Shown here piece after piece: positions 1-64,000 of a stretch of 64,000 bases of DNA. Origin of the DNA: Nocardioidaceae bacterium SCSIO 66511 (GTDB taxonomy: Bacteria; Actinomycetota; Actinomycetes; Propionibacteriales; Nocardioidaceae). The position numbers were made by a program, and so were the translations under genes. The stretch is taken from positions 4,154,001-4,218,000 of the forward strand of contig CP095846.1 in NCBI GenBank assembly GCA_023100825.1. Reading direction: 5' to 3'. The notes under the pieces were generated by a model. It saw only the letters and a list, made by a program, of their open reading frames with translations, ran no database searches and was not told the origin of the DNA. Positions within the stretch are counted from its first letter, which is position 1, and every line of letters begins with the position of its first letter.

Positions 1-880
1 AAGCCGCGGCCGGGAAGCCGCCGCCCATCACCTTGCCGAACGTCATCAGATCGGGTCGCCAGCCCTCGGCGGCGCCGTCGAGGCCCCAGTGGCCGGACCG
101 GCTGACGCGGAACCCGGTCATCACTTCATCGCTGATGAACAGCGCGCCGTGGCGGGTGCAGGTCTCGCTGACGAACTGGTTGAAGCCGGGCAGCGGTGGT
201 ACGGCGCCCATGTTGCCCGCGGCGGCCTCGGTGATCACGCAGGCGATCTGGTCACCGTGCTCGGCGAACGCCTTCTCGACGGCGCCGGTGTCGTTGTACG
301 GGAGTACGAGCGTCTGCGCGGTGGAAGCATCGGGTACGCCCGGCGTACCCGGGAGACCGAAGGTGACGACACCCGAGCCGGCCGAGACGAGTAGCGAGTC
401 GACGTGACCGTGGTAACAACCGGCGAACTTAACCACCAGGTCGCGCCCCGTACACCCGCGAGCAAGCCTGATCGCCGACATTGTGGCTTCAGTGCCGGAC
501 GAAACCAGGCGCACCGAGTCGACAGGAGTACGGGTGACGATCTCTTCGGCGAGCAGTACCTCCGGCTCGCTGGGCGTGCCGAACGACGTGCCCGCGGTCG
601 CGACACGTTGCACGGCATCGATCACCTCCGGATGGGCGTGGCCGAGCAGCATCGGGCCCCACGACCCGACCAGGTCGACGTACTCGTTGCCGTCGACGTC
701 GGTGAGGTACGCCCCGCGGCCGCTCGCCATGAACCGCGGTGTGCCGCCGACCGCTCGGAAGGCACGAACGGGCGAGTTCACGCCCCCGGGTGAGACCGCG
801 CGGGCGCGCTGGAACAGTGCCGCGGAGGCAGGTACGTCGGAGCTCGAATCGGCGGTCACGAATCCATTGTCGCTGACCAT
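1..880 (-). CDS. hemL: Glutamate-1-semialdehyde 2,1-aminomutase, 3' end beyond the window
   Basis: PLP-dependent aminomutase that converts glutamate-1-semialdehyde to 5-aminolevulinate, the last step of the C5 route to tetrapyrroles. The translation shows the family N-terminal motif [11 protein letters not shown], a central [15 protein letters not shown] cofactor-binding stretch, [11 protein letters not shown], and TFGKVMGGG with the Schiff-base lysine at about residue 283, just before the window edge. About 290 of the usual ~430 residues are visible; the C-terminus is off the left side. The start is uncertain: ATG at 880 or 889 and GTG at 859 are in frame and none has a clear Shine-Dalgarno sequence. 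The same pathway continues in the rex-hem operon at 3.7-9.4 kb. Confidence 0.95.
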
Positions 881-1049
881 GGAACCCATCGTTCGCGCGG
901 CCCGTCGTACGCGATGTTGGGACCGCAGGCCACCCTGCGCGAGCAAAGTCAGCGGTCTCTTAACACAAGAGCCGATCCTGACATAGGGTGGGCCACGAAG
1001 ACCGTCGGCTCGGGAGACGACGGCCGGACGAGGCGGGGAGTGAGAGCGC

Positions 1050-2912
1050 GTGAGGGACGCAGCCGTCAAGGCGCGACGCGGTGGTACCCACCGGTCCACC
1101 GGTGTTCGGTGGTGGCAAGCAGTGTCGGCCGTCGTGCCGATAACGCTCGTCGCGAGCGCCTGGGGCGTTGCGATCGCGGCAACACCGGGCTCGGACACCA
1201 TCGACGCGAAGGTCGACAGCCACTCCGACCACGGCACGCCACCGATCAGCGATGTGCCGACTGACGCATTCACCAAGCCGAGCTTCGGCAAGGTCCAGAA
1301 ACACCAGTCGAGCCTCGCGCCGCTTGCCAGTTTCAGCAAGAAGCAGGCAACCCCGATGGCTTTGAAGAGCTCGCCGCTTCCCTCGGCCGCGGTCAGCGCG
1401 TACCGCGATGCGGCGAAGGTGATGGCCAACGTCAAGTCGGCCTGCAAGCTCGACTGGACCCTCGTTGCCGCGATCGGGCGGGTCGAGTCCGACCACGGCC
1501 GGTACGGCGGCAGCACCCTCGACACCCGCGGCGACTCCAGCCCGGAGATCATCGGGATCCCCCTGAACGGGTCGAACAACACCGCGGCCATCCGCGACAC
1601 CGACAACGGCCAGTTCGATGGCGATACGACCTGGGATCGCGCCGTCGGCCCGATGCAGTTCATCCCGTCGACCTGGAACCTCGTCGGCGTCGACGGCAAC
1701 GGCGACGGCGTCAAGAGCCCGCACAACATCTACGACGCAGCGCTGGCCACCGCGGTCTATCTCTGCGCCGACAACGACGATCTCAGCACGAAGGACGGCG
1801 CCAGCGCTGCCGTCTACAGCTACAACCACTCCAACGAGTACGTCGCGAACGTGCTCGCGATCGCCGACCGTTACAAGGACGGCGATTTCACCGAGGAATC
1901 CACCGTCTACCTGCCGGACACACCGGACTCCGACGACGAACTGTTCGACCCCGATACGTACGACCCGGGGCCGAGCAACGACGATCAGGCAAACCAGGGC
2001 AACAACAGCAACCAGAGCGGCGGCGCCAGAAACCAGCTCGAGCCGAAGACCACCAAGCCCAAGAACGGCGACGGCGGCCCGCAGCAGCTCAAGCCGGTCG
2101 AAACCGGTGGCTCCGACCAGGACAACGGCCCCAAGAGCCAGAACGACGTCGGTGCCGCGCAGCCGGACAACGACAACGAGCTCAAGCCGCAGGTCAACGG
2201 CGGCGGCTCGATCGGTGGCGGCGCGATCGACGGTAAGCCGGGCAACGTCGACGGCACGAACAAACCGGACGATATTCAGGGCTTCGCCGACGACAAGTCC
2301 GGCTCTCAGCAGAACACGAAGCCGAACGGCCCCGGCGTCGACATCCGTCCGGAGCAGGTCGGCCCGAAGTCCAAGAACGGCACACACGCCAAGCCGAAGA
2401 AGGGCACGGTCGGCCAGGTCCAGACCAAACCGAAGAGCCAGTCCGAAAGCGGTCCGAAGCACAAGGCTCCGAAGCGGCCGAAGGGCGCGGTGACGATTCG
2501 GCCGAAGCAGGAGAACAGCGCGCCGAAGCACAAGGCTCCGAAGACGACGAAGCCGAAGACCACCGCCCCGAAGACCACCAAGCCCAAGACCACCGCCCCG
2601 AAGACGACCAAGCCCAAGACCACCGCACCCAAGACGACCAAGCCCAAGACCACCGCACCCAAGACGACCAAGCCCAAGACCACCGCCCCGAAGACCACCA
2701 AGCCCAAGGCGGTCAAGCCCAAGAACTCCGCCGCGGTGACCGAGGCGTGCACGGTCGGCAGCGAGGAGATCCAGGAAGCGGGCAACACGCTGACCGACAA
2801 GCAGTCGGCAGCGCTGGTCTCGGACTGTGTCGACAACTCCCAGGTGGTCTGGTCGGAGCCGAGCGACGACCCGGTACTCGAGTGGATGGAAGACCAGGTC
2901 GCAGAGCTCTGA
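1050..2912 (+). CDS. Secreted lytic murein transglycosylase with Lys/Thr/Pro repeat tail
   Basis: 620-residue exported protein. A basic N-terminus and hydrophobic segment at about residues 21-44 form a signal anchor. A transglycosylase-like domain at about 112-290 contains [15 protein letters not shown] with the probable catalytic Glu146, [12 protein letters not shown] and YNHSNEYV, all typical of SLT/MltB-type peptidoglycan lyases in actinobacteria. Residues 290-555 are low complexity, with Gln/Asn/Lys-rich sequence then five copies of a [10 protein letters not shown] decapeptide, probably a wall-spanning or wall-binding linker. A short C-terminal domain with two cysteines ends the protein. 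The GTG start has GGGGAG upstream. It lies between hemL and hemB and diverges from hemL. A long reading frame on the opposite strand is a base-composition artefact. Confidence 0.85.
2556..2705 (+). repeat. Five tandem 30-bp repeats in the transglycosylase gene
   Basis: Five uninterrupted 30-base units each encode [10 protein letters not shown] and are preceded by a half unit at 2541-2555. Units differ only at synonymous third positions (ccg/ccc, acc/acg). Such near-identical DNA can change copy number by slippage or recombination, so tail length may vary among strains. Confidence 0.95.
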
Positions 2913-2939
2913 CCGGGATCGCATGACGCACAACGCAGG

Positions 2940-2968
2940 GTCACATTGATCCTCTGAACCGATAGCGT
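2940..2968 (+). promoter_or_regulatory. Predicted leaderless promoter of the 2976 gene
   Basis: A -35-like GTCACA at 2940-2945 and a -10 TAGCGT at 2963-2968 are separated by 17 bp. The -10 ends exactly 7 nt before the ATG at 2976, and no Shine-Dalgarno sequence is present. The transcript probably begins at or next to the start codon. Confidence 0.5.
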
Positions 2969-2975
2969 TCTGCGC

Positions 2976-3674
2976 ATGCCCCGCCATGTTTCTTCGCCTG
3001 CGATGCTGTCCTGGTGGCAGCGGATCGCGATCGGCCTTCCGGTGCTCCTACTCGCCGGTGTCGTGGCGGTCGCGCTCACCAGCGATGACCGCGGGTCGAC
3101 GTCACGATCCGAGGTCGACACCGCCGGCGCTGCGGTGTCAATGCCGCCGGTTCCTGCAGTCGACGCCAAGGCGGAGACCACGCCCCGGCAGGTCGGCGGT
3201 GGGGCCGCACCGGCGCCAACACGTACCGGGGTCGAGACCGACGACGGAGCCGACGACAGCACCGGCCGAAACAACGACCAGGCCGAGCAGGACGACAAGT
3301 CGGGCAACGGCGACCCGGGGCCGAAGACCGACGGCGGCGACGGCGGATCGGATGAGCAGCACAACACCGACACCGGCGGGAACGGCGACGATAACAACAA
3401 CGACGCGAGCAACAACGGCGGCGATGGCGACAACGACGACAAGTCGGATGGGCCGGAGCAGAACGACCCCGTCACCACCGATCCGAACACGGTGGATCTC
3501 GACGAGGCACTCGCCGCCTGCCGGTCGGCGCTCGGCAGCGGCAACGTCGACGCATCGGTCCTGCAGACCTGCGCCAACGCCCTCATCGGTACGCCCGTCG
3601 AGCAGCTTCAGGCCAACGTCGCGAGCTTCGTCGACAGCCTCGGGTGTCTGCTCCCCTACCTCTGTCGCAACTGA
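2976..3674 (+). CDS. Membrane-anchored acidic low-complexity protein
   Basis: 232 residues of unknown function. One membrane segment at about 13-34 is followed by an extracytoplasmic Asp/Asn/Gly-rich disordered stretch (about 60-170) and a compact C-terminal domain of about 60 residues with four cysteines, including LGCLLPYLCRN at the end, which suggests disulfides outside the cell. It follows the lytic transglycosylase by 63 bp, but with its own predicted leaderless promoter. It converges on hemB. Composition resembles the linker of the neighbouring wall hydrolase, so an envelope role is likely, but no family is recognised. Confidence 0.7.
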   Translation: MPRHVSSPAMLSWWQRIAIGLPVLLLAGVVAVALTSDDRGSTSRSEVDTAGAAVSMPPVPAVDAKAETTPRQVGGGAAPAPTRTGVETDDGADDSTGRNNDQAEQDDKSGNGDPGPKTDGGDGGSDEQHNTDTGGNGDDNNNDASNNGGDGDNDDKSDGPEQNDPVTTDPNTVDLDEALAACRSALGSGNVDASVLQTCANALIGTPVEQLQANVASFVDSLGCLLPYLCRN

Positions 3675-3698
3675 CGACAGCGGCTCGCGCAGCAGAGG

Positions 3699-4670
3699 TC
3701 AGCGCAAGCGACGCGCGTACTCACTCGCCCAGTAGGTGAGGATGACGTCGGCGCCCGCTCGCCTGATGGACACCAGCGTCTCCTCGATCGCCCGGTCGCG
3801 CTCGATCCAACCGCTGGCGGCCGCGGCCTCGACCATGGCGTACTCACCGGAGATGTTGTAAGCGGCGACCGGGACGTTCACCTGCGCACGTACGCGCGCG
3901 ACGACGTCGAGGTAGCTCATCGCCGGTTTGACCATGACGAGGTCGGCGCCCTCCTCGATGTCGAGCAACGTCTCGCGGATCGACTCTCGCGCGTTGGCGG
4001 GGTTCTGCTGGTACGTCGTGCGGTCACCTTGCAGCGACGAGTCGACCGCCTCCCGGAACGGTCCGAAGAACGCCGACGAGTACTTCACGGCGTACGCGAG
4101 GATCGAAGTGTCGATGTGCCCGGCGGCGTCGAGCGCGCGCCGAACGACACCGACCTGGCCGTCCATCATGCCGCTCGGACCGACCATGTGGACGCCGGCC
4201 TCCGCGTGGGCGACGCCCATCTTGGCGTACAGGTCGAGGGTGGCGTCGTTGTCGACGCGACCCCGCGAGTCAAGCACCCCGCAGTGGCCGTGATCGGTGA
4301 ACTCATCGAGGCAGAGGTCGGACATCACGACCAGCGCATCGCCGACCTCGGCGACCGCATCGGCGATCGCGACGTTGAGGATGCCACCGGGGTCGAGCGC
4401 TCCCGATCCGGTCGCATCCTTACGCTCGGGCAGGCCGAAGAGCATCACCCCGCCGAGCCCGAGCTCGGCCGCCTCGGCGATCGCCCGCCGGGCGGTGTCG
4501 CGCGTGTGTTGCACGACCCCGGGCATGCTCTGGATCGGCGTTGGTTCGCTGCGTCCCTCGGCGACGAACATCGGCAGCACCAGGTTGCGCGGCTCGACCG
4601 ATGTCTCCGCGACCAGGTTTCGTACGGCCGCTGAGGTACGCAGCCGACGCGGACGATCCTGTGGGAACAC
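3699..4670 (-). CDS. hemB: Delta-aminolevulinic acid dehydratase (porphobilinogen synthase)
   Basis: Cytosolic TIM-barrel enzyme that condenses two 5-aminolevulinates to porphobilinogen. At 323 residues it has the family's usual length. Visible signatures are VLPMFVAEG near the N-terminus, the metal-site region [14 protein letters not shown], and the two Schiff-base lysines in [14 protein letters not shown] and [10 protein letters not shown]. The aspartate after DLCL, where zinc-type enzymes carry cysteine, points to the magnesium-dependent form common in actinobacteria; this is inferred from the motif. It is the last gene of the rex-hem operon, 17 bp after hemD. Confidence 0.97.
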
Positions 4671-4687
4671 GGCGTCCTCCGAACCCG

Positions 4688-6451
4688 CTACCGGCTACGG
4701 CGGCGCGATGCGCCCTTGCGCTGCGACGGCTTCGTCACCGGGTCTCCGGCCTCGATCATCGCGAGGCGACGAGCGGCTCCGAAGTCGGCGAGTGCATCGG
4801 CGAGCACCTCGACGGACGGCTTCTCGGCCATCACGTCGACCCGCAGGCCGTGCTCCTCGGCGGTCTTGGCCGTTGCCGGGCCGATGCAGGCGATGATCGT
4901 GCTCGCATGCGGTTTGCCGGCGATGCCGACCAGGTTGCGGACCGTCGACGACGAGGTGAAGACGACGGCGTCGAACTTGCCAGTCTTGATCGCCTCGCGA
5001 GTCGGCGCGGGCGGCGGGGCGGCACGCACGGTTCGGTACGCCGTGACGTCGTCGACCTCCCAGCCCAGCTCGATCAGCCCGGCGACGAGCTGCTCGGTCG
5101 CGATGTCGGCGCGTGGCAGGAACACCCGGTTGATCGGGTCGAGCACATCGTCGTACGGCGGCCAGTCCTCGAGTAGACCGCGGGCGGACTGCTCGCCGGT
5201 GGGAATGCGGTCGGGGCGGATTCCCCAGGTCTCGATCGCCTCGGCCGTCTTGTCGCCGACCGCTGCGATCTTCAGCCCGGAGAAGGCGCGTGCATCGAGG
5301 CCGTACTCCTCGAACTTCTCGCGTACGGCGCGGACCGCGTTGACGCTGGTGAAGACGATCCACTCGTAGCGGCCCTCGACCAGGCCGCGGATCGCCTTGT
5401 CCATCTGCTGCGGGTTGCGCGGCGGCTCGACCGAGATGGTCGGCACTCCCTCGGAGACGGCGCCGTAGCCGTGCAGCCGCTGCGAAAGGCTCTCGGCCTG
5501 CTCCTTGGTGCGGGGTACGAGGATGCGCCAGCCGAACAGCGGCTTGGTCTCGAACCAGGACAGGGTCTCGCGCAGGTCGACGGTGTCGCCGATCACTGTG
5601 ACGGCCGACGACGAGATCGACATCTTGCGAGTGTCTGCGGCGACGGTGGCCAGCGTCGAGACGATCGTCGACTGTGCGGTGGTCGTACCGACCTGGGTGA
5701 TCGCGATCGGGGTCTCGCCCGATCGACCCGCCTCGACCAGCGCGTCGGCGACATCGGCCAAATGGTCGGCGGCCGAGAGCAGCACCAGCGTCTGGTCACC
5801 GGCGTACTGCTCCCAGTTGACCCGCGACTCGCCGACGCGCACCACCGACACCTCGCGCTTGGTACGCGTCGTCAGGGGTACGCCCGCGTACGCGGGTACG
5901 GCGGTGACGGGCGACAGACCGGGAACGATCTCGAAGGAGATATCGGCCTTGCTGCAGGCGATCGCCTCCTCGGGACCCGTTGCGTAGGTGAACGGGTCGC
6001 CGGCGAGCAGCCGGACGACGTTCTTACCCGACTTCGCATGCCGGACGACGAGGCGGCCGCGGATCGACGGGGTCAGCGGAGCACCCTCGTCGTTGGTGCC
6101 GCCGTCGATGATCTCGGCGCCTTCGGGCGCGAGCGAGGCGTGCTCGGGAAGCTCGGTGATGACGATGTCGGCGGCCGCCAGCAGCGCGGCCGCGCGTACC
6201 GTCAGCAGGCTCGCGTCACCCGGACCTGCGCCGACGAAGCTCACATGCCCGATCGGCCTCGCCACCTTGGGCTCACTCGGTTTCTCGGTGGCGGCCGAAC
6301 GCTTGCGCGACGACGTCTTCTGCGTCGACCGCACGTCCTTCGACTTCGTCTTCGTGCCGGTCGCGGCGCTCTTCGTACGCGCGGTCGGCTTGGTCACGGT
6401 GGTGGTAGTCACAGAGTTCTTCTTCCTGGTCTGCCGTTGGCGTGCAGTCAT
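4688..6451 (-). CDS. hemD: Fused uroporphyrinogen-III C-methyltransferase-like / uroporphyrinogen-III synthase
   Basis: 587-residue two-domain protein. The first ~65 residues are Lys/Thr/Ser-rich and disordered. Residues ~68-310 are a tetrapyrrole methylase (SUMT) domain with [22 protein letters not shown] and [11 protein letters not shown]. Residues ~320-565 are a HemD synthase domain with [28 protein letters not shown] and [12 protein letters not shown], which cyclises hydroxymethylbilane with inversion of ring D. This fusion is standard in actinobacteria. The methylase half is divergent (LLAGDPF where active enzymes have KGGDPF), so its activity is uncertain. The start overlaps the hemC stop by 4 bp (ATGA), implying translational coupling. 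Confidence 0.93.
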
Positions 6452-7380
6452 CGGGCGACCTCCGCGATGAGCGAGGTCGCACCCTCGGCGAGCATCTCGG
6501 CAGCGAGACGCTCCCCCAATCCGGCGGCATCGCCGGGTTTACCGGTGGCGGACAATCGGATCGTCGGCGCACCGGACACGGCACCGACGACCGCTCTCAG
6601 CCAGAGCTCGTCACCGTCGTCGCCGATGGCGACCTCGGCGAGAGCTCCAACAGGGGCAGAACACCCAGCCTCGAGGTGAGCGAGGAGAGAGCGTTCTGCA
6701 GTGACGGCGGCTCGGGTGAAGCCGTCGTCGAGGTGCTCGTTGAGCAGCGCGTACGTCGCGGCATCGTCTGCGCGACATTCACATGCCAGAGCACCTTGCC
6801 CGGGTGCGGGCAACATCTGAAGTGGATCGAGAACCTCGGTCGCCTCTTCGGCACGGCCGATGCGAAGCAGCCCTGCCCGCGCGAGGACGACCGCATCGAC
6901 CTCGCCGTCGCGCACCTTGCGGATCCGGGTGTCGACGTTGCCGCGGAGTCCGGTGACGGTGACACCGAGGCCGAGCGCGTTGAGCTGCGACTCGCGGCGC
7001 GGCGATCCGGTCGCGACGACCGAGCCCCGCGGCAGCTCGCCGAGGGTGAGCCAGTCGCGGGCGATGAGAACATCGCGCGGGTCCTCGCGCACTGGGATCG
7101 CAGCCAGCGAGATGCGCGGATCGGGCGTTGTCGGGAGGTCCTTCAGGGAGTGGACCGCGATGTCGATCCTGCCGTCGAGCAACGCGTCGCGCAGCGCCGA
7201 GATGAAGACACCCTGACCGCCGAAGCTGGTCAACGGCGCGCGGTTGACATCGCCCTCGGTCTTCACCGGCACCAGCTCGGTACGTAGACCGGTGGCCGCT
7301 TCGAACCGCTCGGCGATCTGACGCGACTGTGCCGTGGCGAGCGTACTCGCGCGAGTGCCGACGCGAAGTGTGTCGGTCAT
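6448..7380 (-). CDS. hemC: Hydroxymethylbilane synthase (porphobilinogen deaminase)
   Basis: Polymerises four porphobilinogens into hydroxymethylbilane. The 310-residue length is normal. It shows the N-terminal RVGTRASTLATAQ, the substrate-binding HSLKDLPT region and RRESQLNAL, and the dipyrromethane-cofactor cysteine at residue 240 in LEAGCSAPVGA. It sits third in rex-hemA-hemC-hemD-hemB and overlaps both neighbours by 4 bp, so all steps from glutamyl-tRNA to uroporphyrinogen III except hemL are co-expressed. Confidence 0.97.
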   Translation of the reverse strand: MTDTLRVGTRASTLATAQSRQIAERFEAATGLRTELVPVKTEGDVNRAPLTSFGGQGVFISALRDALLDGRIDIAVHSLKDLPTTPDPRISLAAIPVREDPRDVLIARDWLTLGELPRGSVVATGSPRRESQLNALGLGVTVTGLRGNVDTRIRKVRDGEVDAVVLARAGLLRIGRAEEATEVLDPLQMLPAPGQGALACECRADDAATYALLNEHLDDGFTRAAVTAERSLLAHLEAGCSAPVGALAEVAIGDDGDELWLRAVVGAVSGAPTIRLSATGKPGDAAGLGERLAAEMLAEGATSLIAEVAR

Positions 7381-8696
7381 CGGGGGTCACCGTCCTCGGT
7401 TTGCAGGTCGACCCGGGTCACGGCGTCGACCGCTGCCTGGTCGAGGGAGAACAGCTCGGCGAGCGCATCGGCGTACGTGAGCCCGTCGGGCTGACCTGCT
7501 AGCTCCTTGATGCGCACGGTCGGCGCGTGCAGCAGCTTGTCGGCCACCCGACGTACGGTCTGGGAGAGCTCGCGGAACGTCTCGGCGTCGAGATCGGAGC
7601 GGCGAGCCGCGAGTCGTTCGAGCTCGGCGTCGACTACCTCGGTGGCCATCGTGCGCAGGGCCACGACGGTCGGCGTCACCCGCGCGGCATTACGCGCGGA
7701 CAGGAAGGCCGAAACCTCGTTCTTCACGATGCCGCGGACGCCCGCGACGTCTTCGGCGACCGGCGCGTCGGCCAGTGACTCCGCCAGCTCGGCGAGACCG
7801 ATGACGGTGACGCCCGGCAGCGCCGCAACGCCTTCTTCCACGTCGCGCGGGAGGGCGAGGTCGACGATCACGTAGGGGCGTTCGGTGCCGCGTCGGGCGA
7901 GCGCGTCGGCGACGTCGTCGACCCCGATCACGGTGCCGGTAGCACCGGTGCCGGACACGACGATGTCGGCATTCGCCAGCTCTGTCGGGAGATCCGCCAA
8001 CGCGGCCGCTCGGCCGCCGACGCTCTCGGCGAGCCGCTCCGCGCGATCGGCCGTGCGGTTGACGACGACGATCTCGCGCGCGCCGCGACGCGATGCGATC
8101 GCCACGGTCAGACCCGACATCGCGCCGGCTCCCACGACGAGAACGCGTGCATCGGCAAGTGCCGTCGAGGTCGCCTCGACGCGGTCGAGCGCGGACGACA
8201 CGACGGACGGGCCGGCTTGGTCGATGCCGGTCTCGGCATGACCTCGCTTGCCGACGCGCAATGCCTGCTGGAACAGCACGTTGAGCTCGGTGCCGACCGT
8301 GCCCAGCTCCTGGCCGCGCTGCAGCGCAACGCGTACCTGCCCGAGGATCTGGCTCTCGCCGACGACCATCGAATCGAGCCCGGAGGCGACTGCGAACAGA
8401 TGCGCGACCGCTGCGTCGTCGTAGTGCACGTACAGGTTGGACACGATGTCTTCGCGAGCCATATCTGCCTGATCGGCAAGCAGGGTTGAGACATCGTCGA
8501 CGCTGCCATGGAACCGGTCGACAGATACGTACATCTCGATGCGGTTGCAGGTGGAGACGACGAGCGCCTCGCCGACGTGTGCGGTGTCGATCGCGAGCCG
8601 GTGCAGCTTCGCGATCGCGGCCTCGTCGAGGGTGAGCCGCTCGAGGGTCGAAACGGGCGCAGTGTGGTGGGAGACACCGACCACGAGAACGCTCAC
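7377..8696 (-). CDS. hemA: Glutamyl-tRNA reductase
   Basis: NADPH-dependent reduction of glutamyl-tRNA(Glu) to glutamate-1-semialdehyde, the committed step of C5 tetrapyrrole synthesis. 439 residues. The catalytic cysteine is Cys50 in STCNRIEMY. The substrate-binding GVSHHTAPV is at the N-terminus. The Rossmann domain has LVVGAGAMSGLTV, and the helical C-terminal dimerisation domain follows. Its ATG overlaps the rex stop by 4 bp, so the pathway's first enzyme is translated directly behind its presumed redox regulator. Confidence 0.97.
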   Translation of the reverse strand: MSVLVVGVSHHTAPVSTLERLTLDEAAIAKLHRLAIDTAHVGEALVVSTCNRIEMYVSVDRFHGSVDDVSTLLADQADMAREDIVSNLYVHYDDAAVAHLFAVASGLDSMVVGESQILGQVRVALQRGQELGTVGTELNVLFQQALRVGKRGHAETGIDQAGPSVVSSALDRVEATSTALADARVLVVGAGAMSGLTVAIASRRGAREIVVVNRTADRAERLAESVGGRAAALADLPTELANADIVVSGTGATGTVIGVDDVADALARRGTERPYVIVDLALPRDVEEGVAALPGVTVIGLAELAESLADAPVAEDVAGVRGIVKNEVSAFLSARNAARVTPTVVALRTMATEVVDAELERLAARRSDLDAETFRELSQTVRRVADKLLHAPTVRIKELAGQPDGLTYADALAELFSLDQAAVDAVTRVDLQTEDGDPR

Positions 8697-9415
8697 AGCT
8701 GACCCACCTCCTGCGTCGTCTTGCGCTGCTCGTGGTACGCGAGGATCTGCAGCTCGGTGGACAGGTCGACCTTGCGTACCTCTACGTTGTCGGGCACCGA
8801 CAACACGGTCGGCGCGAAGTTCAAGATGCTCGTGACACCCGATTTGACGAGCCGGTCGGCCACCTCTTGTGCGGCGCCGCCTGGCGTGGAGATGACGCCG
8901 ATCGAGATGCGCAGCTCGCTGATGAGCCGGGGTAGGTCGTCGACGGAATCGATGATGAGCTCACCGTGCCGCTCGCCGACCCGAGCCGGATCGCCGTCGA
9001 CGAGCGCGACGATGCGGAACCCCCTCGAGGTGAAGCCGCCGTACTTCGACAGCGCCTGGCCGAGGTTTCCGATACCGATGATGACGACCCGCCAGTCTTG
9101 GGTGAGGCCGATCTCGCGAGCGATCTGGTAGCGGAGGTACTCGACGTCGTAGCCGACACCGCGCGTACCGTAAGAGCCCAGGTAGGAGAGGTCCTTGCGC
9201 AGCTTCGCGGAGTTCACACCCGCGGCGCTCGCGAGTTCCTGCGACGACGACGTCTCGATGCCGCGATCGGCGAGCGCGGTCAGCGCCCGCAGGTACACCG
9301 GCAGCCGTGCCACGGTGGCATCGGGTATGCCACGAGCGCCACGGGCGTCAGCCGATACGGGCGTAGGAAGGTCGCCCGAGCCGGCGGGGCCCGTTGGGGT
9401 GCGCATGTCCGTCAC
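8693..9415 (-). CDS. rex: Redox-sensing transcriptional repressor Rex
   Basis: 240-residue NADH/NAD+ sensor that releases DNA when NADH rises. An N-terminal winged-helix region (about 25-90) contains VNSAKLRKDLSYLGSYG, and a Rossmann domain contains VIIGIGNLGQALSKYGG, followed by the C-terminal dimer-swap helix. The GTG start at 9415 has AGGAG five bases upstream; ATG at 9406 is an alternative. It is first in the haem operon, as in Streptomyces, and a Rex-like operator overlaps its predicted promoter, which suggests autoregulation and redox control of haem synthesis. Confidence 0.96.
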   Translation of the reverse strand: MTDMRTPTGPAGSGDLPTPVSADARGARGIPDATVARLPVYLRALTALADRGIETSSSQELASAAGVNSAKLRKDLSYLGSYGTRGVGYDVEYLRYQIAREIGLTQDWRVVIIGIGNLGQALSKYGGFTSRGFRIVALVDGDPARVGERHGELIIDSVDDLPRLISELRISIGVISTPGGAAQEVADRLVKSGVTSILNFAPTVLSVPDNVEVRKVDLSTELQILAYHEQRKTTQEVGQL

Positions 9416-9480
9416 TAGTTCTCCTGCCGCACGCCTGCCGAACCCGTGCCATTTGGCGCGATAGAGGCGGCGGTCCGTCT

Positions 9481-9509
9481 ACTCTAGGAGTTTGTGAACG
9501 TGAGAACAA
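9481..9509 (-). promoter_or_regulatory. Predicted rex-hem promoter overlapped by a Rex operator
   Basis: On the minus strand a -35 TTGTTC (9509-9504) and -10 TAGAGT (9486-9481) are separated by exactly 17 bp. The 18-mer TTGTTCTCACGTTCACAA (9509-9492) matches the Rex consensus TTGTGAA-N4-TTCACAA at 11 of 14 defined positions, with one half perfect. The operator covers the -35 and most of the spacer, an ideal place for repression. The predicted start site is near 9474, about 59 nt before rex. Confidence 0.7.
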
Positions 9510-9537
9510 AATCGAGCCAACGGATCGTCCGATATCC

Positions 9538-9551
9538 GTGACCCAGGTCAC
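9538..9551. promoter_or_regulatory. CRP/FNR-family-like palindrome upstream of the rex promoter
   Basis: GTGACCCAGGTCAC is a perfect inverted repeat fitting the core GTGA-N6-TCAC of cAMP-receptor-type regulators. Its centre is about 70.5 bp upstream of the predicted rex transcription start, close to the -71.5 spacing of class I activator sites. It lies in the 144-bp gap after the glutaredoxin-like gene. No regulator of this class is encoded in the window. Confidence 0.4.
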
Positions 9552-9559
9552 TCGGGGAG

Positions 9560-9808
9560 TCAGGTGCGACCGAGCGCCTTCCGCAACCGTGCCGGATCGA
9601 CCCGCCAGAAATCGTGCTGTCGGCCGTCTACGAACGTCACCGGAATCTGCTCGCCGTACGTACGCATCGCCTCGGCGTCGGCGGAGATATCGCTTTCGCT
9701 CCAGCCGACGCCGAGCTCGCTGCACACCGATTCGATGATCGCGACGGCGTTCTCGCACAGATGACAGCCCGGTTTGGTCAGTACCTCGACCCTCGGCTGC
9801 TCGGTCAC
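9560..9808 (-). CDS. Glutaredoxin-like (DUF836 type) thiol-redox protein
   Basis: 82-residue thioredoxin-fold protein with a CHLC redox motif at Cys15-Cys18 and the cis-proline segment GEQIPVTFVDG. Small proteins of this type sit upstream of hemA in many actinobacteria, including the mycobacterial haem locus (Rv0508 position). The GTG start overlaps the stop of the upstream ligase gene (GTGA). Likely a thiol-disulfide exchange protein; its partner is unknown. It is separated from rex by the rex promoter. Confidence 0.85.
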   Translation of the reverse strand: MTEQPRVEVLTKPGCHLCENAVAIIESVCSELGVGWSESDISADAEAMRTYGEQIPVTFVDGRQHDFWRVDPARLRKALGRT

Positions 9809-11427
9809 GACAACCCCAACGACTCGCGTCTGGCCTGCGCCCGAAGACGACCCTTCGCCACCTTGCCGTTGGCCGAATGCGGTAGATCGGTCGTGACGGT
9901 GATGTGCTTGGGCCACTTGAACCTGGCCAGCCGCGACTCGCAATGCGACCGGACGACGTCGACGAGGTCCGATACGTTCGCCCGCTGCTCGGCAGGTACG
10001 ACGAAAGCCTGTACCGCCTCGCCCGACTCGGGGTCGGGTACGCCGATCACGGCCGCCTCGGAGATCTCGGGGAGCTCGACCATGACGTCCTCGACCTCGG
10101 ACGGGTACACGTTGAAACCGGAGACGATCACCAGCTCGCGCAACCGGTCGACGAGGGAGAGATCACCGTCGCGGTCGAGCACGCCGACGTCTCCGGTCGC
10201 GTACCAGCCGTCGGGCTGTGGGCCTTCCCGGCCGTCGGGCCAGTAGCCGGAGAACAGGTTGGGTCCGCGTACCCAGATCTCACCCGGATCGCCGGAGTGT
10301 GCGTCGCGACCCGACCCGTCGATCACCCGCAGCTCGAGACCGGGTAGGGGCGCACCGACCGATCCCGCCTTCGGTGACCCATCGGATTCGCGGCCGCGGG
10401 CGGTGAGCGTCGAGGTGATGACGGGTGCCGCCTCGGTCAGGCCGTAGCCCTGTTCGATTGCGACACCGCTGGACTCGACGAACAGCTCGGTGAGGTCCTG
10501 ATCGAGCGCGGCCGCCCCGGACAGCACCAACTGCACATCCGCGAGCTTCTCGCGCAGGTCATCTCGGCCGGCCCATGCGGCCACGACGGGCGGCGCAATC
10601 GGGATGTTCGTGACGCCGTGCCGGGACACGACCTCGAGGGTCTTCTCGTGGTCGAACCGGTCTACCAGCACGAGACGGGCACCGGTACGCAAGACCTGGC
10701 CGAGTACGACGTTGAGTCCGTAGATGTGGAACAACGGCAACAGGCCGAGCACGATGTCCTTGGAGGTCATCGGCTGCGGCTCGATCCGCCCGACCTGCTC
10801 GATGTCGGCGAGCAGCGCCCGGTGGCTCAGCATCACGCCTCGCGGGTTGCCGCTCGTACCCGAGGTGTACAGGAGCGCGGCCAGCGTCTCGGGATCACTC
10901 GGGCTCGCGATCTGCGTGGCGGGTGCAGCGTCAAGGTACGACTCGAACGCCGTCTCATTGACGTCGGCGTACCCGCCGACGACCACGATCGTCGGAACAC
11001 TCGCTCGCGAGCGCAGCCCCACATCGGCGGTGTCGAGCGCGGCGGCGAGCCCCCCGACGGCTGCGCGCACGCTGTCGACCGTCACCTCATCGCAGACGAC
11101 GACTCGCGTGCCGGAGTCGGCGATCATCCGCATGAGTTCGCCAGTGGCCGACCACGGGTTCATCGGAACGACGACATGACCCCCGCGAAGCGCCCCGAGA
11201 TAGGTCGCCACGAATTCGATCCGATTCGTCATCGCCAGCGCGACTCGATGCCCCGCCACGAGGCCGCTGCCGGCGAATGCCCGGGCGACCGATGTCGCCA
11301 GGTCGTCGAGCTCGCCCCAGGTCTTCGTACGTCCTTCCCCGAAGGACTCGATGAGGGCCAGGTCGTCGGTGCCGACCTGCGCGCGTTCGCTCGCCAACGC
11401 GCTCACATTCACCGTGGGGATCGTCAC
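9805..11427 (-). CDS. Acyl-CoA synthetase / AMP-dependent ligase (FadD-like)
   Basis: 540-residue ANL-superfamily enzyme that activates a carboxylic acid as acyl-AMP and transfers it to CoA. Motifs in order: AALLYTSGTSGNPRGVMLSH phosphate loop, PLFHIYGLNVV, YGLTEAAPV, YATGDVGVLDRDG, GFNVYPSEVEDV hinge, and C-terminal SANGKVAKG with the adenylation lysine. Most like long- or medium-chain fatty acyl-CoA ligases; the substrate cannot be read from sequence. GTG start with no Shine-Dalgarno sequence. It diverges from the HAD gene and is coupled to the glutaredoxin-like gene downstream. Confidence 0.9.
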   Translation of the reverse strand: MTIPTVNVSALASERAQVGTDDLALIESFGEGRTKTWGELDDLATSVARAFAGSGLVAGHRVALAMTNRIEFVATYLGALRGGHVVVPMNPWSATGELMRMIADSGTRVVVCDEVTVDSVRAAVGGLAAALDTADVGLRSRASVPTIVVVGGYADVNETAFESYLDAAPATQIASPSDPETLAALLYTSGTSGNPRGVMLSHRALLADIEQVGRIEPQPMTSKDIVLGLLPLFHIYGLNVVLGQVLRTGARLVLVDRFDHEKTLEVVSRHGVTNIPIAPPVVAAWAGRDDLREKLADVQLVLSGAAALDQDLTELFVESSGVAIEQGYGLTEAAPVITSTLTARGRESDGSPKAGSVGAPLPGLELRVIDGSGRDAHSGDPGEIWVRGPNLFSGYWPDGREGPQPDGWYATGDVGVLDRDGDLSLVDRLRELVIVSGFNVYPSEVEDVMVELPEISEAAVIGVPDPESGEAVQAFVVPAEQRANVSDLVDVVRSHCESRLARFKWPKHITVTTDLPHSANGKVAKGRLRAQARRESLGLS

Positions 11428-11534
11428 TCGTCGAGTCTGTCACAGTGAGTATTGGCGTCAGGCCGAGCCCTTGAGCCATAGGGATTCGGAGAACGCGCCG
11501 CCTCCCGGCTACGGCCAGCCGATACCCTCGAACC

Positions 11535-12419
11535 GTGGTCACACGTCGTCGTAACCTCCGCGCGCGATCGGTGCTGGCCGGCGAGGCCGCAGCGGCATCC
11601 GCCGAGGTCGAGGCGGCGCTCGATCTCGAGCCCGACCCGCAGGCCGCCGCCTTCTTCGACGTCGACAACACGATCATGCAGGGCGCTTCGATCTTCTATC
11701 TGATGCGTGGCCTGTACCGCCGGGAGTTCTTCCGTACGCGCGACATCACCCGAGCGGCATGGCAGCAGGCGTACTTCCGCATCGTCGGCTCCGAAGACCC
11801 CGACCACATCGAACAGGCCCGATCATCGGCCCTTGCCTTCATCGCGGGCCACAGCGTCGAGGAGCTGGAGACACTCGGCGCCGAGATCTTCGAGGAGGCG
11901 ATGGCGCATCGCATCTGGCCGGGTACGAAGGCCCTCGCCCAACAGCACCTCGACCACGGTCAGCGGGTCTGGCTGGTGACGGCCGCTCCCGTCGAGATCG
12001 CCGACATCATCGCGTCTCGCCTCGGCCTCACCGGCGCGCTCGGGACAGTCGCAGAGCATGTCGACGGCATCTACACGGGCCGTCTCACCGGTGAGATGCT
12101 GCACGGCCCGGCGAAGGCCGAGGCCGTCATCGCTCTCGCGCGGCGAGAGGGCCTCGCCCTGGAACGCTGCTCGGCGTACTCCGACTCTGCCAACGACCTG
12201 CCGATGCTCTCCCTCGTCGGTGACCCGTGCGCGGTGAACCCGGATCGCAAACTGCTCAAGCATGCGCGTGCTCACGGCTGGCGCATTCGTGACTATCGGT
12301 CCGGCCGCCGGGCGGCGAAGGGGGCGTTCGTCAGCACCGCGACGGCCGGTGCGATCACCCTCGGCATCGCCGCCGGCCTTCGATTCAGACGGCGACGCGC
12401 CACCGCACGTCGAGATTGA
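11535..12419 (+). CDS. HAD-IB family phosphatase (SerB1-like)
   Basis: 294-residue phosphohydrolase. The nucleophile motif is FFDVDNTIM (DxD), followed by motif II LVTAAP, a conserved lysine in HGPAKAEAV, and motif IV YSDSANDLPML. A hydrophobic stretch, AGAITLGIAAGLRF, near the C-terminus may anchor it to the membrane. The family includes SerB-like phosphatases and 1-acylglycerol-3-phosphate-processing enzymes; the mycobacterial syntenic gene is annotated serB1, but phosphoserine activity is unproven. The GTG start follows a TACCCT hexamer (11523-11528) by 6 nt with no ribosome-binding site, so it is probably leaderless. Confidence 0.85.
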   Translation: MVTRRRNLRARSVLAGEAAAASAEVEAALDLEPDPQAAAFFDVDNTIMQGASIFYLMRGLYRREFFRTRDITRAAWQQAYFRIVGSEDPDHIEQARSSALAFIAGHSVEELETLGAEIFEEAMAHRIWPGTKALAQQHLDHGQRVWLVTAAPVEIADIIASRLGLTGALGTVAEHVDGIYTGRLTGEMLHGPAKAEAVIALARREGLALERCSAYSDSANDLPMLSLVGDPCAVNPDRKLLKHARAHGWRIRDYRSGRRAAKGAFVSTATAGAITLGIAAGLRFRRRRATARRD

Positions 12420-12538
12420 AAACTTGAAATCCCCTGCTCACCTGCGGATTCGATAGAAATCCGTATCAACTGGCGAAACACGCAGAGTAGTCGCGGCCCG
12501 ATTTCGGTAGCATCGCCGAGCACACGTCAACGTGCTGC

Positions 12539-13285
12539 ATGAGGGAGGGCCGAGTCATCGTCGCCAGGGCGTGTGAGCTCGATGCTCTGCCTGTGCTGCG
12601 AGCCGTCATTCTGTACGCGCGTTCGCATCCTTCACTTTCCGCGTCCGGTCTCGAGACCGCGATCGCATACGCCGTTCGCGGCCACGCCGGACCGTCGAGT
12701 CCGCAGTCGGCCGGCTCACCGCCCGACGATGACCCCGAGCGCAACCGCATCGTCGCGCTCGTCGAGCTCGCCCAGTCCGGTGACAGCGAGGCGTTCGGCC
12801 AGCTGTACGACCACTACGCCGACCAGATCTTCCGCTACGTGTACTACCGCGTCGGCGAACGCACCCTGGCCGAGGACCTCACCGGCGACGCGTTCGTACG
12901 CGCGTTGCGTGCACTGCCGCGCTTCACCTGGCAGGGCACCGACTTCGGCGCCTGGCTGACGACGATCGCCCGCAACCTGATCACCGATCACTACAAGAGC
13001 AGCCGGACCAAGCGCGAGATCGTCGCCGACGAACTACCCGAGACCAACGACACCCGTAGCGGACCCGAGCAGGCGGCGATCGCAAACGACGCACACGACG
13101 CGTTGATCCGCGCTATGCAGGACCTCCCCGACGACCAGCGCGAGTGCCTGACCTCACGCTTCATCTTGGAGCGCTCCATCGCGGAGACCTCGGCGATCAT
13201 GGGCCGTTCGCCGGGCGCGATCAAGCAGCTCCAGCTGCGGGCGATCCGGGCGCTCGCACGCACGATCCCCGGTGAGATGCGATGA
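12539..13285 (+). CDS. bldN: ECF-type RNA polymerase sigma factor, BldN-like, with N-terminal extension
   Basis: 248 residues. Sigma region 2 (about 86-155: FGQLYDHYADQIFRYVYYRV, then WLTTIARNLITDHYKSSR) and region 4 (about 180-243, ending PGAIKQLQLRAIRALART) are complete. The protein resembles streptomycete BldN, which is encoded close to the same haem locus and made as a pro-protein. A 65-70 residue extension precedes region 2 here, as in pro-BldN. The start has no convincing Shine-Dalgarno sequence, so a shorter form is possible. The next gene encodes a membrane protein with the layout of the anti-sigma factor RsbN. Confidence 0.8.
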   Translation: MREGRVIVARACELDALPVLRAVILYARSHPSLSASGLETAIAYAVRGHAGPSSPQSAGSPPDDDPERNRIVALVELAQSGDSEAFGQLYDHYADQIFRYVYYRVGERTLAEDLTGDAFVRALRALPRFTWQGTDFGAWLTTIARNLITDHYKSSRTKREIVADELPETNDTRSGPEQAAIANDAHDALIRAMQDLPDDQRECLTSRFILERSIAETSAIMGRSPGAIKQLQLRAIRALARTIPGEMR

Positions 13286-13370
13286 GTCACACCGTGGAGC
13301 ACCTTCGTAACCTCCGATGCCGCCCGGTCGTTGTACCGAGCGGATCAAACCTCCGGACAGGACAACCGAC

Positions 13371-14912
13371 ATGAACGGCCGATTGTGGGGTGGTCGACGC
13401 GCCGACGCGTTCCAGGACGCTCTGGATGGCCAGGTCGACCTCACTGAGTACGAGCTCACCGAGTTCGTACGTCTTGCGCATGCCCTGCGCGAGATGGCGC
13501 CGGCCACGCTCGGTAATGAGGCCCGCAGTTCGATGCGGGCACGCCTGGTAGCCGAAGCCGAGACGGTTCTCGGCGGCGCAACTGTTCCTCCGCCGCCCCT
13601 GCGTAAACCGAAGCGCCGCAAGCTGCGTATCGCGGCCGGCTCGACGGCCGCCGTCGCGGCGATCTCCGCGGGCCTCGTCACGATGAGCGCCGATGCCCTC
13701 CCCGGCGACGTCCTGTACCCGATCAAACGCGGCGTCGAGCAGGTCGAGCTCACCGTCGGAGGCGGCGGCGCGGCCGGAACCGGTCAGACCCGACTCGACC
13801 ATGCCGCCGAACGCCTCGACGAGGCCGAGCAACTGGCGAGGGGCGGCAAGGCAGACCGCGTCGGCGGCGTACTCGACGACTTCTCCAGCGATGCAGAGGC
13901 GGGCACCGAACAACTGCTCCGCGCGTACGCCTCCGATGGCAACGACGCGCAGGTCGAAGAGATCCGCGCGTTCGCAAACGCTTCCGCCGATCGGCTCCGG
14001 GCCATCGCGCCGATGCTCGGCAGCTCGAGCCGGAGTTCCTTGCAGGCCGCCATCGACACCGTCACCTCGATCGACCGCAGGGCCGTCGCAGTGTGTCCGG
14101 CGTGCGCGGGCGGCCCGACCGTACAGGTCCCGTTCGATCCCGAACATCTCGGCTCGTTGCCGGAAAGAGACCCCGAAGACACCGACGAGCAGCAGGGTGA
14201 CAACAGCCACGACGACGTCGTCGCCGAGCCCGACGACCTGCCGAACGGCACGGACCTGCCGGATCTCGATCCGACGCCCGACAAGAACGGCGCCGACGAC
14301 AGCGACCACGACGATACGGACTCGGGCGACAACGATCCGCAGCTGGAAGGCGATTCCGTCGTCGGCTCGGACCAGTCCGATTCCGTACGTCCCGACGATG
14401 ACGACTCGACCGGACACGATCTGCCTGACCTACCCGATCTGCCGGGTATCGACGAGAAGTCGGGCAGCATCGTCGAGAGCCTCCCGCTCGGGCCCGTACA
14501 CGACGTACTCGATCCCGTGCAGACGCTCATCGATCAGCTCGGTCCCATCGGTGACCTGCTCTCACCGGTGCTCGGAAGCGGGAATCAGTCCGATGAGGAC
14601 GGAAAGACCGGTAAGAACGGTAAGAACGACGACCGTCCGCTCGAGGACCTCCTCGGCCCGGTAGTCGGCCAAGACGACGCCGATGCCGATGATCGCGACA
14701 GCGATAAACCGGATGCCGATCTCGATCCGACCCAAGACACCACTACCGACGACGAGGACGACGGCGAAGTCGAGGGTGAGGTCGACGGCGACACTGACGA
14801 CTCCGACGGCTTGATCGATGGCGTCACTGGCACGAATGACGCCCCACCCGTCGAGGAAGAGGATTTGGATCCCCTCGAGAACGGCGCCACCGACGGCGCC
14901 ACGGGCGAGTAG
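13371..14912 (+). CDS. Membrane DUF5667 protein, probable RsbN-like anti-sigma factor
   Basis: 513 residues. The N-terminal cytoplasmic part (about 1-85) begins RRADAFQDALDG and is the expected sigma-binding segment. One transmembrane helix spans about 86-104. An extracytoplasmic DUF5667 region (about 109-245) carries PGDVLYPIKRGVEQVEL and a CPAC pair. The remaining ~270 residues are extremely Asp-rich and disordered, with a leucine/proline patch near 380-410. It lies 85 bp after the BldN-like sigma gene, as RsbN lies after BldN in Streptomyces. The acidic tail is far longer than I would expect and may bind cations or cell wall. Function inferred from context. Confidence 0.75.
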   Translation: MNGRLWGGRRADAFQDALDGQVDLTEYELTEFVRLAHALREMAPATLGNEARSSMRARLVAEAETVLGGATVPPPPLRKPKRRKLRIAAGSTAAVAAISAGLVTMSADALPGDVLYPIKRGVEQVELTVGGGGAAGTGQTRLDHAAERLDEAEQLARGGKADRVGGVLDDFSSDAEAGTEQLLRAYASDGNDAQVEEIRAFANASADRLRAIAPMLGSSSRSSLQAAIDTVTSIDRRAVAVCPACAGGPTVQVPFDPEHLGSLPERDPEDTDEQQGDNSHDDVVAEPDDLPNGTDLPDLDPTPDKNGADDSDHDDTDSGDNDPQLEGDSVVGSDQSDSVRPDDDDSTGHDLPDLPDLPGIDEKSGSIVESLPLGPVHDVLDPVQTLIDQLGPIGDLLSPVLGSGNQSDEDGKTGKNGKNDDRPLEDLLGPVVGQDDADADDRDSDKPDADLDPTQDTTTDDEDDGEVEGEVDGDTDDSDGLIDGVTGTNDAPPVEEEDLDPLENGATDGATGE

Positions 14913-14923
14913 CCGAACCCGGT

Positions 14924-15991
14924 CTAGAAGAACACGCCCTTGCGCTCGACGAGCAGGTTGAAGAGCGTCTGCTGAATCGTCTCGCGAACCTGGTCGGTGA
15001 CGTTGAAGATGAGCATCGGGTCGTCGGCGGCGTCGCTGGGGTACGCGTCGGTGCGGATCGGCTCGCCGAACTCGATCACCCATTTGCTCGGCAACGGGAT
15101 CAGCCCGAGCGGGCCGAGCAGCGGGAAGAACGGCGTGATCGGGATGTACGGAACACCGAGCAGCCTGGCCAGGGACGGGATATTGCCGACCAGCGGATAG
15201 ATCTCCTCGGCCCCGACGATCGAGCACGGCACGATGGGGACGCCGGTACGCATTGCTGCGGATACGAAGCCACCGCGGCCGAAACGTTGCAGTTTGTACC
15301 GCTCGGAGTACGGCTTGCCGATGCCTTTGAAACCCTCGGGCCACACGCCGACGAGCTCGCCCTGTCGGAGCAGACGCTCGGCGTCCTCGTTACAGGCGAG
15401 CGTCGCTCCGCCCTTACGTGCGACCTCCGAGATGAACGGCAGAGTGAAAACCAGATCGGCGGCGAGCATCCGCAGGTGCCGATCGGCATGGTCGTGTACG
15501 ACGAGCGACGTCATGATGGCGTCGACGGGAATGGTGCCGGAGTGGTTGGCGACGAGCAGGACACCGTCCTCGCTCGGGATGTTGTCGGCCCCGCGTACCT
15601 CGATCCGGAACCACTTCTGCGCGATGGGCCGCGCGATCGCCAACCCGAGCCGCGCGGTCAGCTCGGGGTCGAATCCGAACTCGTCGATCGGGTAGTCGCC
15701 GGAGAGCCGCCGGCGCAGCAGCGCAACCCACTCGGCGAGGCGGCGCTCCCACTCACGGCCGAGCACCTCGCGCGCGCCACCCGCGACGGCATCCATCAGG
15801 TCGGCGGCGGGAATGCCCCGCCGAGCTGACGGATCGGATTCGCGCGTGCTGTCGGCCGGCGGATCGGGCTGCGCATTGGGAGTGTCGCGTCCGCCTCCGA
15901 CGAGTGCACGTGCAGCAGAGGACGCGGTCCGGCGTCGGCCGCGGCCGGGTCTGCCGCGTGCGCCGATCGGGATGATCTCCGCGTCACCCAC
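14924..15991 (-). CDS. Lysophospholipid acyltransferase family protein
   Basis: 355-residue PlsC-superfamily acyltransferase, probably acting in phospholipid synthesis at the membrane. The active-site region is LVANHSGTIPVDAIM, where the His-Asp spacing is six rather than the usual four residues, as in the actinobacterial Rv0502-type group. The second block is GVWPEGFKGIG, followed by FGRGGFVSAAMRTGVPIVPC. About 90 N-terminal residues are low complexity. The GTG start at 15991 overlaps the end of the upstream reductase gene, so the two are coupled. It converges on the anti-sigma gene. Confidence 0.87.
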   Translation of the reverse strand: MGDAEIIPIGARGRPGRGRRRTASSAARALVGGGRDTPNAQPDPPADSTRESDPSARRGIPAADLMDAVAGGAREVLGREWERRLAEWVALLRRRLSGDYPIDEFGFDPELTARLGLAIARPIAQKWFRIEVRGADNIPSEDGVLLVANHSGTIPVDAIMTSLVVHDHADRHLRMLAADLVFTLPFISEVARKGGATLACNEDAERLLRQGELVGVWPEGFKGIGKPYSERYKLQRFGRGGFVSAAMRTGVPIVPCSIVGAEEIYPLVGNIPSLARLLGVPYIPITPFFPLLGPLGLIPLPSKWVIEFGEPIRTDAYPSDAADDPMLIFNVTDQVRETIQQTLFNLLVERKGVFF

Positions 15992-16958
15992 GCGCGCCCC
16001 CGACGAATGCGAACGGGCCGGGCTCGAGGGTCGCGGCGAATGCGTCGATGATCTGCTCGGTTGTCCACTTCGGCTCGTACCCGAAGATCTCACGCAGTGC
16101 GGTGATGTCGAGTCCGCGTCCGTGCATGAAGTACGGCCGCAGATCTGTCGGCAGTGAGATGCCGGCCACCCGCCCGATAGTCGGGGTGACCGTGCCGAAG
16201 GCAGGCGCGGGGATGCGGATCAGCGGCCGGTGAAGTCGTCGCGCGATCTGGCTCAGCAGCATCGGCCCGTCGCCGGCGACGTTGAACGTGCCGGGTCGGT
16301 CGCTGGTGGTGGCCAGACGCAGCACCTCAAGGGCGTCCTCCTCGTGCAGGAACTGCATCCGGGGGTCGAAGCCCAGCACGCCGGGGATCGCAGGTAGCCG
16401 GAAGTACGAAGCGAGCACGGTGTCGACGCTCGGACTGATCACCATCGCCATTCGCAGCGTGGTGATCGAGACGTCCGGTCGGCGCCGGCCGAACCCGCGA
16501 ACATAACCCTCGGCCTCGATCAGGTCCTTCGGATAGCCCGAGGAGACACCGCCCTTCGGCGGCATCGACTCGGTGAACATCGCGACGTTGCGTGACGACG
16601 TGCCGTAGACGGCACCGGACGACTGGAGTACGAACCGCTCGACGCCCGGAGCGCGCTGACAGGCAGCCAGCAACTGCATGGTGCCGATGACATTGAGTTC
16701 CTTCGCCGGGCCACGGGGGCCGCGAGCAGGGCCGACGCCGAGGTGGACGACGGTGTCGACCTCCTCGACCGCGAGTACCTTACCGACGACGGGCGTACGA
16801 ATGTCCGCGCGTACGTATTTGACCCCGGTCAGGTCGATCCGGGGCGGATAGACGTCGAGCCCGACTACCTTGTCGACGTCAGGAACGGTGGCGAGAAGCC
16901 GTGCGAACCTGGCACCGAGGTCACGCGAGACACCGGTGACGAGGACGACTCGCCCCAT
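15984..16958 (-). CDS. NAD-dependent epimerase/reductase (GalE2-like)
   Basis: 324-residue extended SDR. The Rossmann motif near the N-terminus is VTGVSRDLGARFARLL, a degenerate form of GxxGxxG. Further marks are DTVVHLGVGP, FVLQSSGAVYGTS and a C-terminal substrate domain. The YxxxK pair appears as SSGYPKDLIEAE, so the catalytic spacing is altered and classical sugar epimerase activity is doubtful. Mycobacterial galE2 (Rv0501) has the same neighbours: bS22 and a small HTH upstream, acyltransferase downstream. Substrate unknown. Confidence 0.85.
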   Translation of the reverse strand: MGRVVLVTGVSRDLGARFARLLATVPDVDKVVGLDVYPPRIDLTGVKYVRADIRTPVVGKVLAVEEVDTVVHLGVGPARGPRGPAKELNVIGTMQLLAACQRAPGVERFVLQSSGAVYGTSSRNVAMFTESMPPKGGVSSGYPKDLIEAEGYVRGFGRRRPDVSITTLRMAMVISPSVDTVLASYFRLPAIPGVLGFDPRMQFLHEEDALEVLRLATTSDRPGTFNVAGDGPMLLSQIARRLHRPLIRIPAPAFGTVTPTIGRVAGISLPTDLRPYFMHGRGLDITALREIFGYEPKWTTEQIIDAFAATLEPGPFAFVGGARG

Positions 16959-17002
16959 TCGACCTCCCTACAGCACCGAAGCGTTCGATGTGGCTGTACG
17001 GC

Positions 17003-17104
17003 CTACTTGCCGAGACGACGGCGCTGCACCCGCGTACGCTTCAGCATCTTGCGGTGCTTCTTCTTGGCCATGCGCTTGCGGCGCTTCTTGACGACGGAGC
17101 CCAC
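17003..17104 (-). CDS. Small ribosomal protein bS22 / AURKAIP1-COX24-like, 33 residues
   Basis: 33-residue, extremely basic peptide: [18 protein letters not shown] then [14 protein letters not shown]. It matches the actinobacterial bS22 family, an extra small-subunit protein seen in mycobacterial ribosomes (Rv0500B position). The GTG start at 17104 has AAGGGTGA just upstream. The gene is too short for ordinary open-reading-frame cut-offs. Its place between the HTH gene and the galE2-like gene is strongly conserved. Confidence 0.93.
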
Positions 17105-17198
17105 GTTTCACCCTTGCTCATTGGTATCGAAACAACACAAGGCTACCGGTAGGTGGACGGCCACAGCGCGGCAGTGTCCGCATAGCCGGTCACAGCGA

Positions 17199-17411
17199 CT
17201 AACCGGCCTGGTAGTACGAGCGACGCAGGTACTCTTCAACGGCCTTCTCGGGCACGCGAAACGATCGACCGACGCGAATGGCATCGAGCTGCCCCCCGTG
17301 CACCAGGCGGTAGACAGTCATCTTCGAGACGCGCATTCGAGCGGCCACCTCAGCGACGGTCAAGAACGGACCACCTGCGGGCGGAACGTTGTCGCGTTCG
17401 GTTGAGCTCAT
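17199..17411 (-). CDS. Excisionase/MerR-type helix-turn-helix protein
   Basis: 70-residue DNA-binding protein. Residues ~15-66 form a single winged-helix excisionase domain: FLTVAEVAARMRVSKMTVYR, then GQLDAIRVGRSFRVPEKAVEEYL. It is homologous to the small HTH gene beside proC and bS22 in mycobacteria (Rv0500A). No recombinase is nearby, so it is a resident regulator and not phage-derived. The start is preceded by GAAGGCAGG. Target genes are unknown. Confidence 0.88.
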   Translation of the reverse strand: MSSTERDNVPPAGGPFLTVAEVAARMRVSKMTVYRLVHGGQLDAIRVGRSFRVPEKAVEEYLRRSYYQAG

Positions 17412-17475
17412 TGGTCTTCGCCTGCCTTCAAACGTGATCGAAACCCCGGCCCTCGGGGGAATGTCACTTGGCGTG

Positions 17476-17504
17476 AGCGTAGTGCCTCATGGGGCCATTG
17501 CGAA
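17476..17504 (-). promoter_or_regulatory. Candidate promoter of the HTH-bS22-galE2-like cluster
   Basis: On the minus strand a -35 TTCGCA (17504-17499) and -10 TACGCT (17481-17476) lie 17 bp apart, predicting a start near 17469 and a 58-nt leader. A second TAAAAT hexamer at 17534-17529 lacks a good -35. The 176-bp gap 17412-17587 holds nothing else recognisable. Confidence 0.4.
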
Positions 17505-17587
17505 AGGAGTGATCGCCGAAAGTACTCGATTTTAGCGTGTCGCGCTTGACCTGGGGCCAAAATACTTCCGACATTCGTCTGACCGGC

Positions 17588-18778
17588 TCACGGCATCGGG
17601 TCCAGCCCGAGCAACGGGAACGCCTCCTTGCGGGTCGCCATGATCGACCGATCGAGCCACGTGCCCGGGTCGTACCCCTCGGTCCAGTCTCGGTACGAAA
17701 TGGCTTGGTTGTCGGTCATCCGCATCGGCGCCTCGCGGCCGCTGAGATCGTGTACGCGGCTCCGCCAGTTCGGTGGCGTCGCCGTCGTCGGATCGATCGG
17801 GCGGTCACCGACGATCGCCAGCAGATGGGTCCAGCTGCGAGGGACGACCTTGAGCACGGCGTACCCGCCGCCGCCGAGCGAGATCCAGCGGCTGTCCGGC
17901 AGCTTCGCCGCGAGATCGCGCACGGCGAGGTACGACGCGCGTTGGCCGTCGACGCTGAGCATCAGGTTCGTGAGCGGGTCGTTCGCATGGGAGTCGCAGC
18001 CGTGCTGGCTGACGATGATCTCGGGCTCGAACGCCTCCACCACCTGCGGCACCACGGCATGGAAGGCCCGCAGCCACCCCGAGTCGGAGGTGCCCGGCGG
18101 GAGAGCGACGTTGACGGCCGAACCTTCCGCGTCGGGCCCACCGACCTCGGTCGGTAGCCCGGTGCCAGGGAAGAGCGTCTGCGGCGTCTCATGCAACGAC
18201 ACGGTGAGTACGCGCGGGTCGTTGTAGAACACCTCCTGCACGCCGTCGCCGTGGTGTGCGTCGATGTCGACGTACGCGACCTTCGACGCGCCGTTGTCGA
18301 GCAGCCAGCGGATTGCCACCGCGGCATCGTTGTAGATGCAGAAGCCGCTGGCGTTGCCGGGCATCGCATGGTGCAGTCCACCGGCGATGTTGACCGCCCG
18401 CGTACGCTCGCCGGTCCAGACTCGTCGGGCGGCCTCTACCGATGCGCCGACGATGAGCGCGCTCGCGTCGTGCATGTGCTCGAACGTCGGGTCATCGTCG
18501 GTGCCGAGCCCGTACGCGACCTTCGGCTCGTACGGCCGCGCACTCACCTCGCGTACCGCCTCGATGTAGTCGCGTGTGTGCACGGTGGTGAGCAGATCGT
18601 CCGACGCAGACTGCGCCCCGACGATCGGTAGCACCGCATCGTCGATCACGCCGAGCTCGCGGGCAAGCGCGATCGTGAGCTCGATCCGTATCGGCGCCAT
18701 CGGGTGAGATGGCCCGAAGTTGTAGGAGGTGAGCTGCTCGTCGAAGACGGCGCATGCGGATCCGGGCACGTCTGTCAC
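17588..18778 (-). CDS. acuC: Acetoin utilization protein AcuC (class I histone-deacetylase-fold deacetylase)
   Basis: 396-residue zinc amidohydrolase of the arginase/deacetylase fold. Key parts: N-terminal YNFGPSHPMAPIR, the catalytic His pair region GGLHHAMPGNASGFC, the metal ligands in YVDIDAHHGDGVQEVFY, and a third ligand region SQHGCDSHANDPLTN. AcuC in Bacillus removes acetyl groups from acetyl-CoA synthetase; a similar protein-deacetylase role is inferred. GTG start at 18778 overlaps the stop of the molybdoenzyme gene (GTGA), so the two are translationally coupled. No acetyl-CoA synthetase or acetyltransferase gene is close. Confidence 0.9.
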   Translation of the reverse strand: MTDVPGSACAVFDEQLTSYNFGPSHPMAPIRIELTIALARELGVIDDAVLPIVGAQSASDDLLTTVHTRDYIEAVREVSARPYEPKVAYGLGTDDDPTFEHMHDASALIVGASVEAARRVWTGERTRAVNIAGGLHHAMPGNASGFCIYNDAAVAIRWLLDNGASKVAYVDIDAHHGDGVQEVFYNDPRVLTVSLHETPQTLFPGTGLPTEVGGPDAEGSAVNVALPPGTSDSGWLRAFHAVVPQVVEAFEPEIIVSQHGCDSHANDPLTNLMLSVDGQRASYLAVRDLAAKLPDSRWISLGGGGYAVLKVVPRSWTHLLAIVGDRPIDPTTATPPNWRSRVHDLSGREAPMRMTDNQAISYRDWTEGYDPGTWLDRSIMATRKEAFPLLGLDPMP

Positions 18779-21102
18779 GATAGACCGCGCGATCCGCCGA
18801 CTACCTGCGGTGGCTCGAAGGCGCGTACCTCCGGCAACTCTCCTGCCACACGCTCGATCTCGACAAGCGTCGAGCCCGGCGACGGACCCTGCGCCAACCG
18901 GGAGGTGCCTTCGTCTCTGGTGAGGACGTTCGGGTTGCCGTGCCGACACATCCCCTCACCCGACGCGCTCGGTGCGGGATCGAACCACGCGCCCGTCGCG
19001 ATCACCGCAACACCGGGTCGCCGGTTCGTGTCGAGACGCACGCCGGCCAGCATCGACCCGCGGTCGTTGAACACGCGCACGACGTCACCGTCACCGATGC
19101 CCCTCGCCGCGGCATCGTCGGGGTGCAGCGTGATCGGCTCGCGATCAGAGACCTTCGACTGTCGGCTGAGCGCGCCGCCGTCGAACTGCGAGTGGAGCCG
19201 GGTGCTCGGCTGGTTGGACAGCAGCTGCAGCGGGTACGTCTCCGCGAGAGCCGAGCCGAGCCACTCTCGCGGCTCCAGCCAGACCGGATGGCCGGGACAG
19301 TCGTCGTACCCGAAACCGGCGATGGTCTCGGAGTAGATCTCGATGCGGCCGGACGGCGTTGCGAGCCGGTACTCGTCGGGATCGTCGCGTAGCCGGCCGA
19401 AGTCGCCGGCGACAACGGACGTGGCCTCGGGAGTCTCGAACCCTCCTGCCCGCCAGAACTCCGCTGCGCTTGGCGCTTCGACACCGAGGTCGCCGAGCGT
19501 TCGGCGCGTACGCTCGTACAGCTCGTCGACCCATTCGTCGGCGGTACGCCCCTCGGTGAACTCCTTGTCGATACCGAGCACCTCGGCGATGCCGGAGAAC
19601 GCCTCGTAGTCGGTGCGTACGCCCGCTGGTGGTTCGGCGGCGCGTTCCATCGCCGACAACGACAGGTCACTCGAGCCGGCGGCGAAGTCGCGGCGCTCGA
19701 GCGGTGTCGCAACGGGGAAGACGATGTCGGAGAAGCGGGTGAGGGGGTTCCACCACGAGTCGTGGGCGATCACCGTCTCCGGACGCTGCCAGGCGCGGGA
19801 GAGCTTGTTGAGGTCCTGATGGTGGTGGAACGGGTTGCCGCCCGCCCAGTAGATGAGCCGCAGATCGGGGTACGTACGCCGCTGGCCGTTGTAGCCGTAC
19901 GTACCGCCCGGATCGAGCAGCGCGTCGGCGATGCGTGCCACCGGAATCGTCGTCGACACGGCGTTGTCGCCCTGCGGCAGGGAGGCAACGGGCCAACGAC
20001 GGGCGCGTACACCGGTCTTGTTGATGCCGAGCCCCGACGCGACTCCGCCGCCTGGCCGGCCCATACTGCCCGACATCGCGGCGAGCACGACGCCCATCCA
20101 GTACGGCTGCTCGCCGTGGTCTTGGCGCTGGATGGACCAGCTCAGGTTGATGACCGTTCGGCTGGTCGCGATCTGGCGGGCGAGGTCGCCGATCGCCGCC
20201 GCGTCGATGCCGCTGATCGCGGCCGCCCACTCGGGCGTTTTGGCTATGCCGTCGTCGAGACCGCGCAAGTAGCGTTCGAAACGGTCGTAGCCGACACAGC
20301 CTCGAGCGAGGAACTCTCGGTCGTGGAGGCCCTCGGCCTGCAGTACGTACGCCAGTGCAAGCATGACGGCGACGTCGGTGCCCGGCCGGATCGCCAGCCA
20401 GTCGGCGTCGAGCTCGGGCGCGGTGTCGGTGCCGAGCGGGGAGAGCGTGACGAATCGAACGCCGGCGTCCTTGGCCCTGCGCTGCCACTCGACCTGCTCT
20501 GCGCGACCCTGGCCGCCGGAGTTGAGCTGGGCGTTCTTGGTCGCCATGCCGCCGAAGGAGACGACAAGGTCGCCGTGCTCGGCGATCGCCGGCCACATCG
20601 CTCCGCGCTGCCACAGACTCCACGGGTCGCCGCCGATGATGTGCGGCAGGATGACCTCCATCGCACCGACGCTGTACGAGCCGACCGAGTCGGTGTAGCC
20701 GCCGAGGCACCGCAGGAACCGATGGATCTGGCTCTGCGGATGATGGAACCGCCCGGCACTCCCCCAGCCGTACGATCCGCCGTAGATCGCCTCGTTGCCG
20801 TGGGTGTCGATGACCCGGCGCAGCTCGGACGCGGCCAGCTCGGTTGCGCGCTCCCAGCTGACCGCCACGAATGGGTCGCTGCCCCGGTTGTTGCCCACAC
20901 GACTGGGACCGTTGTCGAGCCAGCCCTTGCGCACCATCGGCTCGGTCAGACGGAACGGCGCGTACAACGCATCGGTCATGCCCGGCCCGATCCGCGAGAC
21001 GGTCGAGTCGCCCGGCAGCGGGCGTACCTCGACCACTCGGCTGCCGTCCGACACGACGTCGTATCGGCCCCAGTGCAGCGCGGTGCGCGTCACTCTCGTC
21101 AT
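18775..21102 (-). CDS. Molybdopterin-dependent oxidoreductase, biotin/methionine sulfoxide reductase (BisC) type
   Basis: 775 residues, the size of cytosolic BisC. No twin-arginine signal and no N-terminal Fe-S cysteine motif, so it is a single-cofactor cytoplasmic enzyme. The predicted Mo-ligand serine lies in IYGGSYGWGSAGRFHH, and other family blocks are GSYSVGAMEVILPHIIG, YWAGGNPFHHHQDLNKL and a C-terminal cofactor-binding domain. The family reduces S- or N-oxides such as methionine or biotin sulfoxide, so protein or free sulfoxide repair is the likely job. The ATG at 21102 is chosen because it directly precedes the family N-terminus. Its 3' end overlaps acuC. Confidence 0.88.
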   Translation of the reverse strand: MTRVTRTALHWGRYDVVSDGSRVVEVRPLPGDSTVSRIGPGMTDALYAPFRLTEPMVRKGWLDNGPSRVGNNRGSDPFVAVSWERATELAASELRRVIDTHGNEAIYGGSYGWGSAGRFHHPQSQIHRFLRCLGGYTDSVGSYSVGAMEVILPHIIGGDPWSLWQRGAMWPAIAEHGDLVVSFGGMATKNAQLNSGGQGRAEQVEWQRRAKDAGVRFVTLSPLGTDTAPELDADWLAIRPGTDVAVMLALAYVLQAEGLHDREFLARGCVGYDRFERYLRGLDDGIAKTPEWAAAISGIDAAAIGDLARQIATSRTVINLSWSIQRQDHGEQPYWMGVVLAAMSGSMGRPGGGVASGLGINKTGVRARRWPVASLPQGDNAVSTTIPVARIADALLDPGGTYGYNGQRRTYPDLRLIYWAGGNPFHHHQDLNKLSRAWQRPETVIAHDSWWNPLTRFSDIVFPVATPLERRDFAAGSSDLSLSAMERAAEPPAGVRTDYEAFSGIAEVLGIDKEFTEGRTADEWVDELYERTRRTLGDLGVEAPSAAEFWRAGGFETPEATSVVAGDFGRLRDDPDEYRLATPSGRIEIYSETIAGFGYDDCPGHPVWLEPREWLGSALAETYPLQLLSNQPSTRLHSQFDGGALSRQSKVSDREPITLHPDDAAARGIGDGDVVRVFNDRGSMLAGVRLDTNRRPGVAVIATGAWFDPAPSASGEGMCRHGNPNVLTRDEGTSRLAQGPSPGSTLVEIERVAGELPEVRAFEPPQVVGGSRGLS

Positions 21103-21144
21103 GTCACCAGTGTGCGGGGGTGCCGCCGAACGAAGTGGCGCGGG

Positions 21145-21150
21145 TATGCT
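21145..21150 (+). promoter_or_regulatory. -10 element of the trpL-trpS transcript
   Basis: TATGCT ends 6 nt before the GTG of the leader peptide at 21157 and there is no Shine-Dalgarno sequence, so transcription and translation of trpL probably begin together. No good -35 is visible. It lies in the 54-bp divergent gap with the BisC-type gene. Confidence 0.5.
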
Positions 21151-21156
21151 GGCCGG

Positions 21157-21198
21157 GTGAGTACGCACCGAATCTGCACCTGGTGGCCCGCCTCCTAG
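21157..21198 (+). CDS. trpL: Tryptophan leader peptide (13 residues, tandem Trp codons)
   Basis: GTG-initiated reading frame encoding MSTHRICTWWPAS, with two consecutive TGG codons at 21181-21186 followed by four codons to the stop. It precedes trpS by 94 bp and overlaps the first arm of a set of alternative hairpins. This is the layout of a ribosome-mediated attenuation leader: stalling at the Trp codons when charged tRNA-Trp is scarce would favour the antiterminator. Confidence 0.85.
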   Translation: MSTHRICTWWPAS

Positions 21199-21257
21199 GC
21201 GGACCGGTTCTCGCGTACCCAACTCAAACCATCCATCCGCCTCGCACGGGGCGGATG
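21188..21257 (+). promoter_or_regulatory. Transcription attenuator of trpS
   Basis: Four mutually exclusive segments. Region 1 CCGCCT (21188-21193), inside the leader codons right after the Trp pair, pairs with region 2 AGGCGG (21197-21202). Region 2 GGCGGA (21198-21203) can instead pair with region 3 TCCGCC (21236-21241), forming the antiterminator. Region 3 CATCCGCC (21234-21241) pairs perfectly over 8 bp with region 4 GGCGGATG (21250-21257), the terminator, followed by TTGTGCTGTGTG. Stalling on TGG-TGG masks region 1, frees region 2 and permits read-through into trpS. Confidence 0.8.
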
Positions 21258-21292
21258 TTGTGCTGTGTGCGAGGCCGTCGAAGGGACGACCC

Positions 21293-22270
21293 ATGACACA
21301 CCAGCCCAGCCGGCAACTGAGCCTGATCACCCCAAGCGGACACCTGACACTCGGCAACCTGCTCGGTGCGCTCCGACCGATGCGCGATGCGACGTCGACC
21401 GGCGACTGCTTCTACGGCATCTCCGATCTGCACGCGTTGACGATCCCGCACGACCCGGCGACGCTGCGCTCCGTACGCGCCGAACTCGCGGCGTTGATGC
21501 TCGCTAGCGGACTCGACCCTGCCTCGGCGACGTTGTTCATCCAGAGCAGGGTGTCGACGCACAGCGAGCTGCTCTACCTGCTCGAGTGCACCGCTTCGAT
21601 GGGTGAGACCGGCCGGATGATCCAGTACAAGGAGAAGGGCCGTGGCCGCACCGACACTCGGGTCTCGCTGTTCACGTACCCGATCCTGATGGCTGCCGAC
21701 ATCCTGCTCTACCGTGCGACCGAGGTTCCGGTAGGCGAAGACCAGCGCCAACATGTCGAGCTCGCCCGAGAACTGGCCCAGCGGTTCAACCATCGCTACG
21801 GCGAGGTCTTCACCGTCCCGCGAGCCGTCACGCCGAAGGTCGCGGCCCGGGTGATGGACCTCTCGGATCCGACGGCCAAGATGAGCAAATCGGCGGCATC
21901 CGGCTCGGGCACGATCTTCCTGCTCGACCCGCCCGACGTCGTACGCCGCAAGGTCTCCCGCGCCGTCACCGACTCGCGCGGCATCGTCGCGTACGACCGC
22001 GAGGGCCAGCCTGGCGTAGCAAACCTGATCGACGTCGCGGCCGGATGCACCGGGCGCGCTCCGACCGAGATCGCCGCCGCGCACGGTACGTACGGTGCGC
22101 TGAAGAGCGCCGTCACCGACGCCGTCGTCGCAACGCTCGAACCGATCCAAAAGGCGTACGCAGACCTCTCCGCCGATCAGGTCGAAGCCGTGTTCGCCGA
22201 CGGATCGCGCCGGGCCACTGCGGCCGCCGCGCCGGTCGTCGATGCGGCGCGGCGGGCGATCGGGTTGTGA
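21293..22270 (+). CDS. trpS: Tryptophanyl-tRNA synthetase
   Basis: 325-residue class I synthetase that charges tRNA-Trp. The HIGH-type signature is PSGHLTLGNLLGALR near residue 15, DLHALTIP follows, and the KMSKS loop is ready-made as KMSKSAASGSG near residue 200. The ATG at 21293 has AAGGGA six bases upstream. It lies behind a tryptophan attenuator, so the enzyme is induced when tryptophanyl-tRNA falls. It converges on the NmrA-like gene with a 15-bp gap and no visible hairpin between them. Confidence 0.97.
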   Translation: MTHQPSRQLSLITPSGHLTLGNLLGALRPMRDATSTGDCFYGISDLHALTIPHDPATLRSVRAELAALMLASGLDPASATLFIQSRVSTHSELLYLLECTASMGETGRMIQYKEKGRGRTDTRVSLFTYPILMAADILLYRATEVPVGEDQRQHVELARELAQRFNHRYGEVFTVPRAVTPKVAARVMDLSDPTAKMSKSAASGSGTIFLLDPPDVVRRKVSRAVTDSRGIVAYDREGQPGVANLIDVAAGCTGRAPTEIAAAHGTYGALKSAVTDAVVATLEPIQKAYADLSADQVEAVFADGSRRATAAAAPVVDAARRAIGL

Positions 22271-22285
22271 GCGAGCCGGCGGCGT

Positions 22286-23152
22286 TCAGCTGGCCTGCGG
22301 CGCCGACCAAGCACCCGCTGCCGCGGCGGCGACGGCATAGGCGGCGAACGTGCGCGGCTCGCGACCGAGCACCTGACGTACCCCGTCGGTCGGTTCCGTC
22401 AACAACCCGCGACGCATCTCGGCGAACATCGCGGAGAGCCCTTCGGCGTCTTCCTTCGATATCCCAGCGTTGGCCTGCTCGGACACGAACTCCGCGGATG
22501 GCATGTCGATGAAGGTCACGTCGCACTCGATCGCCTTGGAGATGAGGCGGATGGCCTCGTCCCAGGTCAATGACTCCGGGCCCGTGACCTCAACGATCTC
22601 GTCCACGTGGTCGCTTCGGGTCAGCAGCGCCACCGCCACGTCGGCGACGTCGTCAACGTCGACGAACGGCTCCGGGACTCCGCCGACGGGCAGCCCGAGC
22701 GCGCCGGCCATGATCGGCTCCCAGAACGCGTCCTCGCTGAAGTTCTGCGCAAAGTTGCTAGCCCGAACGATGGACCACTGCACACCGGACGCTTGTACGG
22801 CTTGCTCCAAAGCGAGCATGTCTTCGCCGAATCCCGGCTCCCACGTGTTCGCGCCCCTGCCGGACAGCGCCACGAACCGACGAATGCCGACCGACACAGC
22901 GTGGTCGACGAACTCTCGGATCGGAACGGGAGTCAGCGGCAGCGCAATGTAGGTGGTCGACACGCCGTCGAGGGCCGCGTCCCAGGTCGATCGATCCGTC
23001 CAGTCGAAGCGGACTTCGCTCGTACGCGAGGCTGCACGCACGGGCCGGTCGGCGGCGCTGAGACGTGCCTGGATCCGGCGCCCGGTCTTGCCGGAGGCAC
23101 CGAGCAGCAGGATGGGCGAGTCGGGCGATTGCGTTGCTGATCTGTCTGTCAT
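22286..23152 (-). CDS. NmrA-family NAD(P)-binding protein / SDR a5-like reductase
   Basis: 288 residues. N-terminal LLLGASGKTGRRIQARL is the dinucleotide-binding loop. Later segments FVALSGRGANTWEPGFGEDM and WSIVRASNFAQNFSE are typical of the NmrA/QorB-like atypical SDRs, which sense redox cofactors or reduce small quinones. No catalytic Tyr-x-x-x-Lys pair is evident. The divergent AraC gene, 81 bp away, is its likely regulator. Substrate unknown. Confidence 0.85.
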   Translation of the reverse strand: MTDRSATQSPDSPILLLGASGKTGRRIQARLSAADRPVRAASRTSEVRFDWTDRSTWDAALDGVSTTYIALPLTPVPIREFVDHAVSVGIRRFVALSGRGANTWEPGFGEDMLALEQAVQASGVQWSIVRASNFAQNFSEDAFWEPIMAGALGLPVGGVPEPFVDVDDVADVAVALLTRSDHVDEIVEVTGPESLTWDEAIRLISKAIECDVTFIDMPSAEFVSEQANAGISKEDAEGLSAMFAEMRRGLLTEPTDGVRQVLGREPRTFAAYAVAAAAAGAWSAPQAS

Positions 23153-23220
23153 GTCACCAGCCAAGTACGGAGCGGCTGGACGATCCATGGACGACGATCC
23201 AATCCTCATGTCTATTCGTC

Positions 23221-23226
23221 TAGCAT
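23221..23226 (+). promoter_or_regulatory. -10 element of the AraC-family gene
   Basis: TAGCAT ends 7 nt before the ATG at 23234 and no Shine-Dalgarno sequence is present, predicting a leaderless message. The -35 region is poor, which would fit an activator-dependent promoter. Confidence 0.42.
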
Positions 23227-23233
23227 CACCATC

Positions 23234-24166
23234 ATGGATGCGTTATCGGATCTGCTTCGGGGAGTGCGGGCGGACGGCGTGCAAGTGAGCAGCCGCACAC
23301 CGGCCCCACCGTGGGCGCTGCGAGTAGAGACCGGCTCACCGCTCACTCTGTGCTCGCCCATGCAGGGCGAGGGCTGGCTCAGCTTGCCCGGCTCGGAAGA
23401 ACGAACCCTGCTACGTGCGGGCGACACGGCCGTCATACGCGGCCCGCTGACGTTCTCGTACGTCGATGGCCCTGATTCGAACGCCGCGGTCTGCGAAGAG
23501 CTGTGCTACTCCGACTCGCCGACGACGCTGTCGACCGAGTGTTCCGAGGCGCCCGAGGGATCGAGTTCGCTGTTGGTAGCAGAGTTCCCCGTACGCGGCG
23601 AAGTCGGTGGCCGTCTCCTCGAGGCACTGCCACCGCTGCTGGTCGTCCCTGCCGAACCTGCCTGCGGGGACATCCTCGATTACATCAGCGCCGAACTCCA
23701 AGTGAATCGACCGGGCCAGCGGATCGTACTGGAGCGCCTGCTCGACTGGATTCTGGTCTGCACGCTGCGGGCCTGGTTCGACTCCTCCGACAGCGCAGCT
23801 CCGGCGTGGTACCACGCGATGACGGACCCCGTCGTGGGCGTCGCGCTACGTGCCATCCACGACGACCACGCTCAGCCGTGGACCGTTGCCTCACTCGCCC
23901 GCACAACAGGTGTCTCCCGCGCATCGCTCGCAAAACGCTTCACCGACCTGGTCGGTCAACCGCCGCTCGCCTACCTCACCGACTGGCGGATGGCCGTAGC
24001 CGCAGACCTACTCGCCGAGCCCGGTCCGACCGTCGCCCAAGTCGCCCGCCAGGTCGGCTATGCCGATGCGTTCGGATTCAGCTCAGCGTTCAAACGAACG
24101 CGGGGAATCACCCCGAGTGAGTACCGTCGCGGACGGCCCAGTGACGAGGCGGTCTCTGCCCGGTGA
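23234..24166 (+). CDS. AraC-family transcriptional regulator with cupin sensor domain
   Basis: 310 residues. Residues 1-180 form a cupin-type ligand domain of the AraC-binding class (LTLCSPMQGEGWLSLPG, then LRAGDTAVI). Residues ~205-305 hold two helix-turn-helix motifs: WTVASLARTTGVSRASLAKR and PTVAQVARQVGYADAFGFSS, ending FKRTRGITPSEYRRG. Cupin-AraC proteins of this group commonly sit divergent to the oxidoreductase they control, here the NmrA-like gene. The inducer cannot be inferred. Confidence 0.9.
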   Translation: MDALSDLLRGVRADGVQVSSRTPAPPWALRVETGSPLTLCSPMQGEGWLSLPGSEERTLLRAGDTAVIRGPLTFSYVDGPDSNAAVCEELCYSDSPTTLSTECSEAPEGSSSLLVAEFPVRGEVGGRLLEALPPLLVVPAEPACGDILDYISAELQVNRPGQRIVLERLLDWILVCTLRAWFDSSDSAAPAWYHAMTDPVVGVALRAIHDDHAQPWTVASLARTTGVSRASLAKRFTDLVGQPPLAYLTDWRMAVAADLLAEPGPTVAQVARQVGYADAFGFSSAFKRTRGITPSEYRRGRPSDEAVSAR

Positions 24167-24449
24167 GGAGAGACTCCAGGGAGGCTCGATCGCCGGTCAC
24201 CCCGGTTCTGTCGGTCCCGATTCTGCGGTCCCGCCTTCATCGTTTCCCTTGCGCTTCGGTGCAGACCGCTTTGGCGGCGACGAGGATCCGTTCCTATTCG
24301 GTTGGGGTTGCTTGTCGGCTGGCCCGACCTTGCGGTCCTTTGGGCTGGCCGCACCGTTCCACGTGACCCTTCGAAAAGATTCTCAAAATACTTCGTTTCC
24401 CCTTGTGGATAAGGCCTTCTGAGGACTCTTCTTGTCAGTGGCGGCTGGC
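24167..24449. other. Intergenic region before the DUF222 gene
   Basis: About 280 bp without a credible gene. Its right half is noticeably AT-richer than the surroundings (aaaagattctcaaaatac near 24375) and may contain the promoter of the HNH gene, but I cannot assign a -35/-10 pair with confidence. No clear terminator follows the AraC gene. Confidence 0.5.
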
Positions 24450-25922
24450 ATGATGACGGTTATGAGGACGGCGAACCTGATCGACGATGTCGAGACCACC
24501 GACGGTCTCGACGTTGCTGCGGCCGCTCGTGCTCAGCTCGCCCGTACGGAGGCCGCACAGTTCGATGCGGTGTTGGCGTATCTGCGGCAGATCGCGTCGG
24601 AGCCGCTCGCGCAGGCGGGTGGGGTGAATGAGTGGACCCGTTACGGCGGATCGGGGACACCGTCGGTGTCGGAGTATGCGGTCGCTGAAGTCGGCCCCGT
24701 CCTCGGCCTGTCCGCCAACGGGGCACGGGCGCTGATCGCCGACGCGGTTGATCTGGCGTACCGGCTTCCACGGCTGTACGCCTGTCTGCACGACGGGAGT
24801 GTGGATGGGTGGCGGATCCGTAGAGTCGCCCGCGCGACGCGGGAGTTCACCATCGCCCAAGCCGGCGATGCCGACCGACGCCTGAGCGCTGCGAATGTCG
24901 ACGGGACCCCGCTGATCGCACGGATCACCATGCCCCGGCTGCAGCTGGTGCTCGATCAGATCCGGTTCGTCGACGACCCCGAAGGCGCCGAAAAGAAGCG
25001 CCGTGAGGCGCGCAGGCGTCGGGGTGTGACGATCTGGTTCGAAGACGGCGTCGCCCACATCACGGGCACCCTGACCGTCGACGACGGACAACGACTCGAC
25101 CAACGTCTCGATCAGTTGGTGGAGTCGATGCGGTTCCTCGGCGACCAACGTCCCGATCACATCCTCCGGTCGGTGGCAATGGGGATGGTCCACGAACCCG
25201 ACAGCCTCGACGACCTCTACACCCTGGTCGCCGACAAAACCGACGGCGACACCGACGACACCGAAGCGGACATACCCGCCGAGCCCGAACCTGAGCCCGT
25301 TCCTGAGCCCGAGCCTGAGTCCGAGCCTGAACCCGAGGGCGAGTCTGAGCCGAAGCCGTCGAAGCGGCGCCGCAGCAGAAGGCGTGGGCTGCGGGAGACG
25401 GTGCTCTACGTTCATTACGACCGGTGCTGGGGCACCTGGTCACTCGACGACGTCGGCGCCATCACCCGTACCGAGGCCGAACAGATTCTCGGCAAATCGT
25501 CGCGGATCGTGGTGAAGCCGGTGATCGATTTGGAGACGACGATCTCGACCACCGGGTATGTCGCACCGCCCCGGCTACGCGAGCAGACCGCGCTGATGAA
25601 CGCCCTCACCTGCACCTTCCCCTATTGCAACCGTCCGGCGAAACTCGGCGACTACGACCCTCCCCCAGCCGCGAGGCGGCCGGGAGGTGCCCCGTTCCGT
25701 AACTACGCCGACGGCGGACCGACCGACTCACGAAACGGACACCGGCTCTGTAGGTTCCACCACCGGGCAAACACCTTCACCGCCTGGACCGTCACGTCAC
25801 CTGCGCCCGGAATCTGGTTATGGCTCTCCCCAGCAGGACGGTCGTACCTCGTCACCGCCGGCACCACCACCAAAACTCCCCGGCCGAGCCGACACCACCG
25901 TCCACGAGAAGCGAAAACGTAG
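24450..25922 (+). CDS. DUF222 / HNH endonuclease-domain protein (13E12 family)
   Basis: 490 residues. DUF222 spans about 25-330 (LPRLYACLHDGSVDGWRIRR, then ITGTLTVDDGQRLDQRL), interrupted at about 275-310 by an acidic Glu-Pro linker. The C-terminal HNH/zinc module has CTFPYCNRPAKLGDYDP, then NGHRLCRFHHRANTFTAW with paired cysteines and histidines. Actinobacteria carry many variable copies of this family; the biological role is unknown, though mobile-element or DNA-processing roles are often suggested. ATG at 24450 is chosen; 24453, 24462 and TTG at 24432 are alternatives. A 9-bp hairpin follows. Confidence 0.85.
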   Translation: MMTVMRTANLIDDVETTDGLDVAAAARAQLARTEAAQFDAVLAYLRQIASEPLAQAGGVNEWTRYGGSGTPSVSEYAVAEVGPVLGLSANGARALIADAVDLAYRLPRLYACLHDGSVDGWRIRRVARATREFTIAQAGDADRRLSAANVDGTPLIARITMPRLQLVLDQIRFVDDPEGAEKKRREARRRRGVTIWFEDGVAHITGTLTVDDGQRLDQRLDQLVESMRFLGDQRPDHILRSVAMGMVHEPDSLDDLYTLVADKTDGDTDDTEADIPAEPEPEPVPEPEPESEPEPEGESEPKPSKRRRSRRRGLRETVLYVHYDRCWGTWSLDDVGAITRTEAEQILGKSSRIVVKPVIDLETTISTTGYVAPPRLREQTALMNALTCTFPYCNRPAKLGDYDPPPAARRPGGAPFRNYADGGPTDSRNGHRLCRFHHRANTFTAWTVTSPAPGIWLWLSPAGRSYLVTAGTTTKTPRPSRHHRPREAKT

Positions 25923-25935
25923 CGCCGCCTAGCTT

Positions 25936-25965
25936 CCCCGCCACCTCAGCACCACCGTGGCGGGG
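25936..25965 (+). terminator. Terminator hairpin after the DUF222/HNH gene
   Basis: CCCCGCCAC (25936-25944) and GTGGCGGGG (25957-25965) pair perfectly around a 12-nt loop, 13 bp beyond the stop codon. No T-run follows, as is common for actinobacterial terminators. Confidence 0.65.
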
Positions 25966-26017
25966 TACAGGCATGTCCAACCGACCGCATGACAGCCTCA
26001 GCCGGCTCGTACTGGCC

Positions 26018-26353
26018 TCACCGCGCGAGTCCAGTCGCCATGAACTCTCGCCACGCCTCAACGGCGGCGTCTTCGGTGTCGCCGTGCCGACCTCGGTGCA
26101 CCAGCAACTGATTGTCGGGCGACCCGAGCAGGTTGAACAGCTCAAGCTGTCCGGCCGTCGTGAACAGCTCGTCGTCCCATTGAATCTGGAAGGTCAGCGA
26201 AGCCGATACCTGCGGAGCGTCCGCGCGAAGGCGATCGTCAATGCCCATGATCGCGGGCAGCTTCGACGGACCGAGTCCGAACTTGCCGAACACGGCAGCG
26301 GTGAGCGCGTCGCCAAGAGCCGCCGCGAGCGGCACGCCGAACCGCGTGCCCAT
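26018..26353 (-). pseudogene. Truncated alpha/beta-hydrolase remnant
   Basis: A 111-residue open frame resembling only the C-terminal third of an alpha/beta hydrolase. The acid-residue region is FQIQWDDELFTTAGQLELFN and the histidine region LLVHRGRHGDTEDAAVEAW. The N-terminal half with the nucleophile elbow is absent, and a TGA lies eight codons upstream of the first ATG. The flanking 25966-26017 and 26354-26471 contain no recognisable remainder in any frame. Best read as a decaying deletion product; a functional small protein is less likely. Confidence 0.55.
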
Positions 26354-26471
26354 CGAAGCACGCCGGGAACATCGTCAGCCGAATGGCGCACGCGAAAGGG
26401 TTGTTCGACAACCGCTCCGTCGTCAAGTGTCGCTGATGCTCCGACCCATCTGAGCAACTCGGGACTCCGAG

Positions 26472-27269
26472 TCAGCCGGCGAGCTCCCGCGACCGGTTGC
26501 GCGCTGCCTCGAGCGCGGAAAGGAATGCGGCGCGTACCTTGTGGTCCTCTAGCTCGCGGAGTGCGGCGGCGGTCGTACCGCCCGGGGAGGTCACTCGTTC
26601 GCGGAGCTCGGTGGGATGGTCGCCGCTCTCGCTGAGGAGGCGAGCGGAGCCGACGAGGGTCTGTACGACGAGCTCGGTCGCCGTAGAACGAGGTAGGCCC
26701 AGGTGAACGCCTGCCTCGATCATCGACTCGACGACGAAGAAGATGTACGCGGGCCCCGAGCCCGAGATCGCCGTGACGGCATCCTGTTGTTTCTCCGGTA
26801 TGCGTACGACCTTGCCGGTCGCCGAGAGCAACGACTCTGCGTGCTGTAGGTCGTCCTCGCTGCAATGCGATCCGCGCGAGATCGCGGCCATGCCCTCGTC
26901 GACGAGCGCGGGGGTGTTCGGCATGACCCGGATGGCGGCGACGCCGTCGGGCAGTCGGGATTCGATGGTTGCGGTGGTGATGCCCGCGGCGAGGGAGATG
27001 ACCAGCTGGCCGGGCGCGACGTGCGGCGCGATCTCGTCGAGTACGTCGGGCATGTCCTGCGGCTTCACGACCAGCATGATCGTGTCGGCGCGCTCGGCGG
27101 CCTCGACATTGGTGACGACGGCGATGCCGTAACGCTCACGTAGTTCCTCGGCGCGCTCCGGACGGCGTTCGGCCATCATCAGGTCGGCCGGGCGTCGACC
27201 GCTCCGGATCATCCCGGCGACGATCGTCTCGCCCATCACCCCAGCGCCGATCACAGCGATCACAGACAT
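26472..27269 (-). CDS. proC: Pyrroline-5-carboxylate reductase
   Basis: 265-residue NAD(P)H enzyme catalysing the last step of proline synthesis. The N-terminal Rossmann motif is VIGAGVMGETIVAGMIRSG. MLVVKPQDMPDVL, VMPNTPALVDEGM and the C-terminal ERVTSPGGTTAAALREL form the family signature. The start has GAGGAAGG five bases upstream. In mycobacteria proC lies beside the small HTH/bS22/galE2 genes; here about 9 kb of acuC-HNH material separates them. Confidence 0.97.
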   Translation of the reverse strand: MSVIAVIGAGVMGETIVAGMIRSGRRPADLMMAERRPERAEELRERYGIAVVTNVEAAERADTIMLVVKPQDMPDVLDEIAPHVAPGQLVISLAAGITTATIESRLPDGVAAIRVMPNTPALVDEGMAAISRGSHCSEDDLQHAESLLSATGKVVRIPEKQQDAVTAISGSGPAYIFFVVESMIEAGVHLGLPRSTATELVVQTLVGSARLLSESGDHPTELRERVTSPGGTTAAALRELEDHKVRAAFLSALEAARNRSRELAG

Positions 27270-27286
27270 GGTGCCTTCCTCAGGTA

Positions 27287-27311
27287 GCCGTACCTTTTGG
27301 AACCGTACGGC
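27287..27311 (-). terminator. Hairpin between the PAP2 gene and proC
   Basis: GCCGTAC (27287-27293) and GTACGGC (27305-27311) form a 7-bp stem with an 11-nt loop just beyond the PAP2 gene. Stability is moderate and there is no strong T-run. Confidence 0.4.
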
Positions 27312-27326
27312 ACATCGGCGCGAACC

Positions 27327-28103
27327 TCAGGCCGAGGGCACAGGTGGGCGGTCCGCGTGTTGTTCCTCGTACTCGCGCCACGGGCGGACCAGTCGCGCGG
27401 CGAGCACGATCAGAGCGGCGCCGACCACCGCGTCGAGGATCCAGTGATTTGCCGTCGCCACTATGACGATGGTGATGAGCACCGGGTAGCTCCAGGCCAG
27501 GGCACGAGCGCCCGGTGACCTCAGGATCGAGCTCAACGCCCACGCGCTCCACAACGCCCAGCCGACGTGCATCGACGGCATCGCGGCCAACTGGTTGGTG
27601 GTCGTACCTAGCCCGCGCGGTGCGGACGCATCGCCGCCCCACCAGCCAAAACCGGCCGTGTCGGCGAGCGTGTCGACGAAACCGGGTACGAGCCGAGGCG
27701 GTGCGGTCGGGAACAACAGGTAGCACACCAAGGCGATGACGGTGCCCACGACGAGCACCCGTCGCCAGTGTGCGTACTGCTCGGGCGTCTTGCGCCACAA
27801 CACGACCAGCACGACCGGCGTCACGATGTAATGCAGCGTCGCGTAGAGGTACGACGCGGCGACCTCGAACACCGGCAGTCCGCTGAGGACCTCGTTGAAC
27901 AGCTGCTCGACGTCGATACCCAGTTGCCGCTCGATGCCGACCACGAAGTCGGCGTGCGCACGCGCCAACGCGAGGTCGTCGTCTGCGAACAGCCGTCCGA
28001 TCGTGTACCCGACGTACAGCAGCCCGAGCAGGCCGACCTCGCGGAGCAGCGCGAAACGGCGCCGTGGCGGCGCTTTCGATTCGCTTCGATATTCCATTCT
28101 CAC
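27327..28103 (-). CDS. PAP2-superfamily membrane phosphatase / inositolphosphotransferase-like protein
   Basis: About 258 residues with roughly six membrane helices. It carries the PAP2 active-site blocks MPSMHVGWALWSAW (motif C2) and NHWILDAVVGAALIV (motif C3), with motif C1 represented near LFPTAPPRLVPGF. This arrangement is the AUR1/Ipt1-like subclass, which in actinobacteria handles lipid phosphates or lipid-linked headgroups. The GTG at 28103 is preceded by AGGGGGG four bases upstream; ATG at 28097 is an alternative. It lies 25 bp downstream of the ABC permease gene and may belong to that transcript. Confidence 0.85.
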   Translation of the reverse strand: MRMEYRSESKAPPRRRFALLREVGLLGLLYVGYTIGRLFADDDLALARAHADFVVGIERQLGIDVEQLFNEVLSGLPVFEVAASYLYATLHYIVTPVVLVVLWRKTPEQYAHWRRVLVVGTVIALVCYLLFPTAPPRLVPGFVDTLADTAGFGWWGGDASAPRGLGTTTNQLAAMPSMHVGWALWSAWALSSILRSPGARALAWSYPVLITIVIVATANHWILDAVVGAALIVLAARLVRPWREYEEQHADRPPVPSA

Positions 28104-28128
28104 GGCACCCCCCTGCCGGTTCGATTGT

Positions 28129-28866
28129 CTAAGCAGACCTCCGGCGCAACGTCGCCGCCCCAAGCAGCAGTACGCCGACGGCGAATGCCGCGACGACGAT
28201 CAGGTCGGTCGTGAGGTCGGTGGTCCAGCTCTCGTACGCGACGACGTTCTGCATCGCGTCGACCGAGTACGTGAGCGGCAGTACGCGCGACAGCCCGTCG
28301 AGGAAGCCGGGCATGTCATCGGTCGGCACCAGCAGACCGCACAGCAGAATCTGCGGAATCACGAACACGGGCATGAACTGCACGGCCTGGAACTCCGTCT
28401 CGGCGAACGCAGAAACGAAAAGCCCGAGTGCCGTGCCCACGACGGAGTTGAGCACCGCTATCAGTCCGAGCGTCACCCAACTGCCCTCGATGTCGAGTCC
28501 GAGTAGACCCAGCGCCAACGACGCCGTGCAGATGCTCTGCACGATTGCGAGTACGCCGAACGCGATGGCGTACCCGAGCAGGAAGTCGACCTTGCCCATC
28601 GGCATTGCGAGCAGGCGTTCCAAGGTGCCCGACTTGCGCTCACCCAGAGTCGTCACGGACGTCACGAGGAACATCACGATGAACGGGAAGACCGCGAGCA
28701 GTGGTGCACCGATCTGGTCGAAGATGTGCCCCTGATCGAGGTAGAGCCACCAGAGCAGCACCATCAGCATGCAGGGCGCGACGATCAGCAACACGACCGT
28801 GCGGTAGTCACGCCGCAACTGGTTGAGTACGCGCAGCGCGACGGCGCCGGTGATCCGCGGAGTCAT
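28129..28866 (-). CDS. ABC-2 type transporter permease
   Basis: 245 residues with six predicted membrane helices, the ABC-2 permease layout (TVVLLIVAPCMLMVLLWWLY first, then FIVMFLVTSVTTLGERKSGTL with the conserved cytoplasmic ERKSGTLE coupling segment). Half of an exporter with the ATPase immediately upstream, whose stop overlaps this start by 4 bp. Typical cargo for the class is drugs, lipids or wall precursors; none can be named here. Confidence 0.9.
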   Translation of the reverse strand: MTPRITGAVALRVLNQLRRDYRTVVLLIVAPCMLMVLLWWLYLDQGHIFDQIGAPLLAVFPFIVMFLVTSVTTLGERKSGTLERLLAMPMGKVDFLLGYAIAFGVLAIVQSICTASLALGLLGLDIEGSWVTLGLIAVLNSVVGTALGLFVSAFAETEFQAVQFMPVFVIPQILLCGLLVPTDDMPGFLDGLSRVLPLTYSVDAMQNVVAYESWTTDLTTDLIVVAAFAVGVLLLGAATLRRRSA

Positions 28867-29594
28867 CCGACCACCCCCTTGTCGTCGCGTACCAGCGAGA
28901 GGAACGCACCCTCAACCGACGTGGTGCCGGTCGCTTCGCACAGCGCCTGCGGCGTGTCCGACGCGAGAATGCGGCCGTCCCTCATCAGCAGTAAACGCTC
29001 GCAGCGCTCGGCTTCATCCATCACGTGACTCGAAACCAGCAACGTCGTACCGCCGCGAGCCAGCTCGGCGAACAGATCCCAGAGCTCGACGCGCAAAACC
29101 GGGTCGAGCCCGACCGTCGGCTCGTCCAGGATGAGCAACGGCGGCCTGCCCAACAGAGCGACCGCCAGCGACGCACGCGATCGCTGACCGCCGGAGAGGT
29201 TCCCGACGAGCTGGTCGCGGTGGCCGGTCAGGCCAACACCCTCGATGGCGGCGTCGACCTCGTCGGTCACGGAGACGCCGAGTACGCGGGCGAAGAAGGT
29301 GAGGTTCTCGACGACGGTCAGATTGTCGTACACGCTCGGCTCTTGAGTGACGTAACCGATCTGGTCGCGCAGCTGCCTACTGCCCGCCTCGACGCCGAGC
29401 ACCTCGACGTTGCCGGATTCGATTCGCTGTACCCCGACGATCGACCTGATCAGCGTGGACTTGCCGCAGCCGGATGGGCCGAGCAGGCCCGTGATCACCC
29501 CACTTCGCAGGCCGACGTCGATGCCGGGAAGTACGGTTCGGCCGCCGCGTACGACCGTCAGACCGGTGATCGTCACAGCATCGCTTTTCAGCAT
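28863..29594 (-). CDS. ABC transporter ATP-binding protein
   Basis: 243 residues. Walker A GLLGPSGCGKSTLIRS, Q-loop YVTQEPSVYDNLTV, signature NLSGGQRSRASLAVALL, Walker B LLILDEPTVGLDP and switch histidine SSHVMDEAERC. It pairs with the overlapping permease gene to form an exporter. The upstream TetR gene is the likely regulator. The ATG at 29594 coincides with the predicted transcription start of a strong promoter, so the message appears leaderless. Confidence 0.93.
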   Translation of the reverse strand: MLKSDAVTITGLTVVRGGRTVLPGIDVGLRSGVITGLLGPSGCGKSTLIRSIVGVQRIESGNVEVLGVEAGSRQLRDQIGYVTQEPSVYDNLTVVENLTFFARVLGVSVTDEVDAAIEGVGLTGHRDQLVGNLSGGQRSRASLAVALLGRPPLLILDEPTVGLDPVLRVELWDLFAELARGGTTLLVSSHVMDEAERCERLLLMRDGRILASDTPQALCEATGTTSVEGAFLSLVRDDKGVVG

Positions 29595-29601
29595 GCGATG
29601 A

Positions 29602-29630
29602 ATTATGCCGTCGCAACGGTCCTCAGACAA
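29602..29630 (-). promoter_or_regulatory. Leaderless promoter of the ABC exporter operon
   Basis: On the minus strand a -35 TTGTCT (29630-29625) and -10 CATAAT (29607-29602) are separated by 17 bp, and the -10 ends 7 nt before the ATG at 29594. This is the best sigma-70-like match in the window. A weak CTCA...TGAG repeat around the -35 could be the TetR operator. Confidence 0.6.
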
Positions 29631-29661
29631 GAGACGTGAGTCATTTCGCGGTCGCGGGTTT

Positions 29662-30237
29662 TCAGAGGTCGAGGTAGCGCTGCACGGTCGGTCCGATCAG
29701 CTCGGCCAGCTCAACGCGCTTCATCGACGCCACCGGCTCCAACCCGACGAGATAGCGGGCGACGATCAGACCGACGAGCTGGGTGCCGATCAGGCTCAGC
29801 GCCCGATCCGAGACAGGACCGCTGACCTCCTGGCGAAGAGCCGGGAAGATCATGCCTTCGACGAAGGCCGTCCGCATCCGCGTACCTGCCTCGCTTCCGC
29901 TCGTGAGCGAGCGGAGTACGCCGAGCAGCGCCGGCTGGTACGCGTCGTCGTCCCATACGCCGAGCAACGTGGCGACGAGCGTCCCACCGACCTGCTCGCG
30001 CGGCACATCCAGCGCCTCCACGAGCTTCTCGCGCGGCGAGAGCGGGAGGTCCATGGCGACCATGAACAACTCGTCCTTGCCGTCGAAGTAGTGATGTATC
30101 AGCGCCGGGTCGACCCCCGCACTACGCGCGATGCTGCGCAGCGATGTGCGGTCGAAGCCCTTCGAAGCGAACGCCTCACGCGCCGCGGCGATGATCTCAC
30201 CGCGGGTATCCGGCGTACCGGCCCGACGACCGGCCAT
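29662..30237 (-). CDS. TetR-family transcriptional regulator
   Basis: 191 residues. The N-terminal HTH (about 10-55) reads GEIIAAAREAFASKGFDRTS then RSAGVDPALIHHYFDGKDEL, followed by a TetR ligand domain of the C-terminal type found with drug-efflux operons. The gene starts 1 bp after the upstream isomerase stop. Directly upstream of the ABC genes, it probably represses their promoter at 29602-29630. The inducer is unknown. Confidence 0.92.
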   Translation of the reverse strand: MAGRRAGTPDTRGEIIAAAREAFASKGFDRTSLRSIARSAGVDPALIHHYFDGKDELFMVAMDLPLSPREKLVEALDVPREQVGGTLVATLLGVWDDDAYQPALLGVLRSLTSGSEAGTRMRTAFVEGMIFPALRQEVSGPVSDRALSLIGTQLVGLIVARYLVGLEPVASMKRVELAELIGPTVQRYLDL

Positions 30238-30238
30238 C

Positions 30239-31081
30239 TCAGTACGCCCCCTCGTCCGTCGCGGGTGCCACGAGGTTGAGCCGGGTGTACGCGAGCGCCT
30301 CCGCCAGGTCGGTCTCTCGCTGCTCCCTGTCGTCGGAGCGCCGAGTGTTGATCTCCACGACGACGTGACCGGCGAAGTCACGCTTCGCGAGCAGCTCCAG
30401 CACCTCCGCGCACGGCTGGGAGCCGCGGCCGGGTACGAGATGCTCGTCCTTCGCCGAACCGAGTCCGTCGGCCATGTGCACATGGGTGAGCCGCTCGCCG
30501 AGCTGGGTGGCCAGCTCGACGGGATCGGCGTTCGCAGTCGCCGTGTGCGAGAGATCCAGCGTGACGTGGTCGTACGCGAACTCGAGTGGGTTCCACCCCG
30601 GTACGTACGCCTGGAACTCGCGACGCCCAGTACGCCACGGGTACATGTTCTCGACGGCGAACGTCATCCCGGTTTCCTTCTCCAGGTCAGCGATGCCCTC
30701 GACGAAACCCTTGCCGTACTCGCGCTGCCAGCGAAACGGCGGATGCACGACGACCACGTCGGCGTCGAGCGCATGCGCCATCTCGGCACTCCTGATGAGC
30801 TTGCCCCATGGTTCAGTGCCCCAGACCCGCTGCGTGATCAGCAGGCAAGGCGCATGGATCGATACGACAGGGATGCCGTGAAACTCGCGCAGATCGCGTA
30901 CGGCGTCGATGTCTTGGCTCGTCGCGTCGATTCCGACCATGATCTCGACCCCGTCGTAGCCCAACCGGGTCGCCAGCTCGAACCCGGCCGCGGTCGACTC
31001 CGGGTACACAGACGAGGTCGACAGCGAGACCGAGGCTTCCGGAACGCCGACGACGCGACCCCGATCCGAGTCAGATTGCAC
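30239..31081 (-). CDS. TIM-barrel sugar-phosphate isomerase/epimerase-like protein
   Basis: 280 residues of the AP-endonuclease-2/xylose-isomerase-like fold. Metal-site segments visible are [61 protein letters not shown] and [17 protein letters not shown]. The mycobacterial homologue is Rv0498, likewise next to a Ppx gene. Substrate unknown. The GTG start at 31081 follows TAGAGT (31093-31088) by 6 nt without a ribosome-binding site, suggesting a leaderless message of its own. Confidence 0.82.
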
Positions 31082-31087
31082 GCTTCA

Positions 31088-31093
31088 ACTCTA
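31088..31093 (-). promoter_or_regulatory. -10 element of the isomerase-TetR transcript
   Basis: TAGAGT on the minus strand, ending 6 nt before the GTG at 31081. The same hexamer is the -10 of the rex promoter. The -35 is weak. Confidence 0.42.
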
Positions 31094-31111
31094 GAGGTCG
31101 CCGCAGAAGGC

Positions 31112-32038
31112 TCACAGCCGGTCGAGGTGTTCGAGGATGATGCCCTCGCGAAGGGCCCACGGACAGATCTCCAAAGTCTCCAAGCCGAACAGATCGAGTA
31201 CGGCGTCGGCGACGACTGCGCCGGCGAGCATTTGGTGGGCGCGGTTCTCCGAAACTCCCGGTAGCTGTGCCACCTCGTCGGCGGTACGCGTCTCGAGCTC
31301 CGCGAGCAGGGGATGCAGCGCCTCGCGGGTCAGCGAGCGGCGTACGTAGGGGCCTTCCGACGAAGGCGCGGCACCGGTCATGCGGGCAAGCGAACGGAAC
31401 GTCTTGCTGGTCGCGACCGCGTGCACGAAGTCGCCGCCACGCATCACCATGCCGACGTGCTCCGCGATCTCGGCCCGGACGTCACGTCGCATGGAACGCG
31501 CCTGCTCCGGATCCGGCACCTGTTGCGGGTCGAGCCATGCGCGAGAGAGCCGACCGGCGCCGAGTGGCATCGAGAAGGCTACGGTGGGCTTCTCGTCTGA
31601 TCCGGCGGCGATCTCCAGCGAGCCGCCGCCGATGTCGAAGACCCCGAGATGGCCCGACGACCAGCCGAACCATCGTCGCACGGCGAGGAACGTCAGCCGC
31701 GCCTCGCTCTCACCGGAGAGTACGACGAGCTCAGTGCCGGCGTCCTCGAGCACCTTTCGAAGCACGTCGTCGGAGTTCGGAGCGTCGCGGATCGCCGACG
31801 TAGCGAAGGCCAGCACCGACGTACAGCCCTTGTCCTCGGCGACCTGTTGCGCGTTGGATACGAACTTCACCAGCGCGTCGACGCCCGCGGACGTCATGGC
31901 ACCCTCGTCATCGAGATGCTCGGCGAGCAGCAACGGATCCTTGTAGCTGTATGCCGGTAGGGGCGGCGCGCCGCGGTAGGCGTCGACCACCAAGAGATGA
32001 GCGGTGTTCGAGCCGATGTCGAGGACGCCTAGACGCAT
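31112..32038 (-). CDS. Exopolyphosphatase / pppGpp phosphohydrolase family (Ppx/GppA)
   Basis: 308 residues of the ASKHA fold. The N-terminal phosphate-1 motif is [17 protein letters not shown], phosphate-2 is [13 protein letters not shown], and [15 protein letters not shown] and [14 protein letters not shown] are family blocks. It lacks the C-terminal HD domain of the long E. coli enzymes, as do the short actinobacterial Ppx proteins (Rv0496 type), which act on polyphosphate. TAGCGT (32050-32045) precedes the ATG by 6 nt, so it may be leaderless, though GGGGG is also adjacent. Confidence 0.9.
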
Positions 32039-32047
32039 ACCCCCACG

Positions 32048-34765
32048 CTAGCGCTTGGCCGGTCGAACCGTTGCAACCGTCGTAGTGTGTGGCTTGTGAT
32101 CCGGGGTCCACCAGACAATGCGTAGACGCTTGACCGGCGCCTTCGATCCGCGTCGTACCGTCGGTATCGCGACGGTCGCCTTACGCTTTCCGGGCGGAAT
32201 CCTGGCGGCGAGCGAGTAGACCACCTTGCTGAGCTTCCGCTTCGGATGCGTGGCGTCACCGTGGCGTTGCAGCCACTTCCTTTTCACATCAGCGCCTCGC
32301 AGAGGCGCGAACCCCTTCGGGTCGCGCAGCTCGGCGCTGGCCCGGAACGGGTACGCGACGTGCTTCGAGAGCGTGACACGTACCCGGATCACATTGCCCG
32401 CGGTGTACACTTTGCGCTTCGGCGTCACCGTCACCTTCGGCGACGGATCGTCGTCGAGCACGACCGCGCTGCCTTGGTACTTGTGCAGAGCCAACCCGCG
32501 TACCGGCTGCGCGAGTGCCTTGAACGCTCGACGATCGCGGTTGTCGAGAGTGTTGCGGTCGTACGTCAACGGGATCGAACCCTTGTGTACTCCGGCCGGG
32601 ACGTTGACACGGACGAGCCGCTGCGTGCCGGTCGGCGTCGTAATCTGCACGTCGAAGCTCGACGAAGCGCCGACCGGGCCGCGCAGCTGGTACGGCAGGC
32701 GAATCTTGCCGACGCCCTTGTCGCCCTCCTTCTGCTTGACGTTGCCGAGCAGCAGCCTCGGGAGCTTGCGGTCGGGCACCTGCGGCAGCGACGCCGCCCG
32801 CGCTGCCGCGTCGACGATCCATGCCGTGCCCTTGGAGTTGTTGCTCACGACCCGCACGGAGGTGACGGCACTCGAGTCGAAGTCGTCAGAGGCTGCTGGC
32901 GGATCGAGCCGCACCGTCTGGCCCCATGCCGGGCGCAGCCACCCAGCGCCGGACAGCCGCACGACCTTGACCGGCTGCGACCAGCGCTGCCCGTCGGCGT
33001 CGCGCAGTTCGACCCGTACGTCCGGTACGCCCTTCGACACGATCATTCGCAGGTCGAGCGAACGGTCGGCCGAGTCCAGATCGAGCGGCTTCGCGAAGTC
33101 GAGGCCGCCCGCTCGGCCCGCCTTCGCCCAGTCGAGCCTTGCCTGGTGGAGCACCGCACGAGACACGGTGTCGTAGAACGGCTGCATCCAGTGCACAACC
33201 CGCTCGATGTTGCCGTGGCCGGCAGCGCATGACCGCAGGCCACCGGACTTCTTCACGCCGGTGGTGCTCAAGCAGTCCGTCGCAGCACCCGCAACGGTCG
33301 CACCGTTACCGGCCCGAACGGGCGTACGCGCGCCGCCGACGGCGTGCGACCAGACCAGCCCACGGTCGTCCATCGACTTCGTGGTCAACGGCCCGGGCGC
33401 GTCGAACAACTTCAACATCTCGGCATCGTGTTGCACGAACATCCGTACCGCGCCGGTGGTGATCGCCATACCGGCCTTGCGCTGGCCGGCCGGGCTCAGC
33501 CGCGTGGAGGACACCTTTCGCCCGCAGACCGGGTTGTTCGGTTCGAACCAGTCGTCGACACTCGGCGCCGCCGATATGCCCGGAGTCCATTCGGTGTTGA
33601 AGAAGTTGTGGTTCGCCCCGCGGACGAGAACGCTGCTGCGGAGGGAGTTGTCGCCCTTGGCCAGGCCGACACTGGCGTCCACGAACTTCTGACCCTGCAG
33701 ATCGGACACGTCACCGTCGCAGTACGGCAACGCGACGACGGTCGGGGCGTACCCGGCCGTGTGCTGGGAGAAGTCGGTCGGCGCGAGCAGCAGCTGGCCG
33801 TCGATCGAGTACGGCGCCGCCGGACCACTGTCGACGACCGCCTGGTTGGCGCCCTCGCCGCCGCGGCTGTGGCCGACGAGCACGACGTTGTCCAGATCGA
33901 GGCGGCCACTCCACCGGTTGCCGGGCTCGGCCGTCTTCTCCGCCAGCAACTCGAGATGGTGGCGGATGAGCTTGGACCGAGCCCGCGCACCACCATCGGC
34001 GTCGCGGTAGTCCTGCTGGTTGATCGCGTTCGCCGAAATCGACACCGACGCGTACCCCTGCGTCGCGAGGCGCTGCTGGAGGTAGGTGTAACCGCGGAAG
34101 CTGGGAACCGGCTTGGAGGCGCCTGCGCACGGCCAGGTGCCGTTTTCGCCCTTGCCGTAACACGCCTGATGACGCCCGTGCAGGAACAGCACCAGCGGTG
34201 CATCGTCGACGCCCTCGGGGAGCACAGCTTGGCCGAGCACCTCCATCGCACCGTCGTAGCGCTTCCAGGGCAAATTGGCGAAGCGGTAGTCGAACGACCT
34301 CGTCTCGTACTCGCCCGGCACGGCCGGGTCGACGCCGATGTCGCGCGGCTCGAGCTGTGCCAGCTCCGAGGCCCCGGTCTGTCGCAGTGGAGGCGTCGGG
34401 CCGTCGAGACGACGCGATCCCAACCAGACCTCGAGATCAGCGGCGTCGACGTCGGCGTCCTCGAGGGTCAACGTACGCCCGTCGACCGTCGGGTAACCGA
34501 TGACGCTCTGGCCGACCCGGAACTCCGGACGAGCCGACGTCATCGGCAGCTCACGGTCGGACCTCCAGACGAGGCTCGTGCCGTCACTCGACTCTCGCGC
34601 CGACCAGTGGCCGCGGGTCGAGTCGTCCGGTCTGAGCGTACGTACGACCTCGTCGGAGGCCGGCGGATCGGCGGCCTGCACGGGTGCGGCGTACAGCAAG
34701 GCGGCCGGCATCGCGGCTCCCGCAACGAGTACGACCGCGCGACGAATCAACGACGTTGCTGACAT
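32048..34765 (-). CDS. Large secreted alpha/beta-hydrolase (esterase/lipase-like)
   Basis: 905 residues. Residues ~1-32 are a Sec signal peptide ending near PVQAADPP. An alpha/beta-hydrolase core at about 150-420 has LVLFLHGRHQACYGKGENG, the nucleophile elbow VLVGHSRGGEGANQ, an acid candidate in LPYCDGDVSDL and a histidine candidate in RGANHNFFNTEW. The last ~400 residues are beta-rich, possibly adhesion or carbohydrate-binding modules, ending in a basic tail. The ATG at 34765 fits AGGGGG at 9 nt better than the ATG at 34771. Substrate unknown. Confidence 0.75.
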   Translation of the reverse strand: MSATSLIRRAVVLVAGAAMPAALLYAAPVQAADPPASDEVVRTLRPDDSTRGHWSARESSDGTSLVWRSDRELPMTSARPEFRVGQSVIGYPTVDGRTLTLEDADVDAADLEVWLGSRRLDGPTPPLRQTGASELAQLEPRDIGVDPAVPGEYETRSFDYRFANLPWKRYDGAMEVLGQAVLPEGVDDAPLVLFLHGRHQACYGKGENGTWPCAGASKPVPSFRGYTYLQQRLATQGYASVSISANAINQQDYRDADGGARARSKLIRHHLELLAEKTAEPGNRWSGRLDLDNVVLVGHSRGGEGANQAVVDSGPAAPYSIDGQLLLAPTDFSQHTAGYAPTVVALPYCDGDVSDLQGQKFVDASVGLAKGDNSLRSSVLVRGANHNFFNTEWTPGISAAPSVDDWFEPNNPVCGRKVSSTRLSPAGQRKAGMAITTGAVRMFVQHDAEMLKLFDAPGPLTTKSMDDRGLVWSHAVGGARTPVRAGNGATVAGAATDCLSTTGVKKSGGLRSCAAGHGNIERVVHWMQPFYDTVSRAVLHQARLDWAKAGRAGGLDFAKPLDLDSADRSLDLRMIVSKGVPDVRVELRDADGQRWSQPVKVVRLSGAGWLRPAWGQTVRLDPPAASDDFDSSAVTSVRVVSNNSKGTAWIVDAAARAASLPQVPDRKLPRLLLGNVKQKEGDKGVGKIRLPYQLRGPVGASSSFDVQITTPTGTQRLVRVNVPAGVHKGSIPLTYDRNTLDNRDRRAFKALAQPVRGLALHKYQGSAVVLDDDPSPKVTVTPKRKVYTAGNVIRVRVTLSKHVAYPFRASAELRDPKGFAPLRGADVKRKWLQRHGDATHPKRKLSKVVYSLAARIPPGKRKATVAIPTVRRGSKAPVKRLRIVWWTPDHKPHTTTVATVRPAKR

Positions 34766-34862
34766 GAGCATTATCCCCCTAGTGACCCGGCTTCCCCGGT
34801 GCTGCGGTCAGCATATGCCGACGACCCGCTCACCTGTCGCCACTTCGGCGGCGAGTATCTCT

Positions 34863-34868
34863 TACGCT
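34863..34868 (+). promoter_or_regulatory. -10 element of the ten-cysteine protein gene
   Basis: TACGCT ends 6 nt before the ATG at 34875 with no Shine-Dalgarno sequence, consistent with a leaderless transcript; the -35 is unclear. It lies in the 109-bp divergent gap with the secreted hydrolase. Confidence 0.38.
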
Positions 34869-34874
34869 GGGCAG

Positions 34875-35618
34875 ATGCCGGAGATAATGCTCGACTTTCC
34901 GCGGTCGTACGTCGAGTTCACCGATCCCGACGACGAGGACCAGGTGTTCCGTTGCGATCTGACCTGGCTCACCTCGCGCTACATGTGCATCTTCGGCCAG
35001 GGTTGCCGCGGTATCTACGCGAGCTCGCCGCACGCCGGCTGCTGCGCACTCGGCGCCCATTTCGCCGACTCCGATGACGAGAAGCGCGTGCGCAAGTACG
35101 TCAAACGACTCGGTTCGGACGTATGGCAGAAGCGCGCCGAAGGGCGCCGCAACGGGTGGACCGAAGTCGACGAGGACGGCGACCGCAAGACCCGGGCCGT
35201 CGACGGCGCCTGCATCTTCCACAATGACCCGGACTTCGAGGGCGGGTACGGCTGTGCCCTGCACATCTGGGCGCTGGCCAACGACATGCAGCCGCACGAC
35301 GTCAAACCCGACGTGTGCTGGCAGCTTCCGCTGCGCAGGCGTTACCGCGAGGTCGAACGCGGAGACGGCACCTCGTACCTCGAAATCGAGATCGGCGAGT
35401 ACGTACGCGCCGGGTGGGGCGCAGGCGGTCACGAGCTGGACTGGTACTGCACCGCGAACACCGAGGCGCACGTCGCGCCTCAGCCGTTGTACGTGACGAA
35501 CGAGGTCGAGCTGGTCGCGATGATGGGTCAGGCCGCGTACGACGCGCTGGTGCCGTTGTGCGAGGAGCACCTGGCGCGTACGCCCGTAGCGACGCGGCAT
35601 CCGGCTGACCCGGAGTAG
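34875..35618 (+). CDS. Conserved ten-cysteine protein (Rv0495c-like), possible metal or Fe-S protein
   Basis: 247 cytosolic residues, no signal or membrane segment. Ten cysteines lie at about 27, 38, 44, 56, 57, 113, 127, 148, 192 and 229, several in conserved-looking contexts: MCIFGQGCRGI, HAGCCALGAHF, GACIFHN, GCALHIWA, DVCWQLPL and DWYCTAN. The pattern recalls Fe-S/Zn-binding YkgJ-like proteins, but I do not recognise an established function. From memory, the mycobacterial homologue is Rv0495c, next to the Ppx gene, so the neighbourhood is ancient. Confidence 0.8.
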   Translation: MPEIMLDFPRSYVEFTDPDDEDQVFRCDLTWLTSRYMCIFGQGCRGIYASSPHAGCCALGAHFADSDDEKRVRKYVKRLGSDVWQKRAEGRRNGWTEVDEDGDRKTRAVDGACIFHNDPDFEGGYGCALHIWALANDMQPHDVKPDVCWQLPLRRRYREVERGDGTSYLEIEIGEYVRAGWGAGGHELDWYCTANTEAHVAPQPLYVTNEVELVAMMGQAAYDALVPLCEEHLARTPVATRHPADPE

Positions 35619-35677
35619 CCGAGGGTCACCCGAGACCCCCACTGTCGACCGGCGATACCCCCAACGCACAATGAGGT

Positions 35678-36316
35678 ATGCGTCTCGACCATGTCTCGTT
35701 CGCGGTCGGCCCAGATGGGCTGGCCGGGACCACGAACCGTCTCACCGAGCTACTCGATGCGAAGTTCGTCGACGGCGGACTTCATCCCCGCTTCGGTACT
35801 CGGAACATGATCCTTCCTCTTGAGAACGACCAGTACCTCGAGATCGTCGAGGTACTCGACCACCCCGCTTCCGACAAGGCACCGTTCGGCCAGGCCGTCC
35901 GCGAACGCTCGGAGTCCGGCGGCGGCTGGCTCGGCTGGGTCGTCGCCGTCGACGACATCGGCCCGGTGGAGCACCGGATCGGTCGCCACGCCGTACCCGG
36001 CAACCGCCGCCGCCCCGACGGCTACAACCTGCAGTGGCAGCAGATCGGCGTGAAGGGGCTGCAGGCCGATCCGCAGCTTCCGTTCGTCGTCTCGTGGAGC
36101 ATCCCGTCGACAGAGCACCCGTCCCAGTCGGGTCCCGCGACGACGCGGCTCTCCGCGCTCGAGATCGCCGGTGACCCGCAGCGCGTCAGCGACTGGCTCG
36201 GCGAGCCGGCGCTCGATGCGCTCGGGGAGATCGACGTCGAATGGGTCGCACCGAACGGCATGCCCGGCATCGTGGCCGCTCGGTTCGAAACAAGCGCCGG
36301 GCCCGTACGGGTCTGA
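35678..36316 (+). CDS. VOC-superfamily glyoxalase-like protein
   Basis: 212 residues. It begins MRLDHVSFAVGPDGLAGTTN and contains GLHPRFGTRNMILPLENDQYLEIVEV split over two strands, which is the glyoxalase-3-like arrangement of paired betaalphabetabetabeta modules. A conserved metal histidine (His4 or His at LHPRFGT) and the glutamate in YLEIVEV are present. Reaction unknown. It starts 59 bp after the cysteine-rich protein gene on the same strand and ends 3 bp before the convergent sulfotransferase-like gene. Confidence 0.85.
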   Translation: MRLDHVSFAVGPDGLAGTTNRLTELLDAKFVDGGLHPRFGTRNMILPLENDQYLEIVEVLDHPASDKAPFGQAVRERSESGGGWLGWVVAVDDIGPVEHRIGRHAVPGNRRRPDGYNLQWQQIGVKGLQADPQLPFVVSWSIPSTEHPSQSGPATTRLSALEIAGDPQRVSDWLGEPALDALGEIDVEWVAPNGMPGIVAARFETSAGPVRV

Positions 36317-36319
36317 CCC

Positions 36320-37381
36320 TCAGGTACGCCCGCGGGCGCGCGCGTACGCGATGAGCACCTCCGCGCCCGCGGTGACGCCGGCTGCGGCAACCGCCGAATC
36401 GGTCCAGTCGTCGGGTCCGGGCCCGGTAGTGACAACCGGACGAAGGTCTTCGGGCTTACCGATGATGTTGTAGCCGCCTGCGTGCACGGCGTCGATCCAG
36501 CGATCGGCGAGTTCATCTGCGATGTTGTGCGCATGCTGAGGCAGCACCGGTTTGGGGCTCGGCTCGGTGCGCGCGAGAACGTTCCCGATCACGAACTTGC
36601 GGATCACCGAGTAGTCGGCCGAGGTCACCCGGTCACCCATCGCAGCGTTGACCCGACGCAGGAGCTCGGCCTGTACGACGCCGAGGCTGTGGTTGGACTG
36701 CGGCTCGACCGGAATCTCGTACTGCGCCGGCTCGACGCCGAGCGCAGTGCAGAACCGCTCCCACAGAAGCGCACGTGGCGAGGTCGGCTGCGGGACCACG
36801 ACGAGGTGGATGCGATCGGCCGGAACATGTTCGGCCCAGGCTCGGAGCACCCGGTCGAGCTGGTGGTCGCGAAAATGTCCGTGGCGGTACGCCCCGTCGG
36901 CCCGAAAGTCGCATTCGGCGAGAAACTCGTCGAACGTCAACGGCGACCGAAATCGTAGACTCTGTTGCCACACGGACATCAACTGACGTGCCGGGTCACG
37001 CGCGGTGATGACGATGTCGGTTCGGTGTTCTGCCAATTCGGCCAGCGCGGTCGGTGTCGTGCGCGACAGCGGCGCTCCCATCACCTCGTGGCTGAACACG
37101 ACTGTGCCGTCGAATGAGCGGGTCGCTGCGACGAATCGCTTCCAATGCCCTTCCGCGGGCTGATCCCGGCCGGCGTAGCGGTGCCGGTCGCGCGCATCGA
37201 GTGCGGCGAGCAGCCGCCCGCGTTTGCCGAACCGCGGGTACAGGACGCCACCACGCCTGAGCAGGGGGCGGTTCTCGGTCAGGATCGACTGGACGAACGA
37301 AGTGCCCGTCTTGGGCAGCCCACAGTGCAGCACGTACCGTGCGCGTGGTTCGCCACCGTCATCGCCAGCCGAACTTGCCAT
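36320..37381 (-). CDS. Sulfotransferase-like protein A (by radA)
   Basis: 353 residues. The PAPS 5'-phosphosulfate loop is LHCGLPKTGTSFVQS at about 19-33, and the 3'-phosphate block is VITARDPARQLMSVWQ at about 124-139. A conserved histidine-containing loop (VVFSHEVMG) near 95 may hold the catalytic base. It belongs to the same broad group as the gene at 41902-43143. No signal peptide, so it acts on an intracellular or lipid-linked acceptor. It is divergent to radA with an 88-bp gap and has AGGGG before the ATG. It marks the junction between two conserved gene blocks. Confidence 0.78.
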   Translation of the reverse strand: MASSAGDDGGEPRARYVLHCGLPKTGTSFVQSILTENRPLLRRGGVLYPRFGKRGRLLAALDARDRHRYAGRDQPAEGHWKRFVAATRSFDGTVVFSHEVMGAPLSRTTPTALAELAEHRTDIVITARDPARQLMSVWQQSLRFRSPLTFDEFLAECDFRADGAYRHGHFRDHQLDRVLRAWAEHVPADRIHLVVVPQPTSPRALLWERFCTALGVEPAQYEIPVEPQSNHSLGVVQAELLRRVNAAMGDRVTSADYSVIRKFVIGNVLARTEPSPKPVLPQHAHNIADELADRWIDAVHAGGYNIIGKPEDLRPVVTTGPGPDDWTDSAVAAAGVTAGAEVLIAYARARGRT

Positions 37382-37456
37382 CTGACCCCTAATTCGCCGC
37401 GACGACGAGCCTAGCAACCGCGCGCATGGCGACCGTGGATTGTCGGGGCCATGCCC

Positions 37457-37462
37457 TAGCGT
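37457..37462 (+). promoter_or_regulatory. -10 element of radA-disA
   Basis: TAGCGT ends 7 nt before the ATG at 37470. No Shine-Dalgarno sequence, so the radA message is probably leaderless. Confidence 0.42.
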
Positions 37463-37469
37463 GGCGATC

Positions 37470-38936
37470 ATGGCGAAGACCTCGACGAAGGCTGCGAAAC
37501 CGGCGAAGACCGGCTACCGCTGCACCGAATGCGGGTGGATCACGCCGAAGTGGGTCGGGCGCTGTGGCGAGTGCCAGGCGTGGGGCACCGTCGACGAGAT
37601 CGGCGTCGAGCCCACCGGGCGTACGCAACCCGCACCCGTGACCAGCACCGCCCGACCCGTCAGCGAGATCGACATCGAAGCGTCGGTTGCAGCGCCGTCG
37701 GGTGTCGCCGAGCTCGACCGCGTACTCGGTGGCGGCGTCGTACCCGGAGCGGCACTGCTCCTGGCGGGCGAGCCCGGCGTCGGCAAATCCACCTTGTTAC
37801 TCGAGGTCGCGGCGCGTTGGTCCGCCGCGGGCGCCCGCACCCTCTACGTATCGGCCGAGGAGTCCGCCGCTCAGGTGCGCCTGCGTGCCGACCGCACGGG
37901 TGCGGTGCACGACTCGCTGTACCTCGCTGCCGAGACCGACCTGTCTGCGGTGCTCACCCACATCGACGAGGTCGCGCCGAGCCTGCTCATCATCGACTCC
38001 GTACAGACGATCGGATCGACTGCCGTCGAGGGAGTGCCCGGAGGCGTCACCCAGGTACGCGAGGTCGCGGCAACCCTGGTGCAGATGGCAAAGCGCCGCA
38101 ACATCGCGACACTGATGGTCGGCCACGTGACGAAGGACGGTGGCATCGCCGGCCCGCGAGTGCTGGAGCACTTGGTCGACGTCGTGCTGTCCTTCGACGG
38201 TGACCGCAACTCACGGCTGCGCTTCGTACGCGCGGTCAAGAACCGGTTCGGCCCGGTCGACGAGGTCGGCTGCTTCGACCTCTCCGACGACGGCATCGTC
38301 GAGGTCCCCGATCCGACCGGCCTGTTCGTATCGCGCCACGCGACTCCCGTACCAGGAACCTGCGTGACCGTTCCGCTCGAGGGCCGTCGCCCGCTACTCG
38401 CCGAGGTGCAGTCGCTGGTAGCCCAGACGGTTGCCGGCGCCCCGCGTCGCACGACCAGCGGGGTCGACTCTGCCCGAATGGCCATGATCCAAGCAGTGTT
38501 GACGAAACGCTGCGGAGTGCCACTACACGGCGTCGACGTCTACGCCGCAACGGTCGGTGGTGCGAGGCTGATCGACCCGGCCGCCGACCTCGCCGTTGCG
38601 CTCGCGATCGCCTCCGCCGCACGTGAGGAGGCGGTGGCATCCGACCTCGTCGCGATCGGTGAGGTCGGGCTCGCCGGCGAGGTTCGTCGCGTCGGGGGCC
38701 TACACAGCCGCCTGCGCGAGGCCGCCCGGATCGGCTTCAAACATGCGCTCGTCCCGGCCGATGCGGGCCCCGCTCCGGTGTCCTCCGATGTCGACGGCAT
38801 CAAGATTCTGCCCGTCGCCGACGTCGCCGGGGCACTCGAGCTCCTCGGGCTCGGGCGGCAGCGCCAACCGATCACAGAGCAGCCGCCCGACGCGGCTACC
38901 CCCGCACAACCAGGCTCACGCTTAAACTGGTCCTGA
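37470..38936 (+). CDS. radA: DNA repair protein RadA/Sms
   Basis: 488-residue branch-migration ATPase used in recombination. Order: N-terminal C4 zinc finger CTECGWITPKWVGRCGECQ (about 12-30), Walker A AGEPGVGKSTLLLEV, RadA-specific KNRFG in VKNRFGPVDE, and a C-terminal Lon-protease-like domain with GVDVYAATVGGARL and LVAIGEVGLAGEVRRV, whose proteolytic serine is absent as in all RadA. disA follows 22 bp later; RadA is reported to modulate DisA activity in other bacteria. Confidence 0.97.
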   Translation: MAKTSTKAAKPAKTGYRCTECGWITPKWVGRCGECQAWGTVDEIGVEPTGRTQPAPVTSTARPVSEIDIEASVAAPSGVAELDRVLGGGVVPGAALLLAGEPGVGKSTLLLEVAARWSAAGARTLYVSAEESAAQVRLRADRTGAVHDSLYLAAETDLSAVLTHIDEVAPSLLIIDSVQTIGSTAVEGVPGGVTQVREVAATLVQMAKRRNIATLMVGHVTKDGGIAGPRVLEHLVDVVLSFDGDRNSRLRFVRAVKNRFGPVDEVGCFDLSDDGIVEVPDPTGLFVSRHATPVPGTCVTVPLEGRRPLLAEVQSLVAQTVAGAPRRTTSGVDSARMAMIQAVLTKRCGVPLHGVDVYAATVGGARLIDPAADLAVALAIASAAREEAVASDLVAIGEVGLAGEVRRVGGLHSRLREAARIGFKHALVPADAGPAPVSSDVDGIKILPVADVAGALELLGLGRQRQPITEQPPDAATPAQPGSRLNWS

Positions 38937-38958
38937 CCTCGACAAGCTGAGGAGCAGC

Positions 38959-40053
38959 GTGGCCATCGACGGATCGTCCAGCAAGACCATCGCGAGTTCG
39001 CGTATGCGCGCGACCATGGGGAGCATCGCGCCCGGCACTCCCCTGCGCGAAGGCCTCGAACGAATCCTTCGCGGGCGCACCGGAGGGCTGATCGTCCTCG
39101 GACACGACAAGACCATCGAGTCGATCTCGACCGGCGGGTTCGAGCTCGACGTACCGTTCACGCCGACCGGTCTTCGGGAGCTGGCGAAGATGGACGGCGC
39201 GATCATTCTCGACAAGGACGCGACCCGGATCCTGCGCGCAGCTGTTCACCTGATGCCCGATCCGACGATCCACACCGAAGAGTCGGGCACCCGCCACCGC
39301 ACCGCAGACCGCGTCGCACGCCAGACCAACCACGCCGTCATCTCCGTATCGCAGTCGATGCAGCTGATCGCCGTCTACGTCGGCGACAACCGGCGCGTAC
39401 TCGATGAGGCCGGCGCGATCCTCGGTCGCGCGAACCAAGCCCTTGCGACCTTGGAGCGCTACAAGCTCCGACTCGATGAGGTGTCCGGTGCCCTGTCGGC
39501 GTTGGAGATCGAGGATCTCGTCACGGTGCGAGATGTCTGCTCGGTCGCGCAGCGCCTGGAGATGGTCGCCCGAATCGCGGCCGAGATCGAAGACTACGTA
39601 CTCGAGCTCGGCAGTGACGGGCGCCTGCTCTCCTTGCAGCTCGACGAGCTGGTCACCGGCGTCGACCTCGACCGGCAGCTGATCGTGCGTGACTACCTAC
39701 CCGGCGGCCGCAACGCCCGCAAGCCGGCCGACGTACTCGCCGACCTCGCCCGCGTCGGCGCCACCGATCTCGTCGATCTGTCGGCCGTCTCACGCGCACT
39801 CGGTCTCGGATCCGGTGAGCATCTCGACTCGGCGGTCTCCCCGCGCGGCTACCGCCTGCTCGCCAAGGTCCCGCGACTCCCGTCGCCGGTCGTCGAGCGT
39901 CTCGTCGACCATTTCGGCACCCTGCAGAAACTGCTCGCGGCAGGCATCGAAGATCTGCAGGCGGTCGACGGAGTCGGCGAGCTACGCGCGCGCAGCGTAC
40001 GCGAGGGGTTGTCGCGGCTGGCGGAGTCGAGCATCCTCGAGCGGTACGTGTAG
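38959..40053 (+). CDS. disA: DNA integrity scanning diadenylate cyclase DisA
   Basis: 364 residues. Synthesises c-di-AMP from two ATP and senses branched DNA. The N-terminal DAC domain (about 20-150) has the DGA motif in KMDGAIILD and the RHR motif in SGTRHRTADRVARQT. A helical spine follows, and the C-terminal helix-hairpin-helix DNA-binding region ends DGVGELRARSVREGLSRL. GTG start with GAGGAG upstream. In an operon with radA; no c-di-AMP phosphodiesterase gene is seen in the window. Confidence 0.97.
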   Translation: MAIDGSSSKTIASSRMRATMGSIAPGTPLREGLERILRGRTGGLIVLGHDKTIESISTGGFELDVPFTPTGLRELAKMDGAIILDKDATRILRAAVHLMPDPTIHTEESGTRHRTADRVARQTNHAVISVSQSMQLIAVYVGDNRRVLDEAGAILGRANQALATLERYKLRLDEVSGALSALEIEDLVTVRDVCSVAQRLEMVARIAAEIEDYVLELGSDGRLLSLQLDELVTGVDLDRQLIVRDYLPGGRNARKPADVLADLARVGATDLVDLSAVSRALGLGSGEHLDSAVSPRGYRLLAKVPRLPSPVVERLVDHFGTLQKLLAAGIEDLQAVDGVGELRARSVREGLSRLAESSILERYV

Positions 40054-40090
40054 CGCTGACGTACCAACGAGCACGACGAGAGTAGCGGCC

Positions 40091-40915
40091 TCAGGCCGCG
40101 TCGTCGTTTCCGTCTCTCTGGTTGTTCGTCTTGTCGGACTTCTCGTCGTCCGGTTTCTTGTCGCCCTTATCGGACTTGCCGTCCTTGTCGTTCTTATCGT
40201 CCTTGTCGGACTTATCGGGCTCGTCGTCGTCCGGCTTCGGCTCCGATTCGAGCGTGACCTTCGCCGAGGCGGGTTCGCCCCCCAGCACCGCAACCTGCGC
40301 CTCGTAGTCGCCCGCCTCGGCATAGTCGGCGTTCTCGCCGCACGTCCGACCACTTGCGCGGCCCGACCAGCGGGCGTCGACGTAGGTGAGCCAGCCGGGT
40401 TCGAGGCGAACGCTGTCGGCCGCGAGCAGGTCGTCGCATCGGGTCGACTCCCACACCACCTCGGCACCGTCGGAGATCGAGATCAGCGGTGCGTGATCGT
40501 CGAACGACAACACACACGGTTTGGCCGCGGCGGTGGTGAATGCCAGCCTGACCAGCACCTCACGGCCGGCCCGCGAGTCAGGATGCAGCGACGGCGTGAC
40601 TCGTACCGCTTCTGGATCACAGACGCCGCCGTGATCGAGTACGACCGAGACGTTGCGTTCTCCGGCTTGTGCCGCAGAGTCGTCGCGACGATGCTTCTTG
40701 CGCTTACGCGGCTGCTGATCCCCGTCGTCATCGTCGGTATCGGAGGTCTGTTGGGTGTCCTGTGGACCCGCCGCCGGCTTGTCCTCGTCACCACCTCCGC
40801 CGATCAGCTTCACCAAGCCTGCAGCGACCAACAGCACGACAGCGAGCAGGATGAGTCGGCGGCGCCAGTAGACACTCGGCGACGCTGAACCCTTCGGCCG
40901 CGCGATCCCGCTCAT
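40091..40915 (-). CDS. Single-pass membrane protein with acidic/basic linkers (Rv3587c position)
   Basis: 274 residues. A membrane segment at about 18-38 (WRRRLILLAVVLLVAAGLVK) is followed by a charged linker, a beta-rich extracytoplasmic domain (about 85-215) with four cysteines arranged as two probable disulfides (VCDPEA...KPCVLSF and RCDDLL...GRTCGEN), and a Lys/Asp repeat tail. It resembles the actinobacterial DUF4232-like lipoprotein group only loosely. In mycobacteria a membrane protein also lies between disA and mutY. TACGGT (40928-40923) ends 7 nt before the ATG, a leaderless arrangement. Confidence 0.75.
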   Translation of the reverse strand: MSGIARPKGSASPSVYWRRRLILLAVVLLVAAGLVKLIGGGGDEDKPAAGPQDTQQTSDTDDDDGDQQPRKRKKHRRDDSAAQAGERNVSVVLDHGGVCDPEAVRVTPSLHPDSRAGREVLVRLAFTTAAAKPCVLSFDDHAPLISISDGAEVVWESTRCDDLLAADSVRLEPGWLTYVDARWSGRASGRTCGENADYAEAGDYEAQVAVLGGEPASAKVTLESEPKPDDDEPDKSDKDDKNDKDGKSDKGDKKPDDEKSDKTNNQRDGNDDAA

Positions 40916-40922
40916 AGGGCAC

Positions 40923-40928
40923 ACCGTA
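40923..40928 (-). promoter_or_regulatory. -10 element of the 40091-40915 membrane-protein gene
   Basis: TACGGT on the minus strand ends 7 nt before the ATG at 40915; no Shine-Dalgarno sequence and no clear -35. It lies in the 81-bp divergent gap with mutY. Confidence 0.42.
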
Positions 40929-40996
40929 GTCAGCGATGCCGCCCCTATCGTCCTGCCACACCGCACGACCGTTCGACGTGTCAGGATCGACTCTTG

Positions 40997-41899
40997 ATGA
41001 GACCCGTATCCCAGCTGAGCGAGCACGACGTGACTCGACTGCACGATGCCTGTCTGGGTTGGTACGCCGAGAATGCCCGTGACCTGCCGTGGCGCAGTGC
41101 AACGGCGACTCCCTGGCAGGTCATGGTCTCGGAGTTCATGCTGCAGCAGACACCGGTCGTACGCGTGCTTCCGGTCTACGAGGCGTGGGTCGAACGCTGG
41201 CCGCGGCCGGCGGACCTCGCCGCCGAACCGGTCGGCGAGGCCATCCGCGGCTGGGGGCGGCTCGGATACCCACGGCGGGCGATGCGACTGCACGCGTGCG
41301 CCTGCGCCATCGTCGACAACCACGGAGGCGAGGTACCGGAGAACCGCGAAGAGCTGCGCGCCCTTCCCGGCGTCGGCGAGTACACCTCCGCCGCGATCGC
41401 GGCGTTCGCCTACGGGCAGCGCCATGCCGTACTGGACACGAACGTACGCCGCGTCCTTGCACGGGCGTTGACCGGCGATGCACATCCGCCGCGATCGCTC
41501 TCCGAGCCCGAACGCGCACTCGCCGAGGCGCTACTTCCCGAGGCACCGGAGGTCGCCGCCCGCTGGAGCGTCGCCGTGATGGAGCTCGGCGCGCTGCGCT
41601 GCTCGGCAACCTCACCGGACTGTGCACGTTGCCCACTTGCGGATCACTGCTCATGGCGTCGCAACGGATATCCGGCCGCCGACGGGCCGCCTCGCCGCGC
41701 ACAGACGTACGCGGGTACCGACAGGCAATGCCGAGGACGTCTGCTCGGCATGCTCCGCGACTCCCCCGACCCGGTCTCCGCTACGGTGCTGCGCACCGCG
41801 TGGGACGACGACGTACAACGGGAGCGAGCACTCGACTCCCTTGTCGCCGACGGGCTGGTCGAGCCGCTCGAGGCCGACAGGTTCGCTCTGCCGAGGTGA
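40997..41899 (+). CDS. mutY: A/G-specific adenine DNA glycosylase
   Basis: 300 residues. Removes adenine mispaired with 8-oxoguanine. MutY N-terminal region LPWRSATATPWQVMVSEFML with the catalytic glutamate, helix-hairpin-helix LPGVGEYTSAAIAAFAYGQ with the conserved aspartate in VLDTNVRRVLAR, and a [4Fe-4S] cluster set C-x6-C-x2-C-x5-C at CSATSPDCARCPLADHC. The C-terminal domain is short and lacks the full NUDIX-like part, as in other actinobacterial MutY. It is near radA-disA and followed 2 bp later by a convergent sulfotransferase-like gene. Confidence 0.96.
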   Translation: MRPVSQLSEHDVTRLHDACLGWYAENARDLPWRSATATPWQVMVSEFMLQQTPVVRVLPVYEAWVERWPRPADLAAEPVGEAIRGWGRLGYPRRAMRLHACACAIVDNHGGEVPENREELRALPGVGEYTSAAIAAFAYGQRHAVLDTNVRRVLARALTGDAHPPRSLSEPERALAEALLPEAPEVAARWSVAVMELGALRCSATSPDCARCPLADHCSWRRNGYPAADGPPRRAQTYAGTDRQCRGRLLGMLRDSPDPVSATVLRTAWDDDVQRERALDSLVADGLVEPLEADRFALPR

Positions 41900-41901
41900 G
41901 A

Positions 41902-43143
41902 TCAGCTCGTCGTACGCCGGAGCCCGACCTTACGGAGGGCTCGCCGGCGTACTTCGGCGAGCAGCTCTCGACTCGTGCTGTCGATGACCCGCGGCGACTG
42001 TAGCTGGGCCCTCGACGGCGTGCGCTGTCGCCGAGCGGCCGCTCGATACTGCTCCGCCGTGCGCTCGGCGGCGACTCGACGTTTTTCACCGGCGTCGATC
42101 GCGGCGGCAATCGTCTCGGCGGCGGTGACCAGCGAGATCCGGGTTTCGGCATCACTGGCTGACTCATCCGAGCCCGAGGGAGAGCGCAGGAGTTCTGGAT
42201 CACCGATCACCCGCACACCAAGCGACCTGACGATCTCGATGCGCTCCTCGTTCAGTTCGGCCGCACGGTCGGCGGCCCAAGCTGGCAGCTCGATGCGTGT
42301 GTCGTCGTGATCGCGCGGCCGGCGCGTGAGCGCCGCCGTTACGCCGAACCGTAGTACCTCGCGGAACAGCCTGTCGTCCCAACCCGATGACTTGCCGAGC
42401 TCATGCAACCGCCGCATCAGCTCGGTCTCATTGCGGCTCAGCGACCGATTCGCGTCGTCGGCGTCGAGGGCGAGAAAGCCCGACGGCAAGGCGAGGAACC
42501 GCTCGAACAGTCGCGGGAGCAGCTCATGGTCGCCCTCGTCGGCGATGACGAGACTGATCCGGTCGCGCCCGGCTGCCTTGATCCACCTATCCATCACGTC
42601 CGCGAGGTCATGGTGGTGCCAGAAGCCGTCCCAGTGGTGGTTCTCGGGGTTACGTTCTCCGAGAACGATGCGAAGCCAGTCGTCGTACGGAACGGTCAGC
42701 CCGGCGCGTACGCGCTGCTGCCAGTGCGAGTTCAGCAGCTTGTCGACCCGGCGGACCGTGTGGACCACGTGGATGCGTTCACCGCCGAGACCGTCGACGA
42801 TTGTCTGAACTGCATCGGCGTGCCCGTCGGCAAACGACTCGTTGCTGACCACTACCCGCTGATCACCCGCGGCAGTGACTTCGTCGACGAGCGCCTGCCA
42901 GTCGGCCATCGTCGGACTCTGGCGCCCACGCGGAACACCCCTGCCGACCACGGCCCAACCGGCGGCCCGCGGCCGGGCTCCGGTTCCGGGAAAGACCACA
43001 CCGTGTGCGGCCAGCTCCGCGCGGCGCCGCATCAACGCGAACTGGATCGCCGTGGTGCCGGTCTTGGGCGGGCCGATGTGCACCAGTCGGGTGCCCTCCG
43101 GCACGGTCAACTCATCGGATCCAGACGACGCAAAATCGGACAT
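41902..43143 (-). CDS. Sulfotransferase-like protein B with C-terminal extension
   Basis: 413 residues. P-loop HIGPPKTGTTAIQFAL at about 23-38 and 3'-phosphate block VVHTVRRVDKLLNSHWQQR at about 126-144, as in PAPS-dependent sulfotransferases. Beyond the ~300-residue catalytic core is a helical, Ala/Glu/Arg-rich tail of about 90 residues (AAETIAAAIDAGEKRRVAAE), possibly a coiled coil. No signal peptide. AAGGAG lies 8 nt before the ATG. It is last in a minus-strand run of four sulfotransferase-like genes between clpC and mutY. Confidence 0.77.
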   Translation of the reverse strand: MSDFASSGSDELTVPEGTRLVHIGPPKTGTTAIQFALMRRRAELAAHGVVFPGTGARPRAAGWAVVGRGVPRGRQSPTMADWQALVDEVTAAGDQRVVVSNESFADGHADAVQTIVDGLGGERIHVVHTVRRVDKLLNSHWQQRVRAGLTVPYDDWLRIVLGERNPENHHWDGFWHHHDLADVMDRWIKAAGRDRISLVIADEGDHELLPRLFERFLALPSGFLALDADDANRSLSRNETELMRRLHELGKSSGWDDRLFREVLRFGVTAALTRRPRDHDDTRIELPAWAADRAAELNEERIEIVRSLGVRVIGDPELLRSPSGSDESASDAETRISLVTAAETIAAAIDAGEKRRVAAERTAEQYRAAARRQRTPSRAQLQSPRVIDSTSRELLAEVRRRALRKVGLRRTTS

Positions 43144-43237
43144 CTACCCACTCCTTCGAACGGGAGCGTACTGCCACCAGATCCTTCGCGATATCGAGTT
43201 CGGCCAACAGTCGGTAACGATCGGGCCACCCCTGCGG

Positions 43238-44227
43238 CTACGAAGCGTCGTCGCCCTTCGACGCCCGGGTGGCGCGGCGGCGAGCGTCGATGCGCGTACG
43301 CCAGGCGTCGTGACGCGACAGCGCGGTCGCGTCTGCGTACAGAGCCGTGTAGTCCGCCGACACGTCATCGACCTCGGCGAGAACCGTGGGATCGTCGGGA
43401 TCCTCGGTCGCCAGTCGCGAAAGCACCGTCCACGCACGCTCGGCCACGTCGCGCAGCGAGTCGGGTACGTCGACGTCGTCCCAGTCGACGCGGATGCGGT
43501 GCAGGCTCGGGTCGATGAACTCGTCGACCGGATGCGGGTCGACGTCGAGCGCCGGATCGAAGGTGAGGTCGAGTGCGTCCCCGACCCGCTTCATCGTCGA
43601 ACGCCAGTCGGCCACCAGGTCCGTGTAGCGCACGAACGAGCGGGCGCTGCCTCGACTGGTGCGCTCCGCGACGAGTGCGACGTTGATCCACCCGCCGATT
43701 CGCGCGATGTCGTCGGCACGGCGTTGCGCACCCGAGGTGTCCTTGCCGTAGTACGTCTGCCTACTGCTCGACACCTCCGCCGGGTGCCGCAGCATCGTCA
43801 CGAAACCCGGGTCGATGTCGAACTCACGCGCTGTGTCGACCCAGAGCTTGGGGAACCAGGTCGTACGCGGATCCTTGACGATCAGCTGGTTGCCTTGATT
43901 GGTGAGCACATCCTCGAGCCAGCCGCGAAGCTTCGCGCGTACGCCCGGCTTCGCACCGGTGCGCTCGCTGCGCTCGAGTGCCTGCGGAGAAAGATCGAGT
44001 ACGCGTACGGCGGCGCGCTCGAGCATCCGGTTGTGGAAATCCACCACCCACCGAGGCTCGTAGAAACCGGCCGGGTTGGTCGGGTTCGGTTTGATCGCCG
44101 GCTCGGGCACATGCAGGCCGAGCCGCTCGAGCGTACCCGCGAACGAGCTGGTGCCGCTTCGCCCAGGACCGACGACGATCACGATGCGACCGGAGCCGTG
44201 CTGGGACGTGCGAGACGCTACTGCCAA
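43238..44227 (-). CDS. Sulfotransferase-like protein C (tandem paralogue)
   Basis: 329 residues. P-loop IVVGPGRSGTSSFAGTLERL at about 17-36 and 3'-phosphate block MLRHPAEVSSSRQTYYG. Closely parallels the next gene upstream in motif content and order (GLHVPEP/GLHVPGP, NRMLERA/NRMLDRA, VIKDPRT-type KDPRT, GGWINVALVAERTSRGSARSF), so the pair arose by duplication. The start is TTG at 44227, supported by GAGGAA five bases upstream; no ATG fits the family N-terminus. Gap to gene D is 34 bp, consistent with an operon. Confidence 0.77.
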   Translation of the reverse strand: MAVASRTSQHGSGRIVIVVGPGRSGTSSFAGTLERLGLHVPEPAIKPNPTNPAGFYEPRWVVDFHNRMLERAAVRVLDLSPQALERSERTGAKPGVRAKLRGWLEDVLTNQGNQLIVKDPRTTWFPKLWVDTAREFDIDPGFVTMLRHPAEVSSSRQTYYGKDTSGAQRRADDIARIGGWINVALVAERTSRGSARSFVRYTDLVADWRSTMKRVGDALDLTFDPALDVDPHPVDEFIDPSLHRIRVDWDDVDVPDSLRDVAERAWTVLSRLATEDPDDPTVLAEVDDVSADYTALYADATALSRHDAWRTRIDARRRATRASKGDDAS

Positions 44228-44261
44228 TGTTCTTCCTCGCTACCAATCAGGAACGTGCGTA

Positions 44262-45329
44262 CTAAGGCGTGGACCCGGCCTCGGCGAGGGGTGCCTCGAC
44301 GGCGGCCTCGTCGACGCCGACGGTTGCGGCACTGCCGTCCAGGCGACGCTCGACCGACTCGATCGCCGCACGCGTCGCATCGAGCGTGATCGCCCGTGCG
44401 TCGGTGTACATCGCGTCGTACTCCAGGCGCTGGTCTTCGAGCTCTTTACGCGCCTTGGCGGCGTCGCTGCGCGGCTCGACGAGGTGCTGCAGCGACTGCC
44501 ACACGCGTTCGGCGAGGTCACTGAGCTGGCGTGGTACGTCGAGCTCGTCCCAGCGCACCTCGACCCGCTTCAGGCCCGGGTCGATGAACTCGTCGACGGG
44601 GTGCGGACGCTGGTCGATGGGATCGCCGTCGAAGTCGAGCTTGAGCCGCGACGAGACGCCCTTCATCGCCGAACGCCAGTCGGCGAGCAGATCGTCGTAC
44701 CGCACGAATACGCGACGGCTTCCACGGGTGCGACGCTCGTTGAGCAGACTGACGTTGATCCACCCGGCGAGGTTCGCGATCTGCCGGTTGCGTACGCGCT
44801 CGGGGTTCTCCGAAACGCTCCAGTGCACCGTACGACTGCCGACCGCCTCCGCGGGGTGACGCAGCATCGTCACGAACGACACCGGCATCTTCAGCGATGC
44901 AGCAGTACGCGTCCAGAGCGGGATGAACCAGACCGTACGCGGATCCTTGATCACCAGCCGATCGTGGTTCTCGATCGCTGCGGACAGGAAGTCGTTCAAC
45001 TGCTCGCGAGTGTCCTGGTTGACGGACTTGCGAGTACGAAGGGCGGTGTGCGGGTCGCCGTCCATGGTGTGCGCGCGGGCACGGTCGAGCATCCGGTTGT
45101 GGTAGTCGATCACCCACTTGGACTCGAAGAACCCACGCGGGTTCGCGTTGTCCGGTGGTCGCACAGGGCCGGGCACATGCAGGCCGAACGTCTCCAGCGT
45201 GCCTGCCATCGTGCTCGTGCCGCTGCGCCCGGTGCCGGTGACCAGCACCATGCGCTTGTTCGTGTCGTCCGAACCCGTCTGCTCCAACGAGTCTTCGGTC
45301 TCATCCACCTCGGTGGTCACCTCCGCCAT
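44262..45329 (-). CDS. Sulfotransferase-like protein D (tandem paralogue)
   Basis: 355 residues. P-loop VTGTGRSGTSTMAGTLETFG at about 30-49, KDPRTVWFIPLW, and 3'-phosphate block MLRHPAEAVGSRTVHW. Same architecture as gene C plus about 20 extra acidic N-terminal residues and a longer helical C-terminus (ARKELEDQRLEYDAMYTDAR). Lacks a signal peptide. 30 bp separates it from gene E upstream and 34 bp from gene C downstream. The acceptor is unknown; similar bacterial proteins sulfate glycolipids, polysaccharides or, in some cases, have no proven activity. Confidence 0.77.
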   Translation of the reverse strand: MAEVTTEVDETEDSLEQTGSDDTNKRMVLVTGTGRSGTSTMAGTLETFGLHVPGPVRPPDNANPRGFFESKWVIDYHNRMLDRARAHTMDGDPHTALRTRKSVNQDTREQLNDFLSAAIENHDRLVIKDPRTVWFIPLWTRTAASLKMPVSFVTMLRHPAEAVGSRTVHWSVSENPERVRNRQIANLAGWINVSLLNERRTRGSRRVFVRYDDLLADWRSAMKGVSSRLKLDFDGDPIDQRPHPVDEFIDPGLKRVEVRWDELDVPRQLSDLAERVWQSLQHLVEPRSDAAKARKELEDQRLEYDAMYTDARAITLDATRAAIESVERRLDGSAATVGVDEAAVEAPLAEAGSTP

Positions 45330-45359
45330 GCCTCGACACCCCGAAGCCCAACGAGACTA

Positions 45360-46334
45360 TCAGCGAGCATCTGTGCTCTCCCCGGTGCCCGCAGCCGCCG
45401 CCTCGCCCTTGAGCCGTGCGTTCTGTTGCGCGAGAGCGGTGGCGGCATCGCTCAGGTCGCGGATGCGTCGATGGGCCTGCCGTCGGAACGCGATGTCGGC
45501 GAATGAGGCCGGCGACCACTCGGCGTCGGACAGATTCGGCCCTTCGGCCCACGCCTCGCCGAACCGGTCGAAGTCCTCGCGATAGATGTCCTCGATCGCA
45601 TCGCCGACCCCGTCGGCCAAAACCTCTTTGGTGAGCTTCAGCGGTGTGTCGTTGTCGTTGCGCAGCTCGGGCAGCCAGTTGTGGCCGACCTCGACGAGAT
45701 GCGCCGATAGATCGCGCTCGAAGGTCGGGATCTCGCTCAGGTCGTACACGTTCGTGTACTGGAGGCCCTTGCGGTAGATGAGGTCGCTCTGCGGGCGGAA
45801 GTGGCCGTCCTTGCCGACCCGCCGCATCTTGCGACGCTCGGTCGACAACACCTCGACAAAACGCCGGAAGTCCTCGATGACCTCGGAAGGCTCCCGCGGC
45901 ACCCGCGGATACCACGGCTGCTCGACGACCTGACCGAGGAAGTTCGGATTGCCGACCAGCAGCTTGGACTGCCACGCCGACCACAGGCGCGCACGTGGAT
46001 CACGAAGCAACGTGAACACGAGCCAGCCGTTGTCGGCCGAGAGCTCGGAACGGTCGGGGAAGTCTGCGAGTCTGCGCAGGCCCTTCCACCTGTCCGCGTC
46101 ATGGATGGTCTGCGCTCGGGTCGGTCGACGCCCGAGCGAACCGAAGAAGTCATCGGGCTTGCGCTGGGTCAGATCGGCGATGACCCACTTCACCGTCGAG
46201 CAGGCGGCCTTGAGGTTCGTGACGTACGCGAGTTTCAGCTCGGGCACGACAAGAGATGCGGCCGCCATCTTCTGCCGCGGTCCACGAGGACCGGACGTCA
46301 GGGTGTTGGCGGCCGTAGTGAGCGATGCCGACAT
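45360..46334 (-). CDS. Sulfotransferase-family protein E (carbohydrate sulfotransferase-like)
   Basis: 324 residues of a different sulfotransferase branch from genes A-D, resembling the Golgi-type carbohydrate sulfotransferase family: phosphosulfate loop YVTNLKAACSTVKWVIADL at about 37-55 and phosphate block FTLLRDPRARLWSAWQSK at about 107-124. A C-terminal coiled segment follows. First gene of the island after the clpC terminator; the ATG lies 22 bp beyond the hairpin, so the island probably has its own promoter within that gap (AAGAAT ends 6 nt before the ATG). Confidence 0.75.
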   Translation of the reverse strand: MSASLTTAANTLTSGPRGPRQKMAAASLVVPELKLAYVTNLKAACSTVKWVIADLTQRKPDDFFGSLGRRPTRAQTIHDADRWKGLRRLADFPDRSELSADNGWLVFTLLRDPRARLWSAWQSKLLVGNPNFLGQVVEQPWYPRVPREPSEVIEDFRRFVEVLSTERRKMRRVGKDGHFRPQSDLIYRKGLQYTNVYDLSEIPTFERDLSAHLVEVGHNWLPELRNDNDTPLKLTKEVLADGVGDAIEDIYREDFDRFGEAWAEGPNLSDAEWSPASFADIAFRRQAHRRIRDLSDAATALAQQNARLKGEAAAAGTGESTDAR

Positions 46335-46355
46335 GGGCGGATTCTTGCATACGCG

Positions 46356-46400
46356 AAGGGGCGCATCCGAACCAGATCTGAAGGTTCGGATGCGCCCCTT
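46356..46400 (-). terminator. Strong terminator after clpC
   Basis: An 18-bp perfect stem (46356-46373 with 46383-46400; core GGGGCGCATCCGAACC) with a 9-nt loop, 9 bp beyond the clpC stop. No long T-run follows. It insulates clpC from the sulfotransferase island. Confidence 0.88.
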
Positions 46401-46409
46401 TCGGACGTA

Positions 46410-48908
46410 CTACTCGCTGGCTGCGGACTCGACCGGCGGCGCGTCCGGCAGCTCACCCTTCGAGGTGCCGGTGAAGGTGAAGGTGGCTTCGACGCCCTCA
46501 CCCTCCACGTCGACGAGCACGATCTGACCGGCGCGTACCTCACCGAAGAGCAGCTTCTCGGCGAGGATGTCCTCGATCTCGCGCTGGACCGTGCGGCGCA
46601 GCGGGCGGGCACCGAGCACCGGATCGAACCCGCGCTTGGCCAGCAGCTCCTTGGCCGGCTGCGTGAGCTCGAGGCTCATGTCCTTGTCCTTGAGCCGCTC
46701 CTCGACGCTGGAGAGCATCATGTCGACCATCTGGATGATCTCGTCCTGGGTCAGCGGCGGGAAGACGACGACCTCGTCGACACGGTTCAAGAACTCGGGC
46801 CGGAAGTGCTGTTTGAGCTCTTCGGTGACCTTGCCCTTCATCTGCTGGTACGACGCCTCGGTGTCGTTCGCCTGGCTGAAGCCGAGGTTGACGCCCTTCG
46901 CGATGTCACGCGTACCGAGGTTGGTCGTCATGATGATGACGGTGTTCTTGAAGTCGACCACCCGGCCCTGCGAGTCGGTCAGTCGACCTTCCTCGAGGAT
47001 CTGCAACAGCGAGTTGAAGATATCCGGGTGTGCCTTCTCGACCTCGTCGAACAGCACCACCGAGAACGGCTTGCGGCGTACCTTCTCGGTCAGCTGGCCG
47101 CCCTCTTCGTACCCGACGTAGCCGGGAGGCGAGCCGAACAACCGAGACACCGTGTGCTTCTCGGAGAACTCGCTCATATCGAGCTGGAGCAAGGCGTCGT
47201 CCTCGCCGAACAGGAAGTTCGCGAGCGCCTTCGACAACCAGGTCTTACCGACACCGGACGGACCGGCGAAGATGAACGAGCCACCCGGACGCCGTGGATC
47301 CTTCAGACCCGCGCGAGTACGCCGGATCGCCCGAGACAGCGCCTTGATCGCTTCGTCCTGGCCGATGACGCGCTTGTGCAGCTCGTCTTCCATGTTGAGC
47401 AGGCGGGTCGACTCCTCCTCGCTGAGCTTCACGATCGGGATACCGGTCGCGATCGCGAGCACCTCGGCGATGAGCTCCTCGTCGACCTCGGCGACAACAT
47501 CCATATCGCCGGCCTTCCACTGCTTCTCCCGGTCGTTCTTGGCCGAGATCAGCTGCTTCTCCTCGTCGCGCATCGCCGCGGCGGCCTCGAAGTCCTGCGC
47601 ATCGATGGCGCCCTCCTTGCGGCGGCGCACCTCGGCGATCTTCTCGTCGAACTCACGGAGGTCCGGCGGAGCCGTCATCCGGCGGATCCGTAGGCGAGAT
47701 CCGGCCTCGTCGACGAGGTCGATCGCCTTGTCCGGCAGGAAACGATCGGAGATGTAGCGGTCGGCGAGCGTCGCCGCCGATACGAGAGCCTCGTCGGTGA
47801 TGGTGACCCGGTGGTGTGCTTCGTACCGGTCGCGCAGACCCTTGAGCATCTCGATCGTGTGCGCGATCGTCGGCTCGGACACCTGAATCGGCTGGAAGCG
47901 GCGCTCCAGCGCGGCATCCTTCTCGAAGTGCTTGCGGTACTCGTCGAGCGTCGTCGCGCCGATCGTCTGCAGCTCACCGCGAGCGAGCATCGGCTTGAGG
48001 ATGCTCGCCGCGTCGATCGCGCCCTCCGCCGCGCCGGCGCCGACGAGTGTGTGGATCTCGTCGATGAACAGCACGATGTCGCCGCGGGTCTTGATCTCCT
48101 TGAGCACCTTCTTCAGGCGCTCCTCGAAGTCACCGCGGTAGCGGGATCCGGCCACCAGCGCGCCGAGGTCGAGGGTGTAGATCTGCTTGTCGCGCAGCGT
48201 CTCGGGAACATCGCCGCGGACGATGTCCTGGGCTAGGCCTTCGACGACCGTCGTCTTGCCGACGCCTGGCTCGCCGATCAGAACCGGGTTGTTCTTGGTG
48301 CGCCGCGACAGCACCTGCATGACCCGCTCGATCTCCTTCTCGCGGCTGATCACCGGGTCGAGCTTGCCTTCGCGGGCGGCCTGGGTGAGGTTGCGACCGA
48401 ACTGGTCGAGGACCAGCGAGCTGCTGGGAGCCCCCTCGCTCGGTGCGCCGGACGTCGCCTGCTCCTTGCCCTGGTAACCGCTGAGCAGCTGGATCACCTG
48501 CTGGCGTACGCGATTGAGGTCCGCGCCGAGCTTGACGAGCACCTGGGCGGCTACTCCCTCGCCCTCACGGATCAGACCGAGCAGGATGTGCTCGGTGCCG
48601 ATGTAGCTGTGACCGAGCTGCAGCGCCTCGCGCAGACTCAGCTCGAGCACCTTCTTCGCGCGCGGCGTGAACGGAATGTGACCGCTCGGAGCCTGCTGGC
48701 CCTGGCCGATGATCTCCTCGACCTGCGCGCGCACGGCCTCGAGCGAAATGCCGAGGCTCTCCAGGGACTTTGCGGCGACACCCTCGCCCTCGTGGATGAG
48801 CCCAAGGAGGATGTGCTCAGTCCCGATGTAGTTGTGGCTGAGCATCCGCGCTTCTTCTTGTGCAAGCACAACGACGCGGCGTGCCCTGTCGGTGAACCTC
48901 TCGAACAT
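46410..48908 (-). CDS. clpC: ATP-dependent Clp protease ATP-binding subunit ClpC
   Basis: AAA+ unfoldase feeding ClpP. About 832 residues. N-domain with two repeats ([18 protein letters not shown], then [19 protein letters not shown]); AAA-1 Walker [19 protein letters not shown] linker [17 protein letters not shown]-2 Walker [16 protein letters not shown]; and the ClpP-docking loop region before the C-terminus. The ATG at 48908 is five bases after GAGGAG; an in-frame GTG lies immediately upstream. No McsB/CtsR operon accompanies it, as in other actinobacteria. Followed by a strong terminator. Confidence 0.98.
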
Positions 48909-49060
48909 CACATCTCCTCATGCTCGACCCTTCCGGGTCAGCTTCTGCCCATACTGATCGGGCTCGTCTCCATGCTAGACGTGAACCGCAACGTCCACGC
49001 AGGGAGTCCACGCCCACGTGGATATCAACGCACGGTAGGCGTAGGGGTGTTCCGTTGCCC

Positions 49061-49102
49061 CGTTCGCCGGCAGCGAACGGGCCGCTCCAAGGGGAGCGGC
49101 CC
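49061..49102 (-). terminator. Two adjacent hairpins after lsr2
   Basis: A 10-bp stem GGGCCGCTCC/GGAGCGGCCC (49079-49088 with 49093-49102, 4-nt loop) directly follows lsr2, and next to it CGTTCGC/GCGAACG (about 49061-49079) can form a second stem. Likely the lsr2 terminator. The rest of the 210-bp gap up to clpC's start should hold the clpC promoter, which I cannot define. Confidence 0.7.
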
Positions 49103-49118
49103 GGCTGCTGTCTTACGC

Positions 49119-49445
49119 TCAGTGAGCGGCGGCGTAGGCCTCGCGGATCTCTGCGGACACGCGGCCGCGGTCCGAGACCTCCCAGCCGTTGTCCTTGGCC
49201 CATTCACGGATCGTCGCGGCGTCGCTCGCCGCTCCAGCGGACGCGCCTTTGCGTCCGGTGCGACGACGGCCGCCGACTCGCCGGGACTCGCCGACGTACT
49301 TCGCAAGGGTGTCGCGCAACTTTCCGGCATTCTTCGAAGACAGGTCGATCTCGTAGTCGACGCCGTCCAGCCCGAAGCGGACCGTTTCGTCCGCCTCACC
49401 ACCGTCGATGTCGTCGACGAGGAGAATCTGCACCTTCTGCGCCAT
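49119..49445 (-). CDS. lsr2: Nucleoid-associated protein Lsr2 (H-NS-like xenogeneic silencer)
   Basis: 108 residues. N-terminal dimerisation domain (about 1-60: MAQKVQILLVDDIDGGEADE, then FGLDGVDYEIDLSSKNAGKL) and C-terminal DNA-binding domain (about 72-108: AATIREWAKDNGWEVSDRGR) carrying the RGR-type AT-hook-like clamp as DRGRVSAEI. It coats AT-rich, often horizontally acquired DNA and oligomerises along it. Situated between lysS and clpC exactly as in mycobacteria. Confidence 0.97.
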   Translation of the reverse strand: MAQKVQILLVDDIDGGEADETVRFGLDGVDYEIDLSSKNAGKLRDTLAKYVGESRRVGGRRRTGRKGASAGAASDAATIREWAKDNGWEVSDRGRVSAEIREAYAAAH

Positions 49446-49565
49446 GACGGACCCCTTCATTGAATACGAAAGAAAATGGAGGAGGCACTCCTATTTGTGC
49501 CGACAAATCAGGAGACTACCAGCCCGTGCGGAAATCCGACATCGGGAAAATGTGAAACCAACTAC

Positions 49566-51077
49566 TTAGAGTGGTCGCATCAACGGGAACAGGATTGCCT
49601 CCCGAATACTGGTACCCATCAACAGCATCGTGAGCCGGTCAACCCCCATGCCCATACCACCCATCGGCGGCATTCCGAACTCCATCGCACGGAGGAACTC
49701 CTCGTCGAGATCCATTGCTTCTGGATCACCGGCGGCCGCCAACAAGGATTGTTCGGTCAAACGCGCACGCTGAATGACCGGATCGTTCAACTCGCTGTAC
49801 GCAGCCACGAGTTCGACCCCGTTGATCACCAGATCGAATGCTTCGACAAGACCCGGAACGCTGCGGTGCGGCTTCGCCAGCGGACGAACACTCTCCGGGT
49901 AGTCGCAGACGAACGTCGGCCGGATCAGCGTGTGTTCTACGAGCTTCTCGTACAACTCCAGCACGATCTCGCCTGCGCCCCAGCCGTCCTGCAACTCGAC
50001 CCCGTGGGTGTCGGCAATCGCCCGCACGGTCTGTGCATCGGACAGCGGCGTGACCTCCTGCCCGACGGCCTCCTGCACGAGCTCGAAGATGGTCGCGCGC
50101 CGCCACTCGCCCTCGAGGTCGATCTCGCTGCCGTCCCGACCGGGCACGACGGTGCGTCCCAGGGCAGAGCCACAGTTGACGACAAGCGCCTTCGTCAGCT
50201 CCATCATCGCGTTGTAGTCGCCGTACGCCTGATATGCCTCGAGCATCGAGAACTCCGGCGCGTGTGTCGAGTCGGACCCCTCGTTACGGAAGGTCTTGCC
50301 GATCTCATAAACCCGCTCGACTCCGCCGGCGACCGCGCGCTTGAGGTCGAGCTCCAGCGCGATCCTCAACAGCATGTCTTGGTCGAACGCATTCATATGG
50401 GTGGCGAAAGGCCGCGCTGCTGCACCGCCGTTCGTGCTCTGCAGAACGGGCGTCTCGACCTCGATGAAGTCACGGTCGTCGAGCGTACGGCGCAGGGTAC
50501 GAAGGACCGTCGCCTTCGCGCGGACCATTTCGCGCGGCTCGGCGCGTACGATCATGTCGACATATCGTTGGCGAGCGCGCATCTCGTCACTCAACGGCTT
50601 GTGTTCGACCGGAAGCGGACGCAACGTCTTCGCGGCAAGCTGCCATGACCGCGCGCGTACGGAGAGTTCTCCACGGCGACTCGTGACCACTTCTCCTTGC
50701 ACGGCGAGATGGTCGCCGATATCAACGAATGCCTTGAAGTCGTCGAGCGACTCTGCACCGACCTCGTCGAGGGAAAGCATGGCCTGCAGCTCTGCACCAT
50801 CGCCGGCCCGAAGGCGCACAAAGCACAACTTCCCGGTATTCCGAAGAAAGATGACCCGCCCCGCGATCGAGACGTCATCATCGGTATGTGCGTCGGGTCC
50901 GAGAGCCTCCGGATCGTACTTGGCGACGATATCGCCGATCGAATCATCCTGCTTGACGACGATCGGGTACGGCGAAATACCACGGTCGATCAGCGCCTGG
51001 CGCTTCTCCCGCCGCACCCGTAGCTGCTCGGGCAGATCATCCGCCGTGTGCTCGGGGCTATCGGTGGGTTCAGTCAT
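49566..51077 (-). CDS. lysS: Lysyl-tRNA synthetase, class II
   Basis: 503 residues. N-terminal OB-fold anticodon domain (about 60-170), class II motif 1 near FIEVETPVLQSTNGGAAARP, motif 2 in YEIGKTFRNEGSDSTHAPEF and motif 3 GMGMGVDRLTMLL near the C-terminus. The chosen ATG at 51077 follows TACCCT (51091-51086) by 8 nt; a TTG at 51086 is in frame. Cytosolic aminoacylation of tRNA-Lys. 51 bp separates it from coaX upstream. No T-box or leader peptide is visible. Confidence 0.97.
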   Translation of the reverse strand: MTEPTDSPEHTADDLPEQLRVRREKRQALIDRGISPYPIVVKQDDSIGDIVAKYDPEALGPDAHTDDDVSIAGRVIFLRNTGKLCFVRLRAGDGAELQAMLSLDEVGAESLDDFKAFVDIGDHLAVQGEVVTSRRGELSVRARSWQLAAKTLRPLPVEHKPLSDEMRARQRYVDMIVRAEPREMVRAKATVLRTLRRTLDDRDFIEVETPVLQSTNGGAAARPFATHMNAFDQDMLLRIALELDLKRAVAGGVERVYEIGKTFRNEGSDSTHAPEFSMLEAYQAYGDYNAMMELTKALVVNCGSALGRTVVPGRDGSEIDLEGEWRRATIFELVQEAVGQEVTPLSDAQTVRAIADTHGVELQDGWGAGEIVLELYEKLVEHTLIRPTFVCDYPESVRPLAKPHRSVPGLVEAFDLVINGVELVAAYSELNDPVIQRARLTEQSLLAAAGDPEAMDLDEEFLRAMEFGMPPMGGMGMGVDRLTMLLMGTSIREAILFPLMRPL

Positions 51078-51128
51078 GGTCAGCAAGGGTACTGAGGCAC
51101 TGCCGACGCCTGTCTCGCCGGGGCCGTC

Positions 51129-51908
51129 TCAACTGTTCTTCTCATACACCAGGCGCAGGCCGGTGAGGGTGAGCCAGGGATCGTGGTCGGTGACCGTCTC
51201 GCACTCGTCGAGGACGGTCTCGGCGAGGCCGCCGGTCGCGACGACCGAAACAGCGTCCGGGTCGCCGCCCAACGCGTCGATCATCTTGTCGACGATCCGG
51301 TCCACCTGGCCGGCGAAGCCGAAGATCACGCCCGACTGCAGTGCCTCGACGGTGTTGCGGGCGATCACCGACCGCGGCGGCAACAGCTCGACCTCGCGCA
51401 ACTGGGCGCCCCGGCGGCCGAGGGCATCGAGTGAGATCTCGATGCCCGGCGCGATCGCGCCACCGACGTACTGGTCGGCGGCGTTCACCACGTCGAACGT
51501 CGTCGCCGTCCCGAAGTCGACGACGATGCATGGTCCGCCGTACAGACGAGACGCGGCGAGTGCGTTGGCGATCCGATCAGCGCCGACTTCGCGCGGGTTG
51601 TCGACCTGGAGGGCCAGGCCGGTACGTGTGCCGGGCTCGATCATCGAGGTCGTCGCATCGGCGAAGTGCCGGTTCAGCAGGTCACGGATCTCGTGGATGA
51701 CTGCAGGTACGGTGCAGCACACGCTGACGCCGTCGATGTCGGTACGAGGGTCGAGCCCGCGAGCGCGGATGAGGTTGCCGAGCAGTACGTCCCATTCGTC
51801 GGCAGTCCGGTGCTCATCGGTCGAAACGCGCCAATGCGCCACGAGCCGCTCACCGTCGAGTACCCCTACGACCGTGTGGCTGTTTCCGACGTCGATACAC
51901 ATCAGCAT
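51129..51908 (-). CDS. coaX: Type III pantothenate kinase
   Basis: 259-residue ASKHA kinase catalysing the first step of CoA synthesis from pantothenate. Phosphate-1 loop [17 protein letters not shown], phosphate-2 [35 protein letters not shown] and the adenosine-site ATGGLAE. It overlaps panD by 7 bp (ATG inside the panD end) and so is translated with the pantothenate biosynthesis genes. No type I CoaA is present in the window. Confidence 0.95.
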
Positions 51909-52318
51909 CGGACGACGTCTCCACGCAGTAGATCGGAGCCGGCGGGAACCTCGGCGGGATCGCCGCCGAAGCCGGTGATCGCGTTCTCGGAGTCGACGAA
52001 CACGACCCTTGGTACGTACTCACGGGCCTCGGCGTCATCGAGCTGCGCGTACGCGATCAGGATCACCAGGTCGCCGGGGTGGACGAGCCTCGCTGCAGCG
52101 CCGTTGATGCCGATCACTCCGCTGCCGCGCTCGCCCTCGATCGTGTACGTCTCCAGGCGCGCACCGTTGTCGATGTCAACGATGTGCACGAGCTCGCCCG
52201 GCAGGATGTCGGCGGCGTCGAGCAGGTCGGCATCGACCGTGACCGAGCCGACGTAGTGCAAATCTGCCTGCGTGACGGTCGCTCGGTGGATCTTGCTCTT
52301 GAGCATGGTCCTGATCAT
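51902..52318 (-). CDS. panD: Aspartate 1-decarboxylase
   Basis: 138 residues. Makes beta-alanine for pantothenate. It self-cleaves at the Gly-Ser bond in [14 protein letters not shown] (about residues 24-25) to give the pyruvoyl cofactor. Active-site segments [25 protein letters not shown] and [13 protein letters not shown] are present. ATG overlaps the panC stop (ATGA), and the panD end overlaps coaX. Confidence 0.97.
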
Positions 52319-53175
52319 GGTTGCCTTTCATCGGCAGGGAGTTCGACGGCGAGGTTGTCGATCAGACGAGTCGAGCCCACGCGAGCCGCGACGAGCAGCC
52401 GCGCGGTGCCGCCCGCGACCGGCTTGCCCAGGTCGGCATCGGTGAGGGCGAGATAGTCGAGCTCGAGACCGTTCGCTCGGTCCAGCACGTCGGATGCGGC
52501 GATGGTCACGGCATCGGCGCCGCCCGGACTCGCCGCCGCCCCCGCATGCAGAGCCTCGGACAGCGTGAGCGCCGTATCCCGTTCTGCCGTGCTCAGATAG
52601 GCGTTGCGTGACGACTTGGCGAGTCCGTCGGCATCTCGCACGATCGGCCGGCCGATCACGTCGACGCCGGTGTGCAGCGCCCGTGCCAGCTGCCGGACGA
52701 GCACCAGCTGCTGATAGTCCTTCTCACCGAAAACGGCCGCGTGCGGGCGTACGAACGCGAGCAGCTTGGCGACAACGGTGAGTACTCCGCGGAAGTGGGT
52801 CGGCCGCGACGCTCCCTCGAGGACGCGTCCGAGCTCACCGGGATCGACCATGACGCCTTCCGTACCCGGCGGGTAGACGGTCTCGACCTCCGGCGCGAAG
52901 ACGACCTCGACGCCCGCACCTGCGAGCAGCTCGACATCGCGGTCGAGATCACGCGGATAGCGTTCGTAGTCCTCGCCCGGGCCGAACTGGGTCGGGTTGA
53001 CAAACACCGACGCAGCGACGAGATCGCCGTGCTGCTTGGCCGTTTCGACCAGACCGAGATGCCCGTCGTGGATCGCTCCCATGGTGGGCACCAACGCAAT
53101 GCGGCCGCCTTCGGCGCGCATCGGTGCAAGGGCGGCGTCGAGCTCGTCGGAGGTACGCGCGACGCGGACCGCCAT
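52315..53175 (-). CDS. panC: Pantothenate synthetase (pantoate-beta-alanine ligase)
   Basis: 286 residues. Condenses pantoate with beta-alanine using ATP. The HIGH-type motif is [15 protein letters not shown] near residue 30, then [36 protein letters not shown], and the KMSKS-type loop [13 protein letters not shown]. Starts on the last base of the DUF2520 gene's stop (overlap 1 bp) and overlaps panD by 4 bp. Central member of a four-gene CoA-precursor operon. Confidence 0.97.
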
Positions 53176-54080
53176 CAGCGGATACCGGCCGCGATCTGCG
53201 CCAGGGAGTCCCAGTCCGCTTCGTCGAGGACGCGTTTCAAGTCACGGCCGCGCCCCGTGTCGAGGCTGCCCGACGCGACCGCCTGCTCGGTCGTCGCACG
53301 AGCCATCGACACGTACGCGTCACGGACCGGGCTCGGCGCATCGGTGAGTGCGTCGACATGGGCCTCGACCGTCGCGACATCGCCGCGTACGACCGGACCG
53401 GTGAGGGCCGCCTCGCCGTACGCGAGTGCATTGTCGAGGGCTGCGGTGAGTAGCGGCCGGAGTACGCCGGACGGATCCGGCATGCCGGTCGATCGGAGCA
53501 TCTCCTGTGCCTGGGTGACGAGGGTGACGAGGTGGTTGGCGCCGTGTGCGAGCGCCGCGTGGTAGAGCACGCGCTGGTCCTCGCTGAGCCAGACCGGGCG
53601 ACCACCGAGGGCGTCGACGAGCGACTCGCCGACCTCGCGTACGGACGGCTCGCCCGTGAGCGCGAAGACCGTGCTGGCGAGTCGCTGCAGGTCGACGTCG
53701 GTGCCGGTGAAAGTCATCGCCGGATGCATCGCGAGCACCTGCGCACCAGCGCGTGCCGCCGCCGAGAGCACGTCTGTGCCGTGCCGGCCGCTGGTGTGCA
53801 CGACCAACTGGCCCGGTCGGATCGCGCCGGTGTTCGTCAGCTCGGCCGCGACCTGCTCCAGTACGTCGTCGGGAACCGACAACAGCAAGACGTCGGCGCT
53901 CGCCGCAACCTCACTCGGCTCGCGTACCGGAACGCCTGGAAGCAGGGTCTCGATACGGGTCTGTGAGGCGGCCGACCGGCCGCTGACGGCAGTGACCTGG
54001 TGGCCCGTTGCCGCGAACGCGACCGCGAGAACGGCCCCGACTCGTCCGGCTCCGACCACACCGATCGAGAAGCGTCTCAT
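53175..54080 (-). CDS. Rossmann-fold / DUF2520 protein, candidate ketopantoate reductase
   Basis: 301 residues. N-terminal NAD(P) motif IGVVGAGRVGAVLAVAFAATG, then LLLSVPDDVLEQVA, and a helical DUF2520 C-terminal domain from about residue 145 with LYHAALAHGANHLVTLVTQA. Its overall layout is that of beta-hydroxyacid dehydrogenases. First gene of an operon with panC-panD-coaX, as in mycobacteria (Rv3603c). The pathway needs a ketopantoate reductase and no panE is seen, so this gene is the contextual candidate; direct evidence is absent. AAGG precedes the ATG. Confidence 0.85.
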   Translation of the reverse strand: MRRFSIGVVGAGRVGAVLAVAFAATGHQVTAVSGRSAASQTRIETLLPGVPVREPSEVAASADVLLLSVPDDVLEQVAAELTNTGAIRPGQLVVHTSGRHGTDVLSAAARAGAQVLAMHPAMTFTGTDVDLQRLASTVFALTGEPSVREVGESLVDALGGRPVWLSEDQRVLYHAALAHGANHLVTLVTQAQEMLRSTGMPDPSGVLRPLLTAALDNALAYGEAALTGPVVRGDVATVEAHVDALTDAPSPVRDAYVSMARATTEQAVASGSLDTGRGRDLKRVLDEADWDSLAQIAAGIR

Positions 54081-54177
54081 CGCCTTGCCTTTCGTTCCAG
54101 TCCCGGCGAGCGGGTACCAGACGTTGTTCGGCGTGCTGAATTGCTTCCCAGGTTAATCCGATGCGCGCACGGCGTAA

Positions 54178-54220
54178 CCCCCGATCGGCGTGGGTTCCCT
54201 CACACCACGCCGATCGGGGG
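54178..54220 (-). terminator. Strong terminator after the FtsX-type permease gene
   Basis: A 16-bp perfect stem CCCCCGATCGGCGTGG / CCACGCCGATCGGGGG (54178-54193 with 54205-54220), loop 11 nt, 10 bp beyond the permease stop. It separates this operon from DUF2520-panCD-coaX. The pan operon promoter should lie in 54081-54177 but is not clear. Confidence 0.88.
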
Positions 54221-54229
54221 CCGCCCTGT

Positions 54230-56659
54230 CTAGTCCGCGACCAGCCCGGCTGCCGGCGGGATCGCGGCAGCGCGCCGCGCCGGAAGTACGCAGGCCAGCA
54301 GCCCCGCGATCGCTGCGACCACGAAGACCGCAACCAGCTGAGCGACCGGCACCGCGACCCCCGGAGTCGTCACGAACTCCTCGACGGCCAAGGTACGAAT
54401 ACCGAACCAGGCGTACCCCGTCCCCAAGACGATGCCGAGGACGGTCGCGACACTCGCGATCAGCAGCGCCTCGACGGCGAGCATCGACCGCTGTTGGCCC
54501 CGACGAAGACCGAGCGCTCGGAGCAACGCGTTCTCGCGTACGCGCTCGAGCACCGAGAGGCTGAGCGTGTTCCCGACTCCGACGATCGCGATGACGACGG
54601 CCACCCCGAGCAGGCCGACGGTGACCGCAAGGACGACGTCCATCGCCTTGGTCACCTGCTCGCGCTGCGGTAGGGATCCGGCGATCGAGCCGTCGATCTC
54701 GCCGGCCAGCGAGTTCAGCTCGCCGACGACGACGCCGACATCCGCGCCGTCGGTCGCCCGCAACCAGACCGAGTACGGTTCGGCACGCTTGTCGAGATCG
54801 GCCAACGTCGACGCCGAAACGACAGCGGTCGATCCCCAGTCGGAGCCGATCACGACCTCGAGCCGGCGAGAGCCGCCGGCGCTCGCGACGCGCACCCGTT
54901 CGCCGTCCTCGACGCCCGCATCGCCCGCAACGTCGAACGGTAGGTACACCTGGCCGTCGGTGATGTCCCGCAGCTCACCTCCGTCGCGTACGACCGAATC
55001 GGCCGACTCGTCGATTCCGACGGCCACGACGTCGCGGCGGTCTCGTCCGACCTTCACCCGCGCACCGTCCAAGGCCACCGCCTCGTCGACACCGTCGATC
55101 GCCGACACGCGCTGGGTCATGCCGTCGTCGATCGGGCCGTCGCCGTCGAGCACCATGTCGATCGGCGCCCGGAGGTCCATCTCGGTCGACAGCGACTGCT
55201 TCATCGACGCGGTGCCCACGATCACGGTCGAGATCAACGTGACACCGACCAGCAGCGCCGCCGCCGTCGCCGCAGTACGCCGCTTGTTGCGTACCGCGTT
55301 GGCTGCCGCGATGCGACCGGGTACGCCACAAACGCGACCGACGACAGGACGTACGGCGTCGATCAGCGCAGGGACGAGCACCGGTCCGAACAGCAGCACG
55401 CCGACGAACGAGACTCCGCCGCCGGCCAGCCCGACGACGAGCTCCCCCGAGACGGTCGCAGCCAGCATCGCGACCACACCGACGATCACAACGACTGTTG
55501 CCGCGGCGAGTCGCAGCAGGCCGGGCTTGGACCGCACCGCAGGCTCAGCCTCGGGCCGTAGCGCCGCAAGCGGCGACAGGCGGTTCGTACGCCTGGCGGG
55601 GGCGACCGCCGCGATGACCGCGACACCAACCGAGACGGCAACGGGCAGCAGGACGCCCGCGACCGAAAGGCTCGGCGTTCCGATGGGGATGGTCGGCCAC
55701 GCAGACGTGATCAACGCGGTGCTGGCGTGCGCAAGACCCAATGCGGTGAGGACCCCGAGTGCGGCCGCCACGACAGCGACGACGAGGGTCTCGGCCAGCA
55801 CTGAGCGACTGATCTGCCGTCGTTTCGCACCGATGCAGCGGAGTAGCGCGAAGTCGCGAGTACGCTGCGCGAGCACGATCGCGAGAGTGTTGGCGATGAC
55901 GAGGCCAGCAACGATCACCGCGATCGAGGCGAACACCAGGAGCAGTTGCTGCATCACGTCGACGTCACCCGTCGCCTGCAACTGCAGTTTACGGACGTAC
56001 TCATCGACCGGCTGTACCGTCGCCTGCGGTACGGCGTCGCGTAACCGCTGGAGCTGGGCGGCGTCTGCGTCGCCGTCGAGCGTGACGAGCACTCGAGTCG
56101 GCGCAGCTCCGAGCAGCCGGCCCATCGCCTGCTCGGGTACGTACACCGACGAGCCGAGGTCGCCCGCCGACGGCTCGACGGTTCCCGAGATCGTGAAGTC
56201 GATGCTGCGTGCACCCGAGTCGACCGTCAGTCGGTCACCGACCGACACTCCGGCCTGGTCTGCGCGATCGGTACTGATCAGCACGTCTTTCGGCCGGGTC
56301 GGGAACTCCCCCGAGACGAGCCGCTGCCAACGGAAGGCTTCGTCGGTGGCAGCCGTACCGACGCTGGCGGTGGAGTCGAGGCTGCCGGTGGAGATCGGAA
56401 AGAAGGCGGTGTCGCTCGTCGCGACCGCGCGTACGCCGCCGGTCGCGCCGACTTGCGAAAACGCGTCGCGCGGCACGTCGGTGAGTACGGCGTCTGCCCC
56501 CTCGAACTCGCCGGCGATGGCAGTGCGCCACCCGTCCTTGGCGGCGGCTCCGAGTGCATTCGTCGTGACCATGAAAGCGGTCGCGATCAGCACGGCGAGC
56601 CCGACCGCGACGTAGCGGCGACCATGCGTGCGCAGCGAGGCTCTGATGAACGTACGCAC
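54230..56659 (-). CDS. FtsX-domain ABC transporter permease (MacB-like, double domain)
   Basis: 809 residues with about ten membrane helices. Signal-anchor helix at ~15-35, a large extracytoplasmic domain, first FtsX block at ~240-350 (VFASIAVIVAGLVIANTLAI), a central helix pair, a second periplasmic domain, and the second FtsX block at the C-terminus (VGVGNTLSLSVLERVRENAL). Such permeases move substrates mechanically or signal across the membrane, often in antimicrobial-peptide resistance or lipoprotein handling. ATPase gene 5 bp upstream; two-component genes follow on the same strand upstream. Confidence 0.9.
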   Translation of the reverse strand: MRTFIRASLRTHGRRYVAVGLAVLIATAFMVTTNALGAAAKDGWRTAIAGEFEGADAVLTDVPRDAFSQVGATGGVRAVATSDTAFFPISTGSLDSTASVGTAATDEAFRWQRLVSGEFPTRPKDVLISTDRADQAGVSVGDRLTVDSGARSIDFTISGTVEPSAGDLGSSVYVPEQAMGRLLGAAPTRVLVTLDGDADAAQLQRLRDAVPQATVQPVDEYVRKLQLQATGDVDVMQQLLLVFASIAVIVAGLVIANTLAIVLAQRTRDFALLRCIGAKRRQISRSVLAETLVVAVVAAALGVLTALGLAHASTALITSAWPTIPIGTPSLSVAGVLLPVAVSVGVAVIAAVAPARRTNRLSPLAALRPEAEPAVRSKPGLLRLAAATVVVIVGVVAMLAATVSGELVVGLAGGGVSFVGVLLFGPVLVPALIDAVRPVVGRVCGVPGRIAAANAVRNKRRTAATAAALLVGVTLISTVIVGTASMKQSLSTEMDLRAPIDMVLDGDGPIDDGMTQRVSAIDGVDEAVALDGARVKVGRDRRDVVAVGIDESADSVVRDGGELRDITDGQVYLPFDVAGDAGVEDGERVRVASAGGSRRLEVVIGSDWGSTAVVSASTLADLDKRAEPYSVWLRATDGADVGVVVGELNSLAGEIDGSIAGSLPQREQVTKAMDVVLAVTVGLLGVAVVIAIVGVGNTLSLSVLERVRENALLRALGLRRGQQRSMLAVEALLIASVATVLGIVLGTGYAWFGIRTLAVEEFVTTPGVAVPVAQLVAVFVVAAIAGLLACVLPARRAAAIPPAAGLVAD

Positions 56660-56664
56660 CGCGA

Positions 56665-57432
56665 CTACTCCCCGAGGTCTCGGAGTGCGGACAGGATCGC
56701 GTCCTGCTCGGGCGAGTCGATGCTCCCGGCGACGCGGCCATCGGCAATGAGCACGACCCGATCGGCGTGGGTCGCCGCTACCGGATCATGCGTCACCATC
56801 ACGACGGTCTGTGCGAGCTCACGTACCGCGCGCCGCAGAAATCCGAGTACCTCGGCGCTGGAGCGCCGATCGAGGTTGCCCGTCGGCTCGTCGGCGAAGA
56901 TCACCTCCGGGCGGCCGAGGAGTGCGCGAGCGACGGCGACTCGCTGCTGTTGACCGCCTGAGAGCTGCGCCGGACGGTGGTCGAGTCGCTCGCCAAGGCC
57001 GAGCACACCGACGGTCTCGTCGAACCATGCCCAGTCGGGGTCGCGGCCGGCGAGGTCGAGCGGTAGCAACATGTTCTGCTTCGCGGTGAGCATCGGGAGC
57101 AGGTTGAACGCCTGGAAGACGAATCCGACCTGCTCGCGCCGAAAGTCGGTCAGCGCGTTGTCCGACAGTCGCGACAGCTCGAACTCACCGATGCGTACCT
57201 GTCCTTCGGTGGCCTGGTCGAGCCCCGCAAGACAGTGCATCAGTGTCGACTTGCCCGAGCCCGAAGGGCCCATGATCGCGGTGAACCGCCCGCTCTCGAT
57301 CTTCAGGTCGACTCCGTCGAGGGCGCGTACAGCGGCATCGCCGGTGCCGTACTGCTTCACCAGCCCGGTGGCAGTGACTGCGGTACCGGCGCGTGGTTCG
57401 GTGTACGCGGGGGCGTGCGAGAGCGTGGACAT
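56665..57432 (-). CDS. ABC transporter ATP-binding protein (MacB/LolD-type)
   Basis: 255 residues. Walker A MGPSGSGKSTLMHCLAG, Q-loop VGFVFQAFNLLPMLTAKQN, signature LSGGQQQRVAVARALL, Walker B VIFADEPTGNLDRR, H-loop VTHDPVAATHADRV. A LolD/MacB-type ATPase serving the FtsX permease 5 bp downstream. AGGAAAGGTGAT precedes the ATG, and TAGCGT about 30 bp upstream may be the -10 of its own promoter. The adjacent response regulator is likely to control it. Confidence 0.94.
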   Translation of the reverse strand: MSTLSHAPAYTEPRAGTAVTATGLVKQYGTGDAAVRALDGVDLKIESGRFTAIMGPSGSGKSTLMHCLAGLDQATEGQVRIGEFELSRLSDNALTDFRREQVGFVFQAFNLLPMLTAKQNMLLPLDLAGRDPDWAWFDETVGVLGLGERLDHRPAQLSGGQQQRVAVARALLGRPEVIFADEPTGNLDRRSSAEVLGFLRRAVRELAQTVVMVTHDPVAATHADRVVLIADGRVAGSIDSPEQDAILSALRDLGE

Positions 57433-57544
57433 CGATCACCTTTCCTGTTTGGTCAGGTGAATCACGCTATGCAGATCTCGGGTGCGTGGAATCGGACCGC
57501 AGACCGGGCTCGCACCCGCCGCGTCATACCCCAGTCGTACGTAC

Positions 57545-58228
57545 TCAGCCGGAGCGCGGCGCAACGAGGCCGGTGTCGTACGCGAGGACGACGAGCTGTA
57601 CGCGATCTCGGCTGGCCGTCTTGGCGAGCAACCGGCCGATGTGGGTCTTCACGGTCGCCTCCGCGAGCACCAGCCGCGCGGCGATCTCCTGGTTGCTCAG
57701 ACCCTGCCCGATCAGCTCGAGCACCTCGCGCTCCCGGTCGGTCAGACCCGTGAGCCGTGGATCGACGGCATCCTCGTCGCCGGTCGGCATCGCATCGGCG
57801 AACCGGTCGAGCATCCGCCGCGTCGCACTCGGCGCGACGACGGCGTCACCACGATGCACATCGCGGATCGCGCCGAGGAGCACCTCAGGCGGTGTGTCCT
57901 TCAGCAGGAACCCGGATGCCCCCGCTCGCAGCGCTGCGTACACGTACTCGTCGAGGTCGAAGGTGGTGAGCACGAGGATCCGCGGGCGCCCGTCGCGAGC
58001 GGTGATGCGCCGGGTCGCCTCGACACCGTCCATCCGCGGCATTCGTACGTCCATCAGCACGACGTCCGCACTCGTCACAGTCAGCGCCTCGACCGCTTCG
58101 GCACCGTTGCCGGCCTCACCGGCAACCTGCAGGTCGTCCTGAGACTCGATCAGCATCCGGAATCCCGCACGTACCAGCTGCTGGTCGTCGGCCATGAACA
58201 CCCGGATCGTCTCGTCCTGCTCACTCAT
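57545..58228 (-). CDS. NarL/LuxR-family response regulator
   Basis: 227 residues. Receiver domain with phosphoacceptor aspartate in DVVLMDVRMPRMDGVEA (about residue 59), conserved threonine and lysine further on (LVLTTFDLDEYV; GFLLKDTPPE), and a C-terminal LuxR-type HTH LTDREREVLELIGQGLSNQE then TVKTHIGRLLAKT. Start overlaps the kinase stop by 4 bp. Probably activates the ATPase-permease operon 112 bp downstream, the common arrangement in actinobacteria. Confidence 0.95.
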   Translation of the reverse strand: MSEQDETIRVFMADDQQLVRAGFRMLIESQDDLQVAGEAGNGAEAVEALTVTSADVVLMDVRMPRMDGVEATRRITARDGRPRILVLTTFDLDEYVYAALRAGASGFLLKDTPPEVLLGAIRDVHRGDAVVAPSATRRMLDRFADAMPTGDEDAVDPRLTGLTDREREVLELIGQGLSNQEIAARLVLAEATVKTHIGRLLAKTASRDRVQLVVLAYDTGLVAPRSG

Positions 58229-59385
58229 TCGTCCCCTAGAGGTATGCGTGCGTCGACTCTGAACCCGCCACCGGCGCGCGGTCCGGCGTCGATCGTGCCA
58301 TCGTGCACGGCGATCCGCTCGCGCATCCCTGCGATGCCGTGGCCGTGGCCGTCGTCGGACGTTGCGGCTCCGCGCCCGTCGTCCTCGATGAGGACGCGTA
58401 CGTCGTCACCGTCGAACGAGACCTCGACCGTCGCGCGTACCTCGGGACCAGCGTGTTTCAGCGTATTGGTCAGTGCCTCCTGGACGACCCGGTAGACGGT
58501 CAGGCCGGCGCCGCTTCCCAGGCGGGTGAGGTCGCCGTCGACCTGCAGCGACACGTCGAGCCCGCTACCCGAAACCTGGGCGACGAGGCTCGGCAAGTCG
58601 GCACCGCTGGGCATCGGGGCGAGCTCGCGCCCGCCCTGCTCGTCGCCGCGGAGCAGCCCGATCAGCCTGCGCATCTCGGTGAGTGACTCACGTCCGGTCG
58701 CCGAGATCGTCGACAGCGTCTCCGCGGCCACTTCGGGTCGTTTGCGCGCCGCGAACAACGCGCCGTCCGCCTGAACCACGATCACCGACAGGCTGTGCGC
58801 GACGACATCGTGCATCTCCCGTGCGATCCGCGCCCGCTCGGCTGCCGCCGCGATCTGGGCACGCTGCTCGGCCTCGCGCTCGAGCTGGACGGCGCGGTCC
58901 TCGAGCCCGGCGACGTACGCCCGGCGCGTACGCATGCGGTCGCCGAAGGTCCACGAGAACAGCACGATCGCCGATAGCGCCACGAACGCGAGAACGCCGC
59001 TCCCGCCGCCGCCACCCTGGTCGATCCCCCAGCTGTCAACGGCCAGTGCCGCACCGAGGAAGCCGACTCCGAGACCCGTCCAGCGCGCCCACGTCGGCCC
59101 GTACGCCGCGATCGAGTAGAGCCCGATCGGGAAGGCGAAGTCGCCCCACTGTGCGGTGTCGAGTCCGATCGCCTGGATGAGAAGAGCGAGGGAGAGCACC
59201 GCGAAGCTCGCCGTCGGCGCCGTACGCCGAAACATGATCGCCGAGAACATCACGATGTCGAGCGCGTACACGAGGTTGCCGGTCACCATGCCCACGGCCG
59301 CCGACGGCATCATCAGCACACCGCCGAGAACGACGTCGACGACCAACGGGTGCGCGCGCAACCATCGTTCGCCGGGGAATCGCAT
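58225..59385 (-). CDS. Sensor histidine kinase (HisKA_3, NarL-system type)
   Basis: 386 residues. About five N-terminal membrane helices (VDVVLGGVLMMPSAAVGMVT onward) with little extracytoplasmic sequence, as in intramembrane-sensing kinases. The dimerisation motif is ARIAREMHDVVAHSLSVIV with the phosphoacceptor histidine, and the ATPase domain has VVQEALTNTLKHAG, EDDGRG and HGIAGMRERI. A much longer in-frame reading upstream overlaps the divergent gene and is rejected. TACCCT (59398-59393) ends 7 nt before the ATG, a leaderless signature. Confidence 0.93.
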   Translation of the reverse strand: MRFPGERWLRAHPLVVDVVLGGVLMMPSAAVGMVTGNLVYALDIVMFSAIMFRRTAPTASFAVLSLALLIQAIGLDTAQWGDFAFPIGLYSIAAYGPTWARWTGLGVGFLGAALAVDSWGIDQGGGGGSGVLAFVALSAIVLFSWTFGDRMRTRRAYVAGLEDRAVQLEREAEQRAQIAAAAERARIAREMHDVVAHSLSVIVVQADGALFAARKRPEVAAETLSTISATGRESLTEMRRLIGLLRGDEQGGRELAPMPSGADLPSLVAQVSGSGLDVSLQVDGDLTRLGSGAGLTVYRVVQEALTNTLKHAGPEVRATVEVSFDGDDVRVLIEDDGRGAATSDDGHGHGIAGMRERIAVHDGTIDAGPRAGGGFRVDARIPLGDE

Positions 59386-59392
59386 GTCGACG

Positions 59393-59398
59393 AGGGTA
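59393..59398 (-). promoter_or_regulatory. -10 element of the kinase-regulator operon
   Basis: TACCCT on the minus strand ends exactly 7 nt before the ATG at 59385; no Shine-Dalgarno sequence. The -35 is not recognisable. It lies in the 72-bp gap shared with the divergent CDP-ribitol gene. Confidence 0.45.
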
Positions 59399-59457
59399 TG
59401 TCCGCGCTGCCGCCCGCACATCAGACCCCGGTCGCACCTGTGGGAAGGTTTATAGCC

Positions 59458-60885
59458 ATGACATCGAACGTTGCGGTGCTGCTCGCGGGCGGTACGGGGA
59501 CCCGGGTGGGCCTCGACATCCCGAAGCAGCTGATCAAGATCGCCGGTCGCACGATCCTCGAGCACACGCTCTCGGTGCTCGACGCACACGAAGACGTCGA
59601 CGAGATCGTCGTGATGATGGCGACCGGCCATCTCGACGCCGTGCACGCGATCATCAAATCGGGCGGGTACACCAAGGTGCGCCATGTGCTCGAGGGGGGC
59701 GACACCCGCAACGACACGACCCTGAAGGCGCTTGCGACGGTCGAGAGCGATGACGCCAAGGTGTTGTTCCACGATGCGGTGCGCCCGCTGGTCAGCGCAC
59801 GCAGCATCAGCGCTGCCTTCGCCGCGCTCGACGAGTACGACGCGGTCGACACGGCGATCCCGTCGGCAGACACCATCGTCGAGGTCGACGACGCCAACAC
59901 GATCCGGGAGATCCCCCCGCGTTCGCATCTGCGCCGCGGCCAGACTCCGCAGGCCTTCCGTTCGGGCACGCTGAAACAGGCGTACGCGTTGGCTGTGACC
60001 GACGACGCGTTCGTTGCGACCGATGACTGCACGGTTGTGCTGCGCTACCTGCCGGACGTACAGATCGGTGTCGTCGAAGGCGACGAGCGGAACATGAAGG
60101 TCACCGAGCCGATCGACGTGTACATCGCCGACAAGCTCTTCCAGCTGACCAGCCACGAGGCGCCGGAGTCGCTCACCGAAGACGACTACCGGGCGGCGTT
60201 CGAGGGCAAGACAATGGTGGTCTTCGGCGGAAGCTACGGGATCGGCGCCGACATCGCCGAGCTCGCGCGGGAGTACGGCGCCGAGGTCCATACGTTCAGC
60301 CGCTCGAGTACGCAGACCCACGTCGAACGACGCTCCGATATAGCGGCGGCGGCCCGCAGCGTGCTCGACAAGTCCGATCGGATCGACTTCGTCGTCAACA
60401 CTGCCGGCGTCCTCCCGCGCGGTCCTCTTGCCGACGCGTCGGAAGAGACGATCTACCAGGCGACCGAGACCAACTACGTGGCGCCGATCTTCATCGCACA
60501 GGAGTTCTTCGCTCCGCTGAAGGAGTCGCAGGGCTGCCTGCTGCTGTTCACGTCCAGCTCGTACACGCGCGGCCGCAGCGGCTACAGCCTCTACTCATCG
60601 GCCAAGGCGGCGATCGTGAACCTCACCCAGGCGCTCGCCGACGAGTGGAGCGGCTCGGGCGTACGCGTGCAGTGCGTGAACCCCGAGCGTACGGCGACGC
60701 CGATGCGGACGAAGGCCTTCGGCCAGGAGCCCGCCGACTCGTTGCTCGACTCGATGTCGGTCGCGCGTGCGTCGCTCGACGCGCTGATCGACGGCGGCAC
60801 CGGGCATGTGATCGACCTGCGCCGCTCGGACCCGTTCGCCTCACACCGCGACGCCGTCGAAGCCGCCGAGGACCTCAGTCCCTGA
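59458..60885 (+). CDS. Bifunctional ribitol-5-phosphate cytidylyltransferase / SDR reductase (TarI-TarJ-type fusion)
   Basis: 475 residues. Residues ~1-230 are an IspD/TarI nucleotidyltransferase (VLLAGGTGTRVGLDIPKQLI, then RGQTPQAFRSGTLKQAY). Residues ~245-470 are a short-chain dehydrogenase with VVFGGSYGIGADIAELA, VNTAGVLPRGPL and catalytic YSLYSSAKAA. The same order occurs in Haemophilus Bcs1/Acs1, which reduces ribulose-5-phosphate and forms CDP-ribitol, the donor for poly(ribitol phosphate) wall polymers. GGAAGG lies 9 nt before the ATG. Its 3' end overlaps the convergent transferase gene by 11 bp. Confidence 0.9.
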   Translation: MTSNVAVLLAGGTGTRVGLDIPKQLIKIAGRTILEHTLSVLDAHEDVDEIVVMMATGHLDAVHAIIKSGGYTKVRHVLEGGDTRNDTTLKALATVESDDAKVLFHDAVRPLVSARSISAAFAALDEYDAVDTAIPSADTIVEVDDANTIREIPPRSHLRRGQTPQAFRSGTLKQAYALAVTDDAFVATDDCTVVLRYLPDVQIGVVEGDERNMKVTEPIDVYIADKLFQLTSHEAPESLTEDDYRAAFEGKTMVVFGGSYGIGADIAELAREYGAEVHTFSRSSTQTHVERRSDIAAAARSVLDKSDRIDFVVNTAGVLPRGPLADASEETIYQATETNYVAPIFIAQEFFAPLKESQGCLLLFTSSSYTRGRSGYSLYSSAKAAIVNLTQALADEWSGSGVRVQCVNPERTATPMRTKAFGQEPADSLLDSMSVARASLDALIDGGTGHVIDLRRSDPFASHRDAVEAAEDLSP

Positions 60886-63800
60886 AGAACGCGTCGACGA
60901 CTCGGTCGGCGGAGTGGCCGTCCTGCCAGCGGTTGTACGTCGCGTTGAAGGTGTCGTACGCATCGGCGTGCTCCGCGACCAGCTCATCCAGCCGGCGAAG
61001 CTGGTCAGCGACCGCCTCGGTGTCGGCGACGAGCGGCCCAGGTGCGGTCTCGCGGAAGTCGTAGAGAAACCCGCGTACGCCTCCGGAGTACTCCTCGAGG
61101 TCGGGTACCAGGAAGACCATCGGCTTACGCGTGACCGCGTAGTCGAACCGCAGCGACGAGTAGTCGAGCACCGCGACGTCGGAGGCCAGGATCAGGTCGT
61201 TGATCTCGGGGTACGACGTCACGTCGATCACGTTGCCACCGTCTCCGGCCGTCGGCGCATTGAACCGATGGCCGCGTACGAGCACGACGTACTCGTCACC
61301 GAGCTGGCGAGTGACGGCGCCGACATCGAGGTGGCGTACGAACGGCGCTGACCGGTATCCGGTCGCCACGTCGTCTCGCCAAGTCGGCGCGTACAGCACG
61401 ACGGTCTGCCCGTCGGCGATGCCGAGGCGCGCACGCACCGTGTCTCGGATCGGGCCCGCCTGCGATGACACGAGCACGTCGTCGCGTGGATAGCCGTGGT
61501 CGAGGATCGTGCCCTGGTAGCGGAACGCCTCACGGTAGTAGCGATTGACCTCCGGAGTCGGCGTGAGCAGTGCGTCCCACAGGTCGGAGGTTCGTGCCAG
61601 CTGCTGCTCGATGCGCAACGGAGTGAAGCGCTTCTCCCGCCAAAGGCCGATGCCCATGGTCTTGGACGGCACACCGTGGTACGTCTGGAGCACCTGCTGA
61701 CCGGAGTGCCGGACGAACCACCGCTCGAAGTCGATGTTGGAGACGACGTACTTCGCTGTCGCGAGCGCGTCGTACCACTCGCTGCTCCGCATCAACAGCG
61801 GTGTGCCGCCGTCGGGCACCCACTGGCTGTGATCGGCGATACCCCAGTACAGCTTGAGATCCGGCCGTTTCTGACGAAGCGCCTCGTGGATCGCGAGCGG
61901 ACTGTCGGTCGCGCTCTGACCTGCGTACGCCTGCAGGTAGACCGAGCGCTCGTCGATCGGGTGCTCTCTGGCGTACGCGCGCTGCAGTCGGCGTTGTGCG
62001 TACGGGCCCTGCTCGTCAGGTGTCAGCGGCACTCCGAGCTCGATGACGGGCGTACCGTGCGGCGAACGCCGGACCCGCATCCGGTACGTCGTGCCGACCT
62101 CGTCTCGCGGCAGGGCGTCGAGCAGCGCGTCGGCGAACCGCGACCGCATCGCCGCGTCTCCACGGCGGCAACGCACGTGGTACGCGCCGACCTTCGCGGC
62201 CCGGGCCCCGAGCGACCACTCGTCGACGGTCAGTTCGAACCGAGCCGACACACGCCGGTCACCGTCATCGGTCAGCGTGGCCTCGAAACGCCCGCCTCCG
62301 CCTTCGAGAGCGATCGTCGACGGCCGGTCCGCCGGGTACGTGCCGTGCAGCTCGATCGTGGTGCCGTCGAGCAGCACCTCGTCGATCTCGAAACCCGCCG
62401 CCGGAGCGGACACGGGCGCCTCCGGATCCGAGGTCTCGACGACCAACCCGGCCGCGGCGTCCCACCGCGGCGCAGCGGCGACCGCGGGGCCGGAGTACGA
62501 CCGCATGGCCGATGCAGAACCCTGCCACGACAGCTCGGTCGCCCGACTCGTACGTGCCACTCCATCTGCGGAGACGCTCACCTCGAGCGACCAGGCCCCT
62601 CGCGGGGCATTCATCAATGCGTCGAGCCCAAGGGTTGCGGTCACCGAGCCGTGATCGTAGTTCTGGTACGGCTGCGCCGCATGTCTGGTGACGACCGGAT
62701 CGGCATACACCTGCACGTCGAGCGGCAGCCGATCATCGCCGCGGACGAGCGCGACTTCGACGTCGAGTGTCGCCTCCGCCAGCTCCACGAACCGGATGTA
62801 CGCGTACAGGTCGAGTCGCAGAACATCGGGGGTCCAGTTGAGCCGTTGCACGCTCACCACTGGGCGTACCTCGCGCTCGGTCACCGCAAAGCAGTCGAGC
62901 GGCACGTCGAGTTCGTCGTCGTCGAGGTACGGGAGCTTGGCGTACACCACGCCGTCGCGCACGCACGACGGATGCTGACCGTTCTCGAACCAACGCTGTG
63001 CGGTGAACTTCTCGAGGTGCGTACGCAAACCGCCGGCGGCGAGCCACGCCGCGACCCGCGCCTCCGGGCGTACTCGCTGCCACACGTCGGCGGATGCCCC
63101 CGCCACCACCTCGGCAGCGGTGTCACGCAGCACGGCCCATTCCTGTTTGTCCAGGCGCTCGACGTCGGCCAGATACGGGCGGATCCCGATGTCGAGCACG
63201 GCGTAGAGCCAGGCGTCGAGGGAGCGCTGCATATCGGGCCGGTCCAGCTCCTCTCGAGTCCTACGCTCCGCGGTGCGCCACTCGCGCAGCCCCGGCGCGG
63301 CCGGAACCAGGTAGCCGAACGGCACGCCGTCGCCACGTCTGGTCCGGTGGTACGTGACGTGCGCGAGTAGGTCGAAGCGCTCGGCCAGTACGTACGCCCG
63401 TGCAACGGGCAACGACACGGGAGCCGATGGCGACTCGGAGAACTTCAGATCGGCACCGCGCCAGAAGCGGCGCCGGAATACCCGGTTGCCCAGGTACGTG
63501 TCGGCGAGCGCATCGGGTGCATCTGCGAACACAACGCCGGACTGATCCCGCTGGTGTGCACGAGCATGCTCGGATCGGATCAGGTGCTTCTCGGGTGCGG
63601 CGTCGTGCAGGTTGCCTACCGCGAGGTCGGAGCCGGTGCGCTCGAGGCTGCCGACGAGGCGTTCGAACGCGTCCGGCGGGATTGTGTCTGCAGCGCCGAC
63701 GAACGTGATGAACTCGCCCTTCGCGCGGGCAACGCCGGCGTTCAGTGCTGCGCCATGCCCCGACACCGGGCGAGCGACTCCGAACCGCCAGTCGTCCGCA

Positions 63801-64000
63801 CCGTACGAGGCAGCGATCTCGGCGCATTCGTCGCCGCCGTCATAGGGGACGACGATGACCTCGAGCTCCGTCCGCGTCTGGTCTCGGATGCTGTCGAGGC
63901 ATTCGCCGAGGTACGGAGCGTGGGTCGCGGTAGCGGCGACGACGACGCTGACGAACGGTGCGTCGCGGCCGACGCGGTTACCGAACGACGACTGGTGCAA
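60875..64000 (-). CDS. Glycosyltransferase family 2 / CDP-alditol polyol-phosphate transferase fusion, 5' end uncertain or outside
   Basis: At least 1041 residues. N-terminal GT-A domain (about 12-230: FVSVVVAATATHAPYLGECL, DSIRDQTRTELEVIVVP, and FVGAADTIPPDAFERLV in the DxD position), a long beta-rich middle region, and a C-terminal CDP-glycerol/ribitol transferase domain from about 680 (LQTYHGVPSKTMGIG, TILDHGYPRDDVL, APTWRDDVATGY, SDVAVLDYSSLRFDYAVTRK). It likely extends teichoic-acid-type polymers from CDP-ribitol made by the convergent gene. No convincing start is visible before the right edge; the frame is open to base 64000. Confidence 0.88.
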   Translation of the reverse strand: MHQSSFGNRVGRDAPFVSVVVAATATHAPYLGECLDSIRDQTRTELEVIVVPYDGGDECAEIAASYGADDWRFGVARPVSGHGAALNAGVARAKGEFITFVGAADTIPPDAFERLVGSLERTGSDLAVGNLHDAAPEKHLIRSEHARAHQRDQSGVVFADAPDALADTYLGNRVFRRRFWRGADLKFSESPSAPVSLPVARAYVLAERFDLLAHVTYHRTRRGDGVPFGYLVPAAPGLREWRTAERRTREELDRPDMQRSLDAWLYAVLDIGIRPYLADVERLDKQEWAVLRDTAAEVVAGASADVWQRVRPEARVAAWLAAGGLRTHLEKFTAQRWFENGQHPSCVRDGVVYAKLPYLDDDELDVPLDCFAVTEREVRPVVSVQRLNWTPDVLRLDLYAYIRFVELAEATLDVEVALVRGDDRLPLDVQVYADPVVTRHAAQPYQNYDHGSVTATLGLDALMNAPRGAWSLEVSVSADGVARTSRATELSWQGSASAMRSYSGPAVAAAPRWDAAAGLVVETSDPEAPVSAPAAGFEIDEVLLDGTTIELHGTYPADRPSTIALEGGGGRFEATLTDDGDRRVSARFELTVDEWSLGARAAKVGAYHVRCRRGDAAMRSRFADALLDALPRDEVGTTYRMRVRRSPHGTPVIELGVPLTPDEQGPYAQRRLQRAYAREHPIDERSVYLQAYAGQSATDSPLAIHEALRQKRPDLKLYWGIADHSQWVPDGGTPLLMRSSEWYDALATAKYVVSNIDFERWFVRHSGQQVLQTYHGVPSKTMGIGLWREKRFTPLRIEQQLARTSDLWDALLTPTPEVNRYYREAFRYQGTILDHGYPRDDVLVSSQAGPIRDTVRARLGIADGQTVVLYAPTWRDDVATGYRSAPFVRHLDVGAVTRQLGDEYVVLVRGHRFNAPTAGDGGNVIDVTSYPEINDLILASDVAVLDYSSLRFDYAVTRKPMVFLVPDLEEYSGGVRGFLYDFRETAPGPLVADTEAVADQLRRLDELVAEHADAYDTFNATYNRWQDGHSADRVVDAFFRD

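Follow-up and report, generated by a model that had tools for sequence, protein, structure and literature searches.

A Streptomyces-type leaderless tryptophan attenuator predicted upstream of an auxiliary trpS gene in a Nocardioidaceae bacterium

The trpS Locus and Its Leader

The window, the whole stretch of 64,000 nucleotides (64 kb) of Nocardioidaceae bacterium SCSIO 66511 that was analysed, carries on its forward strand, as with all leader features described below, a trpS gene at 21293–22270, which encodes an auxiliary tryptophanyl-tRNA synthetase (TrpRS) of 325 aa with a score of 288 bits on TIGR00233 (cut-off 177). This is the second of two trpS genes in the genome (4.6 Mb), and the family model gives a higher score to the copy at 1.13 Mb. 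At the position of the Gln in 'SGIQPSG' of Bacillus stearothermophilus TrpRS the product has a Thr, and among relatives the residue there is variously Thr, Lys, Met, or Gln; substitution at this position may be tied to resistance to inhibitors such as indolmycin. A divergent molybdopterin oxidoreductase gene (18775–21102) starts about 50 nt from the promoter of the trpS leader, and the short gap between the two genes holds both the leader and its –10 box. A Shine–Dalgarno-like GAAGGGA for trpS was recognized by eye at 21280–21286.

The leader promoter consists of a –10 box of the form TAnnnT (TATGCT, 21145–21150) with no recognizable –35 element, and the scan for sigma-70 promoters was empty there. 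Exactly 6 nt separate this box from a GTG at 21157, as the first-pass annotation of this DNA had stated, and the GTG opens the 13-codon leader open reading frame (ORF) that it had described (21157–21198; peptide VSTHRICTWWPAS), which is predicted to begin at transcript position +1 and ends with a TAG at 21196–21198. The regulatory Trp codons, TGG TGG, lie at 21181–21186. Across both strands of the 64 kb, this is the only leader with two adjacent Trp codons (WW leader) and a TAnnnT box 6 or 7 nt before its start.

Four arms follow from within the ORF onward, and the three mutually exclusive pairings proposed for them are all present. Arm 1 (CCGCCT, 21188–21193) does lie inside the leader, right after the Trp codons, and forms a 6-bp helix 1:2 with the AGGCGG at 21197–21202 of arm 2 (21197–21203); the whole of arm 2 (AGGCGGA) can instead form a 7-bp antiterminator helix 2:3 with TCCGCCT (21236–21242) of arm 3. 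Arm 3 (CATCCGCCTC, 21234–21243) pairs over its full length with arm 4 (GGGGCGGATG, 21248–21257) in the 3:4 terminator hairpin, a GC-rich helix of 10 bp closed by a loop of 4 nt, GCAC. The 3:4 helix is longer than the six to eight bases given previously for the arms. The isolated free energies of 1:2, 2:3, and 3:4 are approximately –10, –9, and –18.5 kcal/mol. No U-run follows 3:4 in the window, where the tail reads TTGTGCTGT, and a scan for terminators with a U-run was empty; such a run is usual at the terminators of trp-type attenuators. Taken alone, the sequence folds with no unusual stability (z –1.52, with 13/200 shuffles as good), so that the case for the leader must rest on comparison with other genomes.

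Conservation of the Leader in Relatives

In an order-level sample of 58 genomes, the trpS homologues split into a close clade with 54–80% identity and a distant, housekeeping-like group with mostly 41–49%, or mostly 41–50% once the class-wide search is included. Conservation of the WW leader and its arms had been set beforehand as a test of the proposal, and both were found at every one of the 28 loci of the close clade for which upstream DNA was available, counting that of the window: a short Trp–Trp ORF begins 136–253 nt before the start of the query match, and each of the helices 1:2, 2:3, and 3:4 can be formed in 28/28. The TAnnnT box precedes the leader start codon by exactly 6 nt in 23 loci and by 7 nt in 3 (26/28). 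This spacing is specific to the leaders, given that it occurs at 28 of 575 upstream ATG or GTG codons, 26 of which are leader starts, and at about 2 of the 547 others. No TAnnnT box precedes the leader in L006 and L008; the sequences before the leader start in L006, L008, L036, L037, and L049 are CACACT, CATGAT, or show no recognizable –10 box. The maintenance of the –10-to-start spacing among relatives agrees with the earlier suggestion of a leaderless leader, and the start of the leader ORF is, judged from sequence, probably leaderless.

The elements also occur in a conserved register. Counted from the first TGG, arm 1 starts after 4–9 nt and arm 2 after 15–17 nt throughout the 28 loci, and the leader stop follows after 9–15 nt in 27 of them, the exception being L010 with a stop 45 nt past the Trp codons. 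Native arms also pair better with each other than with those of other species: when they were permuted between species, irrespective of relatedness, the permuted arms equaled the native pairs in 0/2000 (1:2), 8/2000 (2:3), and 0/2000 (3:4) trials, and in L016 and L019 the arms have changed jointly (e.g., GGACGGC/GCCGTCC for 2:3). Several relatives, unlike the window, have a U-run directly after 3:4. In one related family (L015, L017, L021, L022, L024, L025, L027, and L030), the stem is followed by a U-tract in most terminators and preceded by an A-tract in some.

No leader of this kind was found at the housekeeping-type trpS loci examined (L001 and L032), and nothing similar lies upstream of the trpE-like genes of the SCSIO 66511 genome within the stretch searched. 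A class-wide draw of newly fetched loci (best matches) showed the leader in 23/28, 20 of these 23 with the –10 box; of the five loci lacking the leader, one is a truncated match and two have no more than 50% identity. One family of this draw (f22) encodes MTTRTCTQLWWAA-type peptides, matching the published Streptomyces TrpL2.

Probable Attenuation and a Fifth Complementary Region

Because of this comparison with relatives, we consider it very probable that the locus is a ribosome-mediated transcription attenuator of the auxiliary trpS, with a leaderless leader, that is induced when Trp-tRNA is short. We infer the transcription start, the stalling, the termination, and the induction, whether through a lack of Trp-tRNA or through inhibitors of TrpRS. 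Transcription would start at the GTG or within one base of it, so that the ribosome would load at the 5′ terminus of a leaderless mRNA. With ample Trp-tRNA, the ribosome would reach the TAG at the base of arm 2 and cover this arm, and the terminator 3:4 would form; with scarce Trp-tRNA, a ribosome stalled at the TGG pair would cover arm 1 and leave arm 2 free to form 2:3, and RNA polymerase would therefore read through into trpS. If the leader were not translated, 1:2 would form along with 3:4, and termination would result by default. The register fits a ribosome that covers only arm 1 when stalled at the Trp codons and covers arm 2 when at the stop, the size of the ribosome footprint underlying this coverage being established knowledge. 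The probable outcome is a spare tryptophanyl-tRNA synthetase that is switched on when charged tryptophan tRNA is short.

A further segment, region 5 (TGTGCGAGGC, 21266–21275), is complementary to the terminator apex (GCCTCGCACG, 21239–21248) and takes part in the fold of minimum energy predicted for the entire leader. As 3:5 and 3:4 are mutually exclusive, this would add a fourth exclusive pairing. The first-pass annotation had noted neither this region nor the status of the gene as a second trpS. Region 5 covaries with the apex between genera of the window's own family: for 17 sequences, the native pairs reach –22.2 kcal/mol against –18.8 kcal/mol for permuted pairs (sd 0.60, 0/5000, with relatedness ignored), and the 1:2 hairpin gave no signal when used as a control in the same permutation test. 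Examples of the apex/region 5 pair are GCCCACGGG/CCCGTGGGC in L006, CGCCTTCGGG/CTCGAAGGCG in L007, and GCCTCTCCG/TGGAGAGGC in L029. The order-wide values are –15.8 for native and –12.0 for permuted pairs (sd 0.52, 0/5000).

Region 5 is transcribed after the terminator and should thus not act in the first termination decision; any role would probably come after read-through. One reading is that control has two stages, in which attenuation by arms 1–4 is followed, in the read-through RNA, by a 3:5 pairing that removes the hairpin and alters access to the trpS start, so as to control translation or stability. The covariation described above, with its silent control and the pooled result for the order, speaks for this reading, as do averages over 28 sequences, unaccompanied by a shuffled control, in which the change from 3:4 to 3:5 modestly raises openness from 0.36 to 0.43 at the Shine–Dalgarno sequence (SD) and from 0.45 to 0.59 at the start codon. 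However, openness in the window itself is flat at the SD (0.51 to 0.52) and slightly lower at the start codon, 3:5 is overall less stable than 3:4 in 24/28 sequences, and the other families show no clear covariation of region 5 (f4, 281/5000; f22, 787/5000; f3, uninformative); we regard two-stage control as possible but unlikely. Somewhat more doubtful still is the idea that the fifth arm, behind a leaderless leader, invades the terminator apex after read-through and imposes a second decision on translation or mRNA stability. As a translational switch that sequesters the SD, region 5 was rejected, with weak effects in the averages only and none in the window.

Purely translational attenuation, with leader structures sequestering the trpS ribosome binding site and no premature termination, would accommodate a window hairpin 3:4 that lacks a U-run and an SD region that is partly paired in predicted folds. 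Nevertheless, the SD lies outside arm 4, which ends 22 nt before it, the 3:4 helices of some relatives are followed immediately by U-runs, and hairpin-induced termination has been reported for the Streptomyces counterpart (PMC8079986); this explanation is very improbable. A chance occurrence of a short two-Trp ORF in readily folding GC-rich DNA would suit the unremarkable z of –1.5 of the single-sequence fold, but is refuted by the conservation in 28/28 loci with a fixed register and covarying arms, and its probability is negligible.

Relationship to Known Tryptophan Leaders

One related system is the E. coli trp leader, which has regions 1–4, two adjacent Trp codons, a 5′ UTR with an SD, and a terminator with a U-run. 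The trpS leader resembles it and the Rfam tryptophan leader families in the layout of regions 1–4 and in the adjacent Trp codons, whereas the 5′ UTR, the SD, and the terminator U-run set the E. coli leader apart. It shares the three-helix logic and the Trp codons with actinobacterial trp operon attenuators (the Corynebacterium trp operon and Streptomyces trpE), but those control biosynthesis and this one a synthetase. Rfam searches at the gathering cut-off and at E 5 yielded no relevant family, the tryptophan leader families included; the single hit at E 5 was due to chance. For S. coelicolor trpRS1, ribosome-mediated attenuation was reportedly shown experimentally by Vecchione and Sello in 2010.

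The novelty implied earlier for an attenuator of a synthetase did not survive comparison with work on Streptomyces. In 2005, a comparative analysis led to the prediction of an attenuator upstream of S. avermitilis trpS2 (PMC1262725), and a reannotation of S. lividans by RNA-seq in 2021 mapped trpL2 (MMTRTCTQLWRAA) before trpS as a leaderless leader with two hairpins and no U-run (trpL2-trpS, SLIV_21112/21110), for which hairpin-induced termination was reported (PMC8079986). The same report found trpL1 to be likewise leaderless and a U-run not to be required in Actinobacteria (PMC8079986), and TrpRS1 of S. coelicolor is resistant to indolmycin (PMC9437257). Given this published work, the locus is of a known kind, a further case of the Streptomyces trpL2-trpS system, and a probably leaderless start is the norm for such leaders; the MTTRTCTQLWWAA-type leaders are, by their peptides, evidently the same device as Streptomyces trpL2. 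The pairing of region 5 may be undescribed, as no description was found in the literature searched, with the key paper on trpRS1 attenuation lying outside it.

The mechanism itself is of low novelty, with the fifth arm as a modest, testable addition. What emerges is a Streptomyces-type, probably leaderless Trp attenuator of an auxiliary TrpRS that is widely kept across the Actinobacteria, and the near-constant spacing between –10 box and leader start codon offers a tidy natural test of the coupling of leaderless translation to transcription. The window and Streptomyces trpL2-trpS have in common a leader peptide of roughly 13 codons in which Trp comes close to the end, two hairpins without a U-run, a position before a monocistronic trpS, and an auxiliary trpS beside a housekeeping copy; the leader described here differs in belonging to another order of Actinobacteria, in its peptide sequence, and in the presence of region 5, for which covariation with the terminator apex is seen in its own family.
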